Assembly (NCBI RefSeq): GCF_002892795.1
Contig: NZ_PJMC01000003.1
Location: forward strand, 62,001 to 126,000
Direction: 5' to 3'
Length of the DNA stretch: 64,000 nucleotides
Source: Arthrobacter sp. AFG20
Lineage (GTDB): Bacteria; Actinomycetota; Actinomycetes; Actinomycetales; Micrococcaceae
Of this stretch, positions 1 to 64,000 are shown one piece after another. A program made the translations under genes and the position numbers. A model generated the notes under the pieces. That model did not search any database. It worked only from the letters and a program-made list of their open reading frames with translations, and was not told the DNA's origin. Each line of letters opens with the position of its first letter. Position 1 is the stretch's first letter.

Positions 1-1568
1 GACTGCTGCCGCCGCAAATCCAGGCCGCGTCGGGGTCCATCACCCTGGGCGGAACCGATCTGCTTGCGGCCAGCGGCGCGGAGCTCAACCGCCTGCGTGG
101 CGGCCGGATCGGGATGCTGTACCAGCAGCCCAAGCGCATGTTCAACCCCCGGATGACCATTGGCAGCCACCTGGCCGAGCCGCTGAAGCTGCACCGCGGT
201 CTGCGCGGACGCCAGGCCAGGGCGCAGGCGCTGGAACTGCTCACCAACGCCGGGTTCGAGGACCCGGAACGGGTGGCCCGGGCGTACCCGCACCAGCTGT
301 CCGGCGGCATGGCGCAGCGGGCCATGCTGGCCGTGGCCATGGCCGGGCAGCCGGAGCTGCTGCTCGCCGACGAGCCGACTTCCGCGCTGGACAAGGTGCT
401 GGAGCGGCAGATCCTGGAACTGATTGACACGCAGCGGCGCCAGCACGGGCTCGGCGTCCTCTACATCACGCACGACCTGGCCACTGTCTCCGCGTTCGCT
501 GACCGCGTGGTGGTGATGGATGCCGGCCGCGTCCAGGAGGAAGGCCCGGCCAGGGCCGTCCTCGGCGCGCCCCAAACTGCTTGTGCCAGGGAGCTGCTGG
601 AGGCGTGCGCCCTCACCCGCCGTCGTATTGTGGTGGCCGGGGAGGCCCCCGGCCTTGCCCCGTCCCGCGACATCCTGGCGCTGGACGGCGTCACCAAGCG
701 GTTCGCCAAGGGGCGCGGCGCCCGGCCGGCTTTGGAGGACGTCTCGCTGAGCCTCCGCGAAGGCGAGATCCTCGGCGTCCTGGGCCAGTCAGGCTCCGGG
801 AAGAGCACCCTGGCCCGGCTGCTGGTGGACGTTGAGGCCCCGGACCGCGGCAGCATCACAAGGACACTGCCGGCAGGGGACGGCAAGGACGACGGCGGTG
901 GCGCCAGTCGCGGTGTCCCCGGCACCGAGGTGCAGCTCGTCTTCCAGGAACCGCACGACGCCTTCGACCCCCGGATGAAGCTGTTCGCCAGCCTGGAAGC
1001 GCCGCTGCTCCGGCAGCGGACGGGCACGGCGGACGGGCGCCGGGAGCGCATCCACCAGGCCGTCCGGGATGTTGAACTGGACCCCGACCTGCTGGACAGG
1101 TACCCAAGCCAGTGTTCGGGTGGCCAGCTGCAGCGGCTGACGATCGCCCGGGCGCTGCTGCTGGACCCGGCAGTGCTGATCTGCGACGAGGCGACGTCGG
1201 CGCTGGATGCCGTCACGCAGCGTAAGGTCCTGGATCTGCTGCTGCGCCTGCACCGGGACCGCCGACTTTCGCTGATCATGATTTCGCACGACATGAACGT
1301 CATCCGGTACATGAGCCACAGGGTGGCGGTGCTGTACCAGGGGGCCCTGGTGGAGCTGGCCGGCACCTCCGAGTTCTTCGCCAACCCCCAGCACGGGCAC
1401 AGCAAGGAGTTGGTGGCAGCGGCCCGCGCGCATCCGGCGGTCTGCTCTGCTCCGGTGGCCTGCGGTGACCTTGCGGCCTGCGCTCATCGGGTGCTCGGCG
1501 CGAATGTTGCTGGTAGCCGCCCCGGGACTTCCCGTCTCCTGGAACTCGTCAGTGCCCCGGACGCCTAG
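1..1568 (+). CDS. Dipeptide/oligopeptide-type ABC transporter, fused double ATPase (5' partial)
   Basis: The reading frame is open from the first base, so the true start lies upstream and the first Walker A motif is missing from the window. Two ATPase domains follow each other. The first shows a signature SGGMAQR and Walker [13 protein letters not shown]. The second has Walker A GQSGSGKST, signature CSGGQLQR and Walker B VLICDEATSALD. This is the DppD-DppF (or nickel/peptide) arrangement fused in one chain, which normally energises peptide or metal-chelate import at the membrane. The C-terminus has a cysteine-containing extension like the oligopeptide ATPase C-terminal domain. Permease and binding-protein genes are expected upstream, outside the window. 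The gene ends 12 bp before the MFS gene, suggesting co-transcription. Substrate cannot be told from the ATPase. Confidence 0.9.
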   Translation, partial: LLPPQIQAASGSITLGGTDLLAASGAELNRLRGGRIGMLYQQPKRMFNPRMTIGSHLAEPLKLHRGLRGRQARAQALELLTNAGFEDPERVARAYPHQLSGGMAQRAMLAVAMAGQPELLLADEPTSALDKVLERQILELIDTQRRQHGLGVLYITHDLATVSAFADRVVVMDAGRVQEEGPARAVLGAPQTACARELLEACALTRRRIVVAGEAPGLAPSRDILALDGVTKRFAKGRGARPALEDVSLSLREGEILGVLGQSGSGKSTLARLLVDVEAPDRGSITRTLPAGDGKDDGGGASRGVPGTEVQLVFQEPHDAFDPRMKLFASLEAPLLRQRTGTADGRRERIHQAVRDVELDPDLLDRYPSQCSGGQLQRLTIARALLLDPAVLICDEATSALDAVTQRKVLDLLLRLHRDRRLSLIMISHDMNVIRYMSHRVAVLYQGALVELAGTSEFFANPQHGHSKELVAAARAHPAVCSAPVACGDLAACAHRVLGANVAGSRPGTSRLLELVSAPDA

Positions 1569-1580
1569 GGACGCCTGGTT

Positions 1581-2951
1581 TTGAAGTCACACCTGCCTGA
1601 AACGCGTATTCTGCTCGGCACCCAGATGGTGTTCAATCTGGGGTTCTACGCGGTGATTCCCTTCCTCGCCGGCGCCATGGGCGGGGATTACGGACTGGAC
1701 GCCGCCGCCGTCGGCCTTGTTCTGGGCGCCCGCACCTTCAGCCAGCAGGGGATGTTCCTGTTCGGCGGCCTGCTGGCCGACCGCTGGGGTGCCCGGCGGG
1801 CGATCCTGACCGGCTGCCTGGTCCGCATCGCCGGGTACGCGACCCTGGCCGCCGCCTCCGATTTCACGCTGTTCCTCCTCGGCGCCGTGCTCACCGGTGC
1901 GGGAGGTGCGCTGTTCTCGCCCGCGCTGGAGTCCCAGCTGTCGCATGCGGACCGGGCACATGCCGACGCAACCAGGGAGCGGGCTCCAGGCAAGGGCCGG
2001 CGCTCGGTGTTCGTCTGGCTGGCCATCACGGGGGAGATGGGCGCCCTCGTCGGCCCGCTGCTCGGGGCGGCCCTGCTGGGTTGGGGCTTTGACGCGGCGC
2101 TGGCGGCGGGAATTGCCATCTTCGTCGCCGTGACGGTCCTGCTGTGGTTCCGCCTCCCCGCCGGGTCACCAGGGAAGCCGGAAACTGCGGGAGCGGGGGA
2201 GCCGGAAGCCTCGCCGGGCCAGTCCCGCAGCGCGCTCGGGTGCCTGAAGAACCGGCGCTTTGTGGCGTTCTGCCTGCTCGCCAGCACCAACATGGTGGCC
2301 TACAACCAGCTCTACTTCGCGTTTCCGCTTGAGCTGGACCGGCGGGGGCTGGACGCTTCGTGGTTGGCCATGCTGTTCCTGCTAGCCTCCGTGCTGACAT
2401 TGCTGCTGCAGCTGCCGGTGGCTGCGGCCGGCCAGCGGCTGGGGCCGGGCCGTGCCATGTCGGCAGGTTTCCTGCTGGTGGCAGCTGCGTTGGCCGCCGC
2501 CGCTTTGACGTCCGTCCCCGCGGAAGCCGGCGGCTCTGTGGCGGGAGGTTCTGGAGTTGGAGGGTCCGTGCCGACTGGTTCGGCGGAGGCCGGCGCTGTG
2601 GCGCTGATGGCGGGCATCGTCGGCACGCTGATCCTCGGTCACATGCTCCTCACGCCCACCATTCTGTCGCTGATCCCGCGGTTCATCCCGCTGGAAGGGG
2701 CAGCCTCGGGCCGCGGCGCGTACTACGGGCTGTCCGCCACCTGCGGCGGCATTGCCGTGCTGGCGGGGAATGCACTGCTGGGCTGGCTGCTGGATCTGAC
2801 GGAACGGAACCACTGGTGGCCGGGAACGCCCTGGCTGCCGATGGTGGGCCTCGCGGTCCTGGCTGCGCTGATGCTGCCGCGGCTGCTGCACGGGATCCAC
2901 CGCACCAGCACCCTCGGGACGGCGACGGACGCGGCCCCCATGCCCAACTGA
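1581..2951 (+). CDS. MFS transporter, DHA1/MdtH-like
   Basis: A 456-residue membrane protein with about 12 hydrophobic segments. The loop 2-3 signature region reads GGLLADRWGARRA at about residues 57-69, typical of drug/proton antiporters, and the central loop (about 190-215) is hydrophilic. It starts with TTG, 12 bp after the ABC ATPase stop; no earlier in-frame start gives a better N-terminus because the first helix begins at about residue 10. It probably exports a small molecule or works with the peptide ABC system upstream, for example secreting a metallophore the ABC system takes up again, but that role is inferred from position only. Confidence 0.85.
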   Translation: MKSHLPETRILLGTQMVFNLGFYAVIPFLAGAMGGDYGLDAAAVGLVLGARTFSQQGMFLFGGLLADRWGARRAILTGCLVRIAGYATLAAASDFTLFLLGAVLTGAGGALFSPALESQLSHADRAHADATRERAPGKGRRSVFVWLAITGEMGALVGPLLGAALLGWGFDAALAAGIAIFVAVTVLLWFRLPAGSPGKPETAGAGEPEASPGQSRSALGCLKNRRFVAFCLLASTNMVAYNQLYFAFPLELDRRGLDASWLAMLFLLASVLTLLLQLPVAAAGQRLGPGRAMSAGFLLVAAALAAAALTSVPAEAGGSVAGGSGVGGSVPTGSAEAGAVALMAGIVGTLILGHMLLTPTILSLIPRFIPLEGAASGRGAYYGLSATCGGIAVLAGNALLGWLLDLTERNHWWPGTPWLPMVGLAVLAALMLPRLLHGIHRTSTLGTATDAAPMPN

Positions 2952-2977
2952 AGCGGGCAGGGCCGTCAGGGTGCTGG

Positions 2978-3658
2978 TTACATCCCCGTCCAGCGGCGGA
3001 GCGTGCTGTTCACGAGGCCGATCAGCACGGCCGTCCACCAGCAGGCCTGCGAGATGCTGAGCGCGATCAGCAGGCGCGTGCGCAGCCGGCGGCCCAGTTC
3101 GCTGAAGCGTGTTTCCCGCGGAAGCGCGAACATCTTGTGCATGGCCGGCGCGATGCTCAGGCCGTTCAGCATCAGGATGAGCACACAGCCGAGCTTCACG
3201 GCGGTCACTGGGTTGGTGATGTCGGGCTGGATGAGCGCTCCCGATGCCAGCAGAAGCGCCAGGCCGCCCCAAATCAGCGGCTTTGTTGCGCGTTCCAGCT
3301 TGGGAGATGCATGCATGTGCACCTTGCCCATGAGCCACAGCAGGCCCAGCCAGTCCACGACAAGGATGGTGCCGAAGGCCAGCACCAGGGCGAGGATGTG
3401 GCCGGCAAGCCCGATGCGGTGCACTACCGGACCGAACTCCACGAAGTGCCCCACCAGCAGGGAGGCGAGCCAGCCTGCGGTGCAGAGAACTCCGAGCAGG
3501 AACAGCCGGATGGTCTGCTTGCGGGACGTGGGAGTCCTTAGTGCGGCGCGGTTGCGGCGGGCGGGGACTGGTCGGTGCTGGGGTTGATACCGGGGTGCGG
3601 AGTTTGTCGCGGTACGGGTTTCAGGGCGGGTCAAGGTGGTGCGGGTGTCGGCGAACAT
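2978..3658 (-). CDS. Hypothetical integral membrane protein, four to five helices
   Basis: A 226-residue protein with an Arg/Thr-rich hydrophilic N-terminal 48 residues followed by hydrophobic segments at about 50-72, 80-105, 125-145, 153-170 and 195-215. Histidines sit at helix edges (VGHF, VHRIGLAGH), which could suggest haem or metal binding, but no family was recognised. It converges on the MFS gene with a 26-bp gap. The assigned ATG is preceded by a GAAAGG stretch about 10 bases upstream; a later start near residue 48 would drop the odd N-terminus. It looks like a real gene because the hydrophobic periodicity is clean, but function is unknown. Confidence 0.7.
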   Translation of the reverse strand: MFADTRTTLTRPETRTATNSAPRYQPQHRPVPARRNRAALRTPTSRKQTIRLFLLGVLCTAGWLASLLVGHFVEFGPVVHRIGLAGHILALVLAFGTILVVDWLGLLWLMGKVHMHASPKLERATKPLIWGGLALLLASGALIQPDITNPVTAVKLGCVLILMLNGLSIAPAMHKMFALPRETRFSELGRRLRTRLLIALSISQACWWTAVLIGLVNSTLRRWTGM

Positions 3659-4025
3659 AATGCCGGCCTTTCATCACTGTTGTGCTCCCCTGAGAATGGT
3701 GCCGGGAGCTGGGCTGGCCGGGGCGTTCCGGACAGCAGGGAAATGCTGGGCTTGTTGGGGGATTTTTTGGGGTCCGGGAGTGGCTGGCGCGCTGCGATGC
3801 AGGGCGAGGCCCCTGGAGGTTGTCGCTCCAGAGGAGTTTCGGTCTACCTAAATGAATACGATACAGGTTGATTTCTGGATTAAGCAAAGAAAGAGTTGCC
3901 TATTCCATGGCGTTGGCGGTTCTGAAATTCCGCCTGATTTCAGCCAATGCAGGCAATGCGGGCGGGCCTCCCGCGTGAGTGCAGAAGGCCCGCTATGGGG
4001 CTTTTCGCCCGGGGGTAAGTTGCGC
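3659..4025. other. Intergenic spacer with a hairpin
   Basis: No convincing gene. It contains an AT-richer stretch (3845-3900) upstream of the membrane-protein gene, which may hold its promoter. A 7-bp inverted repeat GCGGGCC/GGCCCGC (3962-3968 and 3987-3993) may end transcription of the secreted-protein gene that stops at 4026. No T-run follows the stem on the minus strand, so a rho-independent terminator is only possible. Confidence 0.4.
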
Positions 4026-4598
4026 TTAGTCGTCCGAATCGTGGCCGCCGCTGTCTTTTTTGGGTTCGGCGGTCTTGCGCTGCCCGCCCTTGTCATCGCC
4101 CGGTTCCCGGACGGCCCGAAGGCCGCCTTTGTCGTCGCCCGGCTGGACGGGCACCACGGCGGGATCCCCGGCAGTGCCGGCGCCCCCGGACTGGGAACCG
4201 ATGCTGCCGCCGGGATGGGGCGCGGCAGGGCCGGCGTCGGACGTGCCCGTAACAGTGCCGTCCGTATGATCCCGATCGTCACCAGGCCCGGACGACGGCG
4301 GCGGCAGCGTCCGCCGGCCGCTCTTGCCGTCACCGGATTCCGGCGCCCCGGTACTCTTCGCGCGGGCGGTAACTGTGCTGCCACCGTCGACCACGGACGT
4401 CACGTTCGGCGTAGCTTTCAGGCCGACGGCGGCGGTCGGTGCCGCAGTGCTGCTGGAGTTGGTTGGCAGGAGGACGCTGTTCGCGTCGCCGGTACCGGAC
4501 GGCGTACTGCTCAGTACCTGCGTGTTGACGGCTAGAGCGGCGGATCCCGTCACGAGGATCCCGGCCACGGAAAGCGCGAGGGCTGCTCTGGTTTTCAA
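4026..4598 (-). CDS. Secreted low-complexity protein with DDKGG motifs (copy 1)
   Basis: A 190-residue protein with a clear signal peptide (MKTRAALALSVAGILVTGSA, cleavage near residue 23). The mature part is rich in Gly, Pro, Ser, Thr and Asp and is probably disordered. Two copies of a PGDDKGG motif occur near the C-terminus (about residues 153-173), and the chain ends in acidic residues. The start is TTG, preceded by GGAGTGG. It lies 58 bp downstream of the small LLRH-motif gene and probably forms an operon with it. A second secreted protein with the same DDKGGL motif is at 10044-10460, also next to an LLRH-motif gene, so the pair is duplicated. No enzymatic domain is visible. A cell-wall-associated or signalling role is speculation. 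Confidence 0.75.
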   Translation of the reverse strand: MKTRAALALSVAGILVTGSAALAVNTQVLSSTPSGTGDANSVLLPTNSSSTAAPTAAVGLKATPNVTSVVDGGSTVTARAKSTGAPESGDGKSGRRTLPPPSSGPGDDRDHTDGTVTGTSDAGPAAPHPGGSIGSQSGGAGTAGDPAVVPVQPGDDKGGLRAVREPGDDKGGQRKTAEPKKDSGGHDSDD

Positions 4599-4656
4599 GG
4601 ACCACTCCAGGGGTCGTCGGAAAGATTGTTTTTGGGACGTAAGGCACCGGCAGGCA

Positions 4657-4968
4657 TCACCCTCCGTCCTGGATCTCCTGCAAATGCGCCAGCATTGCCT
4701 GTTCTGGGTGTCCGGGATGTTCGGAGACGTGCCTGAGCAGTGACAACCGGAGGTCCGATCTCAGACCTTCATCGCCGAGGATTTCGCCGATGAGGCGCAT
4801 CAGTTGGCGCTGCAGTATGCCGCCCTGGGGAGCGCGCTGTGCTGGCCGGTGGCTGACCCAGGCCGGGTCAGGAACTGCTGCGCCGCCGGCAGCCTGATGA
4901 GCAGGCAGCCTTTCCGGTGTGTGGGACTGCCAGTGGCTGTCACCGGGTGAGTGCGGGTCCGGGGTCAT
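4657..4968 (-). CDS. Small LLRH/PGHPEQA-motif protein (copy 1)
   Basis: A 103-residue protein of unknown function. The ATG at 4968 is preceded by GGAAGGTG at the right distance; the longer frame upstream has no such site and biased composition. The N-terminal half (to about 48) is Pro/His/Gln-rich and variable. The C-terminal half is predicted helical and carries LLRHVSEHPGHPEQAMLAHL. The protein at 9677-9988 is also 103 residues and has LLRHLAENPGHPEQALLDHL at the same kind of position, so the two are paralogues. No signal peptide, so probably cytoplasmic. The gene precedes the secreted DDKGG gene on the same strand. The family was not recognised. Confidence 0.8.
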   Translation of the reverse strand: MTPDPHSPGDSHWQSHTPERLPAHQAAGGAAVPDPAWVSHRPAQRAPQGGILQRQLMRLIGEILGDEGLRSDLRLSLLRHVSEHPGHPEQAMLAHLQEIQDGG

Positions 4969-5399
4969 CTTATTCACCTTCCACCTTCGCCGCCCCGCGG
5001 GCCCTTCCGGCATGCGCTGAGACCGGCGGCGTTGCCGGCAAAATCCCGGTGTGAAGGGGAAGTGCCGTCTGCCGCAATTGTTGCCGCAGGTCATGGTGGA
5101 TTTGCCGGTGAACCTTGGACCGCAGAAGAGGGTAAGGTCCCCCCAAGCCGGAGAACGCGTCAGCAGTGCGCGGCGGCGAGCGGCCGCTGTTTGGGTGGGG
5201 GGTCTCGGTTCTCCAAGGTTGACCGGGATTTTCCTAGGAACCGCTGGCACTCTTTTTCCATCTGGTCCGAAGCCACTGCCGCGAGTGGTCGTTCAGCCAG
5301 CTGGCCGGCCCGGCACTGCACCCCCCCTGACGTGCCGGGCCGGCGACCCCCAATCCTTCAGGGATCTGCCGGCCCGCAACTCTGTGGTCGGTAGTGCAA
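4969..5399. other. Intergenic spacer upstream of LLRH copy 1
   Basis: A 431-bp spacer on the minus-strand path from the truncated AhpD-like gene to LLRH copy 1. It contains the strong hairpin described at 5304-5344 and runs of C and G, but no open frame with a ribosome binding site. The frames that cross it have irregular, Arg/Pro-rich composition typical of non-coding high-GC DNA. The promoter of the LLRH/DDKGG pair should be in 4970-5250, but no clear -35/-10 pair was picked. Confidence 0.5.
5304..5344. terminator. Hairpin downstream of methyltransferase operon
   Basis: A perfect 12-bp inverted repeat (GCCGGCCCGGCA at 5304-5315, TGCCGGGCCGGC at 5333-5344) with a 17-base loop, 56 bp after the stop of the last minus-strand gene of the methyltransferase-aminotransferase operon. 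No T-run is present, as is common in high-GC actinobacteria. Confidence 0.6.
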
Positions 5400-5558
5400 C
5401 TAGGCCCGGGGCGTTTCCAGCGGAGCCAAGAGCGCGTCCTGCAGCGCTGAGCTCTTGGTGTGCGTGGTGACGTAGCCCAGCGACTGGACATCGTCGTCGT
5501 AAATCTTGGCGGTGAGGCCGGACGCCTCACTTTCCGGAGTGGTCCGCAGGACGGTCAT
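5400..5558 (-). pseudogene. Truncated AhpD/carboxymuconolactone decarboxylase-like N-terminus
   Basis: A 52-residue frame whose ATG overlaps the aminotransferase stop (ATGA), indicating translational coupling. Its first 37 residues (MTVLRTTPESEASGLTAKIY, then a segment ending SLGYVTTHTK) resemble the N-terminal arm of peroxidase-related AhpD-like proteins. The chain then departs from the family and stops, so the core with the EXXCXXXH redox motif is absent. I did not find the missing core in the other frames of the following 300 bp. It is either a decayed remnant of a larger gene or a small protein now kept for another reason. The assignment rests on short similarity recalled from the family. 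Confidence 0.55.
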
Positions 5559-6826
5559 GGCAGTTTCCTTGGGTTGGCGGGGATGACGGGGATAAGTCCC
5601 GTGGGCAGTTTGATTTCGGCGTCTTCGGGGCGGTCCTGCCCCGCCCGTTCGATGGCCGCCCGGAAGTGGGGCAGGCTGCGCTCCACCATGTCCTCGCTGG
5701 CCGTGAGGGACATCCGGAAAAACCCCGCTGTCTCGAACAGGGCGCCCGGAAGCACAAAGACGTCCTCCTGGCCGAGCGCCTCGGTGAAGGCCTCGTCGTC
5801 TTGAATGGGGGAATGGATGAACAGGTAGAAGGTGCCTTCGGGCGGCCGGAGCCGGTATCCCATCCCACCCAGCTCCTGGACCAGCCGGTCCCGCTTCTGC
5901 TGCAGCTGGCCGACGTCGATGGTGAACGTCTCCAGCCGCGGAAGCGCGTACTGCAGCACGGCGTTGGGGTAGATCCAGCCCATGGCCAGCTGCATCGCCT
6001 CGACGGCGGCGCCGAGCTCCTTGCGGTCCGGCATGCTCGGCGGCAGCGCCAGGTACCCGATACGCTCGCCCGGCGCCAGGTGCGTCTTGCCGTAGGAGTA
6101 GGCGAGGAGGGTGTAGGGATAGAACTCCGCGGGGCTGTGGAAGCGGGCACCGTCGAAAACGATCCTGTTGTACGGCTCGTCGGACACCAGGTAGATCCGC
6201 CGCCCTATCCGCGCCGAGGCCTCGTCGAGGAGGGTTGCCAGCTGGTGGAGGAGTTCGGGCGGGTAGATCCTGCCGGTGGGGTTGTTCGGCGAATTGATGA
6301 TCACTACCCGGGTCCGCTCCGTGATGGCCGCTTCAATGGCCGCCAGATCGAGGTTGAAGGTCTCGAGGTCGATCCGGACCTTGACCGGGACCAGTCCGGC
6401 CTCGACAGCGAGCGGTTCGTAGAGGAACCAGGGCGGAAGGCTGTAGATGACCTCGTCGCCAGGATCGGTAACCGCCTTCAGCGCGAGGGCGATGGCGGTG
6501 AAGCCGCCGGTGGTGAGGTACAGGTCCGCGGGTTCGAACGGAACATCGAGCAGCCGGCTCAGTGACTCCGCGGCCGCCTCCCGGGCATCCACCTCATTGG
6601 TTTTGTACGCGAACCACTGGTCGTCGTGCGGGTGGAGGGCGTCCCGGAGGGCGTCCACGTAGCCGTCCTGCGGCATCTGGTGCGGGTTGCCCAGGGTGAA
6701 GTCGCAGATGCCGGAAAGATGTTTGCGGCGGGCGTAGCTGGAATGGTTGAGGTGCTCGCTGATCCTCCGGAAGGACGGAATGGAGGCCACCTCAAGGGCG
6801 CGGCGCGAGGCGGGGGAGTCCGTCAC
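5555..6826 (-). CDS. PLP-dependent aminotransferase, class I/II
   Basis: A 423-residue fold-type I aminotransferase. Visible motifs (numbered from the GTG) are SPNNPTG at about 179-185, the cofactor-binding SDEPYNR at 215-221 with Asp216 and Tyr219, and the Schiff-base lysine 247 in SYGKTHLAPGERIGY, followed by the conserved Arg of the phosphate/cofactor site. I chose GTG at 6826 because it overlaps the methyltransferase stop (GTGA), giving translational coupling; the longer frame to 6883 would overlap the neighbour by 60 bp. Substrate cannot be assigned. It sits between a SAM methyltransferase and the AhpD-like fragment in one operon, which points to modification of an amino-acid-like metabolite. 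Confidence 0.88.
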   Translation of the reverse strand: MTDSPASRRALEVASIPSFRRISEHLNHSSYARRKHLSGICDFTLGNPHQMPQDGYVDALRDALHPHDDQWFAYKTNEVDAREAAAESLSRLLDVPFEPADLYLTTGGFTAIALALKAVTDPGDEVIYSLPPWFLYEPLAVEAGLVPVKVRIDLETFNLDLAAIEAAITERTRVVIINSPNNPTGRIYPPELLHQLATLLDEASARIGRRIYLVSDEPYNRIVFDGARFHSPAEFYPYTLLAYSYGKTHLAPGERIGYLALPPSMPDRKELGAAVEAMQLAMGWIYPNAVLQYALPRLETFTIDVGQLQQKRDRLVQELGGMGYRLRPPEGTFYLFIHSPIQDDEAFTEALGQEDVFVLPGALFETAGFFRMSLTASEDMVERSLPHFRAAIERAGQDRPEDAEIKLPTGLIPVIPANPRKLP

Positions 6827-7680
6827 AGCCCGGTTTCCTGGGGCTTGGCATTGGCCTTCGCCGTGAGCAGCAGATACTCCCATTCCATCTGCGCAGGCGT
6901 ATCGCCGTGGGCTTCGATGTACGTGCTGGCAAGTTCCGTGAGGGCGTCGTCCAGGGCCTTGGCTTTCCCGTCGTCGCCGGACAGGGACTTGTACACGGAG
7001 ATGGTGGGGCCGTAGTGCGATTTGAAATAGTGCAGGAAGTCTTCAGGCTGGCGGAAGCTCGTGATGGCAACGGTCCGCTTCTGCGCCCGGATGTCGCCCA
7101 GCCGGCCGCCGAACAGTTCCCGGACGTGGTCCTCGCTGCCCCACAGCGGCGGAGGCTGCGCGCCGGGCGGAGGGGGCGGCGCGAAGGGTTTCATGGTGGC
7201 GAACATCTGGCCGATGAAGCCTTCCGGGGTCCAGTGCAGCAGCCCGACGGTCCCGCCCGGCCTGCAGACTCGCACCAGTTCATCGGCGCTCGCCTGGTGG
7301 TGCGGGGCGAACATAGCGCCGAGGCAGGACATGACGACGTCGAACTCGCCGTCCGCAAAGGGGAGGTTCTCGGCGTCGGCCTCAACCCACTCGAGCTCAA
7401 CGCCGCGGTCGGCGGCCTGCCGGCGGCCGGCGTCGAACATCTCCGGGGTGAGGTCACTGGCTATCACCCGGGCACCCATCATGGCCGCGGGGATGGCCGC
7501 ATTGCCGGCGCCCGCGCCGACATCCAGGACGCGCTGGCGCGGTTTGATGTTGCAGGCTTCCACCAGGATGGCGCCCAGATCCGCAATCAGCTCGCTGGCG
7601 AGGGCAGGGTAGTCGCCCTGCGCCCACATGGCCCGGTGCTTTTCCTTCAGGGCCTTGTCCGCCCCGGCTTGGTCGTTCAT
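6823..7680 (-). CDS. Class I SAM-dependent methyltransferase (UbiE-like)
   Basis: A 285-residue soluble enzyme with the Rossmann motif I VLDVGAGAGN at about 49-58, an acidic residue closing strand 2 (VIASDLTPEM), and motif DAENLPFADGEFDVV before strand 4. A proline-rich loop (PPPPPGAQPPP, about 172-182) replaces the usual insert and the C-terminal third is family-specific. The start has AGAGGTG about 8 bases upstream. It is the first gene of a three-gene minus-strand unit with overlapping stops and starts. The methyl acceptor is unknown; this is a different protein from the menaquinone MenG found at 27.6 kb. Confidence 0.85.
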   Translation of the reverse strand: MNDQAGADKALKEKHRAMWAQGDYPALASELIADLGAILVEACNIKPRQRVLDVGAGAGNAAIPAAMMGARVIASDLTPEMFDAGRRQAADRGVELEWVEADAENLPFADGEFDVVMSCLGAMFAPHHQASADELVRVCRPGGTVGLLHWTPEGFIGQMFATMKPFAPPPPPGAQPPPLWGSEDHVRELFGGRLGDIRAQKRTVAITSFRQPEDFLHYFKSHYGPTISVYKSLSGDDGKAKALDDALTELASTYIEAHGDTPAQMEWEYLLLTAKANAKPQETGL

Positions 7681-7826
7681 TTCCGCGCACCTCTGCTTTC
7701 GCAGGTCCAGTTTCAGCGCACTGTTGAGTCAGTGGAGGCTGTGGTGCGACTTATTGTGGGCTCCCCGGCCGGGGTTGTAAAGGTTGCGGGTGGTGGGGAC
7801 AGGGGAAGCGGAGGCCAGCGCCCTGG

Positions 7827-8777
7827 TCAGTTCCGGCGTCGGACGGCATACGCGAACAGCGACGTGGTGGCCACGGTGGCAAGGTACCCGGCGATCACGA
7901 TCAGCGAGATGCCCGCCCAGAAGTAGTTGGTGGTACTGGCCTCCTGGCTAATGCCCGGGGCGATCATGACCAGCGAGTACACGGACACCGCTGCCGAGGC
8001 CAGCCCCAGCACCACAGGCAGCCCGATCCACAGCCGTGCCGAGCCCCAGTGGCCGCCGAAGCCGTCCCAGACGTTCCATTCGTGGCCGTCATTGCGGAGA
8101 ATCAGCCAGCCCGCGGGAATCATGAAGCAGCCCACCACCAGGAAGGCTGCCACCACATCCGCCGGCCGGTGCCACTGGTTCACGAGTGTGGACATGCCCG
8201 AGGCGATGGCAAAAGTGCCGCCGACAAAGCCGGCCAGCGGCCGCCACCGCGGGGACGACATCAGGAACACGGCCGCCGCCGCGGACGCCGCCAGCGTGGT
8301 GTGACCGGACGGCAGCGAGTTCAGCTCCAGCGTCTCTACGCCCCGGTACGGCCGCACCGGCAGCAGGTCCTTGAGCACCTGCGTTGCGATGTTCGCCGCG
8401 ACGCACGCCGCCACGGCAATACCCGCGGCCCGCCATCGGCGGTGAATCACCGTTACCAGAAGTACGACGACGGCGGCCATCACCAGGGAGATGGTAGGCA
8501 GCCAGTCCAGGAACCGGGTGGTCACCTTGCCCGCGGGCCCGTGGATTTCCACGGCCTCCACCAGGGCGGACTCGTCGATGAACTGGCCCGTGGTGGTGCG
8601 GACGAAGTAGTAATAGGTGGCCGCGAGCCCCATGGCGCAAGCCAGGGTGGCAACGGCGAAGAGGAAGCCGGTGCCCGCTGCGAGGCGCATCCGTCCGGCA
8701 GGCCGGCGGGGCTTCTGACGGCCCTGCTGCTGGCGGCCCTGTTTCTTACGGCGGGGGTCCCTGAGCTGGAAAGTCAT
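7827..8777 (-). CDS. Membrane-bound PAP2-family phosphatase
   Basis: A 316-residue protein with a basic N-terminus (many Lys/Arg/Gln to residue 29) and about six membrane helices. The three PAP2 motifs are present: KDLLPVRP at 136-143, the PSGH at 156-159 and a third block ending HRPAD with His203, the nucleophile. Enzymes of this type remove phosphate from lipid phosphates such as phosphatidate or undecaprenyl diphosphate on the outer face of the membrane. It is monocistronic, with a 146-bp spacer to the methyltransferase operon. Substrate unknown. Confidence 0.88.
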   Translation of the reverse strand: MTFQLRDPRRKKQGRQQQGRQKPRRPAGRMRLAAGTGFLFAVATLACAMGLAATYYYFVRTTTGQFIDESALVEAVEIHGPAGKVTTRFLDWLPTISLVMAAVVVLLVTVIHRRWRAAGIAVAACVAANIATQVLKDLLPVRPYRGVETLELNSLPSGHTTLAASAAAAVFLMSSPRWRPLAGFVGGTFAIASGMSTLVNQWHRPADVVAAFLVVGCFMIPAGWLILRNDGHEWNVWDGFGGHWGSARLWIGLPVVLGLASAAVSVYSLVMIAPGISQEASTTNYFWAGISLIVIAGYLATVATTSLFAYAVRRRN

Positions 8778-8858
8778 CGTAACAAGGGTGTCACAGTTTG
8801 CTGGGAGGCGCCTGTCCTGCCGGTGAGTGCATCCTGTTCGCCCGGCCTTCCCTGATGC

Positions 8859-8887
8859 TCGACTACATGGGGCAGGGGGATTACGTT
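8859..8887 (+). promoter_or_regulatory. Probable leaderless promoter
   Basis: TCGACT at 8859-8864, a 17-bp spacer and TACGTT at 8882-8887, followed by six bases and then the ATG at 8894. The predicted start of transcription falls on or next to the ATG, which has no ribosome binding site of its own. Confidence 0.5.
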
Positions 8888-8893
8888 GGGGGC

Positions 8894-9067
8894 ATGACCG
8901 AAAACGCAGACGAGGCCCGCACTGTTTCCGAAGAGCCCGGTCGCGCAGAAACCGACCGCGGCGAAACCGACCTCAGCACCAAGCTGGATCCGGATTTCAT
9001 CCCGCAGCAGGGCGAGACCCCCGAAGCCAGGCGCGCCCGGGAGCATCCCGAGGAAACCGGCAGCTGA
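8894..9067 (+). CDS. Small hydrophilic protein, unknown
   Basis: A 57-residue, strongly acidic, hydrophilic protein with no signal peptide or hydrophobic stretch. A central STKLDPDFIPQQGETPEARR segment reads like a structured or conserved core. A well-placed -10 element six bases before the ATG supports a leaderless start here rather than at the longer frame beginning at 8798. It lies divergently from the PAP2 phosphatase and upstream of the two-helix protein. Function unknown; the gene call depends on the promoter and regular codon use. Confidence 0.6.
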   Translation: MTENADEARTVSEEPGRAETDRGETDLSTKLDPDFIPQQGETPEARRAREHPEETGS

Positions 9068-9130
9068 CCCTAGGAAACGGGGGCCTTCCCGGGGGCTAAA
9101 CGCAGGCCGGCTGACGGCTAAAGTTGGTGC

Positions 9131-9526
9131 ATGGGCGGTCTCGCGGATGTACTTGGCCCCATCCTGGAAATGATGACGTGGGTGGGCTTCCTCCCCGGCG
9201 TGCCGTTGCTCACGTGGGGACTCATTATCGAACGGCGCCGTTGCGCCTGGACCAGGACCACGGGTGAGGTTTACACCGCCGGCGGCTTCACCGGCTTCCG
9301 CTGGACCGACCAGGAGAACGTCCCGCGCCAGACTCTGGTGGACTCCGACGTCGCGCGGGGCCTCGTGGCTGGCACCCAGGTGGAGCTCCATTACGACCTC
9401 TGCCACCCTTCACGCTGGGGCCTGAAACCGCCCAAGCACGACAACGTCATCCTGGTCCTCGGCTGGATCCTTACCGGAGTGGGCATCCTGAGCACCGTCG
9501 GCGGCTTCGTGCTGCTGCTCTTCTGA
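9131..9526 (+). CDS. Two-helix membrane protein, DUF3592-like
   Basis: A 131-residue protein with a hydrophobic segment at about 5-32, a soluble middle domain (35-105) and a second helix at about 107-131 ending in LLLF. The middle domain contains a VELHYDLCHPSRWG segment, which resembles the V-x-YDPxNP motif of DUF3592 small membrane proteins; this match is from memory and weak. TAAAGT at 9119-9124 lies six bases before the ATG, again suggesting leaderless transcription. Monocistronic. Function unknown. Confidence 0.7.
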   Translation: MGGLADVLGPILEMMTWVGFLPGVPLLTWGLIIERRRCAWTRTTGEVYTAGGFTGFRWTDQENVPRQTLVDSDVARGLVAGTQVELHYDLCHPSRWGLKPPKHDNVILVLGWILTGVGILSTVGGFVLLLF

Positions 9527-9554
9527 GGGACTGGTTCCCGGGCGGGGGCCGGAC

Positions 9555-9641
9555 AATCCAGCCCGGATAAAACAAATCCAGCCCGGATGAACAAATCCGG
9601 GCCGGACATACGTCGGGTACCCGTGCCGCGGCGGGTACCCG
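9555..9641. repeat. Short 20-bp-period repeats and a palindromic hairpin between convergent genes
   Basis: AATCCAGCCCGGAT occurs at 9555-9568 and 9575-9588, with a degenerate third copy at about 9595-9607, a 20-bp period. Next, CGGGTACCCG (9614-9623) is repeated at 9632-9641, and each copy is itself palindromic, so the two can pair as a 10-bp stem with an 8-base loop. The position between converging genes suggests a bidirectional terminator. Confidence 0.55.
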
Positions 9642-9676
9642 GTCTGTGGGGCAGCCGGTGCTGCGTTGTTCGTCTG

Positions 9677-9988
9677 CTAGACGTGCGGATCCACTGTTGC
9701 AGCCCGGCCGTTGCGTGCGGGACGTCCGCCGCGCCGGTTCCGGTCCCGCAGGTGGTCCAGCAGCGCCTGTTCGGGATGCCCGGGGTTCTCCGCGAGATGG
9801 CGCAGGAGCCGGCGCCGGACCTCCGATCGCGGATCAGCCGTGGCGAGCACGTTGTGGATAATATCCAGGACCTGTTGATGGAGCTCAGAGTCGTCCACCA
9901 TCACAGTCGTCGGTTCGCCAAAAGGAGCGTCGACTGTCGCCCCCCACGGCGGGAGGGGTTCATACAGGTCGCGGAAATCCGTGTGCAT
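9677..9988 (-). CDS. Small LLRH/PGHPEQA-motif protein (copy 2)
   Basis: A 103-residue protein, paralogue of the one at 4657-4968 with identical length. The ATG at 9988 has AAGGAG eight bases upstream. The N-terminal 38 residues are acidic and Pro-rich (DLYEPLPPWG). The helical block (about 38-85) carries LLRHLAENPGHPEQALLDHL and is preceded by a VLDIIHNVLAT helix that matches LMRLIGEILGD of copy 1. The tail is basic (RNRRGGRPARNGR), unlike copy 1. It is the last gene of the likely operon kinase-regulator-secreted DDKGG protein-LLRH protein. No known domain recognised. Contact with the two-component system is inferred from position only. Confidence 0.82.
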   Translation of the reverse strand: MHTDFRDLYEPLPPWGATVDAPFGEPTTVMVDDSELHQQVLDIIHNVLATADPRSEVRRRLLRHLAENPGHPEQALLDHLRDRNRRGGRPARNGRAATVDPHV

Positions 9989-10043
9989 CACTGGCTCCTT
10001 CTTGCGGGGAGAAACTGCTTCTGTGGATTGCCTCCGGGTACGC

Positions 10044-10460
10044 CTAGCCATTGCTGCTGCCACTCCTGCCGTTGTTGCTGGAGAGACCGCCTTTGTCATC
10101 GAGTTGGCTCGAGGACGTTGAATCGTCGGTGGGTGCCGGTGCCGGGGAAGTGACCTGGGCCGGCTCCACGAACTCGACGCCGGACTCCTCGGTGGAGAGC
10201 GGGGAGGAGGTGACACCGTTCAGGGGAGCCGATTTAAGCGCCGGTGACGTGGTCACGGGCGAGGCAGCGGGGTCAGTGGCTGGCGACAGCCGCCGATTTT
10301 CCGTGGATCCGTCAAGCTTCTGGACCGAGTGGCGGGGGGCCGCTTCGGTAACAATCACGCCCGGTTCCTGTCCTGTTGGAGCCCCGGCAACAGCCTGCGC
10401 CCAGACAGTTATTCCGGCGAAACCCACCAGCGGAATGCTCAGCAACGACCACTTCTTCAT
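10044..10460 (-). CDS. Secreted DDKGG-motif protein (copy 2)
   Basis: A 138-residue protein with a signal peptide (MKKWSLLSIPLVGFAGITVW, cleavage near residue 26). The start at 10460 is fixed by GAAGGAGGTG nine bases upstream; the longer frame to 10541 crosses the regulatory repeats. The mature chain is Ser/Thr/Pro-rich and ends with QLDDKGGLSSNNGRSGSS, sharing DDKGGL with the secreted protein at 4026-4598. It lies between the response regulator gene and LLRH copy 2 on the same strand, and has OmpR-type direct repeats in its promoter region. It is likely a target of, or input to, the adjacent two-component system. No enzyme domain. Confidence 0.78.
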   Translation of the reverse strand: MKKWSLLSIPLVGFAGITVWAQAVAGAPTGQEPGVIVTEAAPRHSVQKLDGSTENRRLSPATDPAASPVTTSPALKSAPLNGVTSSPLSTEESGVEFVEPAQVTSPAPAPTDDSTSSSQLDDKGGLSSNNGRSGSSNG

Positions 10461-10512
10461 CGGCCGGCACACCTCCTTCGTGCATTCACTTTGAAGCGTG
10501 AAGGTGAGGCAG

Positions 10513-10542
10513 GGATGAGACGCGGATGAGAGTCTTCTCATC
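10513..10542. promoter_or_regulatory. Predicted response-regulator binding site
   Basis: On the minus strand the site reads TCTCATCC-GCG-TCTCATCC: two perfect 8-bp direct repeats (10524-10531 and 10513-10520) spaced 11 bp start to start, one helical turn, as OmpR-family regulators bind. A third half-site, TCTCATC on the plus strand (10536-10542), forms a perfect 7-bp inverted repeat with GATGAGA at 10525-10531. The cluster is between the regulator stop (10568) and the secreted-protein start (10460), so it probably controls the DDKGG/LLRH genes. Confidence 0.65.
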
Positions 10543-10567
10543 GCCGGGCGGGGCGGGCTCAGCGAGG

Positions 10568-11278
10568 TTAGGGGGTTTGAACCGGCCCACCATGGCCGTT
10601 CATGTCATCAACGGCAAGGGCCACGAGACGATAGCCCACGCCCCGGACGGTTTGGATGCGGTCCGCGCCCAGCTTGTGTCTCAGGTACCGTACGTATACG
10701 TCCACCACATTGGACGACCCCTCAAAGTGGTAGCCCCACACCCGGCTCAGAAGCTGCTCGCGGCTGAGCACCTTGCCGGCGTTCTCCATGAAGGTCCGCG
10801 CCATGACGAACTCCCTCGCGGACAGGTCGATCACGCGGCCGTGGATCTCTGCCGTGCGGAGGTTCACGTCGAGGGACAGGTCGCCGCAGACGAACGTCGG
10901 GGCGGAAGCCACAACCTGTGCGCCGCGGAGCCGGAGCTTGATGCGGGAGAGCAGTTCCTCGAACCGGAAGGGTTTGGTCATGTGGTCGTCCGCACCGCCG
11001 TCGAGCGCCGCCACGGTGCTCTCAAGGCTGTCTGCCGCCGTCAGCACGATCACCGGAATCGTTGAGTGCATGTTCCGGAGGTTCTTGAGGACGGTAAGAC
11101 CGTCCATCCTCGGCATGGTGATGTCCAGGATGAGGAGGTCGAACTCCCCGGACGTCGCGTAATCAAGGGCCTTCACCCCGTCGAAGACCTGGGTGGTGGT
11201 GTAGCCGGCCGCTGTGAGGCCTTTGGCGAGGAAGGCCGCAATGCGGGGCTCGTCGTCGGCGATCAGGATCCGCGTCAA
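10568..11278 (-). CDS. OmpR-family response regulator
   Basis: A 236-residue regulator. The receiver domain (1-118) has the acidic pair DDE at 8-10, phospho-acceptor Asp52 in LILDITMPRMDG, Thr in VLTAA and Lys at about 103 in MTKPF. The winged-helix domain (about 128-225) contains the LLSRVWGY and VDVYVRYLRHKL signatures. The ATG overlaps the kinase stop (ATGA), so the kinase gene comes first and the two are translationally coupled, the reverse of the more usual order. A pair of 11-bp-spaced direct repeats sits just downstream in the promoter of the secreted protein gene. The signal is unknown. Confidence 0.93.
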   Translation of the reverse strand: MTRILIADDEPRIAAFLAKGLTAAGYTTTQVFDGVKALDYATSGEFDLLILDITMPRMDGLTVLKNLRNMHSTIPVIVLTAADSLESTVAALDGGADDHMTKPFRFEELLSRIKLRLRGAQVVASAPTFVCGDLSLDVNLRTAEIHGRVIDLSAREFVMARTFMENAGKVLSREQLLSRVWGYHFEGSSNVVDVYVRYLRHKLGADRIQTVRGVGYRLVALAVDDMNGHGGPVQTP

Positions 11279-12948
11279 GGCGTACCTCCCGTCCGGATGG
11301 CCAGTTCAATGCCCGACGCCGGTCCGGCCAGCCTTGGTTTGCCGCCGCGGCGCCGTTTCTTGGGCCGCGCATCATCCTTAGTGTCGAAGCCCTCGGTGTC
11401 GCCGCCGGTGTCCGCCGCGGCGGAGCCATCGGTCTCATCGCTCTCATCCGTGCCGCCGGATGGTATTCGGAGGGCAAAGCGGCTGCCTTTGCCCTCCTCC
11501 GACTCCAGAAGTACAGTGCCGCCGTGTGCCTCGGCGATGGCTTTGACGATGGAAAGGCCCAGGCCCGAGCCTTCCATGGCCGCCGAGTTGCGGCCCTTGC
11601 CGAAGCGCTCGAATATGCGCTCATGCTCGTCCGCCGGAATGCCGGTGCCTGTGTCCGAAACCCAGATTTCCAGCTTCCTGGATCCGGAGTCCCGCGCTGC
11701 CGGCTCCCGCACAACTACTGCCCGCCCGCCCTGGGGAGCGCCGTCGTCGTCCTCTACCCAGGCGCCGCCAACGGATATCCGGTCCGACTCGGAGGTGTGG
11801 TTGACCGCGTTGGCGGCGAGCTGCTCCAGCGCCTGGGTGAGCCGGCGGCGGTCAGCGCGGATCAGGCCGCCAGGCCTGGCCTCCAGCCGCCACTGGCGCA
11901 CGCCGAGGACCCGGACGCGGTTCAGGACGTCCTCCAGGAGGTCATCCGCCTCCACCCAGCCGGGCGTCACGAAGTCGGGCCGTCCGCTGCGGGCTAGTAG
12001 CAGCAGGTCATCCACCAGCACCTGCATCCGGTCAAGCTCGTCCAGGAGCAGCTCGCGGGTCTGGTCCACGTCGTCGGGGTCCCCGCTGCGGAGCAGCTCC
12101 AGGTAGCCGCGGATGATCGTCATGGGGGTGCGCAGTTCGTGGCTGGCGTCGTGGACGAAGCGGCGCTGGTTGTCTGATCCGGACTCCAGCCGTTCGAGCA
12201 TCCGGTTGAAGTTCATGGCCAGCTGGGCGATGTCGTCGGTGCTGTCCGGCACTTCCACCCGCTTGGTCAGGTCCTCAAATGTCGTGGCCTCTGTGGCCTC
12301 GCGGAGCCGCCGGATGGGGCGCAGCAGCCGCCCGGTGACCAGGTAGCCCACCAAGCCGGTCATTGCGAGCGTCGCGGTGGACGCCAGGGCGAAGGTCCAC
12401 ATCGAAGCGAAAACCTCCGCGCGCTGGGCTCCGATCTCGCTCGAGGCAATCAGAAGCCCCTGGTCTCGGCGGCCGCCCGCCAGCGAAACCGACGTGATGG
12501 CCAGGCGGACCTGCCGGCCGTCGAGGTCGATGTCCCGCATCACGGTTTGACGGGGGACACTCCAATCCCACATGTTGTCGGTGATAGCGGCCGTGTTGAG
12601 CTTGGTCGGCTGGTCCCCGAAGGGCAGGATGACGCTGCGGCCGCGGACCACGGTCATCACCGACTCGTAGCCCCCGGGAGCCCCGCTCCGCAGATAAGTT
12701 GTAAACAGGCTGTTCAGGGAGGCATAAGTTGCGCCGGAGTTGGGTTGGCCGCGCTTGGCCAGCTCGTCCAGGTTCTTGCGCGGCAACTGGAGCTCGGCAT
12801 TGACGCGGTCGTTGAGGCTGTTCAGCTGGGCGGCATGGGTGGCTGCGCCGGCGACAAACAGGCCCACGGCCATGAAGACGAGCAGCGTGGCCAGCAGCCG
12901 GAAGCGGACAGAATGTACTTCCGTGCGCAGTGCGCCGGCCGTGGTCAT
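11275..12948 (-). CDS. Sensor histidine kinase with HAMP domain
   Basis: A 557-residue membrane kinase. Helix 1 is at about 17-40, an extracytoplasmic sensor region at 41-180, helix 2 at 181-205 and HAMP at 206-262. The HisKA block FVHDASHELRTP has phospho-His270, and the ATPase N, G1 and G2 boxes follow (ELAANAVNHT, VSDTGTGIP, GSGLGLSIV). Beyond the catalytic domain lies an unusual tail of about 60 residues, first acidic (Asp/Glu/Thr) and then a basic RPKKRRRGGKPR stretch. The ATG at 12948 was chosen because helix 1 then begins after a short cytoplasmic leader; a longer frame starts at 13011. First gene of the operon. Confidence 0.92.
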   Translation of the reverse strand: MTTAGALRTEVHSVRFRLLATLLVFMAVGLFVAGAATHAAQLNSLNDRVNAELQLPRKNLDELAKRGQPNSGATYASLNSLFTTYLRSGAPGGYESVMTVVRGRSVILPFGDQPTKLNTAAITDNMWDWSVPRQTVMRDIDLDGRQVRLAITSVSLAGGRRDQGLLIASSEIGAQRAEVFASMWTFALASTATLAMTGLVGYLVTGRLLRPIRRLREATEATTFEDLTKRVEVPDSTDDIAQLAMNFNRMLERLESGSDNQRRFVHDASHELRTPMTIIRGYLELLRSGDPDDVDQTRELLLDELDRMQVLVDDLLLLARSGRPDFVTPGWVEADDLLEDVLNRVRVLGVRQWRLEARPGGLIRADRRRLTQALEQLAANAVNHTSESDRISVGGAWVEDDDGAPQGGRAVVVREPAARDSGSRKLEIWVSDTGTGIPADEHERIFERFGKGRNSAAMEGSGLGLSIVKAIAEAHGGTVLLESEEGKGSRFALRIPSGGTDESDETDGSAAADTGGDTEGFDTKDDARPKKRRRGGKPRLAGPASGIELAIRTGGTP

Positions 12949-13425
12949 GGGATCACCCGGCCGAATCTGACGTGTGATGCACGTAACACGTCGCGAGGCA
13001 GGGCTGGCCACGCAGAATTTTTTTGAAATCCGGGGTCGCCGGCAAAGACGCTCATCGCCGAGTACTCGGAATACTTGGTTGTACCCGGCCCGGCCATGGT
13101 CTGTCTCATTGGATCACCCATTTCACGCTGATTCGGCGGTCCTCCGGGGACGAGGATCGCAATAGCACCGCTGTTACTGCGGTAATACGAATCTAGCCCC
13201 GGGTTCTTGGGAAAAACTTGGTGTTTCCGGCACCGCTGCATTCCCGGCAAGCGGTTCCAGGGGAGCCGGGGGCCGCCCCAGCCTGGTGGTGGGCCCCTTG
13301 ATGCGAAAGCAACCAAGTAGTGGACCGGTCGAAATTCGAGTACCCGCTACTCGTGCCCACACTTGCGCGAGTGACAAGTATGAATCCAAGCCATTCATGG
13401 GGAATGCAGTTCATGGGGATAGTAG
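12949..13425. other. Divergent regulatory spacer between two signalling operons
   Basis: A 477-bp spacer without a convincing gene. It must hold the promoters of the kinase operon (minus) and the SARP-REC-LuxR gene (plus). Two related palindromes occur: CGAGTACTCG at 13059-13068 and CGAGTA-CCCGC-TACTCG at 13337-13353. Both contain TACTCG, which resembles half a NarL-type heptamer, so the chimeric regulator could bind them. This is a pattern match only. Confidence 0.4.
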
Positions 13426-15009
13426 GTGCGCAAAATGGTACAAACTGTTGCAGAAGATACTCGTTGGTCCCGGAGGGTTAACGACGACGAGTACCTTCCG
13501 AACTCAATGGAAGACGCCGCTGGAACAACGAGGAAGTTGTCCATCAACATCCTGGGGCCGCTCCGTGTCCGCCGCGGCGGCGTGGAGATCGGATCCCACG
13601 AGCTTGGTGGGCCCAAGCCCCGCCAGGTCCTTGAAATCCTGTTGCTCAAGCTGGGGACCCCGGTCTCCAAGAATCACCTGATCGAAGTTTTGTGGAATGG
13701 ACAGCCGCCGTCCGAGGCACTGTCCACTTTGGAAAGCTATGTCAGCGTCCTGCGCCGCCACCTTCAGCCCGGAAGCGGCAAGGGCGGAGCCCTCCGCACA
13801 GTCACTGGGGGGTACATGATCGACCGCACCATGGTTGACCTGGACCTCGATCGGTTCGATGAGCTTCTGAAGCAGGCGGGGCACGCCTCACCGGAGGAAT
13901 CCTTCCGGCTGCTCGAGAAGGCCCTCGGCATCGCCTCCGTGCCGCTGCTCGGCGATGAGCTGCTGGCCGGCTGGGCAGAGGAAGAGCGTTCGCTCCACTC
14001 AGCCCGCGTTGCGAGTATCAAGGCACGGGCCGCGGAAGCAGCCGTCGCCGTCGGACACCCGGAGCGCGCAGTGGCCCTCGCCAGTGAACTGCTCGTGGAC
14101 GATCCCATCAACGAGCGCGCCTGGACCGCCTTGATCCTGGGTCTGGAAGAATCCGGGCAGTACATGGAAGCACTGCGGGCCTACGGGCGCTGCCGCCGGG
14201 TCATGGACCAGGAGATCGGCTGCCTCCCCGGACGCCCGCTTCGGGAAGCGCACGCCCGGCTGCTCCAGGCAACAGCCGCCAGCGAGGATGACATGGACCT
14301 CACAGATTCGGGTGCCCAGCCACCGGCAACTTCCCAGGTCACCAGGGAAATCAGCATCCTGACCATCGACGACCACAGCACGTTCACCGAACTGCTGACG
14401 GCAGCCCTCGACCGCGAGCCCGACCTGCGGAGCGTCGCTTCGGCCACCACCGCCAAGAGCGGCGTGGAGCAGAGCATCGCCCTCAAGCCCGACGTCGTGA
14501 TCATGGACTTCCACCTGCCCGACGGCGACGGTCTCACCGCCGCTGCCCGCATCCTGGCTGACGCCCCGGACACCCGGATCGTCATGCTCACCGGCGACCC
14601 GACGCCGGAAGCGCTGCGGACCGCCGCCTCGATGGGCATCTGCGCCTTCCTGCCGAAGGGCGGATCGCTGTCCACCCTGCTGGACACCCTCCGCTACGCC
14701 CGGGCCGGCAACATGGTGGTGCACCCCTCGCTGGTGGCCCAGTTGGGCATGTCCACCCCGGCTCCGGCCCCCGTGGCCCGGGAAGTGGAGCCCGGCGGAC
14801 CCGTCCTGACGCCCCGGGAACTGGATGTGCTTCGGCTGATGGCCGGTGGCCACGGGTCGAAGGAAGTGGCCAGCAAGCTGGACATCTCCCTCAACACTTG
14901 CCGCGGCTACGTGAAGGCCATCTTCGCCAAGCTCGGAACCCACTCGCAGCTGGAATCGGTCATGGAAGCTTCACGGCGCGGCATGCTCGAGCAGCCGTCC
15001 AATGGCTAG
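13426..15009 (+). CDS. Chimeric regulator: SARP/BTAD + receiver + LuxR HTH
   Basis: A 527-residue protein combining four domains not usually found together. An OmpR-type winged helix (about 38-135, starting LSINILGPLRVRRGG) and a BTAD helical repeat domain (139-285) make an N-terminal SARP. A receiver domain (308-425) follows with acidic pair Asp315-Asp316, phospho-acceptor Asp361 in VVIMDFHLPDGDG and Lys411. A LuxR/NarL HTH (458-520, beginning LTPRELDVLRLM) ends the chain. It thus has two DNA-binding domains on either side of a phosphorylation switch. The start is GTG at 13426 or ATG at 13435; a later ATG at 13507 would still keep all domains. Its stop overlaps the sensor kinase start by 8 bp, so the kinase is the likely partner. 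Targets unknown. Confidence 0.9.
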   Translation: MRKMVQTVAEDTRWSRRVNDDEYLPNSMEDAAGTTRKLSINILGPLRVRRGGVEIGSHELGGPKPRQVLEILLLKLGTPVSKNHLIEVLWNGQPPSEALSTLESYVSVLRRHLQPGSGKGGALRTVTGGYMIDRTMVDLDLDRFDELLKQAGHASPEESFRLLEKALGIASVPLLGDELLAGWAEEERSLHSARVASIKARAAEAAVAVGHPERAVALASELLVDDPINERAWTALILGLEESGQYMEALRAYGRCRRVMDQEIGCLPGRPLREAHARLLQATAASEDDMDLTDSGAQPPATSQVTREISILTIDDHSTFTELLTAALDREPDLRSVASATTAKSGVEQSIALKPDVVIMDFHLPDGDGLTAAARILADAPDTRIVMLTGDPTPEALRTAASMGICAFLPKGGSLSTLLDTLRYARAGNMVVHPSLVAQLGMSTPAPAPVAREVEPGGPVLTPRELDVLRLMAGGHGSKEVASKLDISLNTCRGYVKAIFAKLGTHSQLESVMEASRRGMLEQPSNG

Positions 15010-16393
15010 GCCATCGCTCCGCAAACCTGCCTTGTTCCACCCGTTCGAATCGCCGGCCTACCACAATTCCGAGGTATTCAACGCCGTCCGGAGGTTCCTG
15101 CTGATGGGGCTGGTTGCCCTGGTGGTGGTCACCACCCCGGTGGCCTTCTGGATCTGGTCCGAGGCGGAACGCCATGCGCTGGAGAACTCCAAGGTGGCCA
15201 CCGACCACCTGGCCAACAACGTTGTGGGTCCGCTGCTGGACAAGGAAGTCCTGTCCGGCGAGCCCACCGCCGTTGAGCGGCTCGACGAGCGCCTCCGCCC
15301 CTGGATGGGGGAGAGCTCGGTGTTCGAGATCAGGCTGTGGGACAAAGACGGGCGCATCGTCTATTCAGAGGACCCCAAGCTCATCGGCCAAACCTTCGGC
15401 CTGCCACATGAGGCGCAGGAAATCCTGGACGGCGGGGACGTCCCCGCAAACCTGGAGATGCAGAAGGACGAGGTCAACACGCCCAACGTCGAAAACGGCG
15501 AGCTCGTGGAGGTCTACGTGCCCGTCGTGGCTCCCGACGGGCAGAAACTGGTGTTTGAGTGCTATTACGACGACGACGGTGTCCGCCAGGAGCAGGCTGC
15601 CGTTCTGTTCGGCATGGTCCCGCCGTTCCTGCTGTCACTTGCCGTCCTGCAGCTCGCGCAGCTGTTCCCGGCCGTCCAGCTGGCCCGCAGGATCCAGGCC
15701 TACGAAGCCGGCCGGAGCCGCCTGCTTCGCCGGGCCATTGAAGCCTCCGAACTCGAGCGCCAGCGCATTGCCCGGGACCTGCACGACGAGGTGATCCAAG
15801 AGCTCTCGGGCCTGTCCTACGTGATGGAGTCTGAGGAACTGCACAGCCCGGTGGGCCAGCGGGCGCTGTTCTCCGACGCCCGGCGGATCCTGCAGGACAA
15901 CGTCCGCAGCCTGCGGGCCATGACCAGCGAGCTGTACCCGCCGGACCTGAACCGTCTCGGCCTTTCCGGGGCGCTTGCCCGGCTCGGCGATCCGCTCGAG
16001 GAGCGCGGGATCAGCCTGGAGCTCGACCTGCCGCAGCAGTGTGAGCTGGACCGGGACCGCGCCGCACTGTTCTACCGGGTGGCCCGTGAGGCCCTGGCCA
16101 ACACCGCCAAGCATTCCAGGGCGACCAAGGCTGAGCTTCACCTCCATCAGGACGGCCACCGTTCGGAGATCCGCATCCAGGACGACGGCTGCGGCTTCGA
16201 CCAGAGCCAGGGGTCGCCGGAAGGACACTTCGGCCTGCGCATCATGAAGGACACCATTGGCGAGGCCGGCGGCACGCTCCAGTTGATGTCAGCTCCCGGA
16301 CGGGGCACCACGGTGATCGCGCGCTTCGGAGTCGGGGGCACCAAGCTTCCGGCCGCCGCCGAGCACGAACAAGCACCGGTTCCCTCGGTATGA
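15002..16393 (+). CDS. NarL-family sensor histidine kinase (HisKA_3)
   Basis: A 463-residue membrane kinase. Helix 1 is at about 30-52, an extracytoplasmic sensing domain at 53-198 (PAS/Cache-like by layout, with an IRLWDKDGRIVYSED strand pair), and helix 2 at 200-222. The HisKA_3 dimerisation block ERQRIARDLHDEVIQ has phospho-His261, and the ATPase domain shows REALANTAKHS and QDDGCGFD. The ATG overlaps the end of the regulator gene, so both are translated as a unit. The HisKA_3 type matches the receiver-LuxR half of the regulator. A 39-bp gap separates it from menC, which appears to have its own promoter. Confidence 0.93.
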   Translation: MARPSLRKPALFHPFESPAYHNSEVFNAVRRFLLMGLVALVVVTTPVAFWIWSEAERHALENSKVATDHLANNVVGPLLDKEVLSGEPTAVERLDERLRPWMGESSVFEIRLWDKDGRIVYSEDPKLIGQTFGLPHEAQEILDGGDVPANLEMQKDEVNTPNVENGELVEVYVPVVAPDGQKLVFECYYDDDGVRQEQAAVLFGMVPPFLLSLAVLQLAQLFPAVQLARRIQAYEAGRSRLLRRAIEASELERQRIARDLHDEVIQELSGLSYVMESEELHSPVGQRALFSDARRILQDNVRSLRAMTSELYPPDLNRLGLSGALARLGDPLEERGISLELDLPQQCELDRDRAALFYRVAREALANTAKHSRATKAELHLHQDGHRSEIRIQDDGCGFDQSQGSPEGHFGLRIMKDTIGEAGGTLQLMSAPGRGTTVIARFGVGGTKLPAAAEHEQAPVPSV

Positions 16394-16395
16394 CT

Positions 16396-16426
16396 TTCTG
16401 ATTGGTGGCGGGCGCGCCGGTACAGT
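16396..16426 (+). promoter_or_regulatory. Probable leaderless promoter of menC
   Basis: TACAGT at 16421-16426 is followed by six bases (GAATCC) and the menC ATG. A weak -35 (TTCTGA, 16396-16401) lies 19 bp upstream. No ribosome binding site is present between the two, as expected for a transcript starting at the ATG. Confidence 0.5.
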
Positions 16427-16432
16427 GAATCC

Positions 16433-17431
16433 ATGCCTCTCCCGTACCCGCCCCTCGAGGAACTGCTGCAGGGCGCCCGCGTGGTGGTTCTGCCAATGCG
16501 GGTGAAGTTCCGCGGGATCCTGGAACGCGAAACGCTGCTCCTCCGCGGTCCAGTGGGATGGGGCGAATTTGGCGCGTTCCCCGAGTACGGCGACGCCGAG
16601 GCCTCCCGCTGGCTTGCCGCCGCCATCGAGGCCGGCTGGCAAGGTTTCCCTGAGCCACTGCGGACCAGCATCCCCGTCAACGCCACCGTGCCCGCCATTC
16701 AAGCGGAACGGGTACCGGAAATACTGGCCCGGTTCGGCCGCGTGGACGCCGTGAAGGTCAAGGTGGCAGAACGCGGCCAGACGCTCGACGACGATGCAGC
16801 CCGCGTCGCTGCTGTCCGCGCCGCGCTTCCGGAGGCTGCCATCCGTGTGGACGCCAACGGCGGCTGGGACGTTCCGGCGGCGGTGGAGGCACTGACCCGA
16901 CTGTCCGACGTCGGGCTCGAGTACGCTGAGCAGCCCGTGCCGGAGATCGAGGGCCTGGCGGAGGTGCGCCGGCGGCTCCGCGCGGCGGGCGTGCAGGTGC
17001 TGATCGCGGCCGACGAAAGTGTCCGCAAGGAAGACGATCCCCTCAAGGTGGCGCGGGCCGGTGCGGCAGACCTCCTCGTCGTGAAGGTGGCGCCGCTCGG
17101 GGGAGTCCGGCGCGCGCTGGAATTGGTCGCGCAAGCCGGGATGCCCGCCGTCGTGAGTTCCGCCCTCGATACCTCCGTGGGGATCCGGGCTGGGCTCGCG
17201 CTCGCCGCCGCACTGCCGGAACTGCCCTATGCGTGCGGGCTGGGAACAGTGTCGCTGCTCGCCGCGGATGTGATTACCGAGCCGTTGGTGGCCGACGACG
17301 GCGCCATCACCCTGCGCGATGCCGTCGCCGACGAGGGGCTGCTTGAGCAGTACGCCGCCCCGTCCGAGCGCCGGGAATGGTGGCTCGCCCGGCTCCGCCG
17401 CGCCTACGCCGTTCTGTCCGACCCGGCCTAA
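16433..17431 (+). CDS. menC: o-Succinylbenzoate synthase
   Basis: A 332-residue enolase-superfamily enzyme that dehydrates SHCHC to o-succinylbenzoate in menaquinone synthesis. Active-site residues are visible: the KVKV pair at 108-111, metal ligands Asp140 (RVDANGGW), Glu166 (YAEQP) and Asp194-Glu195 (AADES), and the second catalytic lysine 218 (LLVVKVAPLGG). The SALDTSVG segment is characteristic of MenC. It is separated from menD by a phoX-like gene and two repeat arrays, so it is not in one operon with it. Confidence 0.93.
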   Translation: MPLPYPPLEELLQGARVVVLPMRVKFRGILERETLLLRGPVGWGEFGAFPEYGDAEASRWLAAAIEAGWQGFPEPLRTSIPVNATVPAIQAERVPEILARFGRVDAVKVKVAERGQTLDDDAARVAAVRAALPEAAIRVDANGGWDVPAAVEALTRLSDVGLEYAEQPVPEIEGLAEVRRRLRAAGVQVLIAADESVRKEDDPLKVARAGAADLLVVKVAPLGGVRRALELVAQAGMPAVVSSALDTSVGIRAGLALAAALPELPYACGLGTVSLLAADVITEPLVADDGAITLRDAVADEGLLEQYAAPSERREWWLARLRRAYAVLSDPA

Positions 17432-17445
17432 CCCCCTCCCAACAA

Positions 17446-17594
17446 ACGCGTCCTCAGGTCCTGCGGGCTTTCCCGCGACGCGTCCTCACGTCCTGTCGCG
17501 TTTTCCTGCAACGCTTCCTCACGTCCTGTCGCGGTTTCCTGCAACGCTTCCTCAGGTCCTGCGGGCTTTCCCGCGACGCGTCCTCATCAGCATG
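17446..17594. repeat. Tandem 32-33 bp repeat array (A)
   Basis: Four full units and a fragment start at 17446, 17478, 17511, 17544 and 17576, each beginning ACGC(G/T)TCCTCA and continuing with a GTCCTG core. Units 1 and 4 are identical in the core (GGTCCTGCGGGCTTTCCCGC) and can form a GCGGG/CCCGC hairpin. Units are contiguous, with no unique spacers, so this is not a CRISPR array. It lies between menC and phoX. A related array with the same period is at 19800-20001. Confidence 0.85.
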
Positions 17595-17692
17595 CCGAGT
17601 TCACCGGATCTTCATCTGAGTGTCGGCTTCCGGTTGGCTTTCGCTGGCAGGGTGGCGGTGCCGCAACTAAACCCTTGGAAGGTCTCTCTCCC

Positions 17693-19777
17693 ATGTCTGA
17701 AATCTCCGGACGCAAGTTCGCACTGCTGCCCATGCTCGGCCACACCAAAGGCAAGCGCAGCCCTGTCACCTGCGCGCTCAAATGCGACAACGCTTGCGCG
17801 GGCGACGTCTGCAACACGAGCTCGAACAGCTACTTCCGCGACATTGCCTCCACCACGCTGTCCCGCCGCGCCGCCCTGGGCTTCGGCGCCGCCGGTGCCC
17901 TCGCCGTCGTACTCGGCGGTGCCGTGACGTCCAGTGAGAAGGCCGTTGCCGACGGCGGCACGGGACTGGCTGCCGCCGCGAGGAACGGTTTTGGCCCGGG
18001 CGCGTCCAAGCTGCAGTTCACCGCCATCCCTTCCATTGCGTCCGACGTTGACGCCGTGACGGTGCCGGCAGGATTCACCTGGCAGCCCGTGATCCGCTGG
18101 GGCGACCCGATCTTCAAGGACGCCCCGGCGTTCGAGCTGGGCAACCAGACCGCAGCAGCACAGGAGCGCCAGTTCGGCTACAACAACGACTACTCGGATA
18201 TCCTCGAGATCCCCGGAAGCAAGGGCAGGCGTGCGCTGCTGTTCGCGAACCACGAATACACCAACGAGAACATCATGTTCCCTGCCAGCATGCCCGCAGA
18301 CCAGGTGCGGGCGGTGGGTGCGGCTGCCCACGGCCTGACCGTCGTCGAGTTGGAGCGCAAGAACAAGAACAAGCCTTGGAGCTACGTCCAGGGCGCTCCG
18401 CTGAACCGCCGCTACCTGAACAGCACCCGCTACGAGCTGACCGGACCCGTTGCCGGCTCGGACCTGGTCAAGACCGTGGCCGACCCGGAGGGCCGCTGGA
18501 TCAACGGCACGCTGGGCAACTGTTCCGGCGGAACCACCCCGTGGGGCACCGTCCTCTCGGGCGAGGAAAACTTCAACGGTTACTTCGTCGCTGCGGGTAC
18601 GTCCGCCTCGGACAAGCGCTACGGCCTCACCAACAAGGCCACGGCGCGGCAGTGGGAGCTGGACGATCCCCGCTTCAACGCCACCAACCGTGGCTACGAG
18701 AACGAAACAAACCGCTTCGGCTGGATTGTGGAAGTGGACCCGTTCGACCCCACGTCCACGCCGAAGAAGCACTCATCGCTGGGCCGTTTCAAGCACGAGG
18801 GCGCCAACGTGATCGTGGCCAAGTCCGGCCACGTGGTGGCTTACATGGGTGACGACGAGCGCTTCGACTACCTCTACAAGTTCGTCTCCAAGGCCAAGTA
18901 CCGCGAGGGCGACCGCAAGCACAACATGACGCTCCTCTCCGAGGGCGACCTGTACGTTGCCAAGTTCACCGGCAGCGCCCCGGCCGCGGAGATCGACGGC
19001 AACGGCTCCGTTCCTTCGGACGGCTCCTTCGACGGCACCGGCGAATGGCTGCCGCTGGTGGCCGGCGGCAAGTCCATGGTGGGCGGCATGTCCGTCGAGG
19101 AAGTGCTCGTGTACACCCGATTGGCTGCGGACAAGGTGGGCCCCACCAAGATGGACCGCTGCGAGGACGTCCAGCCCAGCCTGCACACCGGCAAGGTCTA
19201 CGTCGCGTGCACCAACAACTCGGACCGCGGCAAGCCCGGCAAGGAAGGCGCCACCGAGGTCAACCCGCGCAACGAAAACCGCGACGGCCACATCGTCGAA
19301 ATCACGGAGACCGGCGACCAGACCTCCACCAAGTTCACCTGGAACCTGCTGATGGTCTGCGGCGATCCCTCCACCGGCGACGTCACCTACTTCTCCGGCT
19401 TCCCGGCCGACCAGGTCTCGCCGATTTCCTGCCCGGATAACCTGGCCTTCGACTCCGTGGGCAACCTCTGGATCTCCACCGACGGCGCCCCCTCCGGCAT
19501 CGGCAAGGCTGACGGTCTGTTCAAGGTCACCCTGGATGGTCCCGAGCGCGGCCGCGTGGAGCAGTTCCTCGCAGTGCCCCGCGATGCCGAAACCTGCGGG
19601 CCGATCGTCCACGACACCGAGCGCAGCGTTTTCGTTTCCGTGCAGCACCCGGGCGAGGAGGGCACCTTCGAGGCGCCGCACTCCTACTTCCCCGACTACG
19701 TTGCCGCCGGTGCGACTGCCCGCCCGGGTCAGGTGCGGGCTCCCCGCCCGGCCGTGATCCAGGTGTTCCGCTCTTAG
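17693..19777 (+). CDS. PhoX-family phosphatase, Tat-exported (DUF839)
   Basis: A 694-residue protein with a twin-arginine motif (LSRRAALGF, Arg58-Arg59) followed by a hydrophobic stretch, so it should be exported folded. The leader before the Tat motif contains a Cys-rich CALKCDNACAGDVC block, as in other long PhoX-like proteins. The conserved WGTVLSGEENFNGYF segment and VACTNNS block fit the PhoX/DUF839 beta-propeller, which in characterised members is a Ca/Fe phosphatase. GGAAGG upstream of the ATG supports the start at 17693. The gene lies between menC and menD and is bounded by repeat arrays on both sides. No Pho box was picked out in the short upstream region, which is filled by repeats. 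Confidence 0.88.
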   Translation: MSEISGRKFALLPMLGHTKGKRSPVTCALKCDNACAGDVCNTSSNSYFRDIASTTLSRRAALGFGAAGALAVVLGGAVTSSEKAVADGGTGLAAAARNGFGPGASKLQFTAIPSIASDVDAVTVPAGFTWQPVIRWGDPIFKDAPAFELGNQTAAAQERQFGYNNDYSDILEIPGSKGRRALLFANHEYTNENIMFPASMPADQVRAVGAAAHGLTVVELERKNKNKPWSYVQGAPLNRRYLNSTRYELTGPVAGSDLVKTVADPEGRWINGTLGNCSGGTTPWGTVLSGEENFNGYFVAAGTSASDKRYGLTNKATARQWELDDPRFNATNRGYENETNRFGWIVEVDPFDPTSTPKKHSSLGRFKHEGANVIVAKSGHVVAYMGDDERFDYLYKFVSKAKYREGDRKHNMTLLSEGDLYVAKFTGSAPAAEIDGNGSVPSDGSFDGTGEWLPLVAGGKSMVGGMSVEEVLVYTRLAADKVGPTKMDRCEDVQPSLHTGKVYVACTNNSDRGKPGKEGATEVNPRNENRDGHIVEITETGDQTSTKFTWNLLMVCGDPSTGDVTYFSGFPADQVSPISCPDNLAFDSVGNLWISTDGAPSGIGKADGLFKVTLDGPERGRVEQFLAVPRDAETCGPIVHDTERSVFVSVQHPGEEGTFEAPHSYFPDYVAAGATARPGQVRAPRPAVIQVFRS

Positions 19778-19799
19778 GCTCCTTCTGGTTCTGTACCAA

Positions 19800-20001
19800 A
19801 CGCTTACTCACATCTGGTCGGGCTTTTCCCGACGCTCCATCAGATCCTGCCGCTTTTCGGTCGACGCGTCCTCACTTTCCTTGGGAAAGTGAGGACGCGT
19901 TGGCGCTTGACCGGCAGGATGTGAGGACGCGTTGGTGGTTAACCGGAAGGATGTGAGGAAGCGTTGGTGGTGTGGTTAACCGGAAGGATGTGAGGAAGCG
20001 T
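19800..20001. repeat. Inverted 32-bp repeat array (B) with 37-bp central palindrome
   Basis: Three plus-oriented units start at 19800, 19832 and 19864. At the centre, ACGCGTCCTCACTTTCC (19864-19880) is followed by TTG and its perfect reverse complement (19884-19900). Minus-oriented units then end at 19900, 19932, 19964 and 20001 (GTGAGGA(C/A)GCGT each). The period is 32 bp on both sides, with 37 bp for the last. The unit ends match array A at 17446. The central 17-bp stem should terminate phoX transcription. The array ends 54 bp before menD. Confidence 0.85.
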
Positions 20002-20055
20002 TTGGTGTTTGGCGGCAGGATCTGATGGAGGGTCTGTTGGTGGCAGACTGGTTCG

Positions 20056-21864
20056 GTGACTTCGCACGAACCCACTGAGCCGTCCGCATACACCATCGGC
20101 ACCCCTGCAGACCCTGCCGGCACTGCCCAACCGGAGCAGCAACCGGCAGCTTCCACGGCCAACCCCGAACCCACGCTGACGTCCATGGCTTCCGCACGGA
20201 TTGCCGTCGCGACGCTGCTCGACGGCGGCATCCGCTACGTCGTTGTAGCCCCGGGTTCGCGGTCCGCCCCTATGGCTTACGCACTGGCAGAGGCCTCGGC
20301 GGCGGGGAAAGTCGAATTGCTGGTCCGGATCGATGAGCGTTCGGCGGGCTTCACAGCACTCGGCCTGGCCCTGGCCACCGGCGCACCGGTGGCCGTGCTG
20401 ACGACGTCGGGGACCGCCGTCGGGAATCTCCTCCCCGCGGTGATGGAGGCCAACCACGCCGCCGTACCGCTGGTGGTGCTCTCGGCCGACCGCCCGGAAG
20501 AGTTGCGCGGCACAGGCGCGAACCAGACCACCGTCCAGCTCGACCTCTTTGGCGAGCATGTCCGCTTCGCCGTGGACATTCCCGCCGGCGAGAGTCCGCA
20601 GCGTGCGGTGGAAACATCGCTTGCCGCTGCGACGGGTGCCTTCGAGGACACACCGCCGGGACCGGTACAGCTCAACCTCGCCTTCCGCGACCCTTTGGTG
20701 CCCGGGACGGGGGAGCGGCTGCCCGAACAGCGCGGCCACGGAACCTTCCGGATCGGCACCGAACCGCTCACCATGACCCTCGATCCCGCCCCGGCTGACC
20801 TTCCGGAACGGCACACCGTGGTCCTTGCCGGGCACGACGCCGGTCCGGTCGCCGAGGCGTTCGCCCGCGCCCACGGGCTGCCGCTACTGGCCGAGCCGTC
20901 GTCCAACTCCCGTTTCGGGCCCAACGCCGTGGGACCCTACCGCCTGCTGCTGGAGCACTTCGGCCCGGACTCGGCGCTGCCCATCGAGCGTGCCGTGGTG
21001 TTCGGGCGCCCCACGCTTTCCCGGCCAGTGTCGGCGCTGCTGGCCCGGACGGACATCCCGGCAGCCCTGTATGAGCCGGTGCCGGTCGCCTGGTACGAGC
21101 CGGGGCGGCGCCGGGAAACGCCGATCGCCAGCCTGGCTGAACTCGCCGAGTTCGCCGGCCGGGGCTCGTCCGCCTGGCTCGACGCCTGGCTGCTCGCAGG
21201 CGCCGCGGCCCAGCATGCCGTCGACGGCATACTTGCCGCGGCAGAGGCCGCCACCGGTCCCGCCGTCGGCTCCCTGGTCTGGCAGCACGCCCGCGGCCAG
21301 CTGGTCCTCGGCTCATCGAACGGCATCCGCGACGTCGACCTGGCCGGCCAGCCCGCACACGAGCCGTACGCAACGGTCTTCGCCAGCCGGGGCCTCGCCG
21401 GGATCGACGGCACCATCTCCACCGCCACCGGCATCGCCCTGGGCGGCCACCAGGAAACCACCCTGCTGCTCGGTGACGTCACCTTCCTGCACGACGCCGG
21501 CGGCCTCTTCCTCGGCGCAGGCGAGGAACAGCCGCAGCTGCGCATCGTCGTGCTCAACGACTCTGGCGGGGCCATCTTCAGCCTCCTGGAACACGGCGCA
21601 GTCGCCGGGTCCGGCGGCTACGGAGACGCCGTCGAACGCCTCTTCGGCACCCCGCACTCGGTGGACATCGCGGCACTCGCCGCAGCGTACGGCGTCGGAC
21701 ACTGCTCCGTGAGTACGACGGCGGGACTCGCCGAGGCGCTGGCCGCACCGTTCCCGGGACGCACCATCATCGAGGTGCGCACGGACCGGCACGAACTCCG
21801 CGCCCTGCATGGCAGGATCAAGGCTGCAGTAGGTTCGGCGGTGGCCGGGGTGCTTGCCGGCTAG
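20056..21864 (+). CDS. menD: 2-Succinyl-5-enolpyruvyl-6-hydroxy-3-cyclohexene-1-carboxylate synthase
   Basis: A 602-residue thiamine-diphosphate enzyme that joins isochorismate and 2-oxoglutarate in menaquinone synthesis. The N-terminal Pyr domain shows VVVAPGSRSAPMAYAL and LTTSGTAVGNLLPAVMEA with the catalytic glutamate region, the C-terminal PP domain shows GLAGIDGTISTATGIALG and LLLGDVTFLHDAGG, and VVLNDSGGAIFSLLEH follows. The chosen GTG gives about 43 residues before the conserved core, a little longer than usual; an internal ATG at codon 44 is the alternative. Next to repeat array B. Confidence 0.94.
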   Translation: MTSHEPTEPSAYTIGTPADPAGTAQPEQQPAASTANPEPTLTSMASARIAVATLLDGGIRYVVVAPGSRSAPMAYALAEASAAGKVELLVRIDERSAGFTALGLALATGAPVAVLTTSGTAVGNLLPAVMEANHAAVPLVVLSADRPEELRGTGANQTTVQLDLFGEHVRFAVDIPAGESPQRAVETSLAAATGAFEDTPPGPVQLNLAFRDPLVPGTGERLPEQRGHGTFRIGTEPLTMTLDPAPADLPERHTVVLAGHDAGPVAEAFARAHGLPLLAEPSSNSRFGPNAVGPYRLLLEHFGPDSALPIERAVVFGRPTLSRPVSALLARTDIPAALYEPVPVAWYEPGRRRETPIASLAELAEFAGRGSSAWLDAWLLAGAAAQHAVDGILAAAEAATGPAVGSLVWQHARGQLVLGSSNGIRDVDLAGQPAHEPYATVFASRGLAGIDGTISTATGIALGGHQETTLLLGDVTFLHDAGGLFLGAGEEQPQLRIVVLNDSGGAIFSLLEHGAVAGSGGYGDAVERLFGTPHSVDIAALAAAYGVGHCSVSTTAGLAEALAAPFPGRTIIEVRTDRHELRALHGRIKAAVGSAVAGVLAG

Positions 21865-22242
21865 GAGCTGGAACTGGCCCGGCGGGCCGCCCAAAACTCC
21901 CGGTAATGCAGAACTGCCCTGGGGCTACTGGCCTAACCGGTGGCACCTAGCGTCTTTCGCCGCGGATCCGGTGCCGCGACCGGGACCCGGTCCCGCGACG
22001 CGGCTCCGGCCCCTGGACGCGGGTCCGGCCCCGCGACCGGGATTGTGAGGCGAGACGCGCACATGCGGGTGTCCCCAGGTCACATCGGTGTCTTCAGGCA
22101 AGGTCCCTGTCCTCAGCAGTTTCAGCACCGGGCCGAAAATGCGTCCTGAGCCAGGAACGGTGTGCTTCATACGGCAGGAGATTGTCCACATAGGCGTAAC
22201 TGGCCCTTCAGCGGCAGCAAGTCAGCGTGGAACTCTGTCCGC
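21865..22242. other. GC-rich spacer with short internal repeats
   Basis: A 378-bp spacer between menD and the AbiEi-like gene. From about 21965 to 22045 it is built of variants of CCGCGACCGGGA, including the near-palindrome ACCGGGACCCGGT. The rest (22050-22240) shows nothing recognisable. Frames crossing it are low-complexity and have no ribosome binding site. Confidence 0.45.
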
Positions 22243-23241
22243 ATGACGACACTTCCCCGGCTGATTCTGACCAAGAACTTGACCCGTATCGGAGCCAACC
22301 CGCGTCCGCTGTCGGCTGATGCCAAATCGGGCAGACTGGTGCGCATCCGGCAGGGCGTTTATGTTGATGCGGCGGCATGGAACGGGTTGCAGGGATCGGA
22401 GCGGTACAGGCTTCGGATTGAGGCCGTGGCCGAGACCTGCATGGCTCCCACGATCTTTTCCCATCACTCTGCAGCGTCGCCGTGGGGCGTGCCAACCATT
22501 CAGCGGGGCCAGCCGGTTCACGCCTTAACAACTTTCCATGGCGGCGGCCGGTCCCGGGCAGGCGTACGGCGCCACCTGGTTGACCCCGAAAGAATCGATG
22601 CCGAGGAACTGGATGGGCTCCTGGTCACGTCGCGCATCACAACCGTGCTTGATCTCGCGGCGTTCGTTCCGTTCGCCGAGGCACTCGTGCCACTGGATCA
22701 CGTGCTCAAGCCTGACGACGCGCGGGGCTTCGCGGCCCTCAGCAAGGAGCAGTTGCTCGCCGCGCTGCCGGGTCGATATGTCCCGGCTTTTGAAAGGCGG
22801 GTACGAATTGCCATCGAGTTAGCCGACTCAGCGGCGGGCTCTGCCGGAGAATCGTACAGCCGCGGCCTAATTCACGCGGCCGGTTTCGCCCCGCCGGCCC
22901 TGCAGTATGAGCTGCGGGATCCAACAGGACGGGTGGGCTACTCAGACTTTTACTGGGCGGAGAGCCGAACGGTGGGGGAGTTCGACGGCATCGCCAAGTA
23001 CCAGAAGCCCGAATTCCTTAAGGGGCGCACGCCGGGGCAGGCGGTGGTCGACGAGAAGATGCGCGAGGATCGCATCCGGGCAACGGGCCGCAACGTGGTC
23101 CGGTGGGTGTGGGCCGACCTGTGGTCGCCGGGCGAATTGGAACGAAAACTGTCGGCGGCGGGGGTGCCGCGCCGTCGTCGTTCCTCCCAGGGACAGGCAA
23201 ATGATGCCGAGACACCGAAACGGTCCGGGGACACCCGATAA
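22243..23241 (+). CDS. AbiEi-type HTH protein with Vsr-like nuclease fold (copy A)
   Basis: A 332-residue protein. The N-terminal part (to about 70) resembles the AbiEi antitoxin winged helix, with the typical LVRIRQGVYVDAAAW turn. The C-terminal third has a PD-(D/E)XK layout: YSDFYWAE, then GEFDGIAKY giving E-x-D-x3-K, and a REDRIRATGRNVVRWVW strand-helix seen in DUF559/Vsr-like proteins. Such genes are common and often solitary in actinobacteria; no AbiEii-type toxin gene is next to it. The ATG at 22243 was chosen because the AbiEi domain starts about 6 residues later. The last codons form one arm of an 18-bp inverted repeat. Another protein of this architecture is at 31222-32061. Confidence 0.75.
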   Translation: MTTLPRLILTKNLTRIGANPRPLSADAKSGRLVRIRQGVYVDAAAWNGLQGSERYRLRIEAVAETCMAPTIFSHHSAASPWGVPTIQRGQPVHALTTFHGGGRSRAGVRRHLVDPERIDAEELDGLLVTSRITTVLDLAAFVPFAEALVPLDHVLKPDDARGFAALSKEQLLAALPGRYVPAFERRVRIAIELADSAAGSAGESYSRGLIHAAGFAPPALQYELRDPTGRVGYSDFYWAESRTVGEFDGIAKYQKPEFLKGRTPGQAVVDEKMREDRIRATGRNVVRWVWADLWSPGELERKLSAAGVPRRRRSSQGQANDAETPKRSGDTR

Positions 23242-23264
23242 TGAGCGTCCCCGGACCGTTTCGG
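23215..23264. terminator. Very strong hairpin spanning the stop codon
   Basis: A perfect 18-bp inverted repeat (CCGAAACGGTCCGGGGAC at 23215-23232 and its complement at 23247-23264) with a 14-base loop that contains the stop codon of the AbiEi-like gene. The left arm encodes part of the protein's C-terminus. It lies between converging genes and probably terminates both ways, although it has no T-run. Confidence 0.7.
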
Positions 23265-23265
23265 C

Positions 23266-23322
23266 GTCCTGCTTGCGTTCCCGGGTCCTGCGAGCGTTCC
23301 CGCGTCCTGCGAGCGTGCCGGT
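23266..23322. repeat. Three 19-bp tandem repeats
   Basis: Units start at 23266, 23285 and 23304, each beginning GTCCTGC and continuing (T/A)GCGTTCCCG or close to it. The unit GTCCTGCGAGCGTTCCCG is near-identical to the core of array A at 17446 (GTCCTGCGGGCTTTCCCG), so this is a shorter-period member of the same repeat family. Confidence 0.75.
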
Positions 23323-23342
23323 GTTGCCTGGGTGGGAGGAGC

Positions 23343-24146
23343 TTACTCCGCGATCTCGATGTGCGTCGGGTCCAGCACGCGGCGGAGGAATTCCTTGGTG
23401 CGGCCCTGGGTGGGGGACGAGATGACGTGTTCGGCCACCCCTTCCTCGACCACCACGCCGCCGTCCATGAACACCACGCGGTCCGCGACTTCGCGGGCGA
23501 AGCCCATCTCGTGCGTCACCACGAGCATGGTCATGCCTTCCTTGGCCAGGTTCCTCATGACCGAGAGCACGTCGCCCACGGTTTCAGGGTCGAGAGCCGA
23601 GGTGGGCTCGTCGAAGAGCATCAGCTCGGGGTCCATGCTCAGCGCGCGGGCGATGGCCACACGCTGCTGCTGGCCGCCGGAGAGCTGGTCCGGGAACCGG
23701 TCCGCGAGGTGCCCCAGCCCCACGCGCTCAAGGTTGGCGCGGGCTATCTTGTCCGCTTCGGCCTGCGGGCGCTTCAGCACCTTGGTCTGGGCGATCGTGC
23801 AGTTGCGCAGCGCGTTGAGGTGCGGAAACAGGTTGAACTGCTGGAACACCATGCCCACTTTGCGGCGCATCTTGTCGATGTCCACGTCCGGGTCGGTGGC
23901 ATCGAAGCCGCCCACGTGGATGCTGCCTTCATTGGGCTGTTCCAGTAGGTTGACGCACCGCAGCAGGGTGGACTTGCCGGAACCGGACGGACCGATCAGG
24001 CACACCACTTCGCCCGGCGCGACGTCCAGGCTGATGCCCTTGAGGACCTCGTTGGAGCCGTACGATTTGCGCAAATCCTTGATGGCCACACCGGCGGCGT
24101 GGACGCGCCCGCTCTGGGTGCGGGAGTGAATTTCGACGTCGTTCAT
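23343..24146 (-). CDS. Polar amino-acid ABC transporter, ATP-binding protein
   Basis: A 267-residue ATPase of the GlnQ/HisP family. Walker [10 protein letters not shown] is at about 50-58, the signature LSGGQQQR and Walker [13 protein letters not shown] follow, and the [18 protein letters not shown] segment is typical of amino-acid transporters. The ATG at 24146 follows the permease stop by 11 bp; the much longer frame to 24578 overlaps the permease and is a shadow. Last gene of the binding protein-permease-ATPase operon, which powers import of a polar amino acid, probably glutamine or glutamate. Confidence 0.93.
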
Positions 24147-24157
24147 GACTTCCCTGC

Positions 24158-24949
24158 CTAACGCTTGGTCCGCGCGGAGCGGCTTTCGAACTTCCGGGCC
24201 AGGAGGCTCAGCGGGATGGTGACCACGAGATAGAACGCGCCGGCCACGAGGAGCGGAGTGAGTCCTGCACCGAGGCTGGAGATGCCGTCGCGGCCAAACT
24301 TGGTGAGTTCGTACTGCGCCGCCGTCAGGCCCAGCACGTAGATCAGCGATGAGTCCTTGGTCAGCAGGATGACCTCGTTGGTCAGCGGCGGGAGGACAAT
24401 CCTGAAAGCCTGCGGGATGACGATCGTGACCATGGCCCGCCACTGCGGCATGCCCAGTGACCGCGCGGCTTCCATCTGGCCCTTGGGCACGGCCTGCAAC
24501 CCGGCACGAAGCGTCTCGGCGATGTAGGCGGCCGCCACCATGCCCAGTGAAACCATCACCACGACGGCCACGTTCCACTGGACACCGAACGCGAGCGGGA
24601 CGCCGTAGCCGAAGGCGATGAAGACCAGCAGCGCCGGGATGCCGCGGAAGAACTCAATGTAGCCCGTGGCGATCCAGCGGTACAACGGGAAGCTGGAGAG
24701 CTTCATGAGGGCCAGCAGCAGGCCCCCGGACAGGCCCACGATGAACCCCAGGAACGTGTAGATCAGGGTGTTTTTCAGGCCCGAGAAGAAGATGTCCGGG
24801 AACATCGGTCCGATCTTGCCGAAGTTGAAGACGTTGGTGGTGAGGGTCTTCCAGTCGGTGGCCAGGATCAGTGCGGCCACGGCCACAACGAAAATCCCTG
24901 CCTGGACGTACAGACTTACTCTGGCCCGCTGTCGTGCGGTCATTGCCAT
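24158..24949 (-). CDS. Polar amino-acid ABC transporter, permease
   Basis: A 263-residue inner-membrane permease with about five helices. The EAA-loop region reads [20 protein letters not shown], followed by [16 protein letters not shown], the hallmark of the HisMQ/GlnP family. The N-terminus ([16 protein letters not shown]) is basic and cytoplasmic. Only one permease gene is present, so the transporter should work with a permease homodimer. It lies between the binding protein and ATPase genes on the same strand. Confidence 0.93.
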
Positions 24950-25046
24950 GGTGTACTCACATTCGTTTTGCGCAGTGGAGGCCCCGCACGGACTGCTGAA
25001 CAGATCCCGGACGAGGCCCCTGCCGCGTAGGTGTCAGGCGCGCCGG

Positions 25047-25853
25047 TTACTTAGTGGCTTCGCCGAACCAGGTGGTCTCGAACTTCTTGAGGCTTCCGTC
25101 GTCGGTCAGGCGCTTCAGCGTCGTGTTGACCTGGTCGAGCATGGCGGTGTTGCCCTTCTTGACCGCGATGCCGAGCTTTTCCCCGGTGGCGTAGTTCTCG
25201 ACACGCTTGAACTTGGAGTCATCCTTGATGGCGTAGCCGAGGACCGACTGGTTGCCCAGGGCGGCTTCGATGGTGCCGGCCTTGAGCGCCTGGACCAGGA
25301 GGCCAGTGTCCTCAAACTGCTGTGCGTCGATGCCCTTGTCCTTCGCGTACTTGGCACCCGTGGTGGCCTGCTGGACGCCAACCTTCTTGCCCTTGGCGCC
25401 GTCGACGTTCGTGATGCCGGAGGCCTCGGATGCCACGAGGGTCAGGTCGTCGTTCAGGTAGGGGTCGGAGAAGTCCATGAGGGCCTTGCGGGTATCCGTG
25501 ATGGAAATGGAGGAGATGGAGACGTCGCAGCCAGTCAGTGCGGTGCCGGTCTCGATGGCCTCGAAGGAGCTGTCCACCACGTTGACTTCGGCCTTCATGT
25601 CCTTGGCCAGTTCGCCGGCGATGTCCATGTCGAAGCCCACGATCTTGCCATCCTTCTGGAATTCGAAGGGCTCGTAGGGGACGTCGGAGCAGATGGTGAG
25701 CTTTCCGGCATTGATGAGCTGCACGCCGCTGCTGCTGGTGGCAGCCGGGGTGGAGCCGCCGCCGCCGCAAGCGGTGAGGCTGATGGCCCCGACGGCGAGG
25801 ATTGCGGCTGCCTTGGCGCTGAGTTTGGCCGTGGCACGGGACTTGAGCTGCAT
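25047..25853 (-). CDS. Polar amino-acid ABC transporter, substrate-binding lipoprotein
   Basis: A 268-residue type II binding protein (SBP_bac_3). The signal peptide ends with the lipobox LTAC followed by Gly/Ser spacer. The core shows TICSDVPYEPFEFQKDG and GFDMDIAGELAKDM, the usual N-lobe signature for amino-acid binding, and the C-terminal VKKGNTAMLDQVNTTLKRL. First gene of the operon. The spacer upstream (25854-26063) contains an AT-rich stretch around 25900-25975 where the promoter is likely. Ligand not assignable from sequence alone. Confidence 0.93.
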   Translation of the reverse strand: MQLKSRATAKLSAKAAAILAVGAISLTACGGGGSTPAATSSSGVQLINAGKLTICSDVPYEPFEFQKDGKIVGFDMDIAGELAKDMKAEVNVVDSSFEAIETGTALTGCDVSISSISITDTRKALMDFSDPYLNDDLTLVASEASGITNVDGAKGKKVGVQQATTGAKYAKDKGIDAQQFEDTGLLVQALKAGTIEAALGNQSVLGYAIKDDSKFKRVENYATGEKLGIAVKKGNTAMLDQVNTTLKRLTDDGSLKKFETTWFGEATK

Positions 25854-26063
25854 TTCTTTACCTTTTGTTGCAGGGGTATGCGGAACTAAATCGGTTCATA
25901 GTGTATCGCCGAAGAGGAGATGTGCATCACAGAAAACTAAGTTTCACTATTTGATAACTAAACCACAGCGTTTTTCAAGGGCTTTAATCGTAGGCCTGTC
26001 CGGAATCCCGGACGCTCTGATCTCGGCAATAGGGCGTCCGGCCGGATGGCCGGCGAGATCAGA

Positions 26064-27449
26064 TCAGCTGCTGATCCCCAGTGACTCCAGCATCGGCCGG
26101 AACTTGGCCCATGTCTCCGCGAGCTCCGCCTCCGGCTGCGAGCCCTCGACGATGCCGCAGCCGGCATATAGCCGGACGGTAGTGGGTGACTCGATGACGG
26201 CGCCGCGCAACGCGATGCCCCACTCGCCGTTGCCCGCGGCGTCCAGCCAGCCCACCGGGCCGGCATACGGGCCTCGGTCCAGGTGTTCGAGTTTCCGGAT
26301 CAGCGCCCCGGCAACCTGCGTGGGTGTGCCGCACACGGCGGCGGTGGGGTGCAGCGCGTTGATCAGCGCAAGGCAGGTGGGAACGTGGCCCTCCACCTCG
26401 GTGAGCTCGGCCTTGACGTCGGAAGCGAGATGCCACACGTTGGGCAGCTCCAGGATGAACGGCTCGTCGTGCGCATTCATGGCCTCGGAGAAGGGTGCGA
26501 GCTGGGTGGTCAGCGATTGGATGGCGATCTCGTGCTCATGCCGCTGCTTCTCCGAACCGGCCAGGACCCGCTCGGCATAGTCAAGCGGCAGCCCGGCCTC
26601 GCCCACGGCGTCCCGACGGTCCAGCGTCCCGGCGAGCACGCGGGCCTGGGCCGTGCGGCCCTCCACCTGGATGAGCATTTCTGGAGTCGCCCCCACGAGG
26701 CCGTCGACGCCGTAGGTCCAGCATTCCCGGTAACGGCCGGCCAGCTGCCGCAGCACCTCGGCGGCGTTCACGCCTCCGGGGACCGTCGCCACGATGTCCC
26801 GGGCCAGCACCAGCTTCTCCAGCTTCCCGGTCCGGATCTCGGTCACGCCGGCGCTGACAGCGTCCATCCAGTCCTCCTCGCTGAGGGATCCGGTTTTCAG
26901 CGTGGCCTGATCCGGGCGCGCGGCCGGGTCTGGAAGTTCGACGGCGGCAACGGGTTCCGCGGTCGGCCCGCCGCCCGCGGGGGAGCCGTCCGTAACGGCG
27001 CCGACGGCGGCAGCCGGGTCCGACTCCAGCCACCCCTTCAGGGCGGCGAACGCGCCTGCCTCGGTGAGTTCGCCGTCGTTGGCCGTTATTTGGGTGAGCC
27101 AGGCGCGGCCGTCGCGGACGCCCACCACGATCTCCGGCACGATCAGGCGGGATTCGTGGTCTGAAGCCTTGGAGAACGCGAAGGACCCGAACGCCACCGG
27201 GCCGGTGCCGGGGCGCTCCACATGGTCGGTGATGTCAGCCTCGATGACCAGGTGACGCCACCAGATGTCCGCCTCGAGGAACCGCTCGGGGCCGGTGGCA
27301 GTGAAGCGCGCCGCTTCGCCGAAGCCCACGAGCCCGGCCTCGCGCCGCGTCCAGCAGAGAACGTCGTCCCGCACCAGATACGACGGCAGCCCCTCCGGAG
27401 CCGATTCTCCATCCAAAGGGACTGTCAGGGTGCGGAGCGTTCTGGTCAT
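26064..27449 (-). CDS. menF: Isochorismate synthase
   Basis: A 461-residue chorismate-binding enzyme that converts chorismate to isochorismate, the first committed step to menaquinone. The C-terminal core shows QARVLAGTLDRRD, KQRHEHEIAI, the HPTAAVCGTP motif with the catalytic residues, and RGPYAGPVGWLD with a GEWGIALRGA strand, all typical of MenF/EntC. It is divergent from menG with a 126-bp shared promoter region. EntC-type siderophore enzymes look similar, but the surrounding menG, menJ, menD and menC favour menaquinone. Confidence 0.92.
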   Translation of the reverse strand: MTRTLRTLTVPLDGESAPEGLPSYLVRDDVLCWTRREAGLVGFGEAARFTATGPERFLEADIWWRHLVIEADITDHVERPGTGPVAFGSFAFSKASDHESRLIVPEIVVGVRDGRAWLTQITANDGELTEAGAFAALKGWLESDPAAAVGAVTDGSPAGGGPTAEPVAAVELPDPAARPDQATLKTGSLSEEDWMDAVSAGVTEIRTGKLEKLVLARDIVATVPGGVNAAEVLRQLAGRYRECWTYGVDGLVGATPEMLIQVEGRTAQARVLAGTLDRRDAVGEAGLPLDYAERVLAGSEKQRHEHEIAIQSLTTQLAPFSEAMNAHDEPFILELPNVWHLASDVKAELTEVEGHVPTCLALINALHPTAAVCGTPTQVAGALIRKLEHLDRGPYAGPVGWLDAAGNGEWGIALRGAVIESPTTVRLYAGCGIVEGSQPEAELAETWAKFRPMLESLGISS

Positions 27450-27575
27450 GATGGGTCAACACTACTCCGGCGCAGTAATTTCAGGTGATTCTGGGTGATC
27501 CCGGGTGATCCAGCCCGGCCACCACGCCCGGCGGCGGCCGTGTCACGGAGCCTGCGGAACTTTTGAGACAATGAC

Positions 27576-28358
27576 ATGGTGAACCGAGCATCCTTGGATA
27601 AGCGTCCGGACGAAGTAGCCACGATGTTTGACGACGTCGCACCCAAATACGACGTCGTCAACGATGTCCTCTCAATGGGGCAGACGCGCCGGTGGCGCAA
27701 GGTTGTGGTCGAAGCCATGGACGTGCGGGCAGGCCAGCGGGTGCTGGACCTGGCCGCCGGAACAGGAACGTCCAGCGAGCCATATGCCGATGCGGGCATA
27801 GACGTGGTGGCCTGCGATTTCTCCCTCGGCATGCTCAAGGTAGGCAAGCGCCGCCGCCCCGACATCGACTTCATTGCCGGTGACGCCACCAACCTGCCCT
27901 TCGCCGACAACACCTTCGATGCCAGCACCATCTCCTTCGGGCTGCGCAACGTCAACGAGCCCAAGAAGGCCCTGGCCGAGATGCTCCGGGTGACTAAGCC
28001 GGGCGGCAAGCTGGTCATCGCCGAGTTCTCGCAGCCCGTCGTTCCGCTGTGGCGCACCATGTACACCGAGTACCTCATGCGTGCCCTGCCCGCCATCGCC
28101 ACCAAGGTGTCCTCCAACCCGGATGCGTACGTCTACCTGGCCGAGTCCATCCGGGCCTGGCCGGACCAGGACAACCTCGCCGCGTGGCTGCAGGACGCCG
28201 GCTGGGAAGATGTCACCTACCGCAACCTGAGCGGCGGCATCGTGGCCGTCCACCGCGCCCACAAGCCCGTCACGGGCAACGGCTCGGCGGAAGCCATCGC
28301 AGCCCACACCGGCCCGGTGGCCAAACTTCGCCGCAACCTTCCGCGGACCGCCCGCTGA
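27576..28358 (+). CDS. menG: Demethylmenaquinone methyltransferase
   Basis: A 260-residue UbiE/MenG methyltransferase that finishes the menaquinone ring. The [21 protein letters not shown]-terminal signature is diagnostic of the family; motif I is [10 protein letters not shown] at 57-66, and the later [19 protein letters not shown] and [12 protein letters not shown] segments match. First gene of a three-gene plus-strand unit with menJ (4-bp gap) and the polyprenyl synthase (9-bp gap). Confidence 0.95.
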
Positions 28359-28362
28359 CACT

Positions 28363-29697
28363 GTGAAAGTACTGATTGTTGGCGCGGGTCCCGCCGGATC
28401 CACCGCCGCGTATTATCTCGCCAAAGCCGGCATCGACGTCACGGTCCTGGAAAAGACCAGCTTCCCGCGCGAAAAAGTGTGCGGCGACGGCCTCACTCCG
28501 CGGGCTGTCCGCGAGATCCAGAAGCTCGGACTGCCGCACCCCGAACAGGACGGCTGGCGCAGGAACAAGGGGTTGCGCCTGCTCGCCGGCGGCCGCAGCA
28601 TTGAACTGCCGTGGCCCGAGGTGTCCGATTTTCCGCAGTACGGCCTGATCCGTACCCGCCTGGGCTTCGACGAGGAACTTGCCCGGCACGCGCAGGCCGC
28701 CGGCGCCACCGTCCTGGAACGCCACAGCGTGACGGAGGCGCTCCGCAACGGTGACGGCCGCGTGACCGGCGTGCGCGCAGCGCTCGTGGACGAGTCCGGA
28801 CGGAAGACGGGGGAGACGCTCGACTTCACCGCCGACGTCGTGCTTGCTGCCGACGGCAACTCCACCCGCACCGCCGTCTCCCTTGGCATCCAGAAGCGCG
28901 ACGACCGGCCCTTGGGCGTCGCCGTCCGCACCTACTTCACCTCGCCGCGGCATGACGACGACTGGATGGAAGGCTGGCTGGAACTTCCGGGCCGCGACGG
29001 CAAGCTCCTGCCCGGCTACGGCTGGGTGTTCGGCGTCGGAGACGGCACGTCCAACGTGGGCCTGGGCATCCTCAACTCGTCCAAGGAATTCGGCAAGCTC
29101 GACTATAAGCAGGTGCTCCGCGAATGGACCGCCGGCATGCCCGCCGAGTGGGGCTTCACCCCGGAGAACCAGGTGGGGGAGATCCGCGGTGCCGCCCTGC
29201 CCATGGGCTTCAACCGCACCCCGCACTACTCGCCCGGCCTGCTGCTCCTCGGCGACGCTGGCGGCATGGTGTCCCCGTTCAACGGCGAGGGCATCTCCTA
29301 CGCCATGGAGTCCGCCCGCTTCGCGGCAGAGTTCATCATTGACGCCAGCTCCCGTTCGGCCTCCGGGGGCTGGAACGCGTCCGACGCCGACACCCGGCTC
29401 GCAGGGTACGCCGACTATGTCCGTGAACAGTGGGGATCCCACTTCACGCTGGGGCGTGCCTTCGCAGCGCTGATCGGCAAGCCCGCTGTCATGAAGCTCG
29501 CGCTGCGGACCGGGATGCCCATTCCCGTGCTGATGCGCTTCGTGGTCCGGCTGCTGGCCAACCTGACCGACCCGTCGGCCAAGGGCTTCGAAGACCGCGT
29601 GATCCGTCTCCTCGAACTGCTGGTCCCGGCCACCTCCAACTCTTCCGCCCTTGCCCCCTCCGGCTCCAAATCAGCGGTTTCCGCAACAAAAAGTTAG
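28363..29697 (+). CDS. menJ: Menaquinone side-chain reductase, geranylgeranyl reductase family
   Basis: A 444-residue FAD enzyme starting with GTG. The dinucleotide-binding GAGPAGSTAAYYLAKAG is at about 7-23, the CGDGLTPRAV block at 42-51 and the second FAD motif GLLLLGDAGGMVSPFNGEGI at about 293-312. In mycobacteria MenJ reduces the second isoprene unit of menaquinone, and Arthrobacter-type bacteria usually contain MK-9(H2). Its place between menG and the polyprenyl synthase supports this role over chlorophyll or archaeal-lipid reductases of the same family. Confidence 0.88.
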   Translation: MKVLIVGAGPAGSTAAYYLAKAGIDVTVLEKTSFPREKVCGDGLTPRAVREIQKLGLPHPEQDGWRRNKGLRLLAGGRSIELPWPEVSDFPQYGLIRTRLGFDEELARHAQAAGATVLERHSVTEALRNGDGRVTGVRAALVDESGRKTGETLDFTADVVLAADGNSTRTAVSLGIQKRDDRPLGVAVRTYFTSPRHDDDWMEGWLELPGRDGKLLPGYGWVFGVGDGTSNVGLGILNSSKEFGKLDYKQVLREWTAGMPAEWGFTPENQVGEIRGAALPMGFNRTPHYSPGLLLLGDAGGMVSPFNGEGISYAMESARFAAEFIIDASSRSASGGWNASDADTRLAGYADYVREQWGSHFTLGRAFAALIGKPAVMKLALRTGMPIPVLMRFVVRLLANLTDPSAKGFEDRVIRLLELLVPATSNSSALAPSGSKSAVSATKS

Positions 29698-29706
29698 GGT
29701 TAACCC

Positions 29707-30807
29707 GTGACCAACTCCGCGAACCACAGCTGGACGCACGCCGGGCATGGCCTGCCGGACTCCGAACCCAGCCTCAACACCACTGCCATCGCCACCGGAC
29801 TGCAGCTGCCGGCAGGCTTTGCGGCCATCGCGGAAGACCCCGACCTGGGTCCGGCCCTCACCACCAACCTGGCCCGGGTGGAGAAGAAACTCCGCGAAGC
29901 CATCGCCAACTCCGACCCCCTGGCTGACGCAACGTCGCGTCACCTCGTGGAAGCCGGCGGCAAGCGCATCCGCCCCCTGCTGACCCTGCTGTGCGCCCAC
30001 CTGGGTGACGCGTCGCTGCCCTCCGTGGTGCAGGCCGCCGTCGTGGTTGAGCTGACGCACCTGGCCACCCTGTACCACGACGACGTCATGGACTCCGCGC
30101 CCTTCCGCCGGGGAGCACCAACGGCCCACGAGGTCTGGGGCAACTCGGTGGCCGTCCTCACCGGTGACCTCATCTTCGCCCGCGCCTCCATCCTCGTGTC
30201 CGAGCTGGGCGGCCGCGCGCTCGGCATCCAGGCCCGGACCTTCGAGCGACTGTGCCTGGGCCAGCTGCACGAAACCGTCGGGCCGCGGCCGGACGAGGAC
30301 CCGGTGGAGCACTACCTGTCCGTGATTGCCGACAAGACCGGTTCGCTGGTGGCGGCCTCGGGCCAGTTCGGTGCCATCTTCTCCGGCGCTGATGAGGCAT
30401 ACGAGAACGTCCTGGTGGAGTACGGCGAGAAGGTCGGCGTCGCCTTCCAGCTTGCCGACGACGTCATCGACGTCACGGGCGTCAAGGTCAAGTCCGGCAA
30501 ATCCCCGGGTACGGACCTGCGTGAAGGCGTTCCCACCTTGCCTGTGCTGCTGCTCCGTAAGGCCGCGGCGGACGGTGACCAGTCCGCCGTCGAACTTCTC
30601 AAGCTGATCGACGGCGACCTCTCCTCGGATGAGGCCCTCGCCGAAGCCGTCGCCGGGCTGCGCGAGCACCCTGTCACGGCCGAATCCTGGGTGGTGGCCC
30701 GCGCCTGGTCGGCCGAGGCCATCGCCGCGCTGGCCCCGCTGCCCGAGGGGGTTGTGAAGGCCTCGCTGTCCAGCTTCGCGCACGCCGTGGTGGACCGCGC
30801 CAGCTAG
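29707..30807 (+). CDS. Long-chain all-trans polyprenyl diphosphate synthase
   Basis: A 366-residue prenyltransferase, starting with GTG 9 bp after menJ. The first Asp-rich motif DDVMD is at 125-129 and the second, DDVID, at 251-255. The residue five before the first motif is alanine, small as in long-chain synthases, so a C40-C50 product for the menaquinone tail is likely. The extended N-terminal 50 residues are variable. Grouping with menG and menJ resembles the mycobacterial menG-menJ-grcC1 neighbourhood. Confidence 0.92.
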   Translation: MTNSANHSWTHAGHGLPDSEPSLNTTAIATGLQLPAGFAAIAEDPDLGPALTTNLARVEKKLREAIANSDPLADATSRHLVEAGGKRIRPLLTLLCAHLGDASLPSVVQAAVVVELTHLATLYHDDVMDSAPFRRGAPTAHEVWGNSVAVLTGDLIFARASILVSELGGRALGIQARTFERLCLGQLHETVGPRPDEDPVEHYLSVIADKTGSLVAASGQFGAIFSGADEAYENVLVEYGEKVGVAFQLADDVIDVTGVKVKSGKSPGTDLREGVPTLPVLLLRKAAADGDQSAVELLKLIDGDLSSDEALAEAVAGLREHPVTAESWVVARAWSAEAIAALAPLPEGVVKASLSSFAHAVVDRAS

Positions 30808-30823
30808 CCTGGCCACAGCTTTG

Positions 30824-30850
30824 GGCCCGGTATCCGTGAGGTGCCGGGCC
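30824..30850 (+). terminator. Hairpin after the menG-menJ operon
   Basis: GGCCCGG (30824-30830) and CCGGGCC (30844-30850) form a 7-bp stem with a 13-base loop, 17 bp after the synthase stop, followed by TTCT. A likely terminator of the menaquinone operon. Confidence 0.6.
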
Positions 30851-31059
30851 TTCTGGCTTAACCGGCTTAAACGGAACGGCCCCGTTTCCCTGCAGCGTTA
30901 CGAGTCAAACGCTGCGCGGAACCGGGACCGTCTCTCCGTTCGCATCAAATCCACCGGAGGCATTCAGTGGATCCGAGAAACACTCTATGACAGCTTTGTC
31001 ACATCTCCAAAATCTCTTGTTAAGCGGCGTGTCACGCAGTCCACTCTCGCGAGGCCGCG
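30851..31059. other. Spacer between menaquinone operon and palindromic element
   Basis: No gene seen. It contains a small inverted repeat TGACA-GCTT-TGTCA (30988-31001) and is less GC-rich than the rest. Together with the following repeat element it makes a 414-bp gene-free stretch. Confidence 0.4.
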
Positions 31060-31151
31060 CCGTCGTGACCCTGTTTAATCATCCGGGCTGAAAGACACGC
31101 CGTCGGCACGGCGCGTCGTGAGGAGCCGGCCGTGAAACCGGGTCATGACGG
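31060..31151. repeat. 92-bp nested palindromic element, upstream copy
   Basis: Outer arms CCGTCGTGACCCTGTTT (31060-31076) and AAACCGGGTCATGACGG (31135-31151) are reverse complements at 15 of 17 positions. An inner hairpin CGCCGT-CGGC-ACGGCG lies at 31098-31113 and begins within GACACGCCG (31094-31102). The downstream copy at 32064-32156 has the same layout, with GACACGCCG at the same 34-bp offset from the left end. The two copies bracket the AbiEi/DUF559 gene. Confidence 0.8.
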
Positions 31152-31221
31152 ACGTGTCTGTTTGTGCACATACGCAAACCCGCGGCTCCCCAGCAGCCCC
31201 GGGCGCGCGGACCGTGGAGTG

Positions 31222-32061
31222 ATGGACCTTGAGAAATATCTGGTTCGCCGAGGGGGAGTGGCCAAAAGGGGCGATCTGCTGCGCGCCGGGTTCCGCCGTC
31301 CCGCCCTTGAGGCTGCGGTGGATTCCGGCCGACTGTACCGGCCGCTGCGCGGGGTCTACGCACTGCACACCGCGGACGACGGCGTCCTGACCGCCTTCAG
31401 GGCGAACGGCCGGCTAACGTGCGTGTCGGCGGCCCGCTTCTACAGCCTTTGGGCCCTTCATCCCCCACGGGAAGTGCACCTGAGTTGCGGCAACGGGGTG
31501 CCAAAGGTCGGCGTAATTGACCACGCCCCATGTATGCACGCCTCCGAACCGGGCTATCCGGTGGCGGGCCTGGCCGACGTGCTTCTGCACGCACTCAGGT
31601 GCCTGCCGGAGCTTGAGGCGCTGGCACTGGTGCAGTCAGCCACCGGCCGGGGCCAGATATCCGCAGACTTCCTGAGGGGAAAACTCACCGGGAACAGGAA
31701 CGGCCGTGCCCGCACCGTTCTGGGCCTGCTGATACCGCGGGCGGATTCCGTGCTGGAGATATTGGCCCATACCCACTTTGTCCGGGCAGGACTCACTGTC
31801 CGCATGCATGTTCCCCTGACTGGGGTGGGCGAGGTTGACTGCCTGGTTGAGGAATGCCTCGTGGTGGAGTTGGACGGGTCCACGCACTTTGAACCCCGGC
31901 AGGTCAAGAAAGATCAGCGGAGAAACAACGCCAGCATGCGCGGGGGGTTTCTCACGCTGCGCTATTACTATGACGACGTGGTCTATCACCCCGAGGCCAT
32001 GGTGGAAGAGGTTTTGGCTGTGCTCCGTCTGCGGACACAAGGCAGGTTCGCTCCCGAGTGA
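31222..32061 (+). CDS. AbiEi-type HTH protein with DUF559/Vsr-like nuclease domain (copy B)
   Basis: A 279-residue protein. The N-terminus (about 8-55) is an AbiEi-like winged helix with GGVAKRGDLLRAGF and the LYRPLRGVYAL wing. The C-terminal DUF559 block has GEVDCLVEECLVVELDGSTH, then a Lys-x-Asp-x2-Arg-x4-Ala helix (about residues 229-237) and a YYYDDV strand, the Vsr-like PD-(D/E)XK layout. ATG at 31222 has GTGGAG upstream; the frame extends to 31132 without a better site. No toxin partner is adjacent. The gene is framed by two copies of a 92-bp palindrome, one 71 bp upstream and one 2 bp after the stop. Confidence 0.78.
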   Translation: MDLEKYLVRRGGVAKRGDLLRAGFRRPALEAAVDSGRLYRPLRGVYALHTADDGVLTAFRANGRLTCVSAARFYSLWALHPPREVHLSCGNGVPKVGVIDHAPCMHASEPGYPVAGLADVLLHALRCLPELEALALVQSATGRGQISADFLRGKLTGNRNGRARTVLGLLIPRADSVLEILAHTHFVRAGLTVRMHVPLTGVGEVDCLVEECLVVELDGSTHFEPRQVKKDQRRNNASMRGGFLTLRYYYDDVVYHPEAMVEEVLAVLRLRTQGRFAPE

Positions 32062-32063
32062 CG

Positions 32064-32156
32064 CCGTCGTGACCCCCTTTGCGGCCGCGGGTCCCGCGAC
32101 ACGCCGAGGAAAGCGGCGAGTCGCAGCGCGGACGCGACCAAACAGGGTCAGGACGG
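32064..32156. repeat. 92-bp nested palindromic element, downstream copy
   Basis: Outer arms CCGTCGTGACCCCCTTT (32064-32080) and AAACAGGGTCAGGACGG (32140-32156); the right arm matches the complement of the upstream copy's left arm at 16 of 17 positions. The inner hairpin CGCCG-AGGAAAG-CGGCG is at 32102-32118. It starts 2 bp after the stop of the DUF559 gene and ends 10 bp before the SMI1-like gene stop, so it may also serve as a terminator for both converging genes. Confidence 0.8.
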
Positions 32157-32166
32157 CAGCAAAAAA

Positions 32167-32589
32167 CTAGTCCTCGTCGTTGAAAGCCCAGTCGAACATG
32201 TCGAAGACGAACTCCGAGAAGGTGCCTTCCTCGCTCTTCCACTGGCCGCGGGCGTTGTTCCGGCGGTAGACGATGGGGTCGGGTACGCTCAGGTCGCCGG
32301 TGCGGAAGCCCCAGGTGAAGTTTTCTTCCTCGTCCTCCAGGAACATGAGGAAGCCTTCGTCGTCCACCTCGAGTTCCTCAGGGTCCCAGAAGTAGTGGTA
32401 GGCCTCCATGAGGTCCTCGCACCCGCCGAGTGCCAGGTAGAACTCGCGCAGCACCAGGGGAATGGTGAATTTGTGATCGGAGAGCTCCGCGTCCAGCTCC
32501 TCGGCGGACAGCCCGTCCTCTTCCTGCCATTCGTCTTCGAGATACTTCGGAACAAGCGCGCGGAACTTCTCGAGGAACATGTCAGTCAT
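32167..32589 (-). CDS. SMI1/KNR4-like (SUKH) protein
   Basis: A 140-residue acidic cytoplasmic protein. The IPLVLREFYLALGGCEDLME stretch (about 42-61), followed by a FWDPEELEVDDEGFLMFLED strand pair and a WGFRTGD block, is the pattern of SMI1/KNR4 domains, many of which are immunity proteins to contact toxins. ATG at 32589 is used; an ATG three codons later (32580) is an alternative. No toxin gene is adjacent, so an immunity role is not shown. The long frame reaching 33246 runs antisense-free into the next gene and is a shadow. Confidence 0.72.
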   Translation of the reverse strand: MTDMFLEKFRALVPKYLEDEWQEEDGLSAEELDAELSDHKFTIPLVLREFYLALGGCEDLMEAYHYFWDPEELEVDDEGFLMFLEDEEENFTWGFRTGDLSVPDPIVYRRNNARGQWKSEEGTFSEFVFDMFDWAFNDED

Positions 32590-32603
32590 GGCTCTTATCC
32601 TAG

Positions 32604-33275
32604 CTAATCCCGGCCCCTCGAATTCCCAGGTTCGAGCCCCAGGCGGTGCCACCCGCGGACCGCCAGCGGGATGCGCCATGACCTGCGCCAGGCCACCACC
32701 CGGAACGCGAAGACCAGGGCCGCCACGGCGCTTGCCGAGAGGGCGTTGAACGCACCCAGCAGCCACAGGATCGTGGTGAGTACGGCGCCCAAGAAGGCCG
32801 GCAGCGCGTACAGGTCCCGGGCATCGAACAGCTGGGGCACCACGTTGGCGGTAATGTCGCGCAGCAGGCCGCCGCCCACCGCCGTTGTGACGCCGAGCAG
32901 CACGGCAGCGATGGGGTTCATCCCGAAGGACAGGGCCTTGAATGTGCCTGTTATGCAGAACAGGGCCAGGCCGGCGGCGTCGAACAGGGTGAGGAGCGAG
33001 GTGAAGCGCTGCACACTGGCGAAGAGGTAGTACACCAGCCCGGTGGCCAGCAGCGGCGGCACCAGATAGGCCGGGTTGCTGAACGCGGCGGGCGGGCCGG
33101 AGTTGAGGATGATGTCGCGGATGACGCCGCCGCCGAGCGAGACAAGGGAGGCGAGCAGGAGGGACCCGACGACGTCGAACTGCTTCCGAGCGGCCAGCAG
33201 CGATCCGGACACCGCGAAAAAGAAGATGCCGGCCAGGTCCAGCCATGCCAGGGCGATGTCAAAAGAGAATGTCAT
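32604..33275 (-). CDS. TRIC-type cation channel family membrane protein (YicG/UPF0126)
   Basis: A 223-residue protein with about seven helices built as a duplicated unit. Each repeat has the glycine-rich signature: LGGGVIRDIILN in the first half and VGGGLLRDITAN in the second. Bacterial members form trimeric cation channels. The start MTFSFDIAL at 33275 places the first helix correctly; ATGs at 33290 and 33296 are alternatives. Its 5' end is divergent from the sirohydrochlorin chelatase gene with a 59-bp gap. Confidence 0.88.
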   Translation of the reverse strand: MTFSFDIALAWLDLAGIFFFAVSGSLLAARKQFDVVGSLLLASLVSLGGGVIRDIILNSGPPAAFSNPAYLVPPLLATGLVYYLFASVQRFTSLLTLFDAAGLALFCITGTFKALSFGMNPIAAVLLGVTTAVGGGLLRDITANVVPQLFDARDLYALPAFLGAVLTTILWLLGAFNALSASAVAALVFAFRVVAWRRSWRIPLAVRGWHRLGLEPGNSRGRD

Positions 33276-33321
33276 GGAGCGTCCCGGCATATTCAAGGGG
33301 CGGACAGTGCAGCTCCAACGT

Positions 33322-33327
33322 TACGCT
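33322..33327 (+). promoter_or_regulatory. Probable leaderless -10 element of the chelatase gene
   Basis: TACGCT ends seven bases before the ATG at 33335, with no Shine-Dalgarno sequence in between. No good -35 was seen. Confidence 0.35.
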
Positions 33328-33334
33328 AGCCCCT

Positions 33335-34126
33335 ATGAATAGCCCGATCCTGATCGCCTGCGCCCATGGGACCTCCAATGCGCAGGGAGCCGCGGAGGTC
33401 AACGCACTCCGTGACGCCATCGCCGCGCTGCGCCCGGGGCTCGACGTCCGTGAAGCATATGTGGACGTCCAGCAGCCTGATCTGGTGGACGTGGTGGCCG
33501 GGCTCCCAGAGGACCAAATCGCGGGAGCACCCCAGACCGCAGGCGGGCCCGGCGCCGCCGCTGCCTCCGCCGTCGTCGTCCCCTTGCTGCTCAGTGTGGG
33601 CTACCACGTGAAGGTGGACATCGCGAAGGCCGTGAAGAGCCGGCCGGGGACGGCGGCCGCGGCCCCGCTGGGACCGGACCCCCGCCTCGCCGCCCTGCTG
33701 GACCAGCGGCTGCGGGAGGCCGGTGTTACGGACAACGACGCGATCGTCCTCGCCGCCGCGGGCTCGTCCAACCCGAACGCCGCGGTCAGCGTCGAGGAAC
33801 TGGCCGAGCAGCTGCGGGCCCTGCGCTCCAACCGGATCGTGCCCGCGTACGGCGCCTCGGCCAAGCCGTCGGTGCCGGAAGCCGTGGCCATGCTCCGCGA
33901 GGAAGCCGCGGGCGGCGCCGGGGCGGGGGAGTCTGCCGGGGGAGTGAGCGTCGGCGGCCGCGTGGTGGTGGCCTCGTACCTGCTGGCGCCGGGCTTCTTC
34001 CACGACCAGCTCGCCAAGGCCGGGGCGGACCTGGTGACCGAGCCGCTGCTGCCCTCGCCGGTGCTCGCGGAAATCGCGCTGGAACGGTACGACGCCGCGC
34101 TGGCGGCCCATGCTGTCAGGTCCTGA
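33335..34126 (+). CDS. Sirohydrochlorin chelatase family protein (CbiX-like)
   Basis: A 263-residue CbiX/SirB-type protein made of two ferrodoxin-like chelatase halves. The N-terminal ILIACAHGTSNAQG carries the metal-handling histidine, and the matching second-half segment AIVLAAAGSSNPNAA has lost the equivalent His. The chain has a Gly-rich insert (about 193-210). Chelatases of this family insert iron into sirohydrochlorin to make sirohaem; the neighbouring sulfite reductase needs sirohaem, so that role is likely. It lies 145 bp upstream of cysI on the same strand. Confidence 0.85.
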   Translation: MNSPILIACAHGTSNAQGAAEVNALRDAIAALRPGLDVREAYVDVQQPDLVDVVAGLPEDQIAGAPQTAGGPGAAAASAVVVPLLLSVGYHVKVDIAKAVKSRPGTAAAAPLGPDPRLAALLDQRLREAGVTDNDAIVLAAAGSSNPNAAVSVEELAEQLRALRSNRIVPAYGASAKPSVPEAVAMLREEAAGGAGAGESAGGVSVGGRVVVASYLLAPGFFHDQLAKAGADLVTEPLLPSPVLAEIALERYDAALAAHAVRS

Positions 34127-34235
34127 ATAGCGCCGGGAAGCAGGCCGCCTGAAAGCACAGCCGGCGGCGCCGTTCAAGGCCTCCCGGCGAGTCATGACGA
34201 AATGTTTCCTTAGGTGACTTAGCATTTCCGGGCCT

Positions 34236-34265
34236 TTGTGACGTGTTTCGGGGCGGCCCTACAGT
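34236..34265 (+). promoter_or_regulatory. Probable leaderless promoter of the cys operon
   Basis: TTGTGA at 34236-34241, an 18-bp spacer and TACAGT at 34260-34265, followed by six bases and the cysI ATG at 34272. The predicted transcription start coincides with the start codon and no ribosome binding site is present. Confidence 0.55.
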
Positions 34266-34271
34266 CGATGC

Positions 34272-36011
34272 ATGACTGATACAGCTCTAGCCGGAGCGGC
34301 CACGGACAAGCCCGCGCGCCCGGCCCGTGCCTCCCGACCCGCCGCCAAGCCCCACGGCCAGTGGAAGGTGGACGGAACCACGCCGCTGAACGCCAACGAA
34401 ACCTGGAAGCAGGAAGACGATGGCCTCAACGTCCGCGAGCGTATCGAGTCCATCTATGCCAAGGAAGGCTTCGACGCCATCCCCGGCCAGGACCTGCACG
34501 GCCGCTTCCGCTGGTGGGGGCTGTACACGCAGCGCAAGCCCGGGATCGACGGCGGCAAGACCGCCACGCTGGAACCGCACGAGCTTGAGGACAAGTACTT
34601 CATGCTCCGCGTTCGCATCGACGGCGGTGCGCTGACCACCGAGCAGCTGCGTGTCATCGGCCAGATCTCCGTGGACTTCGCACGAGATTCCGCTGACCTC
34701 ACGGACCGCCAGAACATCCAGCTGCACTGGATCCGCGTCGAAGACATCCCGGAGATCTGGCGCCGCCTCGAGAGCAACGGCCTGTCCACCACCGAAGCCT
34801 GCGGCGACGTTCCGCGCGTCATCCTCGGCTCGCCGGTGGCCGGCATCGCCAAGGACGAGATCATCGACCCCACCCCGCTCATCGAAGAGCTGGGCGAGCG
34901 GTTCATCGGCAACCCGCTGCTGTCCAACCTGCCGCGCAAGTACAAGACCGCCATCACCGGCCACCCCAGCCAGGATGTGGTGCACGAGATCAACGACTTC
35001 GCCCTGGTCGGCGTCAAGCACCCCGAACTCGGCATCGGCTACGACCTCTGGGCCGGCGGCGCCCTGTCCACCAACCCGATGCTCGGCAAGCGCCTCGGCG
35101 CCTTTGTGAAGCCGGAGCAGGCCGCGGACGTGTGGCTCGGCGTCACCAGCATCTTCCGCGACTACGGCTACCGCCGCATGCGCACCAAGGCGCGCCTGAA
35201 GTTCCTCATGGCCGACTGGGGTCCCGAAAAGTTCCGCCAGATCCTCGAGGACGAATACCTCGGCTACAAGTTGGCCGACGGTCCCGCCGCCCCCAAGCCG
35301 TCCACCCCGGGCGACCACGTGGGCGTGCACGAGCAGAAGGACGGCAAGTTCTTCATCGGCGCCACCCCCATTGCCGGCCGCCTCTCCGGCGCGCAGCTGG
35401 TGAAGCTGGCCGATACCCTCGAGGCCCGCGGCTCCTACCGCTTGCGCACCACCCCGCACCAGAAGATCGTGGTGCTGGACGTTCCCAAGGACGAGGTGGA
35501 GCCGCTCGTGGCCGAACTCGACGCCCTGGGCCTGTCCGCCCGCCCGTCGGTGTTCCGCCGCGGCACCATCGCCTGCACCGGCATCGAGTACTGCAAGCTG
35601 GCCATCGTTGAAACCAAGGTCACCGCAGCCACGGCCGTCGCCGAGCTGGAACGCCGCCTTGCCGACCTCGCGGACAGCGGCCAGCTCCCGCAGGCCCTGT
35701 CGCTGCACATCAACGGCTGCCCCAACTCCTGCGCCCGCATCCAGACCGCGGACATCGGACTCAAGGGCATGATGCTCCCCACGCCCGACGGCGACCCCAC
35801 CCCGGGTTTCCAGGTCCACCTGGGCGGCGGGCTGGCTTCCGTCGAACGCGACGAGGCCGGCCTGGGACGTACGGTCCGCGGCCTGAAGGTCTACGTCGCC
35901 GACCTGCCGGACTACGTCGAGCGGGTTGTCCGCAAGTTCGTCGCCGACCGTGCCGAGGGCCAGACCTTCGCCGAGTGGGCCCACGCAGCTGACGAGGAGG
36001 CACTTCAGTGA
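34272..36011 (+). CDS. cysI: Ferredoxin-type sulfite reductase
   Basis: A 579-residue sirohaem/4Fe-4S reductase converting sulfite to sulfide (or nitrite to ammonia in relatives). The four cluster cysteines are Cys435 and Cys441 (CTGIEYC) and Cys483 and Cys487 (GCPNSC). The two half-domains show the Arg/Lys-rich sirohaem-binding segments (TDRQNIQLHWIR and TTPHQKIVVLDV). No flavoprotein CysJ is nearby, so electrons probably come from ferredoxin. First gene of cysI-cysH-cysD-cysN, all joined by overlapping stops and starts, which favours sulfite as the substrate. Confidence 0.93.
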   Translation: MTDTALAGAATDKPARPARASRPAAKPHGQWKVDGTTPLNANETWKQEDDGLNVRERIESIYAKEGFDAIPGQDLHGRFRWWGLYTQRKPGIDGGKTATLEPHELEDKYFMLRVRIDGGALTTEQLRVIGQISVDFARDSADLTDRQNIQLHWIRVEDIPEIWRRLESNGLSTTEACGDVPRVILGSPVAGIAKDEIIDPTPLIEELGERFIGNPLLSNLPRKYKTAITGHPSQDVVHEINDFALVGVKHPELGIGYDLWAGGALSTNPMLGKRLGAFVKPEQAADVWLGVTSIFRDYGYRRMRTKARLKFLMADWGPEKFRQILEDEYLGYKLADGPAAPKPSTPGDHVGVHEQKDGKFFIGATPIAGRLSGAQLVKLADTLEARGSYRLRTTPHQKIVVLDVPKDEVEPLVAELDALGLSARPSVFRRGTIACTGIEYCKLAIVETKVTAATAVAELERRLADLADSGQLPQALSLHINGCPNSCARIQTADIGLKGMMLPTPDGDPTPGFQVHLGGGLASVERDEAGLGRTVRGLKVYVADLPDYVERVVRKFVADRAEGQTFAEWAHAADEEALQ

Positions 36012-36724
36012 CGCCGGTTCAGTCAAAGCGCTCCGCCGAGGAGCTGAAGGCCCTGGCCGAGGCCGGCGGCGCCGAGCTCGGCTGGGACGCCCCGGCCCGC
36101 GACGTCATCGCCTGGGTCGAGCGCAACTTCGACATGCCCGCCGTCGCCGTCGCCTGCTCCATGGCTGACGCCGTCCTGCCGGCTTTGGTCGCTGACCAGC
36201 TTCCCGGCGTCGACGTCCTATTCTTGGAGACCGGCTACCACTTCCCGGAAACCTACGCCACGCGCGACGAGGTGGCCGCAAGCCTCCGCGTCAACGTGGT
36301 CGAGGTGCTCCCCGAGAACACCGTGGAGCAGCAGGACCGGCTTCTGGGCAAGGACCTGTTCGCCCGCGACGCCGCCCAGTGCTGTGCCCTCCGCAAGGTG
36401 GCCCCGCTCCGCCGCACGCTCGCCGGCTACGAACTCTGGTTCACCGGCGTCCGCCGCGACGAGGCCCCCACCCGCACCAACACGCCGCTGGTGACCTGGG
36501 ACGAGGCCAACGGCCTGGTCAAGGTCAACCCGATGGCCGCCTGGACGTTCGACCAGCTGGTCCAGTACTCCGACGACAACCTCCTGCCCGTCAACCCGCT
36601 CCTGTCCCAGGGCTACCCGTCCATCGGTTGCCAGCCCTGCACCCGCAAGGTGGCCGCCGGCGAGGACCCCCGCGCCGGCCGCTGGGCAGGAACCAACAAG
36701 ACAGAATGCGGACTACACGTATGA
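36008..36724 (+). CDS. cysH: APS reductase, 4Fe-4S type
   Basis: A 238-residue reductase with GTG start overlapping the cysI stop by 4 bp. The cluster cysteines Cys125-Cys126 (QCCALRK) and Cys208/Cys211 (GCQPC) mark the assimilatory adenylylsulfate type, which uses APS directly and needs no PAPS. The catalytic cysteine is Cys234 in the C-terminal ECGLHV. The nucleotide-binding region shows ACSMADAVLPALV and LFLETGYHFPET. This fits the absence of an APS-kinase domain in CysN. Confidence 0.94.
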   Translation: MTPVQSKRSAEELKALAEAGGAELGWDAPARDVIAWVERNFDMPAVAVACSMADAVLPALVADQLPGVDVLFLETGYHFPETYATRDEVAASLRVNVVEVLPENTVEQQDRLLGKDLFARDAAQCCALRKVAPLRRTLAGYELWFTGVRRDEAPTRTNTPLVTWDEANGLVKVNPMAAWTFDQLVQYSDDNLLPVNPLLSQGYPSIGCQPCTRKVAAGEDPRAGRWAGTNKTECGLHV

Positions 36725-37668
36725 GCACTTTCATTACTGAGGAGCCCACCCTGGTGACCGACGCCGCTGAATCCACGCGCCTCTCCAGCCTGGACACCCT
36801 CGAATCCGAAGCGATCCACATCATCCGCGAGGTTGTGGCCGAGTTCGAGAAGCCGGCACTGCTGTTCTCCGGCGGCAAGGACTCCGTGGTCATGCTGCAC
36901 CTGGCCACCAAGGCGTTCTGGCCGGGCAAGGTCCCCTTCCCCGTGCTGCACGTGGACACCGGCCACAACTTCCCCGAGGTCATCGACTTCCGCGACCGGA
37001 CCGTTGAGCGGCTGGGACTGAAGCTCGTCGTCGGCAGCGTCCAGGAATTCATCGACCGCGGCGAGCTGGCGGAGCGTGCCGACGGCACCCGCAACCCGCT
37101 GCAGACCGTCCCGCTGCTGGACGCCATCCAGTCCAACAAGTTCGACGCCGTCTTCGGCGGCGGCCGCCGCGACGAGGACAAAGCCCGCGCCAAGGAGCGC
37201 ATCCTGAGCCTGCGCGACGAGTTCGGCCAGTGGGACCCGCGCAACCAGCGCCCCGAACTGTGGAACCTGTACAACGGCCGCCACACGGTGGGCCAGCACG
37301 TGCGTGCGTTCCCCATCAGCAACTGGACCGAGCTGGACGTGTGGCGCTACATCGAGCGCGAAAACATTGAACTTCCGGGCCTGTACTACGCCCACGACCG
37401 CGAGGTCTTCGCCCGCGACGGCATGTGGCGCGCGGTGGGCGAGGTGTCCCAGCCGCTGCCGCACGAGGAAGTCATCACCAAGACCGTCCGCTACCGGACC
37501 GTCGGTGACATGTCCTGCACCGGCGCCGTCGAATCGGCCGCCGCCACCGTGCGCGACGTCGTGATCGAAGTTGCCGCGTCCACCATCACCGAACGTGGCG
37601 CCACCCGTGCGGATGACCGCATCTCCGAGGCCGCCATGGAAGACCGCAAGAAGGACGGCTACTTCTAA
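36721..37668 (+). CDS. cysD: Sulfate adenylyltransferase subunit 2
   Basis: A 315-residue PP-loop ATP pyrophosphatase subunit that makes APS from ATP and sulfate with CysN. The PP-loop LLFSGGKDSVVMLHL and HVDTGHNFPEVIDFRD are clear, as are FGGGRRDEDKARAKERI and VRYRTVGDMSCTGAV. ATG at 36721 overlaps the cysH stop (ATGA). A longer frame starting at 36379 overlaps cysH and is rejected. Confidence 0.96.
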   Translation: MSTFITEEPTLVTDAAESTRLSSLDTLESEAIHIIREVVAEFEKPALLFSGGKDSVVMLHLATKAFWPGKVPFPVLHVDTGHNFPEVIDFRDRTVERLGLKLVVGSVQEFIDRGELAERADGTRNPLQTVPLLDAIQSNKFDAVFGGGRRDEDKARAKERILSLRDEFGQWDPRNQRPELWNLYNGRHTVGQHVRAFPISNWTELDVWRYIERENIELPGLYYAHDREVFARDGMWRAVGEVSQPLPHEEVITKTVRYRTVGDMSCTGAVESAAATVRDVVIEVAASTITERGATRADDRISEAAMEDRKKDGYF

Positions 37669-39089
37669 TGACTACCGACATTGACACCGCCCGCGCCGCG
37701 GCGCTCCTGGACGAGGCCCCGCTCGCGTCCGCCTCGCTGTTCCGCTTCGCCACCGCAGGATCGGTCGACGACGGGAAGTCCACTCTGGTGGGCCGCCTCC
37801 TGCACGACTCCAAGGCCATCCTCGCCGACCAGCTCGACGCCGTTGCCCGCACCTCCGCGGACCGCGGCTTCGGCGGTGCGGCCGGCGGCATCGACCTCGC
37901 CCTGCTGACCGACGGCCTGCGCGCCGAGCGCGAGCAGGGCATCACCATCGACGTGGCCTACCGCTACTTCGCCACGGACCGCCGCAGCTTCATCCTCGCG
38001 GACTGCCCCGGGCACGTGCAGTACACCAAGAACACGGTGACCGGCGCGTCCACCGCGGATGCCGTCGTCGTACTCATTGACGCCCGCAAGGGTGTCCTGG
38101 AGCAGACCCGCCGGCACCTGTCCGTGCTGCAGCTGCTGCGCGTGGCGCACGTGATCGTGGCCGTGAACAAGATCGACCTCGTGGACTTCAGCGAGTCGGT
38201 GTTCCGCGAGATCGAGGCGGACGTTCAAAAGGTTGGCCGTGAGCTGGGCCTCGGTTCGGACGGCATCACCGATCTGCTGGTGGTTCCGGTTTCCGCGCTC
38301 GACGGCGACAACGTGGTGGAGCGCTCGGAGCGCACCCCCTGGTACACCGGCCCGGCGCTGCTCGAGGTGCTCGAGACGCTGCCCGCCGCCGATGAGCTCG
38401 AAAGCCACCTGGAGAGCTTCCGCTTCCCCGTGCAGCTGGTAATCCGGCCGCAGGGCGCGCTGGCACCGGACGCTGTTGCCGGCGGGCTCGACGTCGAGGA
38501 ATACCGCGACTACCGTGCCTACGCCGGGCAGATCACCGAGGGCTCGGTGAAGGTGGGGGACAAGGTCAGCGTGCTGACCCCCGGCCAGGACCCGCGCACC
38601 ACCACGGTCACCGGCATCGATTTCGCGGGCGCCTCGCTGGAGGAAGCCTCCGCCCCGCAGTCCGTGGCGATCCGCCTGGCCGACGAATTCGACGTCGCCC
38701 GCGGTGACACCATTGCCGCCGCCGGTACCGTCCGCGAAAGCTCGGCCGACCTGTATGCGCAGCTGTGCTGGCTGTCCCCGAAGCCGCTGCGCGAGGGCGC
38801 CAAAGTTCTGGTCAAGCACGGCACCCGCACGGTGCAGGCCCTGGTCCGCAGCGTCAACGGCAAGCTGGACCTGGCCACGTTCAACCTCGAGGGTGCCTCC
38901 AGCCTGGAGCTCAACGACATCGGCCACGCGCAGCTCCGGCTCGCCGCCCCGCTGCCGCTTGAGAACTACCTGCACCACCGCCGCACGGGCGCGTTCCTGG
39001 TGATCGACCCGCTCGACGGCAACACCCTCGCCGCCGGCCTGGTCAAGGACCACCCGGGCGACCACGAGGACGAGCGCTACAGCATCTGA
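37668..39089 (+). CDS. cysN: Sulfate adenylyltransferase subunit 1 (GTPase)
   Basis: A 473-residue EF-Tu-like GTPase that drives APS synthesis by CysD. The G1 motif GSVDDGKST is at 31-39, with DCPGH (G3) and NKID (G4) following, then two beta-barrel domains. Length shows it lacks a fused CysC APS kinase, consistent with an APS reductase. The start overlaps the cysD stop by one base (TAATG). Last gene of the operon, followed by a strong hairpin. Confidence 0.96.
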   Translation: MTTDIDTARAAALLDEAPLASASLFRFATAGSVDDGKSTLVGRLLHDSKAILADQLDAVARTSADRGFGGAAGGIDLALLTDGLRAEREQGITIDVAYRYFATDRRSFILADCPGHVQYTKNTVTGASTADAVVVLIDARKGVLEQTRRHLSVLQLLRVAHVIVAVNKIDLVDFSESVFREIEADVQKVGRELGLGSDGITDLLVVPVSALDGDNVVERSERTPWYTGPALLEVLETLPAADELESHLESFRFPVQLVIRPQGALAPDAVAGGLDVEEYRDYRAYAGQITEGSVKVGDKVSVLTPGQDPRTTTVTGIDFAGASLEEASAPQSVAIRLADEFDVARGDTIAAAGTVRESSADLYAQLCWLSPKPLREGAKVLVKHGTRTVQALVRSVNGKLDLATFNLEGASSLELNDIGHAQLRLAAPLPLENYLHHRRTGAFLVIDPLDGNTLAAGLVKDHPGDHEDERYSI

Positions 39090-39113
39090 TTCCGCCGGGT
39101 ACGCCGGAAACCT

Positions 39114-39145
39114 GCGAGGCCGCCGTAGCGATACGGCGGCCTCGC
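39114..39145 (+). terminator. Terminator of the cys operon
   Basis: A perfect 14-bp stem (GCGAGGCCGCCGTA at 39114-39127, complement at 39132-39145) closed by a GCGA tetraloop of the GNRA type, 24 bp after the cysN stop. No T-run follows. Confidence 0.8.
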
Positions 39146-39227
39146 TGCGTTCCCGCGAACTCGGCGTGCCGGCCTGCCCTTGCCACCTGCTTCCCGCCCC
39201 AGCATGATCGTCAGTGGGAGGCGAAGC

Positions 39228-40394
39228 ATGGAATCCATCACCAGCCGGCTCATCAACTGGGCATCCATCCTGGACGAGAAGACCCGCGACCAGGCACTTA
39301 CCACCTCCCGTCTGCCCTTCATCTACCCGCACCTGGCACTGATGCCGGACGCGCACCTGGGCAAGGGCGCAACGGTGGGGTCTGTCATCCCGACGCTCGG
39401 CGCCATCATTCCGGCCGCCGTCGGGGTGGACATCGGCTGCGGCATGATCGCGGTGCGGACCCAGTACACCCTCAAAGACCTGCCGCGGGACCGGAAGCCG
39501 CTGCGCGAGAACATCGAGCGCGCCGTTCCGCTGTCCGCGGGCCACAACAACCGCAAGGTGACGGCCACTGCGGAGCCGCGCATCGCCGAACTGCACCGGC
39601 GGGCCGAAAAGGCCGGCTTCAACCCGGCGCAGTACGTGGCGAAATGGGACCTGCAGCTTGGCTCACTCGGCTCCGGCAACCATTTCATTGAGGTGTGCAC
39701 CGACGAGACCGACGCCGTCTGGCTGTTTCTGCACTCCGGCTCACGCGGCATCGGCAACAAAATAGCCCAGCACCACATAAAGGTTGCGCAGGGAGTGGCA
39801 AGGGACAAGCGCATCACCCTGGAGGACCCGGACCTCGCGTACCTGGAGGAGGGCACGCCGGAGTTCACGCGATACATCGAGGAGCTGCGCTGGGCCCAGC
39901 ACTTCGCCCTCCTGAACCGCGAGGAAATGATGGACCGCGTGATCCGGCAGTTCAGTGAATGGGTCGGCGGTACGGTCAAAGAGACGGAGCGGATCAACTG
40001 CCACCACAACTTCACCCAGCAGGAAACGCATTACGGGAAGTCGGTCTGGGTGTCGCGCAAGGGCGCCATCAAGGCCGAGGCCGGCGACCCCGGCCTGATT
40101 CCGGGATCCATGGGGACGGCGTCCTACGTCGTGGAGGGACTCGGCAACACCGCCTCCCTGAACTCCTCACCGCACGGTGCAGGCCGGGAGTATTCGCGTA
40201 ATGCGGCGCGCAAGGCATTCTCGCTGGCCCAGCTCAAGGAGGCCATGCACGGCATCGAGTTCCGGGCCACCGAAGCGTTCATCGACGAGATCCCGGCCGC
40301 CTACAAGCCCATCGACCAGGTCATGCACGACGCCGCGGACCTCGTGAAGGTACGGCACCGGCTGCGCCAGCTGGTCAATGTCAAGGGGGACTAG
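39228..40394 (+). CDS. rtcB: RtcB-family RNA ligase
   Basis: A 388-residue RtcB protein. Metal-binding and catalytic residues are visible: GVDIGCGM with Cys71, GSGNHFIEV, HSGSRGIGN, NCHHNF, and HGAGR with His316, which is guanylylated in characterised enzymes. RtcB joins 2',3'-cyclic phosphate and 5'-OH RNA ends using GTP and manganese. GGGAGG stands eight bases before the ATG at 39228. There is no rtcA or archease gene nearby. Its link to the sulfate operon upstream is probably only positional, since a terminator separates them. Confidence 0.93.
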   Translation: MESITSRLINWASILDEKTRDQALTTSRLPFIYPHLALMPDAHLGKGATVGSVIPTLGAIIPAAVGVDIGCGMIAVRTQYTLKDLPRDRKPLRENIERAVPLSAGHNNRKVTATAEPRIAELHRRAEKAGFNPAQYVAKWDLQLGSLGSGNHFIEVCTDETDAVWLFLHSGSRGIGNKIAQHHIKVAQGVARDKRITLEDPDLAYLEEGTPEFTRYIEELRWAQHFALLNREEMMDRVIRQFSEWVGGTVKETERINCHHNFTQQETHYGKSVWVSRKGAIKAEAGDPGLIPGSMGTASYVVEGLGNTASLNSSPHGAGREYSRNAARKAFSLAQLKEAMHGIEFRATEAFIDEIPAAYKPIDQVMHDAADLVKVRHRLRQLVNVKGD

Positions 40395-40484
40395 CAGCGA
40401 AATTCCAGGGGCGCGCAGGCAGGCGGATTTTTGTGGCCGAATATGACGTTGCATGAACCTGCGTGACCCCCGGTTTCCACTCCG

Positions 40485-40514
40485 TTGAACCCCGTTTACG
40501 CCAGTCCCTATGGT
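40485..40514 (+). promoter_or_regulatory. Probable leaderless promoter of the sulfonate-type binding protein gene
   Basis: TTGAAC at 40485-40490, an 18-bp spacer and TATGGT at 40509-40514, then GAATCC and the ATG at 40521. The same GAATCC hexamer separates -10 and ATG of menC. One of the best matches to the sigma-70 consensus in the window. Confidence 0.6.
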
Positions 40515-40520
40515 GAATCC

Positions 40521-41675
40521 ATGAGTACTTCCAGGCCGGGCATGACCCGCATTGTGGCCGGCGAAAGCCAGACGCCCAAGCGCCGCCGCGCCCTGGAAGT
40601 TGCGCTGGCCGTCGGCCTGGTCCTGCTGATCAGTATTGGAGCGGTTGTTGCGTCGGCAGTGGCCCGGGATTCCAACGCCTCGGCGGCCCCGGACGCGGCA
40701 GGCACCCCGGCAGCGGAGCTGAAGCTGGGCTACTTCGGAAACATCACGCACGCGCCGGCACTGGTCGGAGTGAAGCAGGGCCTCATTGCCAAAAACCTGG
40801 GCGACACCAAGCTCAGCACGCAGGTGTTTAACGCCGGCCCGGCAGCGATCGAGGCGCTGAACGCCGGCGCCATCGACGCCACCTACATCGGCCCGAACCC
40901 GGCCATCAACTCGTTCGTCAAGAGCAAGGGCGAATCCATCAGCATCATCGCCGGGGCAGCCTCCGGCGGCGCACAGCTGGTGGTCAAGCCGGAGATCAAG
41001 ACCGCGGCGGACCTCAAAGGCAAGACCCTGGCCTCCCCCCAGCTCGGCGGCACCCAGGACGTGGCACTGCGCGCCTGGCTCGGCAAGCAGGGCTACAAGA
41101 CCAACCCCGACGGCGGCGGGGACGTCGCCATCAACCCCACCGAAAACGCCCAGACCCTGAAGCTGTTCCAGAACGGCAAGCTCGACGGCGCCTGGCTGCC
41201 CGAGCCGTGGGCCTCCCGCCTGGTCCTCCAGGCCGGCGCGAAGGTCCTGGTCGATGAGAAGGACCTGTGGGACGGCTCGCTGACCGGCAAGCCCGGCGAG
41301 TTCCCCACCACGATCCTGATCGTGAACAAGAAGTTCGCCGCCGAACACCCGCAGACCGTGGAAGCCCTGCTCAAAGGCCACGTCGAGGCCGTGAAATGGC
41401 TCAGCGATGCCCCGGCTGCCGAGAAGGCCACGGAAGTGAACGCCGCCCTGAAGGAGGCTGCCGGCAAGGCGCTACCGCAGGAAGTCATTGACCGCTCGCT
41501 GGAAAATATCGTGTTCACAGTGGACCCGCTGGCCGGGGCATTCAAGAAGCTGCTGCAGGACGGCGTGGACGCCGGCACCACCAAGCAGGCCGACATCAAC
41601 GGCATCTTCGACCTGGCGAAGCTGAATGAAGTCACCGGTGAAAAGACCTCTGCCGCAGGGCTGGGCAAGGAGTAA
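40521..41675 (+). CDS. Orphan sulfonate/nitrate-type ABC substrate-binding protein
   Basis: A 384-residue NMT1/SsuA-like binding protein. A signal-type hydrophobic stretch at about 22-46 follows a basic N-terminus and has no lipobox cysteine, so the protein is either released or held by its uncleaved helix. The core shows LKLGYFGNITHAPALVGVKQ, DATYIGPNPAIN and GGTQDVALRAWL, as in aliphatic-sulfonate and taurine systems. No permease or ATPase gene follows; a strong terminator ends the transcript. Being next to the sulfate genes it may feed sulfur uptake with partners elsewhere. Confidence 0.87.
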   Translation: MSTSRPGMTRIVAGESQTPKRRRALEVALAVGLVLLISIGAVVASAVARDSNASAAPDAAGTPAAELKLGYFGNITHAPALVGVKQGLIAKNLGDTKLSTQVFNAGPAAIEALNAGAIDATYIGPNPAINSFVKSKGESISIIAGAASGGAQLVVKPEIKTAADLKGKTLASPQLGGTQDVALRAWLGKQGYKTNPDGGGDVAINPTENAQTLKLFQNGKLDGAWLPEPWASRLVLQAGAKVLVDEKDLWDGSLTGKPGEFPTTILIVNKKFAAEHPQTVEALLKGHVEAVKWLSDAPAAEKATEVNAALKEAAGKALPQEVIDRSLENIVFTVDPLAGAFKKLLQDGVDAGTTKQADINGIFDLAKLNEVTGEKTSAAGLGKE

Positions 41676-41693
41676 TCCGGTAAGACATACAAG

Positions 41694-41726
41694 AAGGATC
41701 CGGCGGGGCATTCCCGCCGGATCCTT
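41694..41726. terminator. Strong bidirectional terminator
   Basis: A perfect 14-bp stem (AAGGATCCGGCGGG at 41694-41707, complement at 41713-41726) with a 5-base loop, followed by TT on the plus strand. It lies between converging genes. Confidence 0.85.
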
Positions 41727-41740
41727 TTGGATTAAAGCCC

Positions 41741-42208
41741 TTACAGCACCGCCGAATAGTCCGCGGAATATTCCGGCACGGCCGAATACTCAGGCACGGC
41801 AAACGGGTCCTCCGCGTTTTTCAGGGCGTAATAAAAGACCATGCCGTCCGGGCTTTCCTGGCTTCCGACATATTCGGCGGCAACCCATTCTCCGCCAGCC
41901 ACGGCTCCGGCCCAGGCATGGGCCTCCTCCCAGTGGACGGCGGAGGCCATCCGGCCGGGCTGCAGGCTCATGGACACGGCGACGCGCACCGAGGCTGCAC
42001 CCTCGGAGGAATGGGGGCAGGTAAAGCCGACGATGTCCACGGAAACTCCCGGGGTGGCCAGGCAAGGCCGGCGGGCCATGGTGGTGGCCGCCGCATCCAA
42101 GCCTCCGGAACCGATGTCCTGCCGCGCCAGTGCGTGCACCTGGCTGCGGAAGGTGTTCAGTTCTGCCCCGCACTGCGTCCGGATCCTGTGAACCAAAGCT
42201 GTGATCAT
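41741..42208 (-). CDS. Hypothetical protein with C-terminal EYSAVPEYSA repeats
   Basis: A 155-residue soluble protein without recognised domain. A GAGGGGG site four bases before the ATG at 42208 supports the start. The C-terminal end has a short imperfect repeat (AVPEYSAVPEYSADYSAV), an acidic, Tyr-rich tail. No signal peptide. It converges on the orphan binding protein gene across the terminator. Coding status rests on the start site and regular composition. Confidence 0.6.
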   Translation of the reverse strand: MITALVHRIRTQCGAELNTFRSQVHALARQDIGSGGLDAAATTMARRPCLATPGVSVDIVGFTCPHSSEGAASVRVAVSMSLQPGRMASAVHWEEAHAWAGAVAGGEWVAAEYVGSQESPDGMVFYYALKNAEDPFAVPEYSAVPEYSADYSAVL

Positions 42209-42410
42209 GTCCCCCTCGATTCAGGGAGGGCGTTACGCCGCCCCGTCGTGATTATGGACTTACACAACCACCCGGTAACTTGCTTCACAATGCCCGGCGA
42301 CACCCGCCGTCGTGCAACGCAACAGTGCTTCATCTTCCGCAGTTGGGCGTAACAAACGGGCGTGCCGCCGCACGTTGCCGCGCGTGCCGCCCGCAGGAGA
42401 CGCGCCGTCC

Positions 42411-43127
42411 TTAGACGTGCATCCGCGCCACGAAACGGAACCTGTCCCCCCGGAACACCGACTCGGTCCACTCCACGGGCTGCCCGTCCGGGGTGAAGCC
42501 AAGCCGGTGGACCAGCAGCATGGGGGCGCCCATTTCGACGTCGAGGAGCTGCACCTCGGCCGGTCCGGCCAGCTTCGTCTCCACTGTGTCCTCCACCTCG
42601 GAGATCCGGATTTCGTAGTCCTCGCGCAGGGCAGCGTACAGGGAGCCCCGCTCCGCCACGGTCCGCGCCAGGTCCGGCAGCGGCCCCGCAAGGAACGCAA
42701 CCTCGTGCGCGAGCGGCTCGCCGTCCACCAGCCTTATGCGCTCCACCCGGTGAATTTCCGTTCCCGGCTCCACCGCCAGGCGCCGTGCCGTGGCCGGGTC
42801 GGCCGGGAGCACGCTCACGTCCACGATCCGGGCCGCAGCTGTTAGGCCCTGGCTCGCGGCGTCGTCGGTGAAGGATGTGAGCTGGCGGACGTGCGTCACC
42901 TTCGGCGGCGCCACATAGGTTCCCCGCCCCTGCGTCCGGTCCAGGCGGCCCTCGGACACCAGTTCGCCGATGGCCTGGCGGACGGTGGTGCGGGATGTTC
43001 CGTACTGCTCGGCGAGCGCGCGCTCGGTGGGGATCAGCGTTCCGGGGGCCGCATCCTCGATGAGGGTGAGGATCTGCTCCTTGAGTACGTAGTACTTGGG
43101 CAGGGCAGCGGCCGCGGGGGTTTCCAT
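42411..43127 (-). CDS. GntR/HutC-family repressor of the amino-sugar cluster (DasR/NagR-like)
   Basis: A 238-residue regulator. The winged helix (about 10-75) contains LIPTERALAEQYGTSRTTVRQAIGEL split over two helices, and the UTRA effector domain follows (about 95-232). It is divergent from the GlcNAc transport/catabolism operon; between them are two palindromes matching the DasR/NagR operator type, so it should repress the operon and itself, releasing on an amino-sugar phosphate. A TACCAT -10 seven bases before the ATG suggests leaderless transcription. The N-terminal extension to 43253 runs over the operators and is rejected. Confidence 0.9.
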   Translation of the reverse strand: METPAAAALPKYYVLKEQILTLIEDAAPGTLIPTERALAEQYGTSRTTVRQAIGELVSEGRLDRTQGRGTYVAPPKVTHVRQLTSFTDDAASQGLTAAARIVDVSVLPADPATARRLAVEPGTEIHRVERIRLVDGEPLAHEVAFLAGPLPDLARTVAERGSLYAALREDYEIRISEVEDTVETKLAGPAEVQLLDVEMGAPMLLVHRLGFTPDGQPVEWTESVFRGDRFRFVARMHV

Positions 43128-43144
43128 GATTCTGATGGTACCTA

Positions 43145-43196
43145 TTGACACGAAAATTGGTCTAGGCCAAAATGATGGAAATTGGTTTACACCAAT
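43145..43196. promoter_or_regulatory. Amino-sugar operon promoter with two DasR/NagR-like operators
   Basis: TTGACA at 43145-43150 and CAAAAT at 43168-43173, spaced 17 bp, form the plus-strand promoter. Operator 1, ATTGGTCTAGGCCAAA (43156-43171), lies between -35 and -10. Operator 2, ATTGGTTTACACCAAT (43181-43196), is a clean palindrome 25 bp downstream, over the start region. Both fit the TGGTCTAGACCA-type dre sequence. The minus-strand regulator promoter runs into operator 1. Confidence 0.82.
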
Positions 43197-43255
43197 TCCC
43201 GTTTTGCAACAGTTCCAGACCACCAATCCCCCACCCCACTTCCAAGGACCCAAAG

Positions 43256-44674
43256 ATGTCGTTCCTGCAAGACCTGCGCCAGACGCCCCGCCTCGGCCTT
43301 CTGGTCGGCGGCACCGCCGCCACCATCGGCATAATCTACGGCTACGATCTGTCGAATATCGCCGGCGCCCTGCTGTTCATCACCAAGGAGTTCCAGCTCT
43401 CCACCAGCCAACAGGAGTTGGTGACCACCGCCGTCGTCATCGGTGAAGTCTTGGGCGCCGTCCTCGGCGGCTGGCTCGCCAACAAACTGGGCCGCAAGGC
43501 CTGCATGGTGGGCGTCGCCGGAGCATATGCCGCCTTCGCGGTGCTCAGCGCCCTCGCCGCTGATGTGCCCATGCTGCTCGTCGCCCGCCTGCTCCTGGGC
43601 CTGACCATCGGCATCTCCGTGGTGGTGGTGCCCGTCTTCGTGGCCGAGTCGGCGCCGCCCAAAGTGCGCGGCGCCCTGCTCGTGGCCTACCAGGTGGCCA
43701 CCGTCATCGGCATCATCATCGGTTACCTGGCCGCCTACGTGCTGTCCGCCACCGAAAACTGGCGGCTGATGCTGGGCCTCGCCGCCGTCCCCGCCCTCGC
43801 GGTCCTCGCCGTCACCCTCCGCCTTCCGGACACCGCCCGCTGGTACATGATGCGCGGACGCACCGAAGAAGCCCGCCGCACCCTCAGCTCGATCGAGCCG
43901 GATGCCGACGTCGACGCCGAACTGGCGGACATGCGCCAGGCCATCAGCGAAGAGCGCGGCGGCGGCCTGCGCGAGATGCTCCGCTCGCCGTACCTGAAGG
44001 CGACCGTATTCGTCGTCGGCCTCGGCTTCTTCATCCAGATCACCGGCATCAACGCCGTGGTCTATTACAGCCCCCGAATCTTCGAGGCCATGGGCTTCAC
44101 GGGCAACGCCGCCCTCCTGCTGCTGCCCGCGCTGGTTCAGGCCGCTTCCCTGGTGGCCGTGTTCGTCTCACTGTCGCTGGTGGACCGGGTGGGCCGGCGC
44201 CCCATCCTGCTCGGCGGCATCGGCATGATGATCGTGGCCAACGCCATCCTGGTGGGTGTCTTCATGGCCGGACGCGACTTCGGCGGAGTCCTGACCGTAG
44301 TCGGCTTCCTCGGCGTGCTGCTGTTCACCGTGGGCTTCACTTTCGGCTTCGGCGCGCTGGTGTGGGTCTACGCCGGCGAGTCGTTCCCCGCCCGGCTGCG
44401 CTCCTTGGGCGCCAGCGCCATGCTCACCTCGGACCTCGTGGCCAACGTGATCGTCGCGGCGTTCTTCCTCACCATGCTGCAGCGGCTCGGCGGTGCCGGC
44501 ACGTTCGCCGTGTTCGGGGCGCTGGCAATCGCCGGCTTCGTCTTCGTCCACCGCCTCGCCCCCGAAACCAAGGGCCGGAACCTCGAGGAAATCCGCCACT
44601 ACTGGGAAAACGGCGCACGCTGGCCGGAAGCCACCGGCAACAATGACAGCAGCAGCACGCCGGCGGCCAAGTGA
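43256..44674 (+). CDS. MFS sugar porter, probable amino-sugar permease
   Basis: A 472-residue sugar porter family transporter with 12 helices. Family marks are GRKACMVGV between helices 2 and 3, PESP-like DTARWYMMRGR after helix 6, and LAPETKGRNLEEI at the C-terminus. ATG at 43256 has AAGGA nine bases upstream. It is the first gene of an operon with a GlcNAc-type kinase, a SIS-domain deaminase and NagA, which indicates that it imports N-acetylglucosamine or a related sugar as a free sugar. PTS genes are absent, so phosphorylation is by the downstream kinase. Confidence 0.85.
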   Translation: MSFLQDLRQTPRLGLLVGGTAATIGIIYGYDLSNIAGALLFITKEFQLSTSQQELVTTAVVIGEVLGAVLGGWLANKLGRKACMVGVAGAYAAFAVLSALAADVPMLLVARLLLGLTIGISVVVVPVFVAESAPPKVRGALLVAYQVATVIGIIIGYLAAYVLSATENWRLMLGLAAVPALAVLAVTLRLPDTARWYMMRGRTEEARRTLSSIEPDADVDAELADMRQAISEERGGGLREMLRSPYLKATVFVVGLGFFIQITGINAVVYYSPRIFEAMGFTGNAALLLLPALVQAASLVAVFVSLSLVDRVGRRPILLGGIGMMIVANAILVGVFMAGRDFGGVLTVVGFLGVLLFTVGFTFGFGALVWVYAGESFPARLRSLGASAMLTSDLVANVIVAAFFLTMLQRLGGAGTFAVFGALAIAGFVFVHRLAPETKGRNLEEIRHYWENGARWPEATGNNDSSSTPAAK

Positions 44675-45651
44675 TGCGCCACGTCCTCGGCCTGGACATC
44701 GGCGGCTCCAAGACGCACGCCATTCTGGCGGACGTTGTTGCGGCAGGCACCGTGCCAACGGACGACGACGGGGGCGCACCGCTCGTTCAGGGCGTCGCCG
44801 AGTGCACGGTGGGCAGCGCGAACATCGCCTCCGTCGGGCCGGACGAAGCCGCCGCTGCGCTGGATGACCTCGCCGCCCGGCTGGGCATCGGCGATCCTGC
44901 GGCCCACGGAATAGACACCGTGTTTGCCGGCGCCGCGGGAGCGGACACGCCCGCAGCCCGGGAACGCCTGGCGGGCCTGCTCTCCCGCCGGTTCCCCGGA
45001 GCCCGGATCCACGTGGACCACGACACCCGCATCATCCTCGCCGCCGGCGGCCTCACCGCAGGCACGGTCCTCATCTCCGGTACGGGCTCCGCCGCCTGGG
45101 CGAAGGCCGACTGCGGCCCGGAGGCACGGGCGGGCGGCTGGGGTTATCTGCTCGGCGACGAAGGCAGCGGCTATGCCGTGGCCCGCAGCGCGGTCCGCAA
45201 CGCGCTGCGGGAATCCGACGACGGCCTGCCAGCCGGGCCGCTGACCGCCCGGCTGCTGGTGCAGACCGGAGCCGCGGAACCCGGGGAGCTGCTGGACCTC
45301 TTCTACCGCCAACCGGAGCGCCGGTACTGGGCCGGACTGGCCGGCACCGTGTTCGCCCATGCGGCCTCGGACCCTGCGAGCGCAGCCATCGCCGACGACG
45401 CCGCCCAGCAGCTCGCCGGCCTGGCCCTGACGGTGAACCGGAGGCTGGGCACTCTTCCGGCCGCCGCACCGGTCCTGCTGGCCGGCGGAATGCTGGTGAA
45501 CCAGCCGTCGCTGGCCGGCAGGGTGCGCGAGCTGCTGGTAGCCGGCGGCTTTGCCGACGTCCGCGTGCTGGACCGCGCGCCTGTCTGGGGCGCCGTGCAG
45601 CTTGCCCGCCAGCTGGCCAGCGCACCGCCAGCCGCCAAGATCCCCGCCTGA
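44674..45651 (+). CDS. N-acetylglucosamine kinase, BadF/BcrA ATPase family
   Basis: A 325-residue ASKHA-fold kinase. The phosphate 1 motif LGLDIGGSKTHAIL is at about 5-18 and the phosphate 2 and adenosine regions follow (VLISGTGSAAWAK, LLAGGMLVNQPSL). The ATG overlaps the permease stop by one base (TGATG). In this operon it should phosphorylate the imported GlcNAc at O6, producing the NagA substrate. Confidence 0.88.
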   Translation: MRHVLGLDIGGSKTHAILADVVAAGTVPTDDDGGAPLVQGVAECTVGSANIASVGPDEAAAALDDLAARLGIGDPAAHGIDTVFAGAAGADTPAARERLAGLLSRRFPGARIHVDHDTRIILAAGGLTAGTVLISGTGSAAWAKADCGPEARAGGWGYLLGDEGSGYAVARSAVRNALRESDDGLPAGPLTARLLVQTGAAEPGELLDLFYRQPERRYWAGLAGTVFAHAASDPASAAIADDAAQQLAGLALTVNRRLGTLPAAAPVLLAGGMLVNQPSLAGRVRELLVAGGFADVRVLDRAPVWGAVQLARQLASAPPAAKIPA

Positions 45652-45700
45652 TCCCCTTCCCCGCTATCCCCCTTACCCCGCTGATCCCCCAAGGAGACCC

Positions 45701-46780
45701 ATGACCGCCCCACACACCGTCGTCGCGAAAAACACCGCCACCACAGCTCCACTTCCCGGTTCCCTGATGGCCGCCGAAATCCTGGAACAGCCGGAGGCAC
45801 TCGCCCGGCAGCTTGAGCACGGGCGCTCAGCCATCACCCGGCTGGCCGCCACCCTCCGGGACGCCGACATCAGGTACGTCCTTCTGGCCGCACGCGGCAC
45901 CAGCGACCACGCGGCCCTGTACGCGAAGTACCTCATCGAGACGGTGCTGGGGCTGCCGGCCGGGCTGGCGTCGCCGTCGAGCCTCACGGTGTACGGCGCG
46001 GAACCGAAGATGGACGGGGTGCTGTGGCTGGCGGTCAGCCAGTCCGGCGGCTCTCCGGACCTGGTGGACTCCACCGCCGCTGCCGCCCGGGGCGGCGCCC
46101 TCACCGTGGCCGTCACGAACGCCCCGTCCTCACCGCTGGCCGCTGCAGCCCGGCACCACCTGGACATTCTGGCCGGGCCAGAGCGCGCCGTGGCCGCAAC
46201 CAAGAGCTACACGTCGCAGCTGCTGGCGCTGTGGCAGCTGATCGACGCCTGGGCCGGAGGAAACGGCGCGAAAGCCGCGGACCTGCCGCGTCTCGCGGCC
46301 GATGTCCTCGCCAGGCCGGAGATACTGGAGGTTGCAGACCGCTACCGCTTCGTGAACCACATCATCACCACGGGACGCGGCTTTTCCTACCCCACCGCAC
46401 GGGAGGCGGCACTGAAACTGATGGAAACGTCCTACCTGGCCGCGCACGCCTTCTCCGGCGCGGACCTGCTGCACGGGCCCTTCGCCATGATCGACGCCGA
46501 CCGGCCGGTCATCGCCGTCGCCTCCTCCGGCGCCGGCGGCCGTGCCCTGCAGCCGGTGCTGGAACGCCTCGCCGAACGGGGCGCCGACGTCTGCCTGGTG
46601 GGCGACGCAGGAGCCGCCCGCCCGCTGAACCATGTGGTGCCGCTGCCGGCCATCCACGAACAGCTCTCCCCGATCCTCGAAATCATGCCCCTGCAGCGGC
46701 TGGCGCATGCAATGGCGTCAGCCCGCCACAGGGACCCTGACGCTCCCCGCGGCCTGCGCAAGATCACGGAAACCTGGTGA
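45701..46780 (+). CDS. SIS-domain glucosamine-6-phosphate deaminase (NagB-II type)
   Basis: A 359-residue protein with two SIS domains, as in the isomerase half of GlmS but without the glutaminase domain. Sugar-phosphate-binding residues are in RGTSDHAALYAKY and VSQSGGSPDLV of the first domain, and GRGFSYPTAREAALKLMETS with HGPFAMID of the second. AAGGAG stands before the ATG at 45701. It should convert glucosamine-6-phosphate to fructose-6-phosphate and ammonia, replacing classic NagB. Confidence 0.87.
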   Translation: MTAPHTVVAKNTATTAPLPGSLMAAEILEQPEALARQLEHGRSAITRLAATLRDADIRYVLLAARGTSDHAALYAKYLIETVLGLPAGLASPSSLTVYGAEPKMDGVLWLAVSQSGGSPDLVDSTAAAARGGALTVAVTNAPSSPLAAAARHHLDILAGPERAVAATKSYTSQLLALWQLIDAWAGGNGAKAADLPRLAADVLARPEILEVADRYRFVNHIITTGRGFSYPTAREAALKLMETSYLAAHAFSGADLLHGPFAMIDADRPVIAVASSGAGGRALQPVLERLAERGADVCLVGDAGAARPLNHVVPLPAIHEQLSPILEIMPLQRLAHAMASARHRDPDAPRGLRKITETW

Positions 46781-47910
46781 GTCCCACGCTCATTTCTGCT
46801 TCCCGGGTCATCCTTCCCGACGCCGTGCTGGAGCCCGGCTGGGTGGAGACCGACGGCGGCCGCATCACCGCGGCTGGTCCCGGGCTGCCGACCCGGGAGC
46901 CGGACGCCGCTTTTCCGGACGCCACCCTCGCGCCCGGCTTCGTGGACGCCCACATCCACGGCGGCGGCGGCTTCAGCTTTAACGACGCCGACCCTGCCGC
47001 CGCCGCGGTCCGGATCGCCGGGGTGCACCGCTCGCACGGCACCACCACCCTGATGGCCAGCCTGGTCACCGCCCCGCTCACCCAGCTTGAGAAGGCGGTG
47101 GCCGCGCTGGCGGCCCTGGTGGAGGAAGGCGTTCTGGCCGGAATCCATTTGGAGGGCCCCTGGCTCAGCCCCGACCACCGGGGCGCCCACGCGGAGCATC
47201 TTCTGCTGGCGCCGGAACCGGCCGCCATCGACCGGCTGATGCTGGCTGGGCGGGGTACCGTCCGGATGGTCACGATCGCGCCGGAACTGGAAGGCGGCCT
47301 GGCCGCCGTCCGGCAGATCACCAGCTACGGCGCCGTCGCGGCCATCGGCCACACCGGTGCCGGCTACGACCTGGCGCGTCAGGCGATTGCGGCCGGGGCC
47401 ACCGCCGGGACGCATGTGTTCAACGCGATGCGGCCGCTGCACCACCGGGAACCCGGCCCCGCACTGGCGCTGCTGGAGGATCCCGCGGTGTTTGCCGAGG
47501 TGATAGCCGACGGCGTCCACCTCCACCCGGCGCTGGTCCGCTTCATTGCGGCCAGCCCGGCCCGCGCCGTCTTCGTCACCGACGCCATGGCCGCGGCCTG
47601 CGCGCAGGAGGGCACATACCAGCTCGGCGGGCTGGACGTCCGGGTGTCCGACGGCGAGGCGCGCCTGGTCAGCGACGGCACCATCGCCGGCAGCGTCCTC
47701 ACGCTGGACGCGGCGGTACGGCACGCTGTCCACGACGCCGGCATCCCGCTGGCCGATGCCGTCCGCGCGGCCAGCCAGAACCCGGCGGACATGCTGGGGC
47801 TCTCCGACGTCGGCCGCATCGGCAGCGGACAGAAGGCGGACCTGGTGGTCCTCACGGCGGAGCTCGAGGTGGCCGCCGTGATGAAGGAAGGCGAGTGGCT
47901 CGCTGGCTGA
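46777..47910 (+). CDS. nagA: N-acetylglucosamine-6-phosphate deacetylase
   Basis: A 377-residue amidohydrolase starting with GTG and overlapping the deaminase stop. Metal ligands His59 and His61 (VDAHIHGGGG), the HLEGPWLSPDHRGAH block, IGHTGAGYD, THVFNAM and the catalytic Asp in FVTDAMAA match NagA. It produces glucosamine-6-phosphate for the preceding gene's product. Last gene of the operon. Confidence 0.94.
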   Translation: MSPTLISASRVILPDAVLEPGWVETDGGRITAAGPGLPTREPDAAFPDATLAPGFVDAHIHGGGGFSFNDADPAAAAVRIAGVHRSHGTTTLMASLVTAPLTQLEKAVAALAALVEEGVLAGIHLEGPWLSPDHRGAHAEHLLLAPEPAAIDRLMLAGRGTVRMVTIAPELEGGLAAVRQITSYGAVAAIGHTGAGYDLARQAIAAGATAGTHVFNAMRPLHHREPGPALALLEDPAVFAEVIADGVHLHPALVRFIAASPARAVFVTDAMAAACAQEGTYQLGGLDVRVSDGEARLVSDGTIAGSVLTLDAAVRHAVHDAGIPLADAVRAASQNPADMLGLSDVGRIGSGQKADLVVLTAELEVAAVMKEGEWLAG

Positions 47911-47937
47911 GCCCCGCTGGTTGAGCGGCGTCAGTCG

Positions 47938-48264
47938 CTAGTCGTCCGGGCTCTGGTTCAGCACCTGGAAGTTGGGGCCGATGTTGACTTCCACCTCGGA
48001 CCCGTCGCTCTTACGGATCTCGACCTCGTAGGAGGAACCGGCGTCGTCGCCCCGTTCGACCTCGGTGACCTGTCCGGGGCCGACTTTGGCCATTGCGGCG
48101 TCGACTGCTTTGTCGCGGTCGGTCTGGTTCAGCGGCTGCTGGGTGCTCCCGCTGCCCGTTGTGTCGTCATCGAAGGGGTTCACGGAAGCCGCAGCCACCG
48201 ACGCGCCTCCCAAAGCCGCCGCAGCGACCGCTGCTCCGATGATCCACGCTGTTCTCTTGCGCAC
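47938..48264 (-). CDS. Exported PepSY-domain protein
   Basis: A 108-residue protein starting with GTG, with AAAGGAG seven bases upstream. The signal peptide (MRKRTAWIIGAAVAAAALGG) ends near residue 27. A short acidic linker is followed by one PepSY domain (about 48-105) of the pattern AVDAAMAKVGPGQVTEVERG and a YEVEIRKSDGSEVEVNI hairpin. PepSY proteins of this kind are typical targets of actinobacterial two-component systems, but no OmpR-type repeats were found upstream. Confidence 0.85.
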   Translation of the reverse strand: MRKRTAWIIGAAVAAAALGGASVAAASVNPFDDDTTGSGSTQQPLNQTDRDKAVDAAMAKVGPGQVTEVERGDDAGSSYEVEIRKSDGSEVEVNIGPNFQVLNQSPDD

Positions 48265-48329
48265 GGCAGACTCCTTTACGTTGTTTTTCCAGTGTCCCCC
48301 TGCGGAGGGAACCGGACAAGGAGCGTTCT

Positions 48330-49190
48330 TTAGCCGCCGTCGCCGTATGACTGCCGTGCCAGGCGGGCGAACTCCGTGATGAGAACCGACGGATCGTCCT
48401 TCCAGTACGCGAGGAACACGGAAATGGGCGGCGCGTCCCGGACAACCTTGTAGGCCACGCCGGGCCGTGGGTACTGCGTGGCTGTCGCCTCAGAGGACAT
48501 CCCCATGGCCTGTCCGGTGGAGATCAGTGTCAGCCAGTCGTCCACTCCCTGGACCGGGCGGAGGGTGGCGGGCTGCGCGTCCGGGCTCCACAGGTCCGCC
48601 GAGGTGGTTCCCGTCCGGCTGTCCACGGCGAGCGCCCGCCCGGCAAAGTCGGCCATGCGCAGGAAGCGCCGGCGGGCCAGCGGGTCCGTGGCGGCTACCG
48701 CGGCGTAGCGCCGTTCCGTTCCAATCAGCGTCTCGGCGAAGCGGGGATCGCTAAGCGGCTTGCGGACGACGGCGACATCAACAGTCCCGTTGGCCAGGCT
48801 GGCAGCCGGCGAACCGGATTGCACCCAGACCAGCGGGACAGCAGGGTTCGAATCCTCCCAGCGCCGCTGCACGGCAAGGGTCCGGCTGCCCACCGCGGAC
48901 CAGGCGTACCCCACCCTGAGTTCACCAGCGTCACCGCGCGCTGCCTCTTCCAGCAGACGGGCTTCGTCCAGGACCCGCCGGGCGTGCTCAATGATCCGAT
49001 TGCCGGTCGCCGTTGGCGTGACACTGCGCGTCGTCCGCTGGAAAACGCGCACACCGAGTGCCCGCTCCAGCGCAGCAACGGACCGCGAGACGCTGGCCTG
49101 CGACGTCCCTAGGGCGATGGCCGCGTCGGTGAACGTCTGCGCCTCGGCAACGGCCACGAGGGCCCGAAGATGGCGCAGTTCCAGATTCAT
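48330..49190 (-). CDS. LysR-family transcriptional regulator
   Basis: A 286-residue LysR regulator. The N-terminal HTH (LRALVAVAEAQTFTDAAIAL and TSQASVSRSVAALERALG) is followed by the two-lobed effector domain. ATG at 49190 is chosen; a -10-like TACGAT (49197-49202, minus strand) six bases away suggests leaderless transcription. It is divergent from the EamA transporter gene with a 70-bp spacer containing a small palindrome, so it probably controls that gene. Confidence 0.92.
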   Translation of the reverse strand: MNLELRHLRALVAVAEAQTFTDAAIALGTSQASVSRSVAALERALGVRVFQRTTRSVTPTATGNRIIEHARRVLDEARLLEEAARGDAGELRVGYAWSAVGSRTLAVQRRWEDSNPAVPLVWVQSGSPAASLANGTVDVAVVRKPLSDPRFAETLIGTERRYAAVAATDPLARRRFLRMADFAGRALAVDSRTGTTSADLWSPDAQPATLRPVQGVDDWLTLISTGQAMGMSSEATATQYPRPGVAYKVVRDAPPISVFLAYWKDDPSVLITEFARLARQSYGDGG

Positions 49191-49196
49191 ACGGCA

Positions 49197-49248
49197 ATCG
49201 TATAGAACCGGCGGCGGGAACATTTATGGGTTTGCGGATCTGCCCGCA
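49197..49248. promoter_or_regulatory. Divergent LysR/EamA control region
   Basis: TACGAT on the minus strand (49202-49197) is the likely regulator -10. TGCGG-N6-CCGCA (49233-49248) is a palindrome suitable for a LysR-type regulator and lies between the two start codons. Confidence 0.4.
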
Positions 49249-49260
49249 CACTCTTTGTCT

Positions 49261-50184
49261 ATGGAGACTTTCGTAGAGCACGGCACCGGCCGGGGCCGCA
49301 GTCAGTCAGCCCCAGCCCAGGGCTGGCTCCTGGGCGGTGTCCTGACCATGACCGGCAGTGGAATCAGCAACCAGGTGGGCGCCGGCATCGGCGCACACGC
49401 ATTTTCGGCAGTCGGGCCCGCCGGCGTGGTGGCCGTGCGCCAGCTCGTCGCTGCCGCCGTGCTCCTGCCCGTGGCCCGGCCTCCCCTGCACCGTTTCACC
49501 TGGCGCCAGTGGTGGCCGACTATCCTCCTGGGCGCTGCCATCGCCCTGATGAACATCTGCCTGTACGTCGCCATCCAGCGGATCGGCCTCGGCCTGGCCG
49601 TGACGCTGGAGTTCCTCGGCCCGCTGGCCATAGCCCTAATGCGCTCGCGGACCTGGCTGGACATGCTGTGTGCGGCCTGCGCCGGCTGCGGGGTCTACGT
49701 CCTGGTGCTGCCCGGTCCCAGCAGCGATTTCGCCGGAATCGGCATCGCGATGGCCGCAGCCGCCTGCTGGGCGGCCTACATCGTCCTGAACAGGGTTGCC
49801 GGGCAGCGGCTGCCGGGCCTGCAGGCGCCCGCGGCCGCCACCGCGGTTTCCCTCGTCTTTTACCTGCCAGTGACGGCGTATCTGCTGGCCCAGGGTTCGC
49901 TGGCCGGTCCTGCGCTGGGTTACTCGGTCATCGCCGGCATGCTGTGCTCGGTCATCCCCTACGCCGCGGACCTCATCGCGTTGCGGCACGTCCAGCCCGG
50001 CTTTTTTGGCGTTTACATGAGCATCAACCCGTTGCTGGCTGCACTCTCCGGGACGGTCGTGCTGGGCCAGTTCCTCGCGCTGCATGAGTGGCTGGGCATG
50101 GCGATCATCGTCGCCACCAACGTGGCGGCCATTCTGCTCGCCGGACGCAGAAGGCGCCCGTTTTTGCCGGCATCCCGGGGGTAG
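49261..50184 (+). CDS. EamA/RhtA-type exporter
   Basis: A 307-residue DMT-superfamily protein with ten helices in two EamA repeats. The internal segments VAIQRIGLGLAVTLEFLGPL and LIALRHVQPGFFGVYMSINP are the mirrored ends of the repeats, as in RhtA threonine/homoserine exporters. The ATG at 49261 starts after the LysR divergent region; a longer frame from 48760 is antisense to the LysR gene. Probably exports an amino acid or metabolite, under control of the neighbouring LysR. Confidence 0.87.
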   Translation: METFVEHGTGRGRSQSAPAQGWLLGGVLTMTGSGISNQVGAGIGAHAFSAVGPAGVVAVRQLVAAAVLLPVARPPLHRFTWRQWWPTILLGAAIALMNICLYVAIQRIGLGLAVTLEFLGPLAIALMRSRTWLDMLCAACAGCGVYVLVLPGPSSDFAGIGIAMAAAACWAAYIVLNRVAGQRLPGLQAPAAATAVSLVFYLPVTAYLLAQGSLAGPALGYSVIAGMLCSVIPYAADLIALRHVQPGFFGVYMSINPLLAALSGTVVLGQFLALHEWLGMAIIVATNVAAILLAGRRRRPFLPASRG

Positions 50185-50204
50185 CCTTGGGGCAGGAGGG
50201 CAAC

Positions 50205-50681
50205 ATGGCTGTCAGGAGTGCAGGGCTTCTGCTGTATCAGCAGAACAGCGGGGCGGAAGTGGACGTGTGGATCGCCCACATGGGCGGACCCTTCTGGGAG
50301 CGCAAGGATGAGCGCGCCTGGTCGATTCCCAAGGGCGAGTACCCCGAAGGCGAGGACCCGCTCGTGGCCGCGCAGCGTGAGTTCGCCGAGGAAATGGGGG
50401 TCCCGGCGCCGTCCGCGGACTACGTGCTGCTCGGTACCTTCCGGCAGCCCTCGGGCAAGCTCATCACCGCGTTCGCCGCCGAGTCCGCTTTCGCGCCCGA
50501 GAAGATCCTGAGCAACACTTTTCCGTTGGAATGGCCCAAGGGGTCCGGGACAGTCCAGGACTTCCCCGAGATCGACCGCGCCGAGTGGATCGGTGAATCC
50601 GAGGCCCGCATCAAGCTGGTCAAAGGCCAGCTGCCAATCCTCGACGCGCTGCTCGAGCACCTCAGAGAACGACGCCCGTGA
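50205..50681 (+). CDS. NUDIX hydrolase
   Basis: A 158-residue NUDIX-fold protein. The NUDIX box runs from about 44 to 66 (GEYPEGEDPLVAAQREFAEE, then MG), with the catalytic REFAEE. The N-terminal SAGLLLYQQNSGAEVDVWIA strands and GPFWERKDERAWSIPKGEY approach fit a subfamily seen near bacterial diadenosine/NTP hydrolases. AGGAGG precedes the ATG at 50205. Overlaps the next gene by 4 bp. Substrate unknown. Confidence 0.9.
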   Translation: MAVRSAGLLLYQQNSGAEVDVWIAHMGGPFWERKDERAWSIPKGEYPEGEDPLVAAQREFAEEMGVPAPSADYVLLGTFRQPSGKLITAFAAESAFAPEKILSNTFPLEWPKGSGTVQDFPEIDRAEWIGESEARIKLVKGQLPILDALLEHLRERRP

Positions 50682-51055
50682 GATCCGCGTACCTGCACCT
50701 GGCGACAGTCATTATGGAACCCGCCGGCGACGACATGCCTGCTCCTGATATTGCCGCCTTGGGTGCCGCAGTCACCCTTGAGCTGTGCGGAAGCTGGGAT
50801 CATCCGCCGCCCTGCCCGCTGGCGCCGCACCACACCCAGCCGGACAGGGACGGGGACACGGTTACCCTGCGGATCATCTTCGCCACCGAACCGGGGAACG
50901 AAGCCCTGGTGCGCACCCGCATCGACAGCGCCCTCCGCGAGGGAAACCTCACGGGCCCGGATGGCCGCACCAGCCGCTGGGCATTCCTCGGCGGCGGCCC
51001 CGGCGAACTCGACCCCTCTGAGGCCGAGCACGCCCGGCGCCTCACAGACGGCTAG
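50678..51055 (+). CDS. Hypothetical protein translationally coupled to NUDIX gene
   Basis: A 125-residue soluble protein starting with GTG, overlapping the NUDIX stop (GTGA). It has a short helical N-terminus and a strand-rich middle (DTVTLRIIFATEPGNEALVR), then an acidic C-terminus. No family recognised. Its 3' end overlaps the converging dehydrogenase gene by 14 bp. Confidence 0.7.
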   Translation: MRSAYLHLATVIMEPAGDDMPAPDIAALGAAVTLELCGSWDHPPPCPLAPHHTQPDRDGDTVTLRIIFATEPGNEALVRTRIDSALREGNLTGPDGRTSRWAFLGGGPGELDPSEAEHARRLTDG

Positions 51056-51977
51056 CGTGTCCCGGTTCCCCCAGAATCGTCCGGTAGATCCCGGTGTGGT
51101 CGAGGTCGCCGTCGCCGGCATCGACCATTAGCTCGAAGGCACCGCGGACGCTGGCGGAGAGCGGCAGCTCCAGCCCGGCGTCCTTGGCAATCTCGGCAAT
51201 GAAGTTCAGGTCCTTCAGCTGGTTTTTGGCAGAGCCGCCGCCTTCGAAGTCCTGATCGATCCAGCGCTGTCCCTTCTGCCTGAGCACCTCCGAATTCGCC
51301 AGCCCGCCGGCCAGAATGGACTGCACCTTCTCGGGGTCAAGCCCGGTGGCCGTCGCCACGGCCATGGCCTCGGCGAGGGCCGTGACCGTGGCGGAGACGA
51401 CGATCTGGTTGCAGGCCTTGACCGTGGATCCTGCGCCGGCTTCGCCAAACCAGACGACAGTGGAACTGTAGAGCCCGAAGAGAGGGAGGAGGCGCCGCAC
51501 GGTGTCACGCGGCCCTCCGGCCATGGTGCTCAGCCGGCCTTCCTCGGCTCCGATGGTTCCGCCGCTGAGCGGTGCGTCCACCACCGTCACCCCGTGCAGG
51601 TTCTTGCAGTCCTCGGCGAACCGGGCCACGGCAACCGGCGACACCGTTCCGTGAATCACCAGGACCGGTTCCTCGATGCCGGCCGCCTTCCACCCTGCCA
51701 GCAGTCCGTCCTCGCCGGGCAGCAGGCTGGCGACCTGCGGCAGGTCCGGCAGGACGGTGAGGACGACGCCGGCGGCAGCCTCCGCCGGTGTGCCGGCCAC
51801 GCGTCCCCCGCCGATGGCCCTGGCCTTTTCCGCGGTGCGGTTCCAGAGCGTGAGCGGGACGCCGGCGGCCAGAATATTGCGGGCGATCGGGGCGCCCATC
51901 GGGCCGGTGCCCAGCAGGGCGATGGACTTCAGCTCATTCTGTATGTCTGTCACTGCTGTTTCTGTCACTATGCTCAC
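51042..51977 (-). CDS. 3-Hydroxyisobutyrate/L-threonate-type dehydrogenase
   Basis: A 311-residue beta-hydroxyacid dehydrogenase. The NAD(P) motif IALLGTGPMGAPIARNI is at about 19-35, the substrate-binding DAPLSGGTIGAEEGRLSTMAGG lies across residues 135-156 (two pieces), and the catalytic lysine is in VKACNQ. The start lies 4 bp after the TRAP permease stop. Its place in a TRAP operon under LacI control suggests oxidation of a hydroxy-acid such as a tetronate; the kinase that follows in known threonate pathways is absent. Confidence 0.88.
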   Translation of the reverse strand: MSIVTETAVTDIQNELKSIALLGTGPMGAPIARNILAAGVPLTLWNRTAEKARAIGGGRVAGTPAEAAAGVVLTVLPDLPQVASLLPGEDGLLAGWKAAGIEEPVLVIHGTVSPVAVARFAEDCKNLHGVTVVDAPLSGGTIGAEEGRLSTMAGGPRDTVRRLLPLFGLYSSTVVWFGEAGAGSTVKACNQIVVSATVTALAEAMAVATATGLDPEKVQSILAGGLANSEVLRQKGQRWIDQDFEGGGSAKNQLKDLNFIAEIAKDAGLELPLSASVRGAFELMVDAGDGDLDHTGIYRTILGEPGHASRL

Positions 51978-51981
51978 GTTG

Positions 51982-53919
51982 TTAGAAGGGAATCAGGCCG
52001 GCCATGGCGGGCAGGAAGGTGCTGAACCATGGAACGGCGGCAAGCACCAGCAGCCCGATGAACACTGCGATGAGGTATGGCCAGAAATGCTTGAGGCTCT
52101 TTTCCACGGTCTCGAGGCCGGTTGCGCAGGCCACATAGAAGCCGACACCGGCCGGCGGCGCGAACGAACCGATGCCCATCGAGATGATCAGCACCATGGC
52201 GTACTGCACCGGGTTGACGCCGAATTCGGTGGCGATGGGCAGGAGCAGCGGTGCGAAAATCAGCACCGCTGGCAGGCCCTCAAGCAGCTGGCCCATGATG
52301 ATCAGCAGCACCACAGTGAACAGCATGAAGAGAATGGGTGAGTCGCCCAGGCCGGACATGAGGTCGTGGATCTGCTGGGACACACCGGCGAGGGCAAGCG
52401 TCTGGGCCAGCGGCGACGCGGCAGCGATGATGAACAGAACCATGCCCGCTGTCGTCGTCGTTTCCCGCAGCGTATCGCCCAGCAGCCGCTTGCTGCCGCG
52501 CCGGTAGGCGGCGGCAAGGACAAAGGCATAAGCGACGGCGACCGAGGACACCTCGGTGGGAGTGGCGAAGCCGCTCAGGATGCCCACCACCATGCCCACC
52601 GGCAGCAGCAGCGTGGGGATGGCGAAGAACGTGGCGGAACCGCGCGCACGCCAGGTGGCCTTGGGGCTGGAGACGCCCCCCTGCTTCTTTGCGCGGAGGA
52701 AAACGAGCGCCATGACCACGAGGGCCAGGAAAGCAGCCGGAACGAAGCCTGCGAGGAACAGCGTGGTGGTGGAGATCGTGGTGATGGAGCCCATGATGAG
52801 CAGGACGATGCTCGGCGGGATGGTTTCGCCCATGATGGCCGAGGCGGACAGCACCGCGACCACCTCGCCGCGCGGGTACTTTCGTTCCTCGAGCATGCCG
52901 CGCATGGTGGTTCCCACGGCCGCGACGTCCGCAACCTTGGAGCCGGAGATGCCGGAGAAGATGTACATGGTCACGACGACCACCTGGAGAAGACCGCCCC
53001 GCAGGTGCCCGATGAGTGCGTCCACCAGCTTGGCGAGCGGCAGGGTCAGGCCGGCGGAGTTCATGACGGTGCCGGCAAGGATGAAGAACGGGATGGCCAG
53101 CAGCACGAAGCCCTTGGCGCCCGAGGCCATGCCGATCGGGATCGCACTGACCTCGGAGATCCCGCCGAGGTAGAGGTAGATGCCGGAGGCCAGGGCCAGG
53201 ACGAACGCGATGGGCAGGCCCAGGAACAGCAGGGCGAACAGGGCAACCAGGACCACGCCGAGGAGGACGTTGGGCGAGGCGTAGTAGAACAGCGGCTGGG
53301 ACAGGACAACGGCGGCGGCCAGGACGGCGGTGATCCCCGCGCCGACCAGGACGGCGCGGCGTGGCTGCCGCGTGAGTTTCAGGACGGCAAACCAGGCAAT
53401 GAGCACCATGCCGATCGAGAAGGGCAGCGAAACCCAGAACACCGGCAGCTGGAGGATCGGCGTCTTTTCCTCGAGCTGCTGGACGAGGGTGGGGACGAAG
53501 AGCGCAAAGGCTCCGGCGCTCATGACGAAGACAAGGCAATCGACCAAGGCCGCCAGATAAGGCTTCCAGCTAGCCGGAAGCCGCATGATCAGGGCCTGGA
53601 CGGCCATGTGCGCACCCTTGGGATAGGCGATGGCACCGCCGATGAAGGCGATGGTCAGCAGCGCGATTTCAGAGACTTCCTGCGTCCACAGCACGGAATC
53701 CCCGGTGACAACCCGGACCATGATGTTCAGCAGGATAACCACGAGCTCGGCAAGGATGGCCGCGCCGACGGTCCATTCCAGGGCCTTGTCCAGCCAGATG
53801 GCTCCGCTCCAGCGCGGTGCGACGTGCCCGTGGTGAAGGATCTCTTCCGCGTCGGAGGGAAGGACCTCTTCGAGTTCCTTCGGGGCGAGTGTATGTTCCA
53901 TGTTTTTCCAGACTGTCAT
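51982..53919 (-). CDS. TRAP transporter permease, DctQ-DctM fusion
   Basis: A 645-residue membrane protein joining the small (DctQ-like, about 30-185) and large (DctM-like, 195-645) TRAP subunits. DctQ features are WTQEVSEIALLTIAFIGGAI and the four-helix layout; DctM features include the FFILAGTVMN and SGSKVADVAAVGTTM blocks and a C-terminal IPF. The whole has about 17 helices. TRAP transporters use a sodium or proton gradient and a binding protein to import organic acids. Start at 53919 or at 53901. Confidence 0.92.
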   Translation of the reverse strand: MTVWKNMEHTLAPKELEEVLPSDAEEILHHGHVAPRWSGAIWLDKALEWTVGAAILAELVVILLNIMVRVVTGDSVLWTQEVSEIALLTIAFIGGAIAYPKGAHMAVQALIMRLPASWKPYLAALVDCLVFVMSAGAFALFVPTLVQQLEEKTPILQLPVFWVSLPFSIGMVLIAWFAVLKLTRQPRRAVLVGAGITAVLAAAVVLSQPLFYYASPNVLLGVVLVALFALLFLGLPIAFVLALASGIYLYLGGISEVSAIPIGMASGAKGFVLLAIPFFILAGTVMNSAGLTLPLAKLVDALIGHLRGGLLQVVVVTMYIFSGISGSKVADVAAVGTTMRGMLEERKYPRGEVVAVLSASAIMGETIPPSIVLLIMGSITTISTTTLFLAGFVPAAFLALVVMALVFLRAKKQGGVSSPKATWRARGSATFFAIPTLLLPVGMVVGILSGFATPTEVSSVAVAYAFVLAAAYRRGSKRLLGDTLRETTTTAGMVLFIIAAASPLAQTLALAGVSQQIHDLMSGLGDSPILFMLFTVVLLIIMGQLLEGLPAVLIFAPLLLPIATEFGVNPVQYAMVLIISMGIGSFAPPAGVGFYVACATGLETVEKSLKHFWPYLIAVFIGLLVLAAVPWFSTFLPAMAGLIPF

Positions 53920-53983
53920 CGTTGAGAGCGGGATGCTTGGTGAGGGCCGGAGCGCCGGACTGCGCTCCGGCCCTCAAAGGGTT

Positions 53984-55006
53984 TTACTTGGCTGCGGCAA
54001 TTGCCTGGTCGAAGAATTCCTTGCCGATCAGCTTCGAGAACTCCGGGTAGAGACTCTTGGAAACTGCCTTGAACTGCTCGAGACCCGCGGCGCTGGGCTC
54101 GTTGGCCTTCATGCCCTTGGCGGTGAGCTCGGCCAGCTGCTTCTCTGACTGCTCGGCGTCGTACTCGGTCTTGAAGGTGGCGGTTTCAACCGAGGCGTCC
54201 GTCAGGATCTTCTTCTGGTCCTCGTTCAGCGAGTCCCACTTCTTGGAGGACAGGGCCAGGACCCAGGCGTCGTTGATGTGGTGGGTCAGCGAGACGTACT
54301 TCTGGACTTCCGAGAACTTGTTGGTCCACGGCACCTCGATCGGGTTTTCCTGACCGTCGATCGTTCCCGTCTGCAGGCCGGTGAAGACTTCGGAGAACGC
54401 CATGGTGGTGGGGCTCGCGCCCAGCTTGCCGAAGAAGTCGGTCCACAGCGGGTTGCCCGGCACTCGGATCTTCAGGCCCTTCAGGTCCGACGGCTGCTCG
54501 ATGGGGCGCTCGGAGTTGGTGATCTGGCGTCCGGTCCGGGTGAGGAAGGACAGCGCGACGGTGTTCTTCTCCTTGAGCTTTTCCTTCAGTACATCGCCGG
54601 GCTTGCCTGCCAGGAACGCTGCCTCTTCCTTCGTGTCATCGAAGAGGTAGGGGATGCTGATGGCATTCATCTCGGGCACCACGGACGCGTAAACCGACGT
54701 CGACAGGATCAGCGCGTCCAGCGAGCCGCCCTGAAGCCTCGTGACGGCGGCGTTCTGATCCCCGCTGAAGCTCGTTCCGTTCGGTACCACTGTGACAACC
54801 ACGGAGCCGTTGGAGGTCTTCTTCACCTGGTCGGCGAAGTGCTGGGCGGAGACACCCACCGAGGAGGTCAGCGGGTCCGGGATGGACAGCTGGACCTTGG
54901 CCACCGGCGCGCCGCTGCCGGGGGCTCCGGAGGCGCAGCCGGCGAGGACGGAGGCGGCGAGGGTGCATGCCAGCACTCCAGTGAGGGCGCGGGTCTTGGT
55001 GTTCAT
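53984..55006 (-). CDS. TRAP transporter solute-binding lipoprotein, DctP family
   Basis: A 340-residue binding protein with a lipobox LAGC (Cys24), so lipid-anchored. The DctP core shows QVKKTSNGSVVVTVVPNGTS, then a central Arg-containing LKGLKIRVPG with the carboxylate-binding arginine, and GQENPIEVPWTNKFSEVQKY. It delivers an acid substrate to the fused permease downstream. A long leader between this gene and the oxidoreductase gene is only 92 bp. Confidence 0.92.
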   Translation of the reverse strand: MNTKTRALTGVLACTLAASVLAGCASGAPGSGAPVAKVQLSIPDPLTSSVGVSAQHFADQVKKTSNGSVVVTVVPNGTSFSGDQNAAVTRLQGGSLDALILSTSVYASVVPEMNAISIPYLFDDTKEEAAFLAGKPGDVLKEKLKEKNTVALSFLTRTGRQITNSERPIEQPSDLKGLKIRVPGNPLWTDFFGKLGASPTTMAFSEVFTGLQTGTIDGQENPIEVPWTNKFSEVQKYVSLTHHINDAWVLALSSKKWDSLNEDQKKILTDASVETATFKTEYDAEQSEKQLAELTAKGMKANEPSAAGLEQFKAVSKSLYPEFSKLIGKEFFDQAIAAAK

Positions 55007-55098
55007 GTGATGCCTTTCTTCATTGGAAGGAGTCTTTTCCGGCAGGCGCGGGATGACATTGTCTTCCCGCGCCTCGCCCGGAGGGGTAATGCGGATGA

Positions 55099-56451
55099 CT
55101 AGGCGCTGACGGCGGCTTCGGCGACCAGCGCCTCAGTTTCGCGGCGCAGCTCGAGGGCCTGCGAGAGCGATTCGTCCATGATGACGTCTTCCCAGCGGAC
55201 GGTGGCACCCTTGGCGACGTCGGCGCGCAGCTCGACGTGGTGCGCCAGGGCTACCGGCAGGGCACCGATTTCGACGGAGTGCTTGGCCGAGACGAGCTTG
55301 CCCCAGACCGTGAAGCCGCCTTCGCCGTCGAGGAACTCGCCGGCCTTCAGGTCCTTCTTGGCGGTGGCAACGACGTCACCGAAGAAGCCGACGGGCGATC
55401 CGGTTGCAATGCCGCGGAGGGCTGCGTTGGCGATGGACATGTTCAGTTCGAGACCCACGTAGTGGTAGGGGCGGTACAGGGCTGCGTACTGGCCGGTGGG
55501 GTCCGGGTGCCACGGGTATTCGTTGAAGCAGCCGGAGACGTAGCCGTTCGTTGCCTTGACGACGACGAAGACGCCTTCCTGGGTGTTGTGGCTGATCCAG
55601 CTGCCGTCGCGGTTGACGCTCGACATGACGTCCACGCTTCCCTCGTGCGCCAGGGCACCCCCGACGTCGGCCGGGCGGCAGATCGTGGCGATCTCCTCCA
55701 CGTCGCCCGGCGTGAAGCTCAGGCCGTTGTCAGAAGGGGTGAGGCCGGCGCCGTTGGCGACGGCGGCCATCTCGATGGAGGCCTTGGTGCCGTCACGGAA
55801 GGAGGTGTGCATGTACGGGTTGAGCTGGCCGGAGTCGGTGAGTTCCTTGGAGAACTCCCAGTTTTCCCAGACGTTGTCCGGGTTCATCTCGTGGTAGTGC
55901 TCAAGGTACTTGGCGCCCTTGCCGGCGCAGACCACGTCAAAGCCGCTGGTCCGGGCCCAGTCCACCAGTTCCATGATGAGTGCCGGCTGGTCGCCGTACG
56001 CCATGGAATACACGACGCCGGCCTCTTCCGCGCGCTTGGCGAGGGCCGGTCCGGCCAGGGCATCGGCCTCGACCGTGACCATGATGATGTGCTTCTTGGT
56101 TTCGATCGCCCGCAGCGCGTGCTTCACGCCGACGATGGGATTGCCGGTGGCTTCAACGATGACGTCGATGTCGACGTCGAACAGTTCGTCAGCGTTTGCC
56201 ACGATGGTGGTGGAGCGGTTCTCCAGAGCAGTGGCGATGTCCGGGGCGATCTGGTTCTGGGGCCATCCGACGAGCTCGAAGGCACCCTCAGCCCGCTTCA
56301 CATTGATGTCAGCGATGGCAACAACATGGATGCCCGGGATGTTGTTCGCCTGGGCGAGGTACATGGTGCCGTACCGGCCGGCGCCGATGAGGCCCACGCG
56401 GATCGGGCGGCCCTGCTGCTCGCGGTCGCTGAGAAGTTTGTGGAGGTTCAT
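55099..56451 (-). CDS. NAD(P)-dependent oxidoreductase, homoserine-dehydrogenase-like with SAF domain
   Basis: A 450-residue enzyme. The N-terminal Rossmann domain starts VGLIGAGRYGTMYLAQ (about 19-34), the catalytic middle resembles homoserine dehydrogenase-like proteins, and the last 100 residues (from about 345) form a SAF-type domain (GEFLDGEGGFTVWGKLV). Such SAF oxidoreductases occur in operons for sugar acids and TRAP transporters, not in threonine synthesis. It is the first gene of the operon, divergent from the LacI gene. Reaction unknown. Confidence 0.82.
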   Translation of the reverse strand: MNLHKLLSDREQQGRPIRVGLIGAGRYGTMYLAQANNIPGIHVVAIADINVKRAEGAFELVGWPQNQIAPDIATALENRSTTIVANADELFDVDIDVIVEATGNPIVGVKHALRAIETKKHIIMVTVEADALAGPALAKRAEEAGVVYSMAYGDQPALIMELVDWARTSGFDVVCAGKGAKYLEHYHEMNPDNVWENWEFSKELTDSGQLNPYMHTSFRDGTKASIEMAAVANGAGLTPSDNGLSFTPGDVEEIATICRPADVGGALAHEGSVDVMSSVNRDGSWISHNTQEGVFVVVKATNGYVSGCFNEYPWHPDPTGQYAALYRPYHYVGLELNMSIANAALRGIATGSPVGFFGDVVATAKKDLKAGEFLDGEGGFTVWGKLVSAKHSVEIGALPVALAHHVELRADVAKGATVRWEDVIMDESLSQALELRRETEALVAEAAVSA

Positions 56452-56547
56452 GGGGATCTCTCTGATTGTTGTCTAAGCCGAAGGGGCCAGCCGTCCACCG
56501 TGGGGTGGAGCACCTCTTCGTCGCAGTTGCTGTGACTTGGGCTACCG

Positions 56548-56565
56548 AGTGGAACCGGTTCCACT
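56548..56565. promoter_or_regulatory. Perfect LacI-type operator
   Basis: AGTGGAACCGGTTCCACT is an 18-bp perfect palindrome with a central CG, the classic LacI/GalR operator form. It lies between the divergent oxidoreductase operon and the LacI gene, 97 bp from the first and 69 bp from the second, so it likely controls both. Confidence 0.85.
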
Positions 56566-56633
56566 TTTGTACCAGTCAGTGTTAAGCTGTGTCAACAGAT
56601 GTCGGTGAAACCCACTGGCCGCAAGGAGGAGCA

Positions 56634-57683
56634 TTGAAGAAGGCGCCCACTATCCGCGATGTGGCGGCAGCGGCGGGAGTCTCGGTGTCCGTGGTGTCGC
56701 GGGTATTGAACCCCGACTCCGGCCCGGTCGCGCCCGCCAAGCGCGAACAGGTACTGAATGTCATCGATGAACTTGGGTACCGCCCCCGCGCCGCGGCGCG
56801 CGAACTCAGCGCGGGCCATGCCCTCACCGTTGGCCTGGTTGTCACGGACCTCGCCAACCCGTTCTTCGCCCAACTGGCTGACCGCGTGGTGTGGGAGGCC
56901 CGCAGCCATGGCGTGCAGGTAGTGGTCATGACCACTCAGGAGGACCCGCACCTTGAGGCCGAATCCCTGGACACGCTCCTTGACCGTTCAGTGGGCGGCG
57001 TCATCGCAACGCCGACGGGCGGAAACGTCGAGAAATGGGAGCGCCTGCGGGATCTCGGTGTGAACGTGGTCTTCGTGGACCGCGCCATACCGGATCTCAG
57101 CGACGTCGACGTTGTCAGCATCGAAAATTCCGACTCGGCCCGGCGAGCAACCGATCACCTCATCGCCCTGGGCCACGAGCGGATCGGTCTTATTACCGGC
57201 CCTGCAAGCACCTCCACCGGACGTTCGCGGATCGGCGGCTACCGGGCCGCCCTCGAAAGCGCTTCGCTGAGCCTCGATCCCATGCTGGTCAGGGACGTTC
57301 CCTTCCGCGGAGACGGCGGGGGGGACGCCGTCGGGTCCCTCCTTGCGTCCCCGGACGCCCCCACTGGACTGATCGTCGCCAACACCGCCCAGGTGCAAAG
57401 CTCAGTCCGGCGCCTCGTCCAGATGGGTGTGCGGATACCGGGCGACCTGTCGGTTATCGTCTTTGACGACAATCCGTGGACCGAGCTGACCAGTCCCCCG
57501 CTCAGCGCGATCCGGCAACCGATCGGCATGCTCGCGCTGCATTCGCTTGAACTCGTCCTCGGACGAATGCAGGGCCGGCTCCCCGCGGGCGCCAGGACCA
57601 TCGAAGTGATGGCGGATTTCGTGCCGCGAAGCAGTTGCGCGGCACCGGCCCGCCTCGCCACCAGCAAGTCCGCAACCAGATAA
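56634..57683 (+). CDS. LacI-family regulator of the TRAP operon
   Basis: A 349-residue regulator. The HTH (PTIRDVAAAAGVSVSVVSRV) is followed by the hinge helix (PRAAARELSAG) and a periplasmic-binding-like domain. I chose TTG at 56634 because AAGGAGG stands five bases upstream and the HTH begins at residue 5; the GTG at 56589 has no site. It is divergent from the TRAP operon and faces its own operator. Confidence 0.92.
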   Translation: MKKAPTIRDVAAAAGVSVSVVSRVLNPDSGPVAPAKREQVLNVIDELGYRPRAAARELSAGHALTVGLVVTDLANPFFAQLADRVVWEARSHGVQVVVMTTQEDPHLEAESLDTLLDRSVGGVIATPTGGNVEKWERLRDLGVNVVFVDRAIPDLSDVDVVSIENSDSARRATDHLIALGHERIGLITGPASTSTGRSRIGGYRAALESASLSLDPMLVRDVPFRGDGGGDAVGSLLASPDAPTGLIVANTAQVQSSVRRLVQMGVRIPGDLSVIVFDDNPWTELTSPPLSAIRQPIGMLALHSLELVLGRMQGRLPAGARTIEVMADFVPRSSCAAPARLATSKSATR

Positions 57684-57698
57684 GGAAAAGGAAAACCC

Positions 57699-58010
57699 AT
57701 GACCGTAGTTGTCACCGCCATGTTCACGCCCAAGGAAGGTGCCTTCGACGACGTCGTGGCCGCCCTCTCCCCCGCCATCGCGGAGGTCCACGAGGAGCCG
57801 GGCTGTGAACTGTACGCCATCCACGAAGCCCCGAACGGCCAGATCGTCATGATCGAAAAGTGGGAGAGCGCCGAGCTCCTCGATGCCCACGGCGCCGGCG
57901 ACCCCGTCAAGCGCCTGAACGCCTCCCTTGAGGGACTCCTGGCGGAACCGGTGGAGGTGACGCGGCTGGCCGCAATCCCCGCCGGCACCGCCGCGCAAGG
58001 TGCGCTCTGA
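57699..58010 (+). CDS. Antibiotic-biosynthesis-monooxygenase-family protein (YgiN-like)
   Basis: A 103-residue protein with a ferredoxin-like ABM fold. The pattern is a beta strand VVVTAMFTPKEGAF, then EPGCELYAIHEAP and VMIEKWESAELLDAH, with the conserved His near residue 69. Members act on quinols or catalyse cofactor-free oxygenations and work as dimers. It follows the LacI gene by 15 bp with AAGGAAAAGG upstream, so it is probably in the same transcript. Substrate unknown. Confidence 0.85.
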   Translation: MTVVVTAMFTPKEGAFDDVVAALSPAIAEVHEEPGCELYAIHEAPNGQIVMIEKWESAELLDAHGAGDPVKRLNASLEGLLAEPVEVTRLAAIPAGTAAQGAL

Positions 58011-58036
58011 GTTAAGGCCTCAGGCCTGAAAAGACA

Positions 58037-58077
58037 ACGGCGGCCCCTTGCCTGCGCAGATCAGGCGGGGGCCGCCG
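58037..58077. terminator. Bidirectional hairpin between ABM gene and second LacI gene
   Basis: ACGGCGGCCCC (58037-58047) pairs with GGGGCCGCCGT (58067-58077) in an 11-bp stem with a 19-base loop. The right arm lies in the last codons of the converging LacI gene. Confidence 0.65.
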
Positions 58078-59083
58078 TCGAGCCCCTGACCACCAGTTCC
58101 GGGTCCACGAGCTTCGTCCGGACCGGCAGTTCCGGATCCTTCATGCGGTCCAGCAGGGCCTTCGCCGCTCCGGCACCCACCTCGCCGTTGCGGCCGTCAA
58201 TGGTGGTCAGGCGCAGCAGGTTCGCCGACGCGAGCGGCGAATTGTCGTAGCCGATCAGGGAAAGATCCTCCGGGATGCGCCGCCCCCGGTCCCGCGCCGC
58301 GGCCGCCACCCCCATCGCCATCACGTCGTTGGCCGCAAAAATCGCCGTGATCGCAGGGTTCTGGTCCAGGAGCCTCAGCGCACCGTCGTAGCCGTCCGGC
58401 TCCATCGTCTGCCCGTGGCCCTGCACGGTGTGCGGCTGCAGCCCGTGTTCGCGCATCGCGGCCTCAAACCCCTGCGCCCGGAGACGGGCGGCACCGCCCC
58501 CGCCGGTCACATGCCCGATTTCCCGGTGCCCGAGCCCGATCAGGTGCCCGGTGGCCAGGCGGCCGCCGGCCTCGTCGTCGTTGGCCACGATATCCGCCCC
58601 GGGGACCACGACGTCCCGGTTGCCCGCCACCACCGCAGGAACGTCGACGGCGGCGAACATCTCCTCCGTAGGCTCGGTCGCGATCACTATGCCGTCCACC
58701 CGCAAAGACATGAGGCCGTCCACCGGCGTCCGGTCCAGGTGGGCATTGAACGACGGGTCGGCGACGGCTACACGGAAGCCGAGGGGAGCGAGTTCGTCGT
58801 GCAGCCCGCCAAGCAGGCCGACGAACCAGAGGTTCCGGTAGTCGTCCAGGACGACGCCGATGGTCCGGGACCGGTTACCGGCCAGGGTCGCTGCCGCCCG
58901 GCTCGGGCGGTAGTTCAGCCTTTCGATGGCCTCCTCGACGGCGGCGCGGCGGGCAGCGGAGACGCCGGGCGCACCGCGCAGGACCAGCGAGACCAGGGAT
59001 TTCGATACCCCGGCCGCGGAGGCGACGTCGTAAATGTTCGGGCGTTTTCCGGTCTCCTGGGTCACCCTGCAATTGTCACCCAT
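58061..59083 (-). CDS. LacI-family regulator of the inositol-like sugar genes
   Basis: A 340-residue regulator. The HTH is PNIYDVASAAGVSKSLVSLV, followed by the hinge helix (RPSRAAATLAG) and effector domain. It is divergent from the oxidoreductase-isomerase operon; a palindrome in the promoter of that operon and of the binding-protein gene at 63.2 kb indicates that it controls both. GTG at 59065 is an alternative start. Confidence 0.9.
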   Translation of the reverse strand: MGDNCRVTQETGKRPNIYDVASAAGVSKSLVSLVLRGAPGVSAARRAAVEEAIERLNYRPSRAAATLAGNRSRTIGVVLDDYRNLWFVGLLGGLHDELAPLGFRVAVADPSFNAHLDRTPVDGLMSLRVDGIVIATEPTEEMFAAVDVPAVVAGNRDVVVPGADIVANDDEAGGRLATGHLIGLGHREIGHVTGGGGAARLRAQGFEAAMREHGLQPHTVQGHGQTMEPDGYDGALRLLDQNPAITAIFAANDVMAMGVAAAARDRGRRIPEDLSLIGYDNSPLASANLLRLTTIDGRNGEVGAGAAKALLDRMKDPELPVRTKLVDPELVVRGSTAAPA

Positions 59084-59103
59084 GCGCTGACCTTTTAGGG
59101 ATA

Positions 59104-59150
59104 TTGACAGGACAAAGTTCCGCCCCTATCGTGTTTATGGAGCGCTCCAT
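59104..59150 (+). promoter_or_regulatory. Promoter with LacI-type operator 1
   Basis: TTGACA at 59104-59109, 17 bp, TATCGT at 59127-59132, then the palindrome ATGGAGCGCTCCAT at 59137-59150 over the predicted transcription start. The same elements, including AGGACAAAGT after -35, recur at 63291-63339. Confidence 0.85.
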
Positions 59151-59208
59151 TTGCGTCCCACGTCACAGCGGCCGAATCCCGCAAAGCCCGTTTCAAAGGA
59201 GAAAACCA

Positions 59209-60387
59209 ATGCCCAAAGATCTCGGCGTAGCCGTCATCGGGGCGGGCATGGCCGGCAAGGCCCACGCCGCCGCCTTCCGCACCGCCTCCGCCCTGTACAA
59301 CCCCGTCCTGCCGCCAATCCGGCTGGTTTCCATCGGCGACGTCAACCCGGAGTTCGGCTCCCTCGCCGCACGGCGCTTCGGCTACGAGCGCAACGACACC
59401 TCATGGCAGGCCATCGCCGAGGCCGATGACATCGACGTCGTCAGCGTTGTCATCGCCAACTCGCTGCATAGGGAAGTGGTGGAGGGCCTCCTTGCCGCCG
59501 GCAAGCATGTGCTGTGCGAGAAGCCGCTGAGCGACACCCTGGAAGACGCGCGGGCCATGGCCGACGCCGCCCGCAACGCCTCCTCAATCGCCCGCATCGG
59601 ATTCACCTTCCGCCGCACCCCGGGCATCGCCTATATCCGCGACCTCATCCGGAACGGGACCCTGGGCAAGGTACTGCACTTCAGCGGCCGCTACTGGACG
59701 GACTACGGCTTCAGCCCGGATGCTCCCATGAGCTGGCGCTACAAGGGCGGCCCCGGCTCCGGTGCGCTGGCCGACGTCGGAAGCCACCTGGCGTACGTTT
59801 CAGAGTTCCTCTGCGGCGACGTCAAGTCCATCAGCGGCGGCCGCCTCAGCACGGCCATCGACAAGCGGCCCCTGCCGCTGGGCGCCGTCATGGGACACGA
59901 CCACGCCGCCGTCAGCGACACCTATGAGGCCGTGGAGAACGACGACTACGCAGCCTTCTCAGCCGAGTTCGAAAACGGCGCCGGCAGCTTCGAAGTCTCC
60001 CGCGTCGCGGCCGGCCACGCAAACAGCCTCAACTTCGAGGTCTTCTGCGAGAACGGCTCCGCGAAGTTCGACCAGCGCCGCCCGGGCGAGGTCCAACTGT
60101 TCCTCAACGACGGCTCCGGCCACGAGAGCGGCTACCGCCAGGTCATCCTCGGCCCGGGCCACCCCTACATCGCCGGCGGCCTTGCCATGGACGCCCCCGA
60201 GGTCGGTTTCGGCCAGAACGACGCTTTCGCCTATCAGTCGCGTGCGTTCCTCGAAGAGGTCGCCGGCCTCAGCGAAGCGGAATCCCTGCCGCGCTGCGCC
60301 ACCTTCGATGAAGGCGTCCGCAACATGGAACTGCTCGCCGCCGTCACCGAATCCGCCCTGAACAACGGAAAGAACATCACGCTATGA
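59209..60387 (+). CDS. Gfo/Idh/MocA-family oxidoreductase
   Basis: A 392-residue sugar/polyol dehydrogenase. The NAD(P) motif VAVIGAGMAGKAHAAAF is at about 6-22, the EKPLSDTLEDARAM block carries the family Lys (CEKP), and GGPGSGALADVGSHLAYV holds the catalytic His. AAAGGAG precedes the ATG at 59209. With a TIM-barrel isomerase downstream and a LacI operator, it probably oxidises inositol or a related sugar. Confidence 0.9.
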   Translation: MPKDLGVAVIGAGMAGKAHAAAFRTASALYNPVLPPIRLVSIGDVNPEFGSLAARRFGYERNDTSWQAIAEADDIDVVSVVIANSLHREVVEGLLAAGKHVLCEKPLSDTLEDARAMADAARNASSIARIGFTFRRTPGIAYIRDLIRNGTLGKVLHFSGRYWTDYGFSPDAPMSWRYKGGPGSGALADVGSHLAYVSEFLCGDVKSISGGRLSTAIDKRPLPLGAVMGHDHAAVSDTYEAVENDDYAAFSAEFENGAGSFEVSRVAAGHANSLNFEVFCENGSAKFDQRRPGEVQLFLNDGSGHESGYRQVILGPGHPYIAGGLAMDAPEVGFGQNDAFAYQSRAFLEEVAGLSEAESLPRCATFDEGVRNMELLAAVTESALNNGKNITL

Positions 60388-61400
60388 AGCTCGGCGTCTA
60401 CAACGCAATCCTGCACGACCGCCCGCTGCCCGAGGCCCTGAAGGTCGTCGCCGACCTGGGCCTGACCGGCATCGAAATCAACTCCGGCGGGTTCCTGCCC
60501 GCGGTGCACGTCCCCACCTTCGACGACATCCTCGAAAGCGACGCCGCCCGCGATGACTACCTCGCGATCTTCGAAGGCACTGGCGTTTCCATCGCCGGGC
60601 TGAACTGCAACGGCAACCCGCTGCACCCCAACCGCGCCATCGGAGACAAGCACGCCGAGGACATCCGCCGCTCCATCCGCCTGGCCCACCGCCTCGGACA
60701 GAGCCGAGTGGTCACCATGTCCGGCCTGCCCGGCGGGGAACCCGGCGCCACCGTGCCGAACTGGATCGTCAACGCCTGGAACTCCGCGGCACTGGACGTC
60801 CTGGACTACCAGTGGGGCGTCGCCGCCAAATTCTGGAAGGAGACCGACCGGCTCGCCGCCGACCACGGCGTCAAGGTCGCCCTGGAACTGCACCCGCAGA
60901 ACCTCGTCTTCAACCCCGCCGACGTGTACAAGCTCGTCGAACTGACCGGCGCCACCCACGTGGGCGTCGAACTCGACGCCTCCCACCTGTTCTGGCAGCA
61001 GATGGACCCGGTGGCCGTGGTCCGCGAACTCGGCCCGCTGGTCTTCCACGCGGCCGCCAAGGACGTACGCGTCAACAAGGACACCGCCGCGGTCTACGGT
61101 GTCCTCGACAACCGCTTCCGCCGGCTCTCCCCCGAAGAAAACCGCACCAACCTCGGCGGCGACGAGTGGGCCAACGAATGGCCTAAACCCGCCGCTTGGG
61201 ACTTCGTCGCCCTCGGCAAGGGCCACGACACGGCCTACTGGACGGAGTTCCTGCGCGCCCTCCACGAGGTGGACCCGGACATGCTCGTCAACATCGAGCA
61301 CGAAGACGTCGAGCTGGGCCGCATCGAAGGGCTCGAAGTAGCCGCTACGGTCCTGAAGGATGCGGACGCAGCTTTGGCCGCCTCGCTGGTCAACCACTAA
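60384..61400 (+). CDS. Sugar phosphate isomerase/epimerase (xylose-isomerase-like TIM barrel)
   Basis: A 338-residue TIM-barrel protein of the AP endonuclease 2 superfamily. Metal ligands are likely in ALELHPQNL (Glu), VELDASHLFW (Asp and His), FHAAAKDVRV (His, Lys/Asp) and NIEHED (Glu). It overlaps the oxidoreductase stop by 4 bp (ATGA). Such partners in inositol-type clusters isomerise or dehydrate the keto product. Substrate is inferred, not shown. Confidence 0.88.
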   Translation: MKLGVYNAILHDRPLPEALKVVADLGLTGIEINSGGFLPAVHVPTFDDILESDAARDDYLAIFEGTGVSIAGLNCNGNPLHPNRAIGDKHAEDIRRSIRLAHRLGQSRVVTMSGLPGGEPGATVPNWIVNAWNSAALDVLDYQWGVAAKFWKETDRLAADHGVKVALELHPQNLVFNPADVYKLVELTGATHVGVELDASHLFWQQMDPVAVVRELGPLVFHAAAKDVRVNKDTAAVYGVLDNRFRRLSPEENRTNLGGDEWANEWPKPAAWDFVALGKGHDTAYWTEFLRALHEVDPDMLVNIEHEDVELGRIEGLEVAATVLKDADAALAASLVNH

Positions 61401-61428
61401 CCCGCACCCGCACCACACGCACCAGCAC

Positions 61429-61460
61429 GGAAGCCTGCCGGCACCAGCCGGCAGGCTTCC
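61429..61460 (+). terminator. Terminator after the oxidoreductase-isomerase operon
   Basis: A perfect 14-bp stem (GGAAGCCTGCCGGC at 61429-61442, complement at 61447-61460) with an ACCA loop, 28 bp after the stop codon. Confidence 0.8.
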
Positions 61461-61502
61461 TCCGTTGTTGAACGGAGCCAGAGGGCCTGCGGGTATCGTA
61501 GG

Positions 61503-62010
61503 GACTACCCGATTGCCAACTCCCTCCTGGCAGAGTGGCTCCCCTGGAAGCGGCGCGGGCAGATGCTTGGCGTCCTCCAGGTGGGCTTTGAAGCGGCTGA
61601 TGACGCCCCTGCAGCCAAGAAGAAGATGGATCTCCGCGTCCTGCTGCGTCGGCCTTACCTTAAGCGCACCATCGTCTGCAGCTCCTTCTACGCCCTGCAG
61701 GTTGGCCCGCTGCTCGCCATCTTCACCTTTGGCCCCACGATCCTGTCGGCGTTTGGCATGGGCGAGGGCAATCTCTCCAACCTCGGTTCCGTGATTATCG
61801 ACCTGGTTTTCCTGGCCGGCTGCATCCCGGCGCTGAAACTAATCAAATCCTGGGGCCGCCGGCCGCTCATCATCTGGTGCTTCGCCCTGATGGCCATCCC
61901 CCTGGAATAGGCCTATCCGAGCGAAAGAGGACGGCGGCAAGCCTGAAGCCGCAACCAGCAACGATGAGCCGGCGCTGCAGACAAAACTAGCCGGCGCAAA
62001 CCAGTCACAA
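61503..62010 (+). pseudogene. Decayed MFS sugar permease
   Basis: From 61503 a frame reads DYPIANSLLAEWLPWKRRGQ and continues through MLGVLQVG, the middle of an MFS permease, but no start codon or first helices precede it. At about 61590 it jumps to FEAADDAPAAKKK, the central loop, so part of the middle is deleted. It then runs through LRRPYLKRTIVCSSFYALQV to WGRRPLIIWCFALMAIPL and stops at 61910. A hydrophilic tail (KEDGGKPEAATSNDEPALQT) follows in another frame. A 5' truncation, internal deletion and frameshift mark a dead gene. It sits between two genes of the same LacI regulon, so it was probably their permease. Confidence 0.85.
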
Positions 62011-62014
62011 CATA

Positions 62015-62063
62015 GGCGTGCCGCTCAGGTGGATTCCCACCTGGGCGGCACGCCTTAGTTTTT
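62015..62063 (+). terminator. Rho-independent terminator
   Basis: An 18-bp stem with one G-U pair (62015-62032 with 62037-62054), loop ATTC, followed by TTAGTTTTT with five T at 62059-62063. The best intrinsic terminator in the window; it lies just after the dead permease, whose transcript it once ended. Confidence 0.88.
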
Positions 62064-62204
62064 CGCGGCAGGCGGAGGATGGTCGAGGCTGCCGGCAGAA
62101 GTCGAAAGTCTAAAACTTATTCTTATCCGTTGAATTCGCACGATGCGGCACGCTTCGAAGCATCCCGCAGCGGCCCCGGGTCAGTTCCCGTGCCGGCGGA
62201 CAGC

Positions 62205-63200
62205 CTAGCGGATGCCCTGGTCGGAGAACTTCACGACATCCGCCGCGTTGGCCTTGTCGACGATGGTGGGCCCGGTGAGCACGGGCTGCCCGCCGCCGAG
62301 CTTGAAGCCGCCCCGCTTGACCTGCCACAGAGCGTCCACGGAACCATAACCCTGGAGCCACGGCTGCTGGTCCACCGTGAACAGCACGGTGCCGTCCGCG
62401 ATCTTCTGCGCGAGCTCCTTGTTCAGGTCAAAGGAGGCCACCTTCGCCGAGCTGCCCGCAGTTGCGACGGACTTTAGGAGGGTGAGCGTGATGGGTGCTC
62501 CCAGGCCGATGATGACGTCGGCGTCCTTGGCTGCCTGCAGCTTTGCCGTTGCCGTTGATTCCACGGACGTCATGTCGGCGCCATTCACGTACAGGATCTC
62601 AGTTCCGGGAACCTTGGACTTCACGCCTTCGCAGCGGGCTTCCAGCCCCACGTGCCCCTGGGCCTGGATCACGCAGATGGGGTGCTTGAAATTCTCGGCA
62701 GCCAGCTTCTCCCCCACGGCCTGGCCAGCGAGCTGCTCGTTGGAGCCGAAGTGCGTGAAGGCCCCGAGCTCCTTGGAGACGTCCTCACCGGCGTTCAGGC
62801 TCACGATGGGGATGCCGGCGTCAGAGGCCTTCTTGAGGGAATCCTTCAGTGCGCCGGGCGTGGCCAGAGTGACGGCGATGCCGTCCACCTTCTGGTCCAC
62901 GGCCTGCTGGATTAGCTGCGCCTGGCGGCCCGCTTCGGGATCGTTCGTGTAGAGGAGCTCCACGTTGTCCTTTGCGGCGGCCTCCTCGGCACCCTTGCGC
63001 ACGGTGTCCCAGAAGGTGTCGCCCGCCGGAGCGTGCGTGATCATGGCAATCTTCATGCGCGGAGTGGAGGCGGCCTGGCCCCCGCCGCCTCCACTGCTGG
63101 CTTCCGGCGCCCTTCCGCCCTGGCTGGAGCAGGCCGTCAGGGCCAGCATCGGGATCGCAACTGCGGCGACCGCGGCGCGGCGCCAAAAAAACTTCTTCAC
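62205..63200 (-). CDS. Sugar ABC substrate-binding lipoprotein (orphan)
   Basis: A 331-residue type I binding protein (Peripla_BP_4). The lipobox LTAC is followed by a Gly/Ser linker. The core shows MKIAMITHAPAGDTFWDTVR, KVDGIAVTLATPGALKD and VIGLGAPITLTLLKSV, as in ribose or inositol binders. No ATPase or permease is adjacent. Its promoter carries the same operator as the oxidoreductase operon, so the LacI regulator at 58061 should control it. Confidence 0.9.
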   Translation of the reverse strand: MKKFFWRRAAVAAVAIPMLALTACSSQGGRAPEASSGGGGGQAASTPRMKIAMITHAPAGDTFWDTVRKGAEEAAAKDNVELLYTNDPEAGRQAQLIQQAVDQKVDGIAVTLATPGALKDSLKKASDAGIPIVSLNAGEDVSKELGAFTHFGSNEQLAGQAVGEKLAAENFKHPICVIQAQGHVGLEARCEGVKSKVPGTEILYVNGADMTSVESTATAKLQAAKDADVIIGLGAPITLTLLKSVATAGSSAKVASFDLNKELAQKIADGTVLFTVDQQPWLQGYGSVDALWQVKRGGFKLGGGQPVLTGPTIVDKANAADVVKFSDQGIR

Positions 63201-63290
63201 TGGTGATCTCCTTCGATCGTGTCCAGATGATCAGGGAAGCCACACCGCCGTATCTTTCCGGCTGGAAAAGGATGATGTGACCGAGCGGAC

Positions 63291-63339
63291 TTGGAGCGCT
63301 CCATAAATCGAGAGTACGAGCAGGACTTTGTCCTGTCAA
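63291..63339 (-). promoter_or_regulatory. Promoter with LacI-type operator 2
   Basis: On the minus strand: TTGACA (63339-63334), 17 bp, TACTCT (63316-63311), then ATGGAGCGCTCCAA (63304-63291). The 16 bases from TTGACA through AGGACAAAGT match the promoter at 59104 exactly, and the operator differs from that one by one base. Confidence 0.85.
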
Positions 63340-63386
63340 TAGTTCTAGTTGTCGCGGCCAGCTGACCGCCGCCTGCCGCTGACGGC

Positions 63387-63917
63387 TTAACGCTCGTAGA
63401 CGCCGGTCAGCGTTGCCGTGCCCAGCAGATGACGGGCGAGCTCGGAACCCAGCTCCGCAGGCTTCGCCCCTGCCCCGCCCGGCAGCTCTTCCACATCCAG
63501 CGCATAGACCGTGACGACATAGCGGTGCCGGCCGTGACCCGGCGGCGGGGCCGCCCCCAGATAGCCGCTGAAGCCGCCGTCGTTCGTCAGCTGCACCGCT
63601 CCGGGCGGGAGCTGCGGGCCGCCCTCAGCCCCGGCGCCCTCCGCCAGGGAGGTGGTGTCCGCAGGGATATTGAGGACCGCCCAGTGCCAGAATCCACCGG
63701 CGCCCGGCGCATCCGGATCAAACACGGTGACGGCGTAGCTTCTGGTTCCGTCCGGCGCCCCGCTCCAGCTCAGCTGCGGGGACTCGTCGGCGCCGCCGGC
63801 ATGCATCCTGCCGCTGCGCTGCGGCGGCGGCAGGGTCGCGCCATCCTCGAAGGACCGGCTGGTGAGCCCGAACGTGGGGACGTCCGGCAGGTTTGAAAAC
63901 GGGCCCGGCGATGTCAT
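63387..63917 (-). CDS. YbhB/YbcL-type PEBP-family protein
   Basis: A 176-residue phosphatidylethanolamine-binding-like protein without signal peptide. The family motif SYAVTVFDPDAPGAGGFWHW (about 61-80) is clear, and the second conserved stretch GHGRHRYVVTVYALD follows. Bacterial members are soluble proteins of uncertain role. It stands 10 bp downstream of a partly seen gene on the same strand. Confidence 0.9.
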   Translation of the reverse strand: MTSPGPFSNLPDVPTFGLTSRSFEDGATLPPPQRSGRMHAGGADESPQLSWSGAPDGTRSYAVTVFDPDAPGAGGFWHWAVLNIPADTTSLAEGAGAEGGPQLPPGAVQLTNDGGFSGYLGAAPPPGHGRHRYVVTVYALDVEELPGGAGAKPAELGSELARHLLGTATLTGVYER

Positions 63918-63926
63918 GGCTGCCTC

Positions 63927-64000
63927 TCAGGTGGTGGGAACTTCGGCTTCCTCTGCTGCTGCTTCAATGTGGTTGAGCTCCGCCCGCGTGGGTGGATTGG
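63927..64000 (-). CDS. C-terminal fragment of an unknown gene
   Basis: A minus-strand frame runs in from the right edge and ends at 63927 with NPPTRAELNHIEAAAEEAEV followed by a short PTT tail. Only about 24 residues are visible, helical and acidic. It is 9 bp upstream of the PEBP gene, suggesting co-transcription. Identity cannot be stated. Confidence 0.5.
   Translation of the reverse strand, partial: NPPTRAELNHIEAAAEEAEVPTT

Follow-up and report, generated by a model that had tools for sequence, protein, structure and literature searches.

Locus B of the window (the whole stretch of Arthrobacter DNA analysed here, 64,000 nucleotides) appears to be a two-component gene cluster, probably one operon, in which a sensor kinase and a response regulator are followed by a predicted secreted protein with a DDKGG motif and by a small protein with an unnamed domain, LLRH. 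A conserved, operator-like triple repeat lies in front of the secreted gene. The features of locus B and of a second secreted-LLRH pair, locus A, are as follows.

2978..3658 (-): protein without a Pfam match, membrane-type by sight, downstream of locus A (Pfam scan; homologue in G005)
4026..4598 (-): predicted secreted DDKGG protein A, 190 aa, TTG start, DDKGG twice (ORF, orthologues)
4657..4968 (-): LLRH protein A, 103 aa (ORF, pairwise comparison with LLRH-B, orthologues)
9576..9607 (-): terminator-like hairpin of 13 pairs, 3' of LLRH-B (consensus match only; 7 sites against a shuffle mean of 6.4)
9677..9988 (-): LLRH protein B, 103 aa, with three predicted helices in residues 33-87 (ORF, comparison, structure prediction)
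10044..10460 (-): predicted secreted DDKGG protein B, 138 aa, predicted Sec signal peptide, low complexity, DDKGGL once (ORF, hydropathy and composition, orthologues)
10505..10530 (-): triple 11-bp-phased direct repeat CTCATCCGCGTCTCATCCCTGCCTCA, candidate response-regulator site (sole exact genome match; conservation)
10568..11278 (-): OmpR-family response regulator, 4-base overlap with the kinase (Pfam Response_reg and Trans_reg_C)
11275..12948 (-): sensor histidine kinase (HAMP, HisKA, HATPase_c), gene 1 of the B cluster (Pfam on 11275-12945; start from the gene finder)

The kinase and regulator lie upstream of secreted B on the same strand, and their OmpR-class domain set is complete (HisKA and HATPase_c; receiver and Trans_reg_C). 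The order kinase, regulator, secreted protein and LLRH was observed at 8/8 loci found with LLRH-B (A. globiformis, A. ipis, A. pascens and five Arthrobacter sp.). A secreted-B profile run on 150 genomes of the genus matched 31 places in 22 genomes, and the 30 with classed loci comprise 20 sensor-type loci, 9 C10-type loci and one truncated locus. The truncated locus (G013), which has neither operator nor LLRH, is excluded from the 20, and G316, with an internal stop, gave no locus. Among the sensor-type loci, the regulator end was seen in 18, L235 and L237 being classed solely from the operator and the secreted gene; the kinase was visible at the 8 with longer stretches, the remaining loci being 1.5-kb flanks. 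The C10-type assignment rests on a visible absence of the regulator in 7/9 loci, with L247 and L248 placed by a short match and the LLRH distance.

The region ahead of secreted B, GATGAGAAGACTCTCATCCGCGTCTCATCCCTGCCTCACC, contains three CTCAY-like units in 11-bp steps. Within the same genome, CTCAT-N6-CTCAT-N6-CTCA is matched exactly at a single site, locus B, and with one mismatch at two others; the reversed control gave 0. The triple repeat precedes the secreted gene in all 13 sensor-type upstream regions compared and at 19/20 loci in the 150-genome draw. L236, which carries LLRH, showed no triple repeat by the patterns used, and none was found upstream of locus A or the C10 locus. Since the repeat is also present at sensor-type loci without LLRH, it goes with the secreted gene. 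Its conservation and single exact genome match fit a dedicated operator, at which the response regulator would bind and switch on the secreted DDKGG and LLRH genes. That the regulator drives the secreted gene is the best-supported step of the mechanism and is very probable, with binding itself predicted.

Secreted proteins A and B both have a hydrophobic, signal-like N-terminal stretch and contain no cysteine, and the residues P, S, T, G, A, D, and E make up 71 percent of A and 64 percent of B; secretion and disorder are predicted from this start and composition. In agreement with the first-pass annotation, which recognised no family for either protein, Pfam and NCBIfam gave no match above cut-off for the secreted or the LLRH proteins, and for secreted B no Pfam family appeared even at E up to 1. 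The alignment of secreted A with B is limited to the six letters DDKGGL (E 0.11), so that homology beyond the motif is not established. The motif itself is not a matter of chance, a possibility that had been raised earlier. The genome has 10 exact matches to the DDKGG DNA pattern, against 2 for the reversed-pattern control, and 9 of the 10 fall within secreted genes, spread over three loci (A, B, and a tandem pair on contig C47); the tenth is in a gene that we take to resemble an aldo/keto reductase. The dN/dS values are 0.26-0.46 for secreted B (7 pairs) and 0.65-0.77 for secreted A (4 pairs). The C10 secreted gene is short and without DDKGG, both in this genome and in G002.

Open reading frames and comparisons bear out the earlier description of two loci, each pairing a secreted DDKGG protein with an LLRH protein of 103 residues, the order being reversed between them: LLRH comes first at locus A and the secreted gene at locus B. 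A recent tandem duplication of one module is ruled out, as the first-pass annotation had held, because the secreted proteins have only DDKGGL in common and LLRH-A and LLRH-B fall on different branches. The two LLRH proteins match at 22/47 residues (E 1e-13, single comparison). In a tree built on only ~54 residues, the group of 29 LLRH sequences has a support of 0.94, A 0.94, B with C10 0.73, and B without G005 only 0.42. The equal length, which had been pointed out as well, is correct for these two proteins and is a coincidence, not a sign of kinship: the B orthologues have 105-106 aa in 7/7 compared, and the A orthologue in G002 has 104 aa counted from the first Met and 103 from the second. 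The G005 cluster runs from kinase through regulator, secreted protein and LLRH to a homologue of the window gene at 2978-3658. That a B-type cluster ends in a homologue of a locus-A neighbor hints that loci A and B share some history. The G005 LLRH sits outside the B group in the short-sequence tree, and the LLRH position in the cluster may therefore have arisen twice.

A functional partnership between the two proteins had been proposed from their pairing at both loci. Pairing is indeed kept where it is present: LLRH follows the secreted gene at 11/20 sensor-type and 9/9 C10-type loci, and behind the LLRH-A orthologues (E 1e-20 or better; 5/150 genomes of the genus) a secreted A with DDKGG follows in 5/5. 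An obligate module is not what was found. Nine of the 20 sensor-type loci are without LLRH, which makes LLRH dispensable for the sensor-secreted unit. LLRH away from any DDKGG gene, which had been named as evidence against the partnership, was also encountered in part, as LLRH occurs in 37/37 genomes of the genus and relatives of secreted A or B (E 1e-5 or better) in 10/37. The pairing thus seems real in part of the genus and not obligate. The sensor-type loci without LLRH have 2-5 exact DDKGG each, and those with LLRH have one (six loci) or none (five loci); in this comparison the two sets may be different clades that reflect one or a few events and not 20 independent ones. The split into LLRH-bearing and LLRH-free loci is a ready-made basis for comparison.

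The unnamed LLRH domain is ~54 residues long and stands alone or N-terminal to an EAL domain. A search of the same genome (4.9 Mb, 49 contigs) with LLRH-B gave 14 matches at E up to 1, of which 11 were at 8e-4 or better. A profile of these 11 LLRH cores (A2) matched 37/37 genomes of the genus, with 1 to 11 copies each, and 0/22 genomes from other genera of the order. In the family search, which scored up to 34 candidates per genome, 22/197 genomes and 4/32 genera were matched, one genus only weakly (2.8e-4). The class-wide search, with only 13 candidates per genome scored, matched 4/394 genomes, three of them of the same genus. The fourth match (G413, E 8.9e-5) lies, on reading, inside a kinase-like frame and was taken as chance. 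With so few candidates scored per genome, LLRH copies outside the genus were likely missed. The named relatives, among the best 120 of 260 matches, all bear the name "hypothetical protein" and come from Arthrobacter, Pseudarthrobacter or a Micrococcaceae bacterium. Excerpts of the literature on DDKGG, MprA-type repeats, EAL proteins and c-di-GMP in Arthrobacter, and Arthrobacter kinases with secreted proteins do not describe the locus.

The AlphaFold2 model of LLRH-B has helices at residues 33-50, 56-67, and 72-87; 49 of the 103 residues have a pLDDT of 90 or more, with a mean of 72.6 and a whole-model pTM of 0.50. Ten residues are invariant in 51 sequences (Q39, I44, L48, L61, P69, G70, P72, E73, A75, and L77). 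The LLRH genes are under purifying selection, with dN/dS values of 0.08-0.26 for LLRH-B (7 pairs) and 0.10-0.29 for the LLRH-A core (5 pairs). Three of the 11 copies in this genome form the N-terminus of EAL proteins, and the EAL domain (PF00563) was detected in 6/6 fusions scanned (E 8.9e-33 to 1.9e-41), while LLRH alone has no Pfam match above cut-off. The catalytic DD pair of the EAL motif DDFGTG is kept in 2/19 distinct LLRH-EAL fusions. It is absent in the other 17, which for that reason are likely to be receptors or scaffolds and not enzymes. The first-pass annotation makes no mention of the kinase and regulator, the operator-like repeats, the EAL fusions or nine further LLRH copies.

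The distribution of LLRH bears on whether it belongs to the sensor cluster at all. The secreted protein alone could be the sensor output, with LLRH a spreading paralogous family of unrelated role that settled beside it by chance. The loci without LLRH speak for this, as do the diverse neighbors of LLRH genes, which include a TetR-like gene (labelled by sight) divergent from LLRH at 24/97 hits, many of them orthologous, the EAL part in the fusions, an unnamed protein at four loci, and ordinary metabolic genes, among them what we take to be a panC-like gene at 16 loci. Against it, LLRH is found beside DDKGG-class secreted genes at three locus types, in the proportions given above (11/20, 9/9, and 5/5). 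In this genome, LLRH lies no more than 60 bases away at two of the three intact DDKGG loci, and the chance of LLRH even within 1 kb at two such loci is ~3e-5, taking 8 standalone copies and treating A and B as independent. We regard a chance settlement as rather unlikely. The divergent TetR-like genes could also point to LLRH as a truncated helix-turn-helix regulator whose target is either DNA or a transcription factor, and a weak match to Pfam HTH_20 (E 0.048, far below cut-off) is in the same direction. The AlphaFold2 model has no helix past helix 3, however, and a comparison with one ArsR-like protein was negative, with a probability of 0.2 percent; such a regulator is improbable. Least probable by far is that the pair is a secreted toxin or bacteriocin with a cytoplasmic immunity protein.

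The reading that we prefer is that the locus B two-component cluster acts through the repeat on the secreted DDKGG and LLRH genes, which would serve as feedback protein and adaptor; as a whole it is the best explanation at hand, held at somewhat under an even chance. The DDKGG protein, likely disordered and acidic, would act outside the membrane, either feeding back on the kinase or buffering, through ion or wall binding, whatever the kinase senses. Feedback on the kinase, suggested by analogy with known systems, is the second-best supported step and conceivable at a little below that level. LLRH would stay in the cytoplasm as an adaptor, pairing either with a second copy of itself or with the LLRH part of an EAL protein, and would thereby pass the sensor's output on to a second regulatory layer. 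This step is the weakest of the mechanism. The domain shared with the EAL fusions, the regulatory (TetR-like) neighbors and the purifying selection favor it, and the 9 sensor-type loci without LLRH and the LLRH genes beside ordinary metabolic genes are against it; the odds of a regulatory adaptor of some kind are about even. An adaptor specifically for EAL proteins is doubtful, the LLRH-EAL contact being hypothetical. From the cluster order and the LLRH distribution, the DDKGG proteins resemble outputs of a two-component system, and LLRH has the look of a regulatory domain that was recruited. More speculatively, LLRH might be a new lineage-specific three-helix adaptor, spread within a single bacterial group, that wires two-component and TetR-like inputs into non-catalytic EAL receptors, and its recruitment might have let the DDKGG array shrink, with outside feedback partly replaced by an inside signal; we think this improbable.

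The known part of this arrangement is a two-component system with an accessory predicted-secreted output, and the new part is the undescribed small LLRH domain, present in all 37 sampled genomes of the genus. CseA, from the sigE-cseABC operon, is exported and damps the system formed by the kinase and regulator whose genes accompany its own; it is a lipoprotein, unlike the cysteine-free DDKGG proteins A and B. Excerpts of a report on HbpS-SenS-SenR of Streptomyces describe a secreted-protein gene clustered with kinase and regulator, as at locus B, and a control of SenS autophosphorylation by HbpS; an HbpS-type cluster is also named there for Arthrobacter aurescens (PMC4991794). HbpS is folded and octameric, binds haem and iron and has a GAF-like structure, whereas the DDKGG protein is of low complexity, lacks a Pfam match and is not an HbpS-like haem-binding fold; these excerpts mention no LLRH gene (PMC4991794). 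RsiG, a c-di-GMP-binding anti-sigma factor with the signature E(X)3S(X)2R(X)3Q(X)3D, resembles LLRH as a small helical actinobacterial regulator tied to c-di-GMP, as far as excerpts of the report go (PMC8325347). The signature was found in 0/89 standalone LLRH proteins and 0/19 fusions, and an RsiG-like nature was rejected. An Arthrobacter sensor with an operator-like site that occurs once in this genome and a low-complexity predicted-secreted output would be a simple test bed for feedback by exported disordered proteins.

Locus A and the C10 locus appear to be further secreted-LLRH arrangements in overlapping genome sets, without the triple-repeat operator. Relatives of secreted A without LLRH are the C47 tandem pair, the corresponding pair in G002, a single gene in G032 and two genes in G010; G028 has a tandem pair of the secreted-A class ~2 kb from an LLRH gene. 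One such gene each in G032 and G010 adjoins a different kinase-regulator pair. All 9 genes (C47, G002, G032, G010, and G028) are preceded, exactly or nearly, by a second 11-bp repeat, TCTTGGA-N4-TCTTGGA. In the window's own genome, its matches with 0-1 mismatch are confined to the region ahead of the C47 pair, and a single other site matches with 2 mismatches. Secreted A of the window has no TCTTGGA repeat and starts 58 bases after LLRH-A, and is therefore likely read from the LLRH-A promoter.

The kinase-regulator-secreted-LLRH cluster of locus B is flanked by two further genes, and the same two genes are found around it in all eight Arthrobacter loci found by LLRH-B, the 103-residue LLRH protein of this cluster.

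Window 9131-9526 (+): gene of 127-131 aa after LLRH-B, membrane-type by sight
Window 13507-15009 (+): regulator, presumably BTAD-like, divergent from the kinase gene

Among 97 LLRH matches, 24 (L108-L129 and others) have a divergent regulator, assigned as TetR-like by sight, and 16 LLRH loci share one neighbourhood, named panC-like by sight. LLRH genes form convergent, tail-to-tail pairs at three loci.

L087 5619-6494: convergent LLRH pair
L093 5777-6529: convergent LLRH pair
L109 5710-6482: convergent LLRH pair

Another unnamed protein is encoded near four standalone LLRH genes; over 112-113 residues, the L012, L015 and L089 copies share 47-72 percent identity with the L013 copy.

L012 4343-4678: unnamed protein
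L013 4886-5233: unnamed protein
L015 6047-6385: unnamed protein
L089 4934-5269: unnamed protein

Genes of the secreted A type (DDKGG proteins) also occur outside the window, in the AFG20 genome itself (contig C47) and in genome G028.

L191 4689-6103 (C47:81188-82602): tandem pair
L200 4074-4172 (G028): mini-gene of 32 residues, signal and tail only
L199 4964-5353 (G028): fragment adjoining the end of an LLRH-EAL gene

The C47 pair, in which the second gene carries eight DDxGG units, is accompanied by TCTTGGA phased repeats and is located downstream of what we take to be an rsfS-like gene. Judging by the mini-gene and fragment in G028, genes of this type seem liable to be copied and to lose repeats.

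Between loci A and B, a short ORF is present in the window.

Window 5400-5558 (-): ORF of 52 residues

L201 carries, at the equivalent position, a 194-residue gene whose start agrees with residues 1-35 of this ORF except at one residue, and the ORF appears to be a truncated remnant.
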